DNA from: a virus | Direction: 5' to 3' (one strand) | IMG/VR virus record: IMGVR_UViG_3300035212_000253 | Location: 1-23,182 of that record | DNA: 23,182 nucleotides | Shown here: in pieces, positions 1 to 23,182 of the stretch | Layout of the letters: each line of letters starts with the position of its first letter | Position numbering within the stretch: position 1 is the stretch's first letter | The notes under the pieces: generated by a model | What the model was told of the DNA's origin: nothing | The model's input: only the letters and a program-made list of their open reading frames with translations | The model's database searches: none | Position numbers and translations under genes: made by a program

Positions 1-189
1 CTCTATGGATGAGATGGCCTTCTTCTTGGTCAGGAACAGCACCTCCTTGGCACCATACTTCTTGGCGGTCTCAAGGGACGTGATTGTCTTGCCTGTCCTC
101 ACCTGCATGCTGAGGTAGACTATACCTCTAGCACTAAGTATGTCTGTGGCCTTGGAAGATATCTCTACCTGGTAGTCTCTAAGTTTCAT
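1..189 (-). CDS. SF2 DEAD/SNF2-type helicase, N-terminal fragment
   Basis: Only the first 63 codons are in the window; the gene continues past position 1. The protein begins MKLRDYQ, where the glutamine matches the Q-motif of superfamily 2 helicases. Residues 28-36, SMQVRTGKT, form a Walker A loop with Lys34 as the phosphate-binding residue. Residues 49-56 (EVLFLTKK) fit the strand of motif Ia. Helicases of this type unwind or translocate on duplex DNA using ATP and are common in phage replication modules. The start overlaps the previous stop by four bases (ATGA), so it belongs to the same early operon. The exact subfamily cannot be told from this fragment. Confidence 0.8.
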   Translation of the reverse strand, partial: MKLRDYQVEISSKATDILSARGIVYLSMQVRTGKTITSLETAKKYGAKEVLFLTKKKAISSIE

Positions 190-464
190 ATACTATGCGT
201 TGTAATTAACTCAAAGGTATTTTCGTTACCATCGATAAGTCTTAGCAGTAAGTGTAATTCATTAAACTCACCATAGTCTAAGTGTTTTTCACCGATCTTA
301 ATTCCATTCCCGTTATCTATAACCTGCATGGCAAGTGTTGACTTTGTTAATGTACTCCAGTTGTCTGTGTCTGAGTAGTATAGCGAGTGCACGTACTCAC
401 CGTTGTCGTTGCACGTGAGTTCGTAGTCGTACTCGTACTGGTTGTTTACTAGTATTTTTTTCAT
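186..464 (-). CDS. Unknown small acidic protein (92 aa)
   Basis: I do not recognise this protein. It is hydrophilic and acidic, with aromatic residues near the N-terminus and a YDYELTCNDNGEYVHSLYYS stretch that suggests beta strands. No membrane segment or catalytic motif is visible. It overlaps both neighbours by four bases (ATGA), which supports real translation and coupling. It lies just before the SF2 helicase in the early operon. Confidence 0.7.
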   Translation of the reverse strand: MKKILVNNQYEYDYELTCNDNGEYVHSLYYSDTDNWSTLTKSTLAMQVIDNGNGIKIGEKHLDYGEFNELHLLLRLIDGNENTFELITTHSI

Positions 465-886
465 AGTTTTACTTTTGCTAAATTAATAACACTTTCTAAC
501 GCATAATCAACAGAGCCTTCGCTTATACCTAAATTGCTTATTGCTTTTCTAACATCATTGAAACTTAGACATGGTTTGTTGTATAGTACAAATGCTTCAG
601 CCTGTTCTATTGTTTTGAATCTATTTTCATACTCAGTACAAGTTTCTAAACAATATGGATGCCAAGCATCAAAAAAGTTATAATCTTCTTTAAAAACCAC
701 ATACCATACATGCTCATTCACCTCCTTCCAGTACTCTGAATTTTCTTCAACGTGTTGACTTAAAACACAGAATAATCTTCCTTCTTCTGAGTACGAATAA
801 TTCTTTGAAGACTTTGATATTCTTTCAACTTCAGTTCCCAATTTGGGACTTCCTGGGTACTCCTTTATTAGTTTAAATTTTTTCAT
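461..886 (-). CDS. Conserved phage protein of unknown function (141 aa)
   Basis: The N-terminus reads KLIKEYPGSPKLGT and a later segment reads NKPCLSFNDV. From memory this combination occurs in many small proteins of flavobacterial phages, but no function is known to me. The middle is rich in aromatic residues and the C-terminal 40 residues look helical. Composition is clearly A/T-richer than the replication genes upstream, as in the neighbouring array up to 1925. It overlaps both neighbours by four bases. Confidence 0.75.
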   Translation of the reverse strand: MKKFKLIKEYPGSPKLGTEVERISKSSKNYSYSEEGRLFCVLSQHVEENSEYWKEVNEHVWYVVFKEDYNFFDAWHPYCLETCTEYENRFKTIEQAEAFVLYNKPCLSFNDVRKAISNLGISEGSVDYALESVINLAKVKL

Positions 887-1092
887 AGCTTTTCTATTTC
901 TTGTTTAACTTCTAACCAGTATGGATTATTTATAACTCGCATTCCGTCTATCTCTTCTGTTTCAGATAGTAGTTTTTCTACCGCAATTAATGCGCAATCT
1001 TTAGCTAAATCAAAATGCCCATTAAAAATATGTTCACCTATAAGTTGATAATATTCATCAACTAAATTTTCTGCTTGTGTTTTTGGTGTCAT
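883..1092 (-). CDS. Small paralogous protein A (69 aa)
   Basis: This is one of three related small genes in tandem. The shared pattern is an N-terminal MTPK...A..LV helix, a central AKDCALIAV helix and a C-terminal YWLEVKQEIEKL. Two or three amphipathic helices are likely; there is no catalytic motif. The function is unknown. It overlaps both neighbours by four bases. Similarity to the next two genes points to duplication within the operon. Confidence 0.75.
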   Translation of the reverse strand: MTPKTQAENLVDEYYQLIGEHIFNGHFDLAKDCALIAVEKLLSETEEIDGMRVINNPYWLEVKQEIEKL

Positions 1093-1292
1093 AGTTTTTC
1101 GATTTCTTTTTTAACATCAAGCCAATAGTTTTGAATTTCTGTTATTAAAGGTGAATTATTTATTACTTCATCAACTGCAATTAATGCACATTGTTTAGAT
1201 ATTTCAAATGCTAAGTAAAACATAATAGTTCCTTCTTGAGGAAGTTCTTTAAATTTTAATATTAACTCTTTTGCTTTCTCTTTTGGTGTCAT
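1089..1292 (-). CDS. Small paralogous protein B (67 aa)
   Basis: It is related to the genes on either side: MTPKEKAKELI at the start, SKQCALIAVDEV in the middle and YWLDVKKEIEKL at the end, which nearly matches the end of protein A. The middle of the protein is the variable part. Function is unknown. Start and stop overlap neighbouring genes by four bases. The DNA at its start codon is part of a 42-bp repeat also found at the start of protein C. Confidence 0.75.
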   Translation of the reverse strand: MTPKEKAKELILKFKELPQEGTIMFYLAFEISKQCALIAVDEVINNSPLITEIQNYWLDVKKEIEKL

Positions 1293-1304
1293 AGCTTACT
1301 AATT
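1263..1304. repeat. 42-bp direct repeat, copy 1
   Basis: This copy covers the start of protein B and the end of protein C. It matches the copy at 1499-1540 in 41 of 42 positions; the one difference is C/T after TTTGCTTT. Such a repeat at gene junctions could have driven duplication of the unit. Confidence 0.9.
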
Positions 1305-1528
1305 TCAATTAATACATCTGCCCAATACACAGAATACAGCGTGTAGTGAATCCCTTCTTTGTCTTCATAAACAAATGACCTTTCGTTATAATCATTCTTT
1401 AAAAGCTCTCTAACACATATCATAGCACATCGTTTGGCTCTATCTAAACAATCCTCCTGCCCTAATTTCCATTGAACTTCTGGATAAAAAAGAGTAACTA
1501 ACTCTTTTGCTTTTTCTTTTGGTGTCAT
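1289..1528 (-). CDS. Small paralogous protein C (79 aa)
   Basis: This is the longest of the three tandem paralogues. It shares MTPKEKAKELV, AKRCAMICVREL and a C-terminal YWADVLIEISKL. It has an extra tyrosine-rich insert before the last helix. Function is unknown. It overlaps its neighbours by four bases at each end. Confidence 0.75.
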   Translation of the reverse strand: MTPKEKAKELVTLFYPEVQWKLGQEDCLDRAKRCAMICVRELLKNDYNERSFVYEDKEGIHYTLYSVYWADVLIEISKL

Positions 1529-1540
1529 AGCTTACTAATT
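1499..1540. repeat. 42-bp direct repeat, copy 2
   Basis: This copy covers the start of protein C and the end of the 51-aa gene. It lies 236 bp from copy 1, about one gene unit, and contains the shared segment GGTGTCATAGCTTACTAATT. Confidence 0.9.
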
Positions 1541-1680
1541 AAATTTATCCAACAACTAAAAAATAAAAAATGCATATCAATTTGATACCAATAATCAGGA
1601 TGGTGTGGTAGTCTTGCTATTTTAAAACAAAATCCAAACTCAGCCCAATCTAAATATGTATTTACTTCTATGTTTTTCAT
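1525..1680 (-). CDS. Tiny protein (51 aa), possible degraded paralogue
   Basis: A 51-codon frame fills the gap between protein C and the 82-aa gene exactly, with four-base ATGA overlaps at both ends, which is the main support. It begins MKNIEVNTYLDWAEFGFCFK and ends CWINLISKL. The last residues resemble the end of protein C (VLIEISKL), and the DNA there is part of the 42-bp repeat. It could be a divergent or truncated member of the tandem family. Function is unknown. Confidence 0.6.
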   Translation of the reverse strand: MKNIEVNTYLDWAEFGFCFKIARLPHHPDYWYQIDMHFLFFSCWINLISKL

Positions 1681-1925
1681 AATCCTTTTTCTGTTTTATA
1701 GATTTCTAATAGTTCTTTTGTTGTATAAGTATCATCATACTTACTTTTAGCGTGAAGCATCTCTCCATAAATATTTCTATTTTTGTCACGATACTTACTA
1801 CAAAACTCTGCAAATCCAATAGCAAATTCTTCTGATATTCGTTCAGCGATGTTCACATCTACCTCTGTCTTCTCGTCGGATAGATGACCAGTTAAGCCAA
1901 GTCTAATTTTGTCTTTTAGTGTCAT
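1677..1925 (-). CDS. Small helical protein of unknown function (82 aa)
   Basis: It starts MTLKDKIRLGL and has a central helix ISEEFAIGFAEFC. That central part recalls the AK.CALIAV helix of the downstream paralogues, so it may be a distant relative, but similarity is weak. It is hydrophilic with no catalytic motif. Stop and start overlap neighbours by four bases. It shares the A/T-rich composition of the array. Confidence 0.7.
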   Translation of the reverse strand: MTLKDKIRLGLTGHLSDEKTEVDVNIAERISEEFAIGFAEFCSKYRDKNRNIYGEMLHAKSKYDDTYTTKELLEIYKTEKGL

Positions 1926-2278
1926 ACCTTAAAAAAATTGTTAATGTTCTCTACTTCTAATCTGTACTTATGCTCAATGCACCTTAGCCTTGAATCTCTA
2001 GCCTCCTCTAATGATGTAAATATTGTATCGCATATTAACTCTGCGTGGTCCGATCCAAAGTTAAATACCTCCTTAGGTACTGTGACCTTATATACGTAGT
2101 ATGAATTTCCATCGTTATACTTCATCTCAATGCCTACTATCTTTGACCTAAAAACATTGTCCTTAGCCCATCCAATGAACACCTCATCTCCGATACTAAA
2201 TATCTTCTGGTTCCTTAGAAGTCCTATGTAATCCTTGTGGTGTCCCCAGTAATCCTCCTTTAATATTTTTACCTTCAT
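1922..2278 (-). CDS. Conserved phage protein of unknown function (118 aa)
   Basis: The N-terminal half looks like a small beta barrel with the segment FSIGDEVFIGWAKDNVF followed by KIVGIEMKYND. The C-terminal part, with IFTSLEEARDS, is helical and charged. Similar GDEV-type proteins followed by an IF.S.EEA.ES helix are, from memory, frequent in flavobacterial phages; no function is known to me. It sits directly after the DnaA-domain gene with a four-base overlap. Confidence 0.7.
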   Translation of the reverse strand: MKVKILKEDYWGHHKDYIGLLRNQKIFSIGDEVFIGWAKDNVFRSKIVGIEMKYNDGNSYYVYKVTVPKEVFNFGSDHAELICDTIFTSLEEARDSRLRCIEHKYRLEVENINNFFKV

Positions 2279-2802
2279 TGCACAACCATCTTTAAGTTTA
2301 AATCCCTGAACGCCTCCAGCTTCATCACCAGCACGTCGTATGATGGCCTCTCTCTGTGGTCCAAAAGTAGTTCATTTAGATCATTTATGATACTAAAGTC
2401 GTACTTTTTTACGTCGCTAGTCTCAATCTTTTGTTCTAGCTTGGCCTCAAGCCTATCTATAACCTCCTTCAGATACTTTATCTGAGAGTCCTTCACGTCT
2501 CTGTCTATGTCATTGTTGTCATTGACAAATAACGACTCAAGTATTCTGTTCTTGAGTGTAACTAGTGACGGGTTGTACCTCTCAAGTATTGGATACATCT
2601 TCATTCCGTGCAGCACTGTGGCGTGGTTCTTGTTCACAGACTGACCTACACTTGTAAGTGTCTGCTTTGGAGATAACTTCTTGACTATGTAGAAGTACAT
2701 GTTCCTGTACTCTATCACGTGACTTAGTCTAGACTTCTGTCTTACGTCAATTCCCGTCTCTTTTAGTATTATGTTTATTATCTTGTCGTTTAAATCCTTC
2801 AT
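2275..2802 (-). CDS. DnaA domain IV-like DNA-binding protein (175 aa)
   Basis: Residues about 8-75 match the C-terminal DNA-binding domain of bacterial DnaA: an initial helix (IINIILKETGID), a helical pair (YFYIVKKLSPKQTLTSVGQ) and the signature KNHATVLHGMK, which corresponds to the RDHSTVLHA loop-helix that reads DnaA boxes. The AAA+ ATPase domain of full DnaA is absent. The C-terminal 100 residues are charged and probably coiled coil (ate about 105-125). In phages such proteins are inferred to bind an origin or regulate transcription. It lies next to the primase-helicase gene, which supports a role in replication. The start overlaps the upstream gene by 56 bases, more than at other junctions. 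The ATG at 2802 is kept because the DnaA-like fold begins only a few residues later. Confidence 0.85.
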   Translation of the reverse strand: MKDLNDKIINIILKETGIDVRQKSRLSHVIEYRNMYFYIVKKLSPKQTLTSVGQSVNKNHATVLHGMKMYPILERYNPSLVTLKNRILESLFVNDNNDIDRDVKDSQIKYLKEVIDRLEAKLEQKIETSDVKKYDFSIINDLNELLLDHRERPSYDVLVMKLEAFRDLNLKMVVQ

Positions 2803-3055
2803 GTCTTTGTCTTAAATATTTATAAACATTAGGCACCTCTAGTTGTGCCTTCTCTTGTGACCTGTGGTACACCTGACCAACTACCTCCTTGCTCTTCAAC
2901 CAGATCTTTTTTTCTGGGTCGTAGTAGTTATCCTTACCACACGACGATATTCCCCCGTGCCTAACACATATGCGTGCACCAGGACCATCAGGCTTAATGT
3001 AAACCTGATAGTCGTTGTCTATGCACCACTTGGCATCAGAATAGGAGTTCCACAT
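2747..3055 (-). CDS. Unknown protein between primase and DnaA-like gene (102 aa)
   Basis: I do not recognise this protein. It begins MWNSYSDAKWCIDNDYQVYI and has a glycine/cysteine segment GARICVRHGGISSCG, perhaps a beta hairpin or weak metal site. The last 35 residues are strongly basic. It begins 20 bases inside the primase gene and ends 56 bases inside the DnaA-like gene. Without it there would be an unusual 233-base gap in a dense operon, which favours it being real. Confidence 0.65.
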   Translation of the reverse strand: MWNSYSDAKWCIDNDYQVYIKPDGPGARICVRHGGISSCGKDNYYDPEKKIWLKSKEVVGQVYHRSQEKAQLEVPNVYKYLRQRHEGFKRQDNKHNTKRDGN

Positions 3056-5444
3056 CTTGTGTCGGTTTTTCTAACTTGTTGTCCGTGAATCGTATCCACC
3101 TTCCTAGTCTGTCCCTTCCCTCTATAGGCTGCACGTTGTACATGTACAGGCTGTAGGATATGAGCCACTTGTAGAACGTGGTACGTGAGATGGTCATCTT
3201 GGCCTTCGGTCCGAAGTCTGGGTTGTCCTCCACGAAGTCGTCATACAGCAGGTGCTTGTACAACAGCTCATCCTTCTTCAGTTTGTCCTCGCTCGTGTTG
3301 TTGTCAACCAGACCACACCACTCGATGAACTCGTGGCACGTCTCTGCCGATAGCTTGCGTATGCCAAGGTTCACGAACGTACTCTTTATGAGTCCTGTGT
3401 TCATGTACGACTGAAGGTTGTGTATCATGTAGTTGTCAAACCTGCACCACTCGTCGTCGTCCCACTCGCTGAACAGGAGTCTACCGAACTCAACCTGTGG
3501 CGTAAACTCCTTGGTGTAGAACTGCTTGAACTCAAGCTCCCACTTACGTCTCTCGAACGAGTTACCCTTACCCTTGATTGCGTAGTTTGTGGTAATTACG
3601 ATCTTGGGAGACTTACTGAACGGGATGTGTATGGCGTCCTTGTTCTTACGCTCAAGCGTGATACCCTCCGTGATGACAGAGAACAACCTCTCAAAGTTGA
3701 AGTTCTTCTTGACGTCATCGAACGCAAGTATCTGTGTGTCAACAGATAAAGTCTGATAAGGGAACGAACTATCGAAGTTGAATACCTTGCCGTCTATGAA
3801 GCATAGCTTCTTCATCTGAGAAACTCCATTCACAAACAAGCCCTTACCAGTACCACCCTCAGGGTTGTCCGTGATGACCTCGTCGTTTAGAATCACCGCT
3901 GGGCAGTACGACAGGTTCTTGTACCCGTGCAGTAGGAACCCGATCGTGCTCTCCATCGACATGATCCTGTTGCCGTCCTCTCCAGATATGTTTGAGATGA
4001 ACGTCTTGTAGTCGCAGTCTGTGATGTCGCAGATGTTGAACTCCCTCTTGATTACCTGGTCGTTCCATATGTACCCACCAAGGTCAATGTAGTCGATCAC
4101 CTCTACCGCGTCCTTTGTAACCTTAACAGCGCAGTTCGTGTAGTACAGGTACGAGGAGTCCTTGGTGTCCTCCATGAAGTACACGTCCACAGAAGACAGG
4201 AGCGACAGGAAGTCATCCTTGAAGTACCTAGTCTTGTCAGCGAAGTAGTTGTAGATCGTCATATCCTCTATCCCGTCAAGGTAGCTGAGCACGAAGTCCT
4301 TAATCTCCTCGTCCGAGGTGTGGTTGATTAGGTTGTTGGTAACTCTCACAAATATAAAGCTCTTGCCTCCGTCTGGAAGGTACTTATAGAACCCATTATC
4401 CTCCAAGAACTGTCTGAATAGGTAGTGCACAATGTTGATCGCACCCTTATCAGACTTGGTCCAGAACTTCACGTCGTCGTTCTCGATGGTTGTAATGATG
4501 TTATCTATAACGTCAGGAGATATGCTTTGGTCAAGTAGGTCACTCTTTATCTCCTTGCGGGGCACGCCTCTCTTGATCTTCTGCTTTACCTGACTGATCT
4601 TCTCCTCATCCTCATAGAACTTTGTTCCGAACTTGTGCGAGTGCGAGTAGGCAGAGTTGATCGCTGTGCGAATCTCTGTCATCGGGAAGTCTTTAGACTC
4701 GAACTGACTCATCACGTACTCGGCCAGTGACTTGTTCACCCCGTAGTCGTTGAACGCTGCTGCTAGTATGTACACGTTGTTGTTGCGCTCGCCCTCCACC
4801 AGTCCGTACCTCTTGACCCACCACCTCATCAGGATGTCCACTATCTTGTTCTCGTTAGTGATCGGTATCGTTAGCTTTGACGCAACCCGATCCATCTCCA
4901 CGTACTCGTGCTCCGCTACGGTATCCCACGTCTTAGATTCTCTGTTGATGTAGATGTCCTTGTCGTATGACTCGTAGCACACCCGTGAGATGTTCTTAGA
5001 GGTCTTGTCGAAGTACTTCGAGTCGAAGTGTCTCTCAAGTGAGTTGAAGTAGTTCTTGTGGTTCTCTGGGTCTTGTGGTATCTTGACGATCACCTTCAGA
5101 CCATTACCAGACGGAGATACAAAGACTGAGTACGCGTGCTCGTCCATCGATATCCTCTGCTTGTCGTCGTTCATCTCCTTGGTAGTGGCGTATCCGTCGA
5201 AGTCAAGGCATATGAAGCCGCTGTGGTCTATCAGAGCCTTGTCCTCTCGCTTGTTGAACGTACCTGAGAAGCATATCGCTGGCAGCGACTGCTTGAGCAC
5301 GTTCCTCTGCGTCTTGTCCTTCTCCTTGCGTATACCCACAACCAGATCCTTGGACTTCCCGTCCCTGATCCTGTTGAGTATCACATCGATCGGCTTGAAG
5401 AAGGGTGTCGATGTAGACTTAATGTCTTGAAATATTGTTATCAT
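3036..5444 (-). CDS. Primase-helicase: BT4734/VirE_N-type N-terminus plus P-loop helicase
   Basis: This 802-residue protein is probably the main replication enzyme, making primers and unwinding DNA. Residues about 10-175 match the BT4734/VirE N-terminal family: DFD at 81-83, SPSGNGLK at 110-117 and ISRVCYESYDKDIYIN near 152-167. The order of a DxD pair, a glycine-rich SxSGxGxK loop and a later aspartate recalls archaeo-eukaryotic primases; that link is inference. Residues 205-290 look like a helical primase C-terminal domain. The C-terminal part is an SF3/D5-like helicase: Walker A DNPEGGTGKGLFV near 524-536, Walker B ILAFDD near 569-574, and a sensor segment ITTNYAIKGKGNSFERRKW near 618-636 with possible arginine fingers. 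It overlaps the gene above by four bases. Its codons are G/C-rich compared with the small genes downstream. Confidence 0.88.
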   Translation of the reverse strand: MITIFQDIKSTSTPFFKPIDVILNRIRDGKSKDLVVGIRKEKDKTQRNVLKQSLPAICFSGTFNKREDKALIDHSGFICLDFDGYATTKEMNDDKQRISMDEHAYSVFVSPSGNGLKVIVKIPQDPENHKNYFNSLERHFDSKYFDKTSKNISRVCYESYDKDIYINRESKTWDTVAEHEYVEMDRVASKLTIPITNENKIVDILMRWWVKRYGLVEGERNNNVYILAAAFNDYGVNKSLAEYVMSQFESKDFPMTEIRTAINSAYSHSHKFGTKFYEDEEKISQVKQKIKRGVPRKEIKSDLLDQSISPDVIDNIITTIENDDVKFWTKSDKGAINIVHYLFRQFLEDNGFYKYLPDGGKSFIFVRVTNNLINHTSDEEIKDFVLSYLDGIEDMTIYNYFADKTRYFKDDFLSLLSSVDVYFMEDTKDSSYLYYTNCAVKVTKDAVEVIDYIDLGGYIWNDQVIKREFNICDITDCDYKTFISNISGEDGNRIMSMESTIGFLLHGYKNLSYCPAVILNDEVITDNPEGGTGKGLFVNGVSQMKKLCFIDGKVFNFDSSFPYQTLSVDTQILAFDDVKKNFNFERLFSVITEGITLERKNKDAIHIPFSKSPKIVITTNYAIKGKGNSFERRKWELEFKQFYTKEFTPQVEFGRLLFSEWDDDEWCRFDNYMIHNLQSYMNTGLIKSTFVNLGIRKLSAETCHEFIEWCGLVDNNTSEDKLKKDELLYKHLLYDDFVEDNPDFGPKAKMTISRTTFYKWLISYSLYMYNVQPIEGRDRLGRWIRFTDNKLEKPTQDVELLF

Positions 5445-5794
5445 AACTTCTTTAGTTCGTTCATCAATCTATCTCGTTGTTGTTGTTTGTTGCTTAGTAG
5501 CATGCCGACGACCTGAAGTGTCTGCGTGTCTGTTAGATCAATTGAAAAGTGTTCCATTGGCTCTGTCGTACCATTTGAGTAGACAAAGTTTGTATTCATT
5601 AGGAATGTTGTGGTCGTGCTGAACACATCCTTAGGCTCTGTGTTTGTGTTGTCCTTGTAGGTTATAGTGAGCTCAGTCTCCAGTCCATTTTCGAGAATCT
5701 TTTCGGCAAGTAACTTCAGTGCCTCCGTCTCCTCGTTTATTATAAATAGCTCGTCGTATAGGTCCGAGACTATCTGAGCCTTTTTTAGGTTCAT
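5441..5794 (-). CDS. Unknown protein in replication operon (117 aa)
   Basis: The frame can be extended to a TTG at 5800, but the ATG at 5794 (MNLKKAQIV) is the better start: the sequence TTAAATTTAA lies six bases upstream of it, the same spacing seen at the SSB-like gene. The protein has an N-terminal helix, a threonine-rich beta-like middle (ELTITYKDNTNTEP) and a polar C-terminal helix. No catalytic motif or known domain is visible. It overlaps the primase start by four bases, so the two are probably coupled. Confidence 0.7.
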   Translation of the reverse strand: MNLKKAQIVSDLYDELFIINEETEALKLLAEKILENGLETELTITYKDNTNTEPKDVFSTTTTFLMNTNFVYSNGTTEPMEHFSIDLTDTQTLQVVGMLLSNKQQQRDRLMNELKKL

Positions 5795-5800
5795 ACACAA

Positions 5801-5810
5801 TTAAATTTAA
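5801..5810 (-). promoter_or_regulatory. TTAAATTTAA box, six bases before a start codon
   Basis: The palindrome TTAAATTTAA lies in an A/T-only leader six bases upstream of the ATG at 5794. The same ten bases with the same six-base gap occur before the SSB-like gene. Bacteroidota genes generally lack Shine-Dalgarno sequences and favour A/T-rich leaders, so this is probably a translation-enhancing leader. Confidence 0.45.
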
Positions 5811-5814
5811 ATTA

Positions 5815-5838
5815 AGCCACGCAGTTGCCCACGTGGCT
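5815..5838 (-). terminator. Hairpin after the SSB-like gene, terminator or attenuator
   Basis: AGCCACG (5815-5821) and CGTGGCT (5832-5838) form a perfect 7-bp stem with a 10-base loop, nine bases after the stop of the SSB-like gene. On the minus strand it is followed by TAATTTAAATTTAATT rather than a clean T-run, so termination may be partial. It would let the SSB-like protein be made in excess over the primase. Confidence 0.4.
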
Positions 5839-5846
5839 GTGGTTTA

Positions 5847-6149
5847 CTAGAATGGTAGGTCTGCCTGATGCGGAACCTGCTGCTCAGGTGCAGGTGCTGG
5901 AGTAGGTGCAGGTGCAGGTGCTGGCGCACTAGACTCTGTCCTCTTAGGCTCGAACGTGTCCAACTCGATGTAGTACTTACCGCCCTGGCTCTGCTTGATG
6001 CCTAGGTTTACCCATCCGTTCTTTTGGTTGGCCGTTAAGAACTGAACAGCCTCATCAACCTTCACGCTGATGTTACCGATTACAAATTGTGGGGCTGCAT
6101 CATTTCTCTTGAAGATGAACCCGTCTGCGAAAACTTTTTGATTTTCCAT
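5847..6149 (-). CDS. SSB-like protein with DLPF C-terminal tip (100 aa)
   Basis: A compact globular domain covers about residues 1-72 (VFADGFIFKRNDAAPQFVIG, then GGKYYIELDTFEP). It is followed by a flexible linker of alternating proline and alanine (about 76-88) and the terminal residues ADLPF. This layout copies bacterial single-stranded DNA-binding proteins, whose disordered tail ends in an acidic DLPF or DIPF tip that recruits repair and replication enzymes. The globular part is shorter than an OB-fold SSB (about 110 residues) and I cannot assign it to the SSB family by eye. Position between the exonuclease/annealing pair and the primase supports single-strand DNA binding, which is inference. 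A TTAAATTTAA box lies six bases before the start. Confidence 0.7.
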   Translation of the reverse strand: MENQKVFADGFIFKRNDAAPQFVIGNISVKVDEAVQFLTANQKNGWVNLGIKQSQGGKYYIELDTFEPKRTESSAPAPAPAPTPAPAPEQQVPHQADLPF

Positions 6150-6155
6150 GCTTAT

Positions 6156-6165
6156 TTAAATTTAA
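6156..6165 (-). promoter_or_regulatory. TTAAATTTAA box before the SSB-like gene
   Basis: This ten-base palindrome lies six bases upstream of the ATG at 6149, in the 20-base gap after the exonuclease gene. Sequence and spacing match the box at 5801-5810. It is most likely part of an A/T-rich translation leader. Confidence 0.45.
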
Positions 6166-6169
6166 TTGA

Positions 6170-6901
6170 TTACAGTTTTTCTTGAATGAAGTAGTTATTT
6201 ACGTCCTCTGTGGCATTATCTCCAAAGAAACGATCGTACACCTCAATGGCTCTCATGACCTTCTCTCTGCCTCCTAAAATAAAGTCCTCGGTAGGCTCGA
6301 ACACGCCCATGTTGTGGTTGGTCTTGTCGATCACGTAGAACACGAGTGGTCTATCGAAGAAGGTCTGGTACAGGTAGCACTGGCTGTCGTAGTTGTACTT
6401 CTTTGCCGACCACCTGAAGTCCTGAATGTTTGACGTGGTCTTGATGTCTATCACCATGTCGTCGGTCACAATGTCAGCCTTGCCCTTCCACATCCTGCCT
6501 AACACCTCCATCACCATCGGCTCCTCATATATGTTGCCGTCCTTGTAGATGTTGTCGTAGAAGAATAGGTTTGACCTCATGGTGTTCACGAGTCTATCCA
6601 ACTCCGAGGCCTCGTGTGTAAGCAGCAGTATCTCTGAACCCGTCTCATCGATCGCCTCCTTGTAGATCTTTGTAGACCTAGTGCTGGCGTCAACAAGTCT
6701 GAAGTTCACCAACTTCTCAGGCTCAAGCATGGCCGTGTGGAAGTAGCTTCCCTCGATCATGGCCTTGGTGGTCTCACCCCTGGCCTTGAACATCTTTGGG
6801 TTGCTCAATAAAGTTCCGATGTCAGAGTTCGATAGGAACTTCTTACCCTCGGCCCCGTAGTATTCTGCGTCGTTGCGCAGTTTGTCTATTATCTTCTTCA
6901 T
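6170..6901 (-). CDS. PD-(D/E)XK exonuclease, RecE/RecB-like (243 aa)
   Basis: The residues expected of a phage PD-(D/E)XK exonuclease appear in order: GSYFHTAMLEPE with His55, a glutamate pair at 126-127, KADIV with Asp143, IDIKT with Asp152 and Lys154, and QCYLY with Gln174 and Tyr178. In this family the aspartates and lysine bind metal and cut DNA, and the final Q...Y helix is typical of RecB, RecE and Cas4-like nucleases. Length fits the phage RecE-like family (DUF3799 type). It follows the annealing protein gene with a one-base gap. The two would act as a recombinase pair: the nuclease resects ends and the partner anneals the exposed strands. Confidence 0.87.
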   Translation of the reverse strand: MKKIIDKLRNDAEYYGAEGKKFLSNSDIGTLLSNPKMFKARGETTKAMIEGSYFHTAMLEPEKLVNFRLVDASTRSTKIYKEAIDETGSEILLLTHEASELDRLVNTMRSNLFFYDNIYKDGNIYEEPMVMEVLGRMWKGKADIVTDDMVIDIKTTSNIQDFRWSAKKYNYDSQCYLYQTFFDRPLVFYVIDKTNHNMGVFEPTEDFILGGREKVMRAIEVYDRFFGDNATEDVNNYFIQEKL

Positions 6902-6902
6902 G

Positions 6903-7487
6903 CTACTTCATAAATGTTGCTAGTTCCTTCTTCACCGCAGTAGATATCGTGTACTTAACCTGTAGGTTCTTAACGATCGTGTTAAGGTCTAGCTGCTTGT
7001 TGTTACCGACGTACTTCACCACGTTAGCCCAGTTCGAGTCTCCGATGTTTAGCGTTACCTTCTCAGCAGATGCCGTAGGTTGAGCAGCACCCTTGGTGGT
7101 CTGAACCAAGTCCTCTCCTGAGTACAAAGCAATACCAAGTCCATGAAGTGCAATTGCTTTTGTGGTGCTCCTTTGAATGGTTTTATTAATATCCATTGAT
7201 GTTACCTTGTCGATGCTTATAGATTGATTTTTAAAATCCATAGCTGGCAAGTAATCAATGTGTTCAACACCTTCAATTATAATTCCAACTTTTACGTAGG
7301 CAGTTTTTCCATCTGTAAAATAATTCAACCCAGTCTGTGGATCTTCATATACTTTTCTTTGAATGCCAGGATAATGTTGCTTTGCTATACTCCAGGCATG
7401 ACTCCATGACAGATAATTTTGATTGCCTTTCTTTTCTACTTTTGATTTGATGTCAATTTCTGACAACTTTTTAAATACTGAATCCAT
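6903..7487 (-). CDS. Single-strand annealing protein, Sak/DUF1071 family (194 aa)
   Basis: It matches the DUF1071/Sak family: NYLSWSHAWSIAKQHYPG near residues 24-41, a middle beta-rich region ending IDYLPAMDFKN, and the family signature MDINKTIQRSTTKAIALHGLG followed by ALYSGEDL (about 98-127). Family members bind single-stranded DNA and pair complementary strands, as lambda Red beta does. The C-terminal 55 residues are a separate small helical region. It sits immediately before the exonuclease gene. The DNA is oddly split: the part from about 7140 to 7487 (N-terminal two thirds) is A/T-rich with A/T-ending codons, while 6903-7130 has the G/C-richer codons of the neighbours. This suggests recombination inside the gene. 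Confidence 0.88.
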   Translation of the reverse strand: MDSVFKKLSEIDIKSKVEKKGNQNYLSWSHAWSIAKQHYPGIQRKVYEDPQTGLNYFTDGKTAYVKVGIIIEGVEHIDYLPAMDFKNQSISIDKVTSMDINKTIQRSTTKAIALHGLGIALYSGEDLVQTTKGAAQPTASAEKVTLNIGDSNWANVVKYVGNNKQLDLNTIVKNLQVKYTISTAVKKELATFMK

Positions 7488-7740
7488 TTTTTTTGTATAA
7501 GTTAGTTATAAATTCTCTTGTCTCCTCGATCTTTGCTAGTATCTCCTTCACGTCTGAGCACTGCTCTATGCGTAGGTCTAGGTACTTCCTGAGGGCTTGT
7601 TCTACATTCAAGTAGAACCACTGGTCTGTGAAGATGAAGTCGACCATCTTGCCGTCCTTCTCTCTCTGTCTCTTCTCCTCGAAGATTAGTATAGTTCCTG
7701 CCCCGTCTGTGTTAATCTTGTAGTTGTCGTCTATTCTCAT
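7471..7740 (-). CDS. Unknown phage protein, possibly DUF5405-like (89 aa)
   Basis: It starts MRIDDNYKINTDGAGTILIF, has a charged EEKRQREKDGK loop, then FTDQWFYLNVEQALRKYLDLRI and a helical C-terminus. The pattern of an N-terminal beta hairpin, an aromatic W.FYLN segment and an ALRKYLDLR helix resembles what I recall of DUF5405-type phage proteins, but I am not sure. It overlaps the annealing gene by 17 bases and the gene above by 29 bases. Confidence 0.65.
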   Translation of the reverse strand: MRIDDNYKINTDGAGTILIFEEKRQREKDGKMVDFIFTDQWFYLNVEQALRKYLDLRIEQCSDVKEILAKIEETREFITNLYKKNGFSI

Positions 7741-8122
7741 TTTGAATTATTTTAAGTGTTTCTGTAAATTTGTTCATCACGGTATTTCTGTATGCCTTCA
7801 AGCCGTTGTAGTGCCTGATGTTGTTTCGCTTGGTCATCTCGTTGCGTATCTTTATCGCCAACTTGTTTAGTATGACCCGATAGTTGTTGATGCACATGGC
7901 GTACACCCCGTACTGGAACCCGTTGTCTGTAAATATCTGATACTCTGTAGCCGTCAACTCCTTGTAGAAGTCACCCGACAGCCTCGTGTTGTATATTCTT
8001 ACCTCTTCGTCCTTCAGTTCTATCTTTATTCCCTTGTATATCACCGAGTCGCTCGTCGGTGTTCTTAATCTAACGGCCACGTTTAGTTGTGTGGCCTCTG
8101 TCCAAATTTCTTGTAGTGTCAT
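7712..8122 (-). CDS. Conserved phage protein of unknown function (136 aa)
   Basis: It begins MTLQEIWTEATQLNVAVRLR, has a beta-rich middle (VIYKGIKIELKDEEVRIYNT) and a basic helical C-terminus. I recall similar proteins next to recombination genes in flavobacterial phages, without a known function. No catalytic motif or membrane segment is visible. It overlaps the next gene by 29 bases and lies 14 bases after the gene above it. Confidence 0.7.
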   Translation of the reverse strand: MTLQEIWTEATQLNVAVRLRTPTSDSVIYKGIKIELKDEEVRIYNTRLSGDFYKELTATEYQIFTDNGFQYGVYAMCINNYRVILNKLAIKIRNEMTKRNNIRHYNGLKAYRNTVMNKFTETLKIIQNENRRQLQD

Positions 8123-8136
8123 TGTGCAAATGTAAT

Positions 8137-8667
8137 TTATTTGTTGCGAATATTACGCGTTGTGTGAAAATATTTTGTCATTCCCTCTAGGCTGTAGTAG
8201 ATGTCGTCGTCTCCACGCACAGCCTCTGCCTCGATCCATTTTTCTGTCCCGTAGTACAATGCCTCAAGGATCACTCGCCTTGACGGATCGAACAGCCACT
8301 TGACGTAGTTCCACTCGTCGTTGTCCATGTCCCAACCAGCCTTGCCGTGCTTCTCTTGGTACTCCTGAATCTCCTTGGACATGAACCTCTTCTGTCCCTC
8401 ACCCATCACGGGCTCTAGCCTTACTAGCTCTGCGCAGACCGAACCGACGATGTAGGTAGACCTACCCAGTGCGTACCTGAACGCTGCCGTCAGCACCAAC
8501 TCTTGGTCTAGCGACAGCTCTTGTCTGACCTCCTTGTATCGGGAGCCAACCTTTGTATATAACTTCTCCATCTTATTTGTTTCTTGTTTATGTTTATCAA
8601 TCAACTCCTTAACACCTTGTTTTTTTTCATCATTGAATATATCTTCTAGTTTAAGTTCTTCTTTCAT
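8137..8667 (-). CDS. Conserved helical phage protein (176 aa)
   Basis: The first 60 residues are charged and probably coiled coil. The middle has AAFRYALGRSTYIVGSVCAEL and the C-terminal half DMDNDEWNYVKWLFDPSRRV. This arrangement of an ALGR.TY.VG helix and a W..VKWLFDPS segment occurs, from memory, in small unknown proteins of many tailed phages. It is mostly helical with no enzyme motif. The first 33 codons are A/T-richer than the rest. It overlaps the next upstream gene by four bases. Confidence 0.7.
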   Translation of the reverse strand: MKEELKLEDIFNDEKKQGVKELIDKHKQETNKMEKLYTKVGSRYKEVRQELSLDQELVLTAAFRYALGRSTYIVGSVCAELVRLEPVMGEGQKRFMSKEIQEYQEKHGKAGWDMDNDEWNYVKWLFDPSRRVILEALYYGTEKWIEAEAVRGDDDIYYSLEGMTKYFHTTRNIRNK

Positions 8668-8894
8668 AGTATCATTGTTACTTTAATTACTGGACAACTT
8701 AGCTTGTGGTTGTCGTTATCAAGTCCGCAGTACTTACACGTCCCGTTGTGTATGAACATATCGCAGTTGTAAGCGTCGTCCTCCCTATTGAAGTTGACGT
8801 ATGACTGCCATACAACTGAATCTGTGGCGGTGTACCTCTCGCATATTAGTTTTGATGGACAATCTATGTCCCTACACTTTGCTTTATCGCTCAT
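8664..8894 (-). CDS. Cysteine-rich, probable zinc-binding protein (76 aa)
   Basis: Cysteines fall at 7, 12, 18, 44, 53, 56 and 67, with His63. The C53-x2-C56 pair and C67 could form one zinc site, and C7/C12/C18 with C44 another. The early C....CP.....C.RY pattern resembles small zinc proteins of Bacteroidota phages known to me only as hypothetical. It is the first gene after the intergenic hairpin region and has an A/T-only leader before its ATG at 8894. Confidence 0.7.
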   Translation of the reverse strand: MSDKAKCRDIDCPSKLICERYTATDSVVWQSYVNFNREDDAYNCDMFIHNGTCKYCGLDNDNHKLSCPVIKVTMIL

Positions 8895-8912
8895 ATTAAT
8901 TTAGTTTAAGTT

Positions 8913-8936
8913 AAAAAAATGCTCGTCTCTCCGAGC
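8913..8936 (-). terminator. Intrinsic terminator inside the minus-strand operon
   Basis: On the minus strand GCTCG-GAGAGA-CGAGC forms a 5-bp stem with a 6-base loop, followed by A and seven T residues. It lies 18 bases upstream of the start of the cysteine-rich gene. It would end, fully or in part, transcripts of the small accessory genes before the replication block. Confidence 0.6.
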
Positions 8937-9013
8937 CGTCACCAATGTGTATATTTACCTTGTTTATGACTTTTTTCTAGAGCGCAGCAAGGAACTAACT
9001 TGCGCATATACAC
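8913..9013 (-). ncRNA. Possible structured RNA between two operon segments
   Basis: Read on the minus strand, the gap between two genes holds three features. An 8-bp stem pairs 9006-9013 with 8947-8954 (GTGTATAT/ATATACAC). Directly inside it lies a 7-bp hairpin, 8999-9005 with 8984-8991, with one bulged base and a 7-base loop; the two stems abut and could stack. A second hairpin with a T-run follows at 8913-8936. A CCUUG in the first hairpin also matches CAAGG in the downstream single strand, so an alternative or pseudoknot pairing is possible. It matches no RNA family I know. It could be a separate small RNA, an attenuator, or a 3' end made by processing. No promoter was seen just upstream. 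Confidence 0.4.
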
Positions 9014-9053
9014 TGCCGTCATTCAATGGTTGTGAAGGATTCTTATTCCACGT

Positions 9054-9287
9054 CTAGATTAATCCTCTCAGCGTCTTCTTGTCCATCTCCATCACCTTGA
9101 CCATCGCGCTGTCGTGCTCGTCGTCTGTGTCGAATATGTTACATAGAATAGCTATCTTGTTGTGCGTCAGTTCTTTACCCTCAGTAAATTGTCTGAGTCT
9201 GTCGACCATCCCGCTAAATTTTTTGTTGTGCATTGGGGTGAGTGGAGAGTCACACTCATCAACCCATCTTCCGTTTAGTATACGCAT
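9054..9287 (-). CDS. Unknown small protein (77 aa)
   Basis: The frame extends to a TTG at 9302, but the ATG at 9287 (MRILNGRWVDE) is preferred because it starts one base after the stop of the upstream gene. The protein has a central helix (KKFSGMVDRLRQFTEGKEL) and an acidic loop (FDTDDEHD). No known domain is visible. It is the last gene before the hairpin region. Confidence 0.7.
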   Translation of the reverse strand: MRILNGRWVDECDSPLTPMHNKKFSGMVDRLRQFTEGKELTHNKIAILCNIFDTDDEHDSAMVKVMEMDKKTLRGLI

Positions 9288-9288
9288 G

Positions 9289-9471
9289 TTATTTGTTTTC
9301 AAATGTTTCGTTGTAGTATTGTTTTGATGTCATCATTGATATATGACTTGTTTCATAAGCATCAATTATCTGTTGCTTCTCTATTTCTTTGGCTTGTTCG
9401 AATAATTCAGGAGTTAATTTACCATTTGTTATCATCTGCTCTGCAAACCATTCTACTGCTGTCTGTTTCAT
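9289..9471 (-). CDS. Conserved small phage protein (60 aa)
   Basis: It begins MKQTAVEWFAEQM, continues with a helix ending AKEIEKQQIIDAYE, and ends with QYYNETFENK. This pattern is one I recall as very common in Bacteroidota phages and prophages; no function is known. It is probably two helices. It overlaps the upstream gene by four bases. Confidence 0.8.
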   Translation of the reverse strand: MKQTAVEWFAEQMITNGKLTPELFEQAKEIEKQQIIDAYETSHISMMTSKQYYNETFENK

Positions 9472-9710
9472 TGTACAATCTTTATAAATTTACCACTCTT
9501 GTCCTCTAACTTCACAACCCCGAACTTTTTGTCGAGGCTGTCTATAACTCCGTCTATCCCGTACATATTAAATACCGAGATGAAGTACTCTATGCCCGTG
9601 TCCTTACCCCCGTTGTCTAGGAAGTATCTGTAGAACCAAGCAGCGTCATAGTTCCCGCTGTTGCGCATCTCTATGTAGCTGTCACTTGTCTTTTTGTCTA
9701 CTGAGCGCAT
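9468..9710 (-). CDS. Unknown small protein (80 aa)
   Basis: A GTG at 9719 is possible, but the ATG at 9710 (MRSVDKKTSDSYIEMRN) is the more likely start. The middle has aromatic residues (YDAAWFYRYFLDNGG) and the end is basic (KFGVVKLEDKSGKFIKIV). No domain is recognised. Its start overlaps the upstream gene by 13 bases. Confidence 0.65.
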   Translation of the reverse strand: MRSVDKKTSDSYIEMRNSGNYDAAWFYRYFLDNGGKDTGIEYFISVFNMYGIDGVIDSLDKKFGVVKLEDKSGKFIKIVQ

Positions 9711-9970
9711 AGTTCCCACGTGTTTAATTTATTAAGGTCTTTCTTTGTCAGACCCAACTCGCTTAGTATGAACTTGGCTAGGCGTTTGTTGCCCACCTCT
9801 CCCTCGCTAATCTCTCTCGTGCCGATCCTTGCTACAACGTCACTTGGTTGCATTCCCAATACACGGGTGCAGAACTTCACGTCCTGACCCAAGTAAAATC
9901 GTTTATCTCCGACGACTAGTGCCCAATCGTGGCCGAAGCCGTATGCTCCATTTGTGATTATTATCTTCAT
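9698..9970 (-). CDS. Unknown small protein (90 aa)
   Basis: The N-terminal half looks beta-rich (MKIIITNGAYGFGHDW, then ALVVGDKRFYLGQD). The C-terminal half has helices including NKRLAKFILSELGLTKKDL, which could bind nucleic acid. I do not recognise the family. It starts four bases after the stop of the gene above. Confidence 0.65.
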   Translation of the reverse strand: MKIIITNGAYGFGHDWALVVGDKRFYLGQDVKFCTRVLGMQPSDVVARIGTREISEGEVGNKRLAKFILSELGLTKKDLNKLNTWELCAQ

Positions 9971-9974
9971 AATT

Positions 9975-10184
9975 TTAATAGTTTGTTGTTAGTGAATCGT
10001 TTTGTGTCTCTGCCATCTCTATCGAGATGAACTTATCGGTCTGACGCGTGTCGCAGTACCTACCCTTGAACGGGCTGTTTCTATTGAATACCCTCTCGAA
10101 GTGGTCTCCATTTCGTCCACCGAATAAAAATGCTATGGCTCCTATCGTGCCTATTCCCAATAATAAAAATGTCTCTTGTTTCAT
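9975..10184 (-). CDS. Small single-span membrane protein (69 aa)
   Basis: Residues 5-21 (TFLLLGIGTIGAIAFLF) form one hydrophobic segment followed by a basic, polar tail. It could be a membrane anchor with a cytoplasmic domain; it lacks a lipoprotein box and a clear cleavage site. Function is unknown. Its start overlaps the stop of the upstream gene by four bases. Confidence 0.65.
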   Translation of the reverse strand: MKQETFLLLGIGTIGAIAFLFGGRNGDHFERVFNRNSPFKGRYCDTRQTDKFISIEMAETQNDSLTTNY

Positions 10185-10390
10185 AATGTTTTTTCATTGT
10201 AGTAGTTATACATCTCAATGGCTATATGCCGTAGGCAGTCTAGGTACTGCTTAGTCTTTGGGTTCTCTTGCTCCCCGTCCCTAGTGTACAGCATCTGTGT
10301 GTACTTGTGCGTGTTGTTTAGCTCGATTAGTCTCTCGCGTCTACTTCTTAGTGTGGTAATTCTCTCCATTGTTTTTTTATTAGTGACCAT
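10181..10390 (-). CDS. Unknown basic protein (69 aa)
   Basis: The N-terminus is basic (TTLRSRRERLIEL) and the C-terminus aromatic (IAIEMYNYYNEKTL). Two helices are likely. The ATG at 10390 is annotated; the ATG at 10369 (MERITTLRSRR) would cut the overlap with the upstream gene from 43 to 22 bases and is a fair alternative. Function is unknown. Confidence 0.6.
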   Translation of the reverse strand: MVTNKKTMERITTLRSRRERLIELNNTHKYTQMLYTRDGEQENPKTKQYLDCLRHIAIEMYNYYNEKTL

Positions 10391-10545
10391 TTAATGCTGT
10401 TCTTTACGCTTCTCTTTGCCTCTGACCAACTGAGGCCGTAGTCCCTCATGTGGAACGTGACTAGGGAGCCGTACTTCAACTCCCTCTCACGCATATCCCG
10501 CACGACACCATCGATGTCTATGCGTTGCCCTATCCTAGCCCTCAT
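10348..10545 (-). CDS. Unknown basic protein (65 aa)
   Basis: It begins MRARIGQRIDIDGVVRDM and has a C-terminal basic helix (SWSEAKRSVKNSIKWSLIKK). It might bind nucleic acid, but no known fold is visible. It overlaps the gene above by 11 bases and the gene below by up to 43 bases. Confidence 0.6.
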   Translation of the reverse strand: MRARIGQRIDIDGVVRDMRERELKYGSLVTFHMRDYGLSWSEAKRSVKNSIKWSLIKKQWRELPH

Positions 10546-10867
10546 AGCGTATGAAGTACTGAGGATTGAAGTAGTACCTAGTGCAGTCAGCGTTTCGGTA
10601 GGCTAGATGGCCTTTGCCGTCCTTGTCTATGTAGGCTATCGAGTCCTGACTCAGCCTGAAGCACAAGTCCTCAAGCATTTCGGCAGTCATATTGAACGGG
10701 GTTCGAACCACCATAGTGCGCTCGTTTCCGTAGTCCGATTGTCCTTCGTTTCCTACTACTCTGTACTCGAATAGCCCACCCAACAACTCGTTCAGGTGGT
10801 AAATTGTTCTATCCTCTTGTATCTTAGGCTCTATGTAGCCCACGTTTAGTCCGATGTTTAATTCCAT
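10535..10867 (-). CDS. Unknown protein (110 aa)
   Basis: It is a mixed alpha/beta protein with no motif I recognise. It starts MELNIGLNVGYIEPKI, has a central acidic stretch and ends with aromatic residues (YYFNPQYFIRYEG). It may be a soluble accessory protein. Its start lies inside the end of the small 52-aa frame above. Confidence 0.65.
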   Translation of the reverse strand: MELNIGLNVGYIEPKIQEDRTIYHLNELLGGLFEYRVVGNEGQSDYGNERTMVVRTPFNMTAEMLEDLCFRLSQDSIAYIDKDGKGHLAYRNADCTRYYFNPQYFIRYEG

Positions 10868-10982
10868 TTTCTACTTCTTTTTTAAAGTTATCAATTATAT
10901 ATTGCGGTATCGGCCTCTCTGACCTCAACCATGGGCTGTATATCTCAAACAGCACCTGCTCCCACTGCTCCTTCTTAGGCAT
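10824..10982 (-). CDS. Tiny protein (52 aa)
   Basis: A 52-codon frame starts at 10982 with MPKKEQWEQVLFEIYSPWLR, then SERPIPQYIIDNFKKEV and a basic tail. The amphipathic start and lack of any other frame between 10868 and 10974 support it. Its last 44 bases overlap the 110-aa gene, similar to the 43-base overlap further down the operon. Function is unknown. Confidence 0.5.
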   Translation of the reverse strand: MPKKEQWEQVLFEIYSPWLRSERPIPQYIIDNFKKEVENGIKHRTKRGLHRA

Positions 10983-11067
10983 GGCGGAAGATTATTTGGA
11001 ATAGTACATACAAGGCCATCCAATAGGCGAAGCTGTACGAAAATCTCTTGCTTAGTAGTGTCTTCAT
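10975..11067 (-). CDS. 30-residue membrane peptide
   Basis: A 30-codon frame starts MKTLLSKRFSYSFAYWMALY and continues with a hydrophobic run to residue 27. It forms one probable membrane span after a basic N-terminus. It is joined to the gene above by a four-base ATGA overlap and overlaps the next start by eight bases, filling the space exactly. That coupling is the main evidence. Function is unknown. Confidence 0.5.
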   Translation of the reverse strand: MKTLLSKRFSYSFAYWMALYVLFQIIFRHA

Positions 11068-11360
11068 AGTGTTCTGTATCGTTCTTTTAGTTGAGCGATT
11101 GTGCTTGAGTAGTTAATAATTTCTTCCTTCTTTTTTTGAGTGAGTCTCTTTATACCCTGTAGGTTCTTTTGTTTTTCTATCTCTGAGTCGATAGCCTTTA
11201 GCACGGCAGCCTTCATCGAGGACTGGAAGTGGTAAGACTCCCACGTCCTGTTTATGTATCTACAGGTGGCCTCAGATATAAGGTCTCCTGTATCGCTGTA
11301 TAGTCTACTCGTGTGGCTAAAGCCTGATCTAGTGCTCTTGTATTCGTTTTTAAATTCCAT
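11064..11360 (-). CDS. Conserved small phage protein (98 aa)
   Basis: Residues about 9-48 (TRSGFSHTSRLYSDTG, then CRYINRTWESYHFQS) match a motif I recall in many small proteins of Bacteroidota phages: a beta-rich domain with a Y.NRTWE core. The C-terminal half is basic coiled coil. Function is unknown. The gap to the gene above is one base. Confidence 0.75.
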   Translation of the reverse strand: MEFKNEYKSTRSGFSHTSRLYSDTGDLISEATCRYINRTWESYHFQSSMKAAVLKAIDSEIEKQKNLQGIKRLTQKKKEEIINYSSTIAQLKERYRTL

Positions 11361-11361
11361 C

Positions 11362-11523
11362 TTAGTTATGTTTTAGTTTGTTTGTGTGTAGGTTGTATGA
11401 ACCCAATGTGAATAGTATCGCTAGGTATGATGTTGCGAATACCTGAGTCGTGTCAATCGTGTACCCAATGTACATAAACGCTACTGCGTTCAATAATAAA
11501 TAAATTTTAGCTAGTGTTTGCAT
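11362..11523 (-). CDS. Small two-span membrane protein (53 aa)
   Basis: A 53-codon frame fills the gap between two genes, ending one base before the next start. Residues about 5-21 (AKIYLLLNAVAFMYIGY) and 28-42 (VFATSYLAILFTLGS) are hydrophobic, consistent with two membrane spans and a short loop. The C-terminus is polar and basic. Function is unknown; several other small membrane proteins occur in this operon. Confidence 0.6.
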   Translation of the reverse strand: MQTLAKIYLLLNAVAFMYIGYTIDTTQVFATSYLAILFTLGSYNLHTNKLKHN

Positions 11524-11525
11524 TT

Positions 11526-11723
11526 TTATAGATTGTTTATCGTTGTCTGAATTGTCTCGTTTATGTACTCAATTGTTTGGTCATTCTCTAGCGACCAGTA
11601 CAGGATATTATAAGCCTGCTCATCCGTACATTCAAATTTAGTTTGTACGTCGTTCACATGCCACAAGTTATCTACAAAGTAACCTGCGTTTTTCAATACT
11701 TCTTTTGCTTCTTTTGTTGTCAT
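11526..11723 (-). CDS. Conserved small phage protein (65 aa)
   Basis: It begins MTTKEAKEVLKNAGYFVDNL, followed by WHVNDVQTKFECTDEQAY and a helical C-terminus. The GYFVDNLWHV.DV...F.CTDE.AY pattern is one I recall as widespread in flavobacterial phages, often in the early region. No biochemical function is known. It lies at the promoter-proximal end of the operon. Confidence 0.8.
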   Translation of the reverse strand: MTTKEAKEVLKNAGYFVDNLWHVNDVQTKFECTDEQAYNILYWSLENDQTIEYINETIQTTINNL

Positions 11724-11735
11724 GATAATAAGTTT

Positions 11736-11861
11736 TTACGTTTCGCTATTCTGTAGCTCATCAGTATGGATAACACATCCATATACGTCTTTTCTTCCTA
11801 GCCCAATGCTCACACACTGAAGACCGACCGATAAGGCTTTTAATCCCTCTGTCTCGCACAT
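11736..11861 (-). CDS. Possible first gene of the early operon (41 aa)
   Basis: A 41-codon frame starts at 11861 with MCETEGLKALSVGLQCVSIG and ends 12 bases before the next start. It is the first ATG frame of this size after the promoter at 11934-11965, giving a leader of about 65 bases. It contains three cysteines. The evidence is position and spacing only. Confidence 0.45.
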   Translation of the reverse strand: MCETEGLKALSVGLQCVSIGLGRKDVYGCVIHTDELQNSET

Positions 11862-11933
11862 ACTACCTATTTGGGTTCGTGGTTAGCTTACTTGTTGACT
11901 GCCTAACTCAGCCGTTCGTTGTTTTGAACAGGA

Positions 11934-11965
11934 CAAACGTACGGCGAGAACACACATCGAACAAA
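11934..11965 (-). promoter_or_regulatory. Early promoter of Bacteroidota type
   Basis: On the minus strand TTTG (11965-11962), a 20-base spacer and TACGTTTG (11941-11934) match the Bacteroidota -33/-7 consensus (TTTG, 17-23 bases, TAnnTTTG). Transcription would start near 11928. It is the only full match seen in the control region on this strand and faces the whole early operon. Confidence 0.72.
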
Positions 11966-11970
11966 ATAAA

Positions 11971-11999
11971 ATCGATGAAATGCACAAATAATCGATGAA
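11971..11999. repeat. ATCGATGAA direct repeats behind the early promoter
   Basis: ATCGATGAA occurs at 11971-11979 and 11991-11999, 20 bp apart, or about two helical turns. They lie just upstream of the -33 element of the early promoter, a typical place for activator binding. Confidence 0.6.
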
Positions 12000-12067
12000 C
12001 TACACTATCAGGTAATCCTATTCCTACAAACGTCGCCTTTACACCCAATCTGTAGGTGATCAACCCA

Positions 12068-12084
12068 GTATATATAGTATATAC
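12068..12084. repeat. Inverted repeat GTATATA/TATATAC
   Basis: GTATATA and TATATAC are perfect 7-bp arms around TAG. It is an A/T-rich symmetric site in the control region; it could be an operator or an easily melted spot. Confidence 0.5.
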
Positions 12085-12095
12085 GTGCGCGCGTA

Positions 12096-12139
12096 GGGGG
12101 TGAATAATGCATTTTGGAGGATTTTGGAGGGGGCGGGGG
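12096..12139 (+). other. G-run tract with tandem ATTTTGGAGG repeats
   Basis: Two tandem copies of ATTTTGGAGG (12111-12120 and 12121-12130) run into GGGGG (12129-12133) and GGGGG (12135-12139), and another G5 run lies at 12096-12100. The clustered G-runs on one strand could form a quadruplex. They are exceptional in this A/T-rich control region. Confidence 0.5.
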
Positions 12140-12330
12140 TTATTGAGCCTCTCAACGTACCTAAAAACAATTTTTATATTCACTTTTTTATTTTTTAGTC
12201 TAAATTTTAGCTACCAATTTTAAAACATGTGCGCAGTTTTACGCAAAACGATGAGCTCATTAAAAAGTTAACTCGTTGTAAACCAACAAACTAACTTTTA
12301 TCGACTCTCTGTGAGGTGTTTGTAACTATC

Positions 12331-12461
12331 TGATACTCAGCCCCGTGACAGATTTTTTTGCATCTGTGACGATTTTTAGCCCTCCGTGATAGATTTTGTG
12401 ACGATTTTCGAGAGCTAACTTGTTGAGTATCAACCCCGTGATAGATTGTGACGATTTTTTC
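12331..12461. repeat. Iteron-like repeats, candidate replication origin
   Basis: Three degenerate copies of CCGTGAYAGATT followed closely by GTGACGATTTT lie at about 12343-12377, 12384-12408 and 12436-12460. A perfect inverted pair, TGATACTCA (12331-12339) and TGAGTATCA (12424-12432), frames the first two. A run of A followed by alternating A/T (12474-12509) comes directly after. Repeats plus an A/T-rich melt region, in the divergent gap of a phage with a DnaA-domain protein, is the layout of a replication origin. It could instead be a regulator-binding array. Confidence 0.55.
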
Positions 12462-12473
12462 TTCCTAATTAGA

Positions 12474-12509
12474 GAAAAAAAAAATTATAAAATAAAATAT
12501 ATATATATA
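12474..12509. other. A/T-rich tract next to the iterons
   Basis: From 12474 to 12509 nearly every base is A or T: a run of A, then alternating TA. It would melt easily and is a candidate unwinding element if the neighbouring repeats are an origin. Confidence 0.5.
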
Positions 12510-12526
12510 GCAGTATAGGGGTACTT

Positions 12527-12682
12527 TTTCGTCACATCTGTCACCAACCTCGCGAAGCCGCACCAGTAAAGGGCTAAGAGCGTGACGTTTTTTTTTATTT
12601 TTGTCACAAAAAAAGAAAAATCGACACAGCCCCCGCCAATGCTAGGAATTTTTGTCACAGCCCCTATTGGTGCGGGTTGACA
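12527..12682. repeat. GTCAC/GTGAC motif cluster and inverted repeats
   Basis: GTGAC or its complement recurs at 12531, 12540, 12582, 12603 and 12654, continuing the motif of the iterons. CCGCACCA (12558-12565) and TGGTGCGG (12668-12675) form an 8-bp inverted pair, and CCAAT/ATTGG form another within it. No gene is visible here. Confidence 0.5.
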
Positions 12683-12690
12683 GAGGTAAG

Positions 12691-12710
12691 GTAGATTGTG
12701 TGCAGTCTAC
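12691..12710. repeat. Hairpin next to the 18-bp palindrome
   Basis: GTAGATT and AGTCTAC can pair over seven positions, one of them G-T, around a GTGTGC loop. It ends where the 18-bp palindrome begins. Confidence 0.45.
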
Positions 12711-12726
12711 CAGATAGCTATCTGGT
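12709..12726. promoter_or_regulatory. 18-bp perfect palindrome, operator candidate
   Basis: ACCAGATAGCTATCTGGT is a perfect palindrome, as expected for a dimeric regulator or other symmetric binding protein. Its right half is part of TATCTGGTGAGCA (12719-12731), which is repeated at 12754-12766. It may be an operator for late transcription. Confidence 0.6.
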
Positions 12727-12766
12727 GAGCATGTGGTTTGGTATAATGTAGCTTATCTGGTGAGCA
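12719..12766. repeat. Direct repeat TATCTGGTGAGCA, two copies
   Basis: Identical 13-base copies lie at 12719-12731 and 12754-12766, 35 bp apart, with TATAAT at 12742-12747 between them. The second copy is a half-site of the adjacent palindrome. Confidence 0.6.
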
Positions 12767-13086
12767 CATTGCATATACATATATACATAGTAGTGCTTAT
12801 CATAGTCGCTCATATATACATTCATCATCCGGTTGATACATACGTATACATTGTAGGACATCGTGCCTCCGGTGGGTTGTATCATAGGTCTACGGGGCTG
12901 CTGTCGCAGTGCGTGCAGTACGTTCTAGTGGTAGGGGTGGTGGTCAGGTTAGAAAACGCCAAAAATTTGGGACAAGTTGTTGGAAATCAGACCCCCGGTA
13001 TCGATTTTAAAGTCGGTTTCCATTCAGGGGGTACGTCGCGTGGATTCAATATATAACCCACTACCTCTACATATATAATATTTTTG
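12767..13086. other. Control region without a convincing gene
   Basis: This stretch has many ATACAT/ATATAC segments (12771-12855) and an ACCCCC/GGGGGT inverted pair (12991-12996, 13027-13032). An open frame crosses it but has no credible protein features. The rest appears to be leader or control DNA. Confidence 0.5.
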
Positions 13087-13094
13087 TATATTTG
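13087..13094 (+). promoter_or_regulatory. -7 box for the late region, possibly leaderless
   Basis: TATATTTG matches the Bacteroidota TAnnTTTG element and lies four bases before the ATG at 13099. Transcription would begin at or very near the start codon. No TTTG is found at the usual distance upstream, so it may need an activator. Confidence 0.45.
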
Positions 13095-13098
13095 CACC

Positions 13099-13236
13099 AT
13101 GGAGATAGAGATCCGCAGCATAATACACAGTGGCTTGATGGTTGGCTTCGCCTGCTATCCACCAGAGAAGGACTTCTCCTACAACGAGGTAAGTATATAT
13201 TTATTAATTATAAGCGTCCACTTCAGGTGGTATTAA
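13099..13236 (+). CDS. Conserved small phage protein (45 aa)
   Basis: It begins MEIEIRSIIHSGLMVGFACY, then PPEKDFSYNEVSIYLLIISV and ends HFRWY. The pattern IR.IIH.GLM.GF..Y.P......Y.E..IYLL...L.F.W is one I recall as very common in flavobacterial phages. No function is known. The hydrophobic IYLLIISV segment is too short for a clear membrane span. It is the first gene of the plus-strand unit. Confidence 0.75.
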   Translation: MEIEIRSIIHSGLMVGFACYPPEKDFSYNEVSIYLLIISVHFRWY

Positions 13237-13240
13237 AAAG

Positions 13241-13429
13241 ATGAGAAAACCATTAAACAGAATCATGCCATCACAAGAGATGGGTATTACAGAGATGGCC
13301 AAGATGGCACACGAAAAAAAGAAGATGAAGAAGATCGAGATGATCGCAGACGGGATCGAGATGGCTAAGATGAGAGGCGAGATGCCATCTATCTTGGACA
13401 AGATGTTCGGAAGATCTAAGAAGAAGTAA
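13241..13429 (+). CDS. Basic, methionine-rich small protein (62 aa)
   Basis: It is rich in lysine and methionine (MAHEKKKMKKIEMIADGIEM) and probably a single long helix. It starts four bases after the previous stop. It is unrecognised; a nucleic-acid-bound or virion-packaged role is possible but not shown. Confidence 0.65.
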   Translation: MRKPLNRIMPSQEMGITEMAKMAHEKKKMKKIEMIADGIEMAKMRGEMPSILDKMFGRSKKK

Positions 13430-13430
13430 C

Positions 13431-13802
13431 ATGGCGCTAACAAACAAGAGACCAGATACACCGTTGGCTACAAGTCCTGAGGCTTTATTTATGTCCTCAC
13501 AGGACAGCATAAAGAAGAAGATGCCTTACGTACCTGGACGTGTAACTCCAGAGCAGCGTGCCGCCCAACTTAAGATTAGGGAGGAGAACACAAGAAAGAG
13601 GGACTCCGTCCTACAGAGGAACGCAAATGTTGCTGGTGTAAGTAGAGAGGAGCTAAGAAAGCAGCAGGCTAAGAACGACAAGAAGCCTGACGCTAAGTTG
13701 GATGGTCTTATGATAAAGGAGAACTGCAAGAGGGGAGAATCTAAGGGTTCATGCTCTACTGGACAGAGCAACAGGGGAGAGTCTCTAAGAGATAACAGAT
13801 AA
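13431..13802 (+). CDS. Unknown hydrophilic protein (123 aa)
   Basis: It starts MALTNKRPDTPLATSPEALF one base after the previous stop. The middle is a charged helix (TPEQRAAQLKIREENTRKRD), and the last 45 residues are polar and rich in lysine, glycine and serine, probably disordered. The function is unknown. It could be a client of the chaperonin encoded next, but that rests on position only. Confidence 0.65.
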   Translation: MALTNKRPDTPLATSPEALFMSSQDSIKKKMPYVPGRVTPEQRAAQLKIREENTRKRDSVLQRNANVAGVSREELRKQQAKNDKKPDAKLDGLMIKENCKRGESKGSCSTGQSNRGESLRDNR

Positions 13803-13807
13803 TAAAC

Positions 13808-13834
13808 TAAATCAAATAAATTAAATCAAATAAA
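13808..13834 (+). promoter_or_regulatory. Tandem A-rich leader of the chaperonin gene
   Basis: TAAATCAAATAAA occurs twice in tandem (13808-13820 and 13822-13834) and ends directly at the ATG at 13835. There is no G in the leader. In Bacteroidota, A-rich leaders favour translation, so this is probably a strong ribosome-loading leader. Confidence 0.6.
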
Positions 13835-15436
13835 ATGGACAACTACGGATACAGTCCCAAGGACCTTGTCTTTGAAGGTGAGGGGCGTAAGAAATTAATT
13901 GACGGTATCGCTACGATATCGAAGGCGGTGAAGAGCACGTTGGGCCCACTTGGCAGGACTGTGCTAATTGAGTCGCCTAGTCATACTCATGGTATAACTG
14001 TGACAAAGGACGGTGTGACCGTCGCAAAGTCGATCTCATTATTAGATCCAGTTGAGAACCTAGCCGTGAAGATGGTGAGGGAGGCAGCTGACAGGACGGC
14101 CACTAGTTCTGGTGACGGCACTACCACGGCGACCGTGCTAACGGAGGCCATCGTGAACAACGGCGTGGACATGATCTCAGACAGGTATAATACCACGGAG
14201 GTTCTGAGACACATCAACACGGAGACCGATGCTATCATTGGTAGATTAACAAAGCGTGCACGCAAGGTGAGTGGGAAGACTCTGCTTGACGTGGCGACAA
14301 TCTCTGCAAACAACGACAGACACATCGGCAAGATCATATCTGACACCTACTCTAAGGTTGGCAAGACTGGGATCGTGACGATCGAGGACTCACAGACCTC
14401 TGAGACTTACACTGAGGTGACCAACGGTATCAAGATCGACCGTGGTTGGACATCTAACTTATTCGTGAACAACCACAAGAAGGACGAGTGCATCATGGAC
14501 GACGTGTACGTGCTGGTGACGGACACCGAGATTAGCAGCGTGATGTCGATCGAGAACGTGCTGAAGCCTATCATTAACGGTGGAAAGAAACTTTTAATTA
14601 TTGGAAGCTGCTCACAGAACGTTGTGAACACGCTGGCAGCTAACGTTGTGCAGAAGGGGTTGAAGTTCTGTAATATTGCGCCTCCTCAGTTCGGGTACAA
14701 GCGTTCGGAACTCATGAACGACATCGCATTGGCGGTTGGTGCCAAGTACTTCTCTGAGCAGACTGGTGATGATTTGAGCTTGATCGCTATGGAGCATTTA
14801 GGACATGCGAGTAAGATCGTGGTGGGCAGAGACAGCTCGGTGATCGTGAGAGAGAGCGTGGTGAGCGATGAGGTGACCCAGAGGGTTGCACAGCTGTGGG
14901 AGCAGCACGACAATGCGGTGAAGAAGGCGGACCGTGACTTCATCAAGAGTCGCATCGCCAGCTTGACTGGTGGGATCGGTGTGATCTACGTGGGAGGTAA
15001 CTCTGACATCGAGCAGAAGGAGCTGAAGGACAGGGTGGACGACGCTGTGTGTGCGGTTCGATCTGCGATCGAGGAGGGCATCTTGCCAGGTGGTGGGTTG
15101 GCACTGTTCAACGAGTCGCTTGCGATTATTGAGGATGCGGACACCATGATCGAGGACATCGCTCCAGAGCGTTACATCGCGATGCACATTATTGCAAAGT
15201 CAATACAGGCACCCTTGTTGCAGATCATCGAAAACGCAGGAGAGGACGGCTACGAGGTGATGGAGGACTGCCCACAGGGACAGGGCTACGACGTGAAGGC
15301 TGGCGTGTACGGTGACATGTACGAGATGGGGATCATAGATCCGTTGAAGGTGACCAAGAACGCACTTAAGAATGCGGTCAGTGTGGCCACGACGATACTG
15401 AGTACCAACGCTATAGTAACCATAACACGAGCATAG
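13835..15436 (+). CDS. groEL: Phage GroEL-type chaperonin (533 aa)
   Basis: This is a full-length group I chaperonin. Near the N-terminus TLGPLGRTV and ITVTKDGVTVA carry the nucleotide-binding loop, with Asp59 matching E. coli Asp52. SSGDGTTTAT at 91-100 holds Asp94, matching Asp87. KDRVDDAVCAVRSAIEEG holds Asp403, matching the catalytic Asp398, followed by ILPGGGLAL. The ending IDPLKVTKNALKNAVSVATT matches the final equatorial helix. All three ATPase aspartates are kept, so it should be an active folding machine. The apical domain (about 195-380) is much more divergent. The usual GGM-repeat tail is absent. A groES-like gene follows with no gap. Phage chaperonins are known in some large phages and presumably fold virion or other phage proteins. 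Confidence 0.95.
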   Translation: MDNYGYSPKDLVFEGEGRKKLIDGIATISKAVKSTLGPLGRTVLIESPSHTHGITVTKDGVTVAKSISLLDPVENLAVKMVREAADRTATSSGDGTTTATVLTEAIVNNGVDMISDRYNTTEVLRHINTETDAIIGRLTKRARKVSGKTLLDVATISANNDRHIGKIISDTYSKVGKTGIVTIEDSQTSETYTEVTNGIKIDRGWTSNLFVNNHKKDECIMDDVYVLVTDTEISSVMSIENVLKPIINGGKKLLIIGSCSQNVVNTLAANVVQKGLKFCNIAPPQFGYKRSELMNDIALAVGAKYFSEQTGDDLSLIAMEHLGHASKIVVGRDSSVIVRESVVSDEVTQRVAQLWEQHDNAVKKADRDFIKSRIASLTGGIGVIYVGGNSDIEQKELKDRVDDAVCAVRSAIEEGILPGGGLALFNESLAIIEDADTMIEDIAPERYIAMHIIAKSIQAPLLQIIENAGEDGYEVMEDCPQGQGYDVKAGVYGDMYEMGIIDPLKVTKNALKNAVSVATTILSTNAIVTITRA

Positions 15437-15694
15437 ATGCAACCAATAAACAAATACATAGTAATAGAGTCGATAGAGGAGCAGGTGGCCACGTCGTATG
15501 GACTGATGATGACATCGTCCGACACTGAGATGCTGCGCTACAAGAAGGGTCGAGTGATCAAGCCTGGCACGAACGTAGAGTGCGTGAAGGACGGTGACGA
15601 GATCTACTACGACAAGAACGCTGGATTCACGATGATGCTTGACGGTAACACGTACACCATTATCTTGGAGAGGGACGTAGTGGTAGTCCTCTAG
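15437..15694 (+). CDS. groES: Short GroES-type co-chaperonin (85 aa)
   Basis: The start MQPINKYIVIESIEE matches the first strand of GroES (xxPLxDRVIVK). SYGLMMTSSDTEM (about 20-32) lies where GroES has its mobile loop with the GIVL contact to GroEL. KKGRVIKPG then matches STRGEVLAVG, followed by VKDGDEIYYDKNAG for the GD.V.F...G strand, and the end [10 protein letters not shown] for the final strand. At 85 residues it is shorter than GroES (about 97) and lacks most of the roof loop. It starts directly after the groEL stop. The two form a self-contained chaperonin pair. Its 3' end overlaps the convergent gene by 35 bases. Confidence 0.85.
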   Translation: MQPINKYIVIESIEEQVATSYGLMMTSSDTEMLRYKKGRVIKPGTNVECVKDGDEIYYDKNAGFTMMLDGNTYTIILERDVVVVL

Positions 15695-16223
15695 AGTTAC
15701 GGTACTTTTTAATATGAGGCTGGTCGGAGAATTTTTCTTCTTCCAGCTTCTTTAGTTTACGCTTCTCCTCGTTGTTGCGGTTCATTGTCTTGATGATCCT
15801 GCGGTTCATGTTGTCGGAGTACGACGCCTTGTTGCTAAAGATTGGGTTATGGGCGGAGCTCTCTGAGATCGACTCTAGGTTGTTGAGCTTTCGATATATG
15901 GTGCTGACCATCTTCTTGCCCTTGAACGATAGCTCGTACATGGCGGCCTCGTGTCCTATGCGGTCTCTCCACTTTATGATCCAACCGTCCTGCATGAGTC
16001 GTGAGAACCTCTTCTTGTCCCACGGGAATATGCACTCGTACTCTTTGAAGTCTGCACGAGAGAACAGACGCTCTGTGTATAGGAAGAGCATCATGTCAAG
16101 GTCGGCTGTGTATACGCCATACTTACGGGTTGCCCAGTACTTTACGATGCGCCAGTACTTCAGGTAGTCGTCCTTTGGCTCTATCCTGTCGTAGTATTTT
16201 CTGATTTTAGTAGTAAAATTCAT
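15660..16223 (-). CDS. Winged-helix-like regulator candidate (187 aa)
   Basis: This is the only minus-strand gene in the late region. Residues about 18-110 look like a winged helix: helices around [19 protein letters not shown] and [18 protein letters not shown], a possible recognition helix [18 protein letters not shown], then a wing [19 protein letters not shown]. This recalls MarR-like folds and proteins I remember from flavobacterial phages. The C-terminal 70 residues are basic and probably disordered. It could control late transcription or its own divergent promoter pair. Start is the ATG at 16223, about 16 bases after the likely transcription start. Confidence 0.7.
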
Positions 16224-16236
16224 TTGATTTTAATTA

Positions 16237-16254
16237 TTATCTTTGCAAAGATAA
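16237..16254. promoter_or_regulatory. Palindrome of back-to-back -7 promoter boxes
   Basis: TTATCTTTGCAAAGATAA is a perfect 18-bp palindrome. Each half is a Bacteroidota -7 box: TATCTTTG on the plus strand (16238-16245) and on the minus strand (16253-16246). They face the small-protein run and the winged-helix gene respectively. Neither has a TTTG at the usual -33 distance, so activation or autoregulation through the palindrome is likely. Confidence 0.55.
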
Positions 16255-16268
16255 ATAAAAACATTGAC

Positions 16269-16403
16269 ATGCCACTAAAAAAGGGATCTAGCGCAAAGAC
16301 GATAAGCGCAAACATAAGAGCAGAGATGAAGAGTGGCCGCCCACAGAAGCAAGCCATCGCAATTGCCTTATCTAAGGCTGGAAAATCTAAAAAGAAGAAA
16401 TGA
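16269..16403 (+). CDS. DUF6496-like basic protein (44 aa)
   Basis: It begins [20 protein letters not shown] and continues [20 protein letters not shown] with a lysine tail. This is the pattern I know as DUF6496: a conserved small basic protein found in many phages and metagenomes, function unknown. It is about a fifth lysine and may bind nucleic acid. It overlaps the next gene by four bases. Confidence 0.8.
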
Positions 16404-16522
16404 GAAAGATAACTAATATGGCCAAGAAGTTTGAGTCTAAGAAATCTCTAGACGGTGCCATGAAGTACCTGAAGGGGAACACTGGCAAGGTAAGTAAAAA
16501 TAAATTAAACACAAAGAAGTAA
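16400..16522 (+). CDS. Tiny basic protein (40 aa)
   Basis: A 40-codon frame starts [20 protein letters not shown]. It is joined to the previous gene by ATGA and to the next by a one-base TAATG overlap. It is strongly basic and probably helical. Function is unknown. Confidence 0.6.
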
Positions 16523-16698
16523 TGAACAGAGACTATCCATTAGCACCTACGTTCTTTGGAGGCAAAGAGAAGAGATTAGAGAAACTTGTTAGCAAAGGCA
16601 ACAAGGCAGTAGACGAGGGCAGAGACAGAAAGGCTAATAGAATATTTAAGAGAGCAGCTAACCTAGAGGATCGAATGATTAGATTTTCAGAAAAATAG
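16522..16698 (+). CDS. Tiny basic protein (58 aa)
   Basis: A 58-codon frame starts [20 protein letters not shown] and continues as one long basic helix ending RAANLEDRMIRFSEK. It starts at the TAATG junction and ends two bases before the next start. Unrecognised; perfect packing in the operon is the main support. Confidence 0.6.
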   Translation: MNRDYPLAPTFFGGKEKRLEKLVSKGNKAVDEGRDRKANRIFKRAANLEDRMIRFSEK

Positions 16699-16700
16699 AC

Positions 16701-16970
16701 ATGTCAGGTAGAACAGCTAGATACTACAAGGATAACCCAGAGGCTCGTAAGAGAAGACTAGAGTACCAAAGAGAGTACAATAAGTCTGATGCTCAGGTGG
16801 CTAAACGTGTTGAGTTGAACCGTGAGAACAGGAAGAGGGGAACATACGGTGACAAGAACGGTATGGACTTGGCTCACACAAAGAGGGGGTACGTGATGAA
16901 GCGTGCGTCCGCAAATAGAGGAGACAACGACGACATGCCTGGAGACAGACGTGCAAGAGGAAAGAAGTAA
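16701..16970 (+). CDS. Conserved phage protein, degenerate HNH-like (89 aa)
   Basis: It starts MSGRTARYYKDNPEARKRRL, has a highly basic middle, then GMDLAHTKRGYVMKRASANR and DMPGDRRARGKK. I recall proteins of this form in cyanophages and flavobacterial phages, where a D.H...G......NR order looks like a reduced HNH fold. Only one histidine of that kind is present, so nuclease activity is doubtful. It may be a packaged or DNA-bound structural protein. Confidence 0.65.
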   Translation: MSGRTARYYKDNPEARKRRLEYQREYNKSDAQVAKRVELNRENRKRGTYGDKNGMDLAHTKRGYVMKRASANRGDNDDMPGDRRARGKK

Positions 16971-17263
16971 TGGCAGTAGACAAGAGCAAGATGAAGTGCA
17001 ACTCACCAGTTGCCTCAACAAGGCCAGGGAAGAAGAAGATGGTGAAGGCGTGTTCTAACGGACAGGAGAAGCTTATACACTTCGGAGCCAAGGGATACGG
17101 CAACAACTACTCGGCAGCTGCTCGTAAGAGCTTCAAGGCTAGACACAGCTGCGAGACAGCTACAGACAAGCTTACAGCTCGTTACTGGGCGTGTAAGAAT
17201 CTGTGGGCTGGACCTGGTGGATCGACAACATCGAGCCCAAGTAATCGTAAAGGAAAGTACTGA
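16970..17263 (+). CDS. Conserved phage protein (97 aa)
   Basis: It contains KMKCNSPVASTRPGKKKMVK, a central HFGAKGYGNNYSAAARKSFK, RHSCETATDKLTARYWACKN and LWAGPGG. The GAKGY.NNYS..ARK.FKARH.C...LTARYWAC..LW pattern is one I recall in phage and some environmental sequences, of unknown function. Cysteines at 10, 28, 61 and 75 with His59 could bind zinc. It overlaps neighbours by one base at each end. Confidence 0.7.
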   Translation: MAVDKSKMKCNSPVASTRPGKKKMVKACSNGQEKLIHFGAKGYGNNYSAAARKSFKARHSCETATDKLTARYWACKNLWAGPGGSTTSSPSNRKGKY

Positions 17264-17421
17264 TGGAATCAAAGGGACTAGGAGATACAATAGATAAGAT
17301 AACTACCGCAACTGGAATAAAGGCTGTGGTTAATGGCGTAGCCAAGGTCACAAAGAAGGAGTGCGGCTGCGCAAGAAGAAGAGAACAACTAAACAAAAAA
17401 TACCCATATGCAAGCAAATAA
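17263..17421 (+). CDS. Small protein with CGC motif (52 aa)
   Basis: A 52-codon frame starts MESKGLGDTIDKITTATGIK and ends with KKECGCARRREQLNKKYPYA. The order GLGDTI.K.T.ATGIK followed by C.C..R...LN..YPY is common, from memory, in short phage proteins upstream of virion genes. Function is unknown. It overlaps the next gene by 14 bases. Confidence 0.7.
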   Translation: MESKGLGDTIDKITTATGIKAVVNGVAKVTKKECGCARRREQLNKKYPYASK

Positions 17422-17899
17422 AACACAGTACGGTAGAGCGTTAGCAATCATACCTAGCGACACCGTTCCAATTCCAAACATCGCGACAGAGGTCGTTAGA
17501 ACAGAAACAACAGAGGAGGCTCCATTTAGGTTGATATGTGATACCGTTGATTTTGTCGAACTTAACGTAAATCAGATGGCTATTCTTTATAATCTGACTT
17601 CACTTACTTCTACAACAATTATATCTGTAATGGACGAGAATACACTTATACTTACAGATAACATCATGGAGATTGGTGATAAATTTGTTATCTACAACGA
17701 GGCAGACATCGCTGGTTGTGCGCTATATATTCCAGTGAAGGAAGCTCCAGGTAGAGTTACAGTTAAGACAGTAGGTGGTGACATTGTTACATTCTATAGA
17801 TTATCTTTAGGAGACACAATTCTTCCAGTGAACGTGAGCATGGTAAGAACTGGAGTTGTTGGACTTCAGTCAGGAGAACAGATACTAGGACTCTGGTAG
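17408..17899 (+). CDS. Probable virion protein, beta-rich (163 aa)
   Basis: It starts MQANKTQYGRALAIIPSDTV, has repeated beta-like segments, then AGCALYIPVKEAPGRVTVKT and ends with GDTILPVNVSMVRTGVV and LGLW. The order Q.GR...IPSD at the start, C.LY.P, TVGGD.VTF and a final P...V.......LW is one I recall in small structural proteins (spike or decoration) of flavobacterial and other phages. It is acidic with no membrane segment. It is placed before the lysis-like group. Confidence 0.6.
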   Translation: MQANKTQYGRALAIIPSDTVPIPNIATEVVRTETTEEAPFRLICDTVDFVELNVNQMAILYNLTSLTSTTIISVMDENTLILTDNIMEIGDKFVIYNEADIAGCALYIPVKEAPGRVTVKTVGGDIVTFYRLSLGDTILPVNVSMVRTGVVGLQSGEQILGLW

Positions 17900-17900
17900 T

Positions 17901-18077
17901 ATGAAGAACCTTAAGACCACGATTGTAGGGGTTGTTTTAGCTGTTCTGACGGCCGTTCAGCCGTTGGCTGAGGATGAGTTTGTTGCGAGCAGAGATATCC
18001 TCCGATACGCAATAGCTGTCCTAATAGCTACACTTGGATATTTATCTAAGGACCATGACATGACTGATCTTAGATAA
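17901..18077 (+). CDS. Holin-like small membrane protein (58 aa)
   Basis: Residues about 7-23 (TIVGVVLAVLTAVQPLA) and 35-48 (RYAIAVLIATLGYL) are hydrophobic and form two probable membrane spans; the C-terminus is charged (SKDHDMTDLR). The size, two spans and a charged tail fit a class II-like holin, and a coiled-coil membrane protein and a DUF5675 protein follow. That role is inference. It starts one base after the previous stop. Confidence 0.55.
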   Translation: MKNLKTTIVGVVLAVLTAVQPLAEDEFVASRDILRYAIAVLIATLGYLSKDHDMTDLR

Positions 18078-18086
18078 ATTAAAGAT

Positions 18087-18380
18087 ATGAGTACACTAGA
18101 GAGCGAGAGACTGGACAGGATAGAACAGCACCTAAAGTTATTGAAGGATGACTCTGACATTAGGTCGGCAGATATTAGAGAGATTAAGCAGGCACTGCTT
18201 GGCAACGCTCTGAACGACTACAAGGGTCTTGTTTGGAAGATATCAGACATCGACAACCGATTAACTGATCTTGAAGACAAAGATGCTGAGTTGAAGGTGT
18301 ACGTAAAGCAGGCAAAGGTGATAGCGATTGCGTTCACTGCCGCACTTGTTACATTATTATTTAAAGCATTTAAGGCATGA
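18087..18380 (+). CDS. Coiled-coil protein with C-terminal membrane span (97 aa)
   Basis: Residues 5-72 form a heptad-rich coiled coil (ERLDRIEQHLKLLKDDSDI onward). Residues about 78-94 (VIAIAFTAALVTLLFKA) are one membrane span. This layout matches XhlA-like holin accessory proteins. It lies between the two-span protein and the DUF5675 gene and overlaps the latter by four bases, supporting a lysis role, which is inference. Confidence 0.6.
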   Translation: MSTLESERLDRIEQHLKLLKDDSDIRSADIREIKQALLGNALNDYKGLVWKISDIDNRLTDLEDKDAELKVYVKQAKVIAIAFTAALVTLLFKAFKA

Positions 18381-18760
18381 AGATACTACTTAAGAGGTTA
18401 CACAGGACAGACGTATCTACAATCGGTGAGCTATACGTTGACGGAGTATTTGAGTGCTACACGCTTGAGGACATTGAGCGTGAGGTTAAGATAAAGTCAG
18501 AGACAGCTATACCTAAGGGTAAGTACAAGGTCATGATTACAATGTCAAATCGTTTCAAGAGACAGATGCCTCTTCTGTTGAACGTTCCAAACTTTGAGGG
18601 TGTTCGTATACACGCTGGTAACACAAACCACGATACAGAGGGTTGTATACTAGTTGGTCAGACAAGGTCAAATGACTTCATAGGAAAGTCTCGTAAGGCT
18701 TACGATAAGTTATTCAAGAAGATGCAGAATGCTAAAGAGATAAGTATAGAGATATGCTAG
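18377..18760 (+). CDS. DUF5675 family protein, possible lysis enzyme (127 aa)
   Basis: It matches DUF5675: ESTIGELYVDG-type start (residues 13-23), CYTLED (27-32), AIPKGKYKV (44-52) and VRIHAGNTNHDTEGCILVG (76-94). The His79...Gly89-Cys90-Ile-Leu order resembles the catalytic H...GC motif of YkuD-type L,D-transpeptidases, so action on peptidoglycan is plausible. The family has no proven activity known to me. Length is normal. It sits in the lysis-like group. Confidence 0.8.
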   Translation: MKILLKRLHRTDVSTIGELYVDGVFECYTLEDIEREVKIKSETAIPKGKYKVMITMSNRFKRQMPLLLNVPNFEGVRIHAGNTNHDTEGCILVGQTRSNDFIGKSRKAYDKLFKKMQNAKEISIEIC

Positions 18761-19452
18761 GTATACAAAAATTTTGGAGAGAGATTATTATTGCGATACT
18801 TGTAGGATTGATTATTGCATTATTGAACAATAATGGTAATCTAAGTACAGAGAACGCTAAACTTGAAGGTCTTGTGATGGTCAACGAGAGTGTATCTAAT
18901 CTATATATGTCGCAGATTAATGACAGGGACAAGAAGATTAAGGTATACCTAACAATGATAGACAGCATGGACAGGGTGATCTCATCATCTGAGTCTAGGG
19001 TTGTATACATAAACAAGGAGAGAGATGGCAAGCTGTCGTCTGTGTCTAAGTACAGTGTATCTCAGTCCGCTGAATACTTTAAGAGTAGATACAAAACACA
19101 GGATGTGAAGGTGAGCTCTGACTATCTGATGATAAAGGACACCGTATCTAAGATGTGCATTAGCGACCTGGTATCTGGAGACTATGCAAGGGCTGAGTTG
19201 AAGATTACTAAGTCTGTGGTTGGTGACTTGAAGTTACAGTCAAGGATAAAGGACACCGTGATCAGTGAGCTTGATATGAATAGGAAGACACTTGAGCAGA
19301 TTGTGAGTATAAAGGACTCAACAATATCTCTGAAGGATCAGATCATAGGTAACACGCAGAAGCAGTTAAAGAAAGAAAAAAGAAACAAGACATTTTATAA
19401 GATAGCCACGATAGCCACAATGGCTGCTGGAGGGTATCTACTAGTTAGATAG
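18754..19452 (+). CDS. Two-span coiled-coil protein, spanin-like (232 aa)
   Basis: Residues about 10-26 (EIIIAILVGLIIALLNN) form an N-terminal membrane span. A long charged coiled-coil region fills 30-210, with recurring IKD and SKD segments, and residues 214-231 (IATIATMAAGGYLLV) are a second hydrophobic segment. A membrane anchor at each end of a coiled coil would bridge two membranes, like a unimolecular spanin, but no lipoprotein box is present. It may instead be a virion or membrane-tether protein. It overlaps the DUF5675 gene by seven bases. Confidence 0.6.
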   Translation: MLGIQKFWREIIIAILVGLIIALLNNNGNLSTENAKLEGLVMVNESVSNLYMSQINDRDKKIKVYLTMIDSMDRVISSSESRVVYINKERDGKLSSVSKYSVSQSAEYFKSRYKTQDVKVSSDYLMIKDTVSKMCISDLVSGDYARAELKITKSVVGDLKLQSRIKDTVISELDMNRKTLEQIVSIKDSTISLKDQIIGNTQKQLKKEKRNKTFYKIATIATMAAGGYLLVR

Positions 19453-22400
19453 ATGACAAAGATATCAATATATAGTAAGGACGTAGACGTTAGGGGTAAC
19501 GACAGGTGGATCGGTTCAGACGCACAGAATCAGAACAGGACCAAGAACTTTACCCCAGACAATGTCGCTGTTTACTTCAACGAGAACCAGGTGATAGACC
19601 TAGGCGTGGAGCTTAGATACTTCTATGACACTCTTGATCCGTTACAACAGAGGGTGTATGGTTCGATCACGTTCGAGACAGAGATAGGGCCTCAGGTGAA
19701 CTTCTCTGCGATATCAACGTTCGTACTTAGTAAGTATACAATGGGTCATACTGACGTGAGCCAGTTCCTTGACTTCTTGATAGGATCAAACGTATTACTG
19801 TCTAGAGCGAACAATATTAATATGTTCGGTTACTATAAGATAGACAACATAGAGCCTTACCTACCAGATCCAAACTTCTTCGTAGTTACACTTACTTTTG
19901 ATGCTGGTAACGGATACATGAAGGAGGACGAGGACTACTTCATATCACTTGTTCAGTTTGAGCAGACAATACCAGAGGTACCTACAAAGACTTCTGACCT
20001 TATAAACGACGGTGAGGATGGCGTTCATCCGTTCATAACAGCTGAGGACGTTCCAACTCCTACATTACAGAGTGTAACAGATGCTGGTGATACAACCACA
20101 ACCGCTGTATATTTAAACGGTGGTGCTGTTGTAAATGGTTTTGACACAACATCTATAGTTGATTCATCATATATAGTTTCATCAAACACAACAACTAACT
20201 CTAGTGCTTATATTGATTCAACAGGTATTTTATCTTTATCTGCCGATGGAGTTAACTTTGGTAGTTTAGCAGTAAATGATATAACAAGTAGTGTACAATT
20301 ACAATTCCCAGACAAAGTAGCTGGTACTTATACAATAGCAACAACTGATGATACTACATTGCAAGGCGTAGTAGATAATGGCAATACAGTAACTGGGACT
20401 GGTGGGTATAAAAGCACTTTAGATGGGGGTGATTTTTTTGTAGAAAACACTATACTTGGTACAAAATTAAGAATAACCGGAGATGGTATAGTTTATTTTA
20501 CCAATTTAGCAGGAAACACTACGCAGTTATCTAATTATGGAATAACTAGTAGTAGTGTTAATTTTCAATTTCCAAACAAAGCAAGTGGACCAGTATACAC
20601 ATTAGCAACAACTGCTGATATTCCATCTGTTACAGGATTCGTACCTTATACAGGCGCAAATCAGAATGTTAACTTAGGTGAATACGAACTAAAAGCAGGT
20701 CAACTCTCTTTAGATACTTCTCCTACGGGCACTGCTGTAGTTGGTACAACAAGATGGAACGACACAATCGGTAGCTCCGAGACCACTTTAAAGGGAGGTA
20801 CAGTTATCTTAAAAAACGGAGTTGACCTAGTTGCTAGAGTAGTAAATAAGGTTACTCCTAATGCAACATTGACAAAGGCAGCATATCAAGCTGTAAGAGT
20901 TAGTGGTGCTCAAGGACAAAGATTAGCCGTTGCATATGCGCAAGCAAACAACGATAATAATTCAGCGGATACAATAGGTTTAGTTTGCGAAACAATACCG
21001 ACTAACCAAGAGGGTTTTATTATGACAGTTGGGCAGTTGGAAGACATAAACACAACAGGTAGCTTACAGGGCGAAACTTGGGTAGATGGTAACGTATTGT
21101 ATCTATCTCCTACTACGCCTGGTGCTCTAACAAATATCAAGCCAACAGGACTTACGGGACATATTGTTGTGATGGGATATGTGGAATATGCTCACGCAGT
21201 ACACGGTAAGATTTACGTTAAGATTATGAACGGGTGGGAGCTTGATGAGCTGCATAACGTTTTTATAAATTCGCCTACAAATAATCAAGGTTTATTTTAC
21301 GACTCAGCCGATTCACTTTGGAAAAACGAAACGATTGAAAGCGCATTAGGATACACACCGCAACAACAACTCGTAAGTGGCACAAACATCAAAACTATAA
21401 ATGGTAATTCAGTTTTAGGAAGTGGCGATTTGACTATAAGCGGCTCAAATATATATAATGCTGATGGCACGTTAACAAGCGCTCGAACTTTAACAAGCGG
21501 AGGATTTCCTTTAACTTTTACAGGTAGCAATACTGCTGCGAGTGGAATATCAAGAGGTTTAAATTTAACGCATACTTTAGTAGCCGCTGCAAATAGTAAT
21601 GTACTTGTGGGTTTAGATTTACGACCAACTTTTACAAATGGAGCATTTACAGGGGTTAGTAATTTTGGATTAAGAATAGAACAAGGAACGCAAGCAGGAA
21701 ATAATACTTCAAATATAGTTTTTAAAAGAACTGATGTAACAAGTGTTGCTACAATAGGTTATCAAGGTTCGGGATGGAACATTTTTGGAATTTGGGGCGA
21801 AGCTACATTTACAACAACAAACGCGCCCGATTTAGGAGTATTTTCAGGAACAGGACATACTTATGTTAAAAACAATTTATTAATTGGCACGACTTCAAAC
21901 GCAGGCTTTAAATTAGACGTAAACGGCACGGCGAGGGTGCAGGGGAATGCTACAATTATTTCTGCAAATCCTGTTTTAAATATTAATGTAACAGGCAATA
22001 ATCAATCATCAGCTCTTTATTTAAATGCTTTAGATGGCACTCCAAGAGCGGGTATTTTAGCAAATTTAGCATCGGGAGAAATTCGTTATTTTGTAGGAAC
22101 AGGAGGTTATTTTCCTACTTTTTATTCTAATAATTTAGAAAGGATGCGTATTGCTACAACAGGCAACGTACTAATCAATACCACAACCGACGCAGGGTTT
22201 AAATTAGACGTAAACGGCACGGCGAGGGTTCAAGCACAAAGCGCTTTATCTACCGATACAACTTTTAGAGTTAGGAATAGTGCTGATAATGATAATTTAT
22301 TTGATGTAAGAAATAATGGGGTAGCGACTGTAAAAGGTTTAGCACAAGTTATTTCATTTAATTTAACCGATAGAGTATATATAGGGTCAAACGTAAATAA

Positions 22401-22698
22401 TAACGTAATAGGAGTAAATAGCGATAATAAATTATTTATTAGAAGTAATGGAAATCTAAATATAATCACAGTAGCAAATAGCACAGTTATTGTTACTGAT
22501 TCAATAAGTCCTGCTTTGACTCCAAGTTCAAAACTAACAGTTGAAAGTACAACGCAAGGCTTCCTACCACCGAGAATGACAACTACGCAAAAGAACGCAA
22601 TAGCTACACCTGCTGTTGGATTAATTATATTTGATGTAACTTTGAATAAATTATGTGTAAGAGGAGCTTCGGCTTGGGAAACAGTAACATCGTTATAA
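19453..22698 (+). CDS. Tail fibre / receptor-binding protein (1081 aa)
   Basis: The N-terminal 190 residues (from MTKISIYSKDVDVRGNDRW) look like a virion-attachment domain. Residues about 210-400 hold two related units (SSVQLQFPDKVAGTYTIATT and SSVNFQFPNKASGPVYTLAT). Residues 400-630 contain VPYTGANQNVNLGEYELKAG and an all-beta domain. Further on come YTPQQQLVSGTNIKTINGNS, then NVLIGTTSNAGFKLDVNGTA-type units near 810-830 and 905-930, and a C-terminal GFLPPRMTTTQKNAI segment near 1036 that is typical of the fibre tips of Bacteroidota phages. It probably recognises the host surface. Base composition becomes clearly A/T-richer from about 20100, so the distal part was probably exchanged. Confidence 0.85.
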   Translation: MTKISIYSKDVDVRGNDRWIGSDAQNQNRTKNFTPDNVAVYFNENQVIDLGVELRYFYDTLDPLQQRVYGSITFETEIGPQVNFSAISTFVLSKYTMGHTDVSQFLDFLIGSNVLLSRANNINMFGYYKIDNIEPYLPDPNFFVVTLTFDAGNGYMKEDEDYFISLVQFEQTIPEVPTKTSDLINDGEDGVHPFITAEDVPTPTLQSVTDAGDTTTTAVYLNGGAVVNGFDTTSIVDSSYIVSSNTTTNSSAYIDSTGILSLSADGVNFGSLAVNDITSSVQLQFPDKVAGTYTIATTDDTTLQGVVDNGNTVTGTGGYKSTLDGGDFFVENTILGTKLRITGDGIVYFTNLAGNTTQLSNYGITSSSVNFQFPNKASGPVYTLATTADIPSVTGFVPYTGANQNVNLGEYELKAGQLSLDTSPTGTAVVGTTRWNDTIGSSETTLKGGTVILKNGVDLVARVVNKVTPNATLTKAAYQAVRVSGAQGQRLAVAYAQANNDNNSADTIGLVCETIPTNQEGFIMTVGQLEDINTTGSLQGETWVDGNVLYLSPTTPGALTNIKPTGLTGHIVVMGYVEYAHAVHGKIYVKIMNGWELDELHNVFINSPTNNQGLFYDSADSLWKNETIESALGYTPQQQLVSGTNIKTINGNSVLGSGDLTISGSNIYNADGTLTSARTLTSGGFPLTFTGSNTAASGISRGLNLTHTLVAAANSNVLVGLDLRPTFTNGAFTGVSNFGLRIEQGTQAGNNTSNIVFKRTDVTSVATIGYQGSGWNIFGIWGEATFTTTNAPDLGVFSGTGHTYVKNNLLIGTTSNAGFKLDVNGTARVQGNATIISANPVLNINVTGNNQSSALYLNALDGTPRAGILANLASGEIRYFVGTGGYFPTFYSNNLERMRIATTGNVLINTTTDAGFKLDVNGTARVQAQSALSTDTTFRVRNSADNDNLFDVRNNGVATVKGLAQVISFNLTDRVYIGSNVNNNVIGVNSDNKLFIRSNGNLNIITVANSTVIVTDSISPALTPSSKLTVESTTQGFLPPRMTTTQKNAIATPAVGLIIFDVTLNKLCVRGASAWETVTSL
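21907..21938. repeat. 32-bp direct repeat in tail fibre, copy 1
   Basis: It encodes FKLDVNGTAR-V and is identical to 22198-22229, 291 bp downstream and in the same reading frame. Recombination between them would remove or add 97 residues without a frameshift. Confidence 0.9.
22198..22229. repeat. 32-bp direct repeat in tail fibre, copy 2
   Basis: Identical to 21907-21938. Perfect identity over 32 bases, including wobble positions, shows recent duplication or conversion. Confidence 0.9.
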
Positions 22699-22699
22699 T

Positions 22700-23182
22700 A
22701 TGACAAGTAGTGGAATTTATAAAATATCTTGGGAAAATAATCCATACTATTATTATGGACAAGCAGTAAATTTTAAAAAAAGAAAATCAACGCATTTAGA
22801 ATCAATGAAAAAGGGTAAACACAAAAACCCTAAAATGCAGTCAATTTATAATAAATATGGAGATTTTATATTTGAACCAATTGCATATGTTAAATCTGAA
22901 GAACTTAATAATTTAGAGCAAAAATATTTAGATGAGTATTTTAATGATATTTTTTGTTGTAATCTTTGTCCAAATGCATTTAGCTCAAAAGGACGTGTAT
23001 ATTCTGAAAAAGCATTAGAATCAATAAGAGAAGCAGCAAAAAATAGAACTAAGTTAATTGGCGATATGAATCCATTTTATGGAAAAAAGCACACAGAAGA
23101 ATCAAAAAGAAAAATTTCAGAATCAAGAACAGGTAAGAAATTTCCAAAGTTATCAGAATCAAAGAAAGGAACTATAGTATCT
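22700..23182 (+). CDS. GIY-YIG homing endonuclease with NUMOD3, 3' end cut off
   Basis: At least 161 residues are in the window and the frame runs off the end. Residues 4-10 (SGIYKIS) carry GIY; YYYYGQ at 16-21 takes the place of YIG, and the KKRKSTHLE segment after it fits the family. LEQKYLDEYF near 72-81 supplies the metal-binding glutamate (Glu73). Residues 121-142 (GDMNPFYGKKHTEESKRKIS) are a NUMOD3 DNA-binding repeat. It is free-standing, starts one base after the tail fibre stop, and is strongly A/T-rich, all signs of a mobile gene. It would cut a target in related phages and spread its own region. Confidence 0.85.
   Translation, partial: MTSSGIYKISWENNPYYYYGQAVNFKKRKSTHLESMKKGKHKNPKMQSIYNKYGDFIFEPIAYVKSEELNNLEQKYLDEYFNDIFCCNLCPNAFSSKGRVYSEKALESIREAAKNRTKLIGDMNPFYGKKHTEESKRKISESRTGKKFPKLSESKKGTIVS

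Follow-up and report, generated by a model that had tools for sequence, protein, structure and literature searches.

Does a phage that carries both groEL and groES possess a folding machine of its own, and how far has that machine departed from the bacterial one? The question was raised by a 23,182-bp stretch of viral DNA (IMG/VR record IMGVR_UViG_3300035212_000253; hereafter, the window), probably a fragment because its relatives are ~60 kb long. Here, groEL (13835..15436; 533 aa), encoding a group I chaperonin, is followed by groES (15437..15694; 85 aa), stop codons included and both on the plus strand, as are all chaperonin features given below. The complete gene pair described in the original prediction was confirmed, both ORFs being exact to the base and matched by Pfam and PHROG profiles. 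GroEL matched PF00118 (Cpn60_TCP1) over residues 28-529 (E 2e-58; 198.6 bits, cut-off 34.3), PHROG groEL (E 7e-129), and NF009487 (487 bits, cut-off 352), and fell below the cut-off of the GroEL equivalog TIGR02348 (461.5 vs. 582.1 bits). Its AF2 model (pLDDT 84) adopted the three-domain fold, with a Foldseek match to GroEL/Hsp60 at E 5e-48 and TM ~0.8. The top Foldseek match, heptameric EcHsp60 (7v9r), was set aside as evidence of a single ring, because the model comprises one chain and the ranking was driven by conformation. GroES matched PF00166 (Cpn10) over residues 2-84 (E 4e-10; 40.1 bits, cut-off 21.1) and a PHROG (E 4e-12), and its AF2 model (pLDDT 92.8) contained the Cpn10 beta-barrel (Foldseek vs. 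cpn10, E 3e-6).

Residues needed for ATP hydrolysis were retained. We compared GroEL alignment columns between 88 members of the window's phage clade and 32 cellular sequences. As predicted, D59, D94, and D403 are the catalytic aspartates, aligning with E. coli D52, D87, and D398, and these were invariant in the clade (87/87 plus one gap, 88/88, and 88/88, respectively). In entropy, ATP-site columns ranked at percentile 9 for the clade and 6 for cells, and the motif GDGTTT (residues 93-98; 14111..14128) was near-invariant in the clade and uninterrupted in the window. The intra-ring allosteric residues R197, D155, and R395 were also retained, with E386 replaced by Asp. The GGM tail, reported missing at the outset, was indeed absent from all 88 clade GroELs, the window's included, and present in 29 of 32 cellular ones. 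The apical domain, at 30% identity to that of E. coli, is truly divergent, as had been claimed, but only moderately so (equatorial domain, 34-38%; intermediate domain, 38-50%). Across 200 close pairs, median dN/dS was 0.042 for groEL and 0.065 for groES, such strong purifying selection indicating that both proteins are maintained.

Phage chaperonins had been presumed rare, a premise that did not survive: GroEL matches occurred in 251 of 50,697 GenBank phage records, and the prevalence of phage-encoded GroELs has been cited before (PMC7185714, PMC8390657). In IMG/VR, scanning with a single sequence recovered 25 loci of 60-80% identity, and scanning with an alignment gave at least 563 confirmed relatives, of which the best 80 (each 60% identical or more) were retained. 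In the trees, the window fell in a phage-only clade (support 100/100), whose nearest neighbors were Maribacter phage Panino and Flavobacterium phage elemo (100/97). Cellulophaga phage Calle_1 (98/96) and Flavobacterium phage immuto (97/94) joined in turn, and the whole set grouped with the Bacteroidota cells (99/99); several branches are long, and the arrangement below the clade is less certain. GroELs of E. coli and of Vibrio phages lay outside the Bacteroidota-phage grouping. The best PDB sequence match of the window GroEL was a reconstructed ancestral Fibrobacteres-Chlorobi-Bacteroidetes chaperonin. These trees indicate that the clade arose long ago from a Bacteroidota GroEL and has since evolved separately in phages. 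Recent copying of the pair from a host operon, for which nothing beyond general homology speaks, is rejected by the trees and barely credible given 33-41% identity to cellular Bacteroidota GroELs, a reversed gene order, and a fully supported separate clade. The host is most likely a member of the Bacteroidota, since the phage group branches among them and both elemo and Panino infect Flavobacteriia. No prophage was found in a single-protein scan of genome contigs, which returned one cellular Bacteroidota GroEL.

Given the intact ATPase site, the purifying selection, and the absence of recent host ancestry, the pair is likely to be functional, dedicated to the phage, and adapted to it, much as the original prediction of an autonomous chaperonin proposed. 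A phage of a Bacteroidota host would thus encode a complete ATP-driven folding chamber, in which phage proteins that are still unfolded would be bound by the GroEL ring and the ring capped by GroES from the same phage.

Gene order in this lineage was distinctive. groEL precedes groES in the window clade, elemo, and Panino, and groES precedes groEL in Bacteroidota cells and immuto; one flip on the branch to the window clade, elemo, and Panino explains this distribution. In the window, the groEL stop codon abuts the groES start (TAG/ATG), so the direct coupling noted earlier holds there, but many relatives carry small genes between the two. As the gap varies among relatives, direct translational coupling was rejected as a defining trait. 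The intervening cargo included, named by eye, genes resembling AsnRS (L144), a 2OG-Fe oxygenase (L107), and an HNH endonuclease (L146). Downstream position of groES was nonetheless near universal (105 of the 107 loci scored; one of the remaining two is truncated by the contig end). Beyond groES, a convergent gene of 187 aa (PHROG 17028; 15663..16223, minus strand), by eye a putative winged-helix-like regulator, overlaps groES by 32 bp at its 3' end. A homolog lay downstream of groES on the opposite strand at every locus having both chaperonin genes (105/105, equivalent to ~97 distinct records as the two scans overlap, with clade loci collected by GroEL alone). For comparison, thirteen other genes between 13241 and 22698 were scored; two reached 98% of the loci long enough to contain them, against 0-53% for the others. 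The two were a 52-aa gene (17263-17421) and one for a 1081-aa fibre-like protein (19453-22698).

The three-gene block extended to cultured phages. In elemo, where the whole block is flipped with respect to the late genes, groES has a homolog of the 187-aa gene as its neighbor (E 2e-19, 32% identity); in Panino, the homolog (46% identity) lies ~1.1 kb beyond groES. Calle_1 and Cellulophaga phage phi38:1 carry weak homologs, so strict specificity of this gene for chaperonin loci was unsupported; because the Calle_1 copy is ~38 kb from groEL, its link to the chaperonin genes is not absolute.

Both the lid and the groove that receives it were altered. GroES was described as shortened, and is so because the bacterial roof hairpin is deleted: at its site (residues 44-54; 15566..15598) the alignment lacked the hairpin and the AF2 model had no strand. 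The mobile loop region (residues 14-37; 15476..15547) is 2 aa longer than in E. coli and contains G22-L-M-M and R34-Y35. Its hydrophobic core, G-[LI]-x-[LM], was kept throughout the clade, with G22, Leu or Ile at 23, and Leu or Met at 25 each in 84 of 84 sequences; R34-Y35, following the loop, was equally invariant (84/84). On the GroEL side, E240 (14552..14554) replaces E. coli L234 of the lid- and substrate-binding groove, and all but one of the 88 clade members had Glu at this position. V263 and V264 were mostly Ala, and L237 and F204 invariant. The changes L234E, V263A, and V264A reduce the hydrophobic surface of the groove and count against the core claim of a functional folding pair.

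As groove and lid changed together, we favor, with some reserve, the phage's own GroES over the host's as the partner of the phage GroEL. Mixed machines, with phage GroES on host GroEL as in T4 or host GroES on phage GroEL, could draw on a mobile-loop core (G-L-L-L) that is still GIVL-like and on the precedent of T4 gp31 (PMC6318259). We nevertheless regard them as unlikely: groEL and groES co-occur (105 of 107 loci scored), the groove residues are unlike those of all cellular GroELs compared, and gp31 serves the host's GroEL, whereas here a phage GroEL is also encoded. The T4 protein is still instructive for the lid of the phage's own pair. Like the window GroES, gp31 has no roof loops and an extended mobile loop, a build thought to help it fold the 56 kDa gp23 (PMC6318259). 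By analogy, a roofless lid with a longer loop may offer large clients a chamber that is taller or open, in the way that gp31 serves gp23, a proposal for which we see the chances as evenly balanced. As a structural match to the window GroES, gp31 was weak (E 0.011).

The residues through which E. coli GroEL rings pair were lost in the clade. For this comparison we relied on ring-ring contact and groove residue lists that we take to be established GroEL knowledge, rather than on a computed structure. The E. coli contact K105-A109 corresponds to residues 112-116 (14168..14182), with Asp at both ends, and R452, E461, S463, and V464 correspond to L, D, Y, and E within residues 462-474 (15218..15256; clade entropy percentiles 81-97). 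Across the six contact columns (K105, A109, R452, E461, S463, and V464), the window thus reads D, D, L, D, Y, and E, and these columns ranked at entropy percentile 89 in the clade vs. 44 in cells. Column comparison revealed a similar loss in the chaperonin of phage AR9, a single ring by cryo-EM (PMC9598537), and likewise in the GroEL of phage EL, whose double rings come apart with ATP (PMC7185714). Because EL lost the contacts yet pairs, their loss is no proof of single rings. We put about even weight on clade rings that lack stable E. coli-like pairing, existing either as single rings or as loose pairs.

An appreciable, if lesser, chance attaches to an ordinary double-ring mechanism, whereby the contacts were swapped for another interface and the protein works like E. 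coli GroEL. The pairing of EL rings after the same loss (PMC7185714) and the conserved fold and intra-ring residues favor such an arrangement; however, the contact columns had acquired no new consensus, being among the most variable positions of the clade, and acidic residues stood where Ala and Val are packed. Rings without stable pairing would, like those of EL, OBP, and AR9, be single or separating (PMC7185714, PMC9598537).

Among known systems, the pair is closest in kind to those of elemo (Elemovirus, NC_055852; a podovirus of ~60 kb) and Panino (PP540027), both cultured, with which it shares a phage genome, the groEL-groES order, a common GroEL clade, a short GroES, and the nearby convergent 187-aa gene homolog. 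Their GroELs are only ~35-36% identical to that of the window, and elemo GroEL, unlike the window clade, retains L234 and R452. Greater similarity was found in MW202828, an uncultured 60.9-kb podovirus from Manatee Spring (GroEL 57%, GroES 45% identity), with the same order and the same convergent gene (45% identity); its annotated groEL and groES overlap by 44 bp, unlike those of the window. T4 gp31 caps host GroEL and is not accompanied by a phage GroEL, whereas in the window clade phage GroEL accompanies groES. EL and AR9, although similar in having lost the ring-ring contacts, encode GroELs only ~23-26% identical to that of the window and, like OBP, have large genomes. A need for a co-chaperonin is unreported for EL, OBP, and AR9, and no groES was found near the EL or AR9 chaperonin gene; the window, in contrast to this type, has one. 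Virioplankton GroELs were reportedly found to be widespread and divergent by Marine et al. 2017 (ISME J), where gene order is said to follow GroEL phylogeny. To our knowledge, the ring-contact, groove, and roof changes of the clade were not reported there.

When and on what the machine would act can be approached through its surroundings. The chaperonin genes start a rightward arm that in MW202828 leads to terminase, portal, and structural genes, so the folding machine probably acts late in infection. In that phage, terminase, portal, and a likely capsid protein start ~9 kb downstream of groES, on the same strand and not adjacent. Relatives encode, two genes after portal, a structural protein of 452-479 aa (~50 kDa), which makes a gp23-like folding need possible; such ~50 kDa products of the late module's structural genes might conceivably be among the clients. 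The window itself has no recognised genes at ~11730-13240, between leftward replication and rightward late genes, a possible origin or promoter region. Direct evidence of expression concerns one relative only, phi38:1, which sits near a basal branch of the window's phage group; mass spectrometry detected its GroEL both in infected cells and in free virions (PMC13288928). Its presence in virions could mean that the protein is retained chiefly as a part of the virion, or as some other non-folding ATPase. We find this very improbable: GroES is similarly strongly selected and keeps its mobile loop, and an abundant chaperonin is likely to be carried over into virion preparations. A dedicated folding pair remains our preferred reading.

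The ATP motif of GroEL was also the site of an insertion in some phages. In the GroEL of one close relative (L024), GDG and TTT are separated by an in-frame insertion of 328 aa (L024:7017-8000), with 30% GC vs. 43% in its flanks; in the near twin of L024, L014, the motif is uninterrupted. The insertion matched intein-bearing terminases in PHROGs (2e-31) and a LAGLIDADG domain just below the Pfam curated cut-off. Searching IMG/VR with it yielded twelve full-length members (L024 and L159-L169), all in GroEL at GDG/TTT, of 321-339 aa, starting with PQP and ending with THN, most with LAGLIDADG motifs. All twelve had Trp, Cys, and Thr (WCT) at the class 3 positions (class as defined in PMC5050341) and, judged by these sequence features, are predicted class 3 inteins. 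They were spread over several separate GroEL lineages, and in every pair compared were more alike (33-63% identity) than the GroELs that carry them (25-55%), a pattern consistent with homing. Only distant copies (at most 33%) were found in named phages, with terminase and helicase, among others, in the best matches listed, and no intein match above 34% occurred in 395 Bacteroidota genomes. A literature search found no earlier report of a GroEL intein. At the end of the window, an ORF (22700-23182) that runs off the edge begins, by eye, like a GIY-YIG homing endonuclease.

The window pair is a distinct variant of a known and common kind of phage-encoded groEL-groES. A more far-reaching picture, which we advance tentatively and hold at somewhat short of even, is that this lineage turned single-ring and keeps a dedicated roofless lid, resembling mitochondrial Hsp60-Hsp10 but independently evolved, with lid and groove co-adapted through E240 and R34-Y35, and with an ATP motif at which a family of class 3 inteins, apparently specific to phage GroEL, homes. 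With such inteins, the ATP site of a chaperonin would itself be a place of protein splicing. Structural work on phage chaperonins has so far concerned EL, OBP, and AR9, which come from large phages and are lidless, so a compact lidded pair is a tractable system and offers a way to ask what the second ring and the GroES roof do. The clade is abundant, and the cultured phages elemo and Panino permit knock-outs and the identification of clients.
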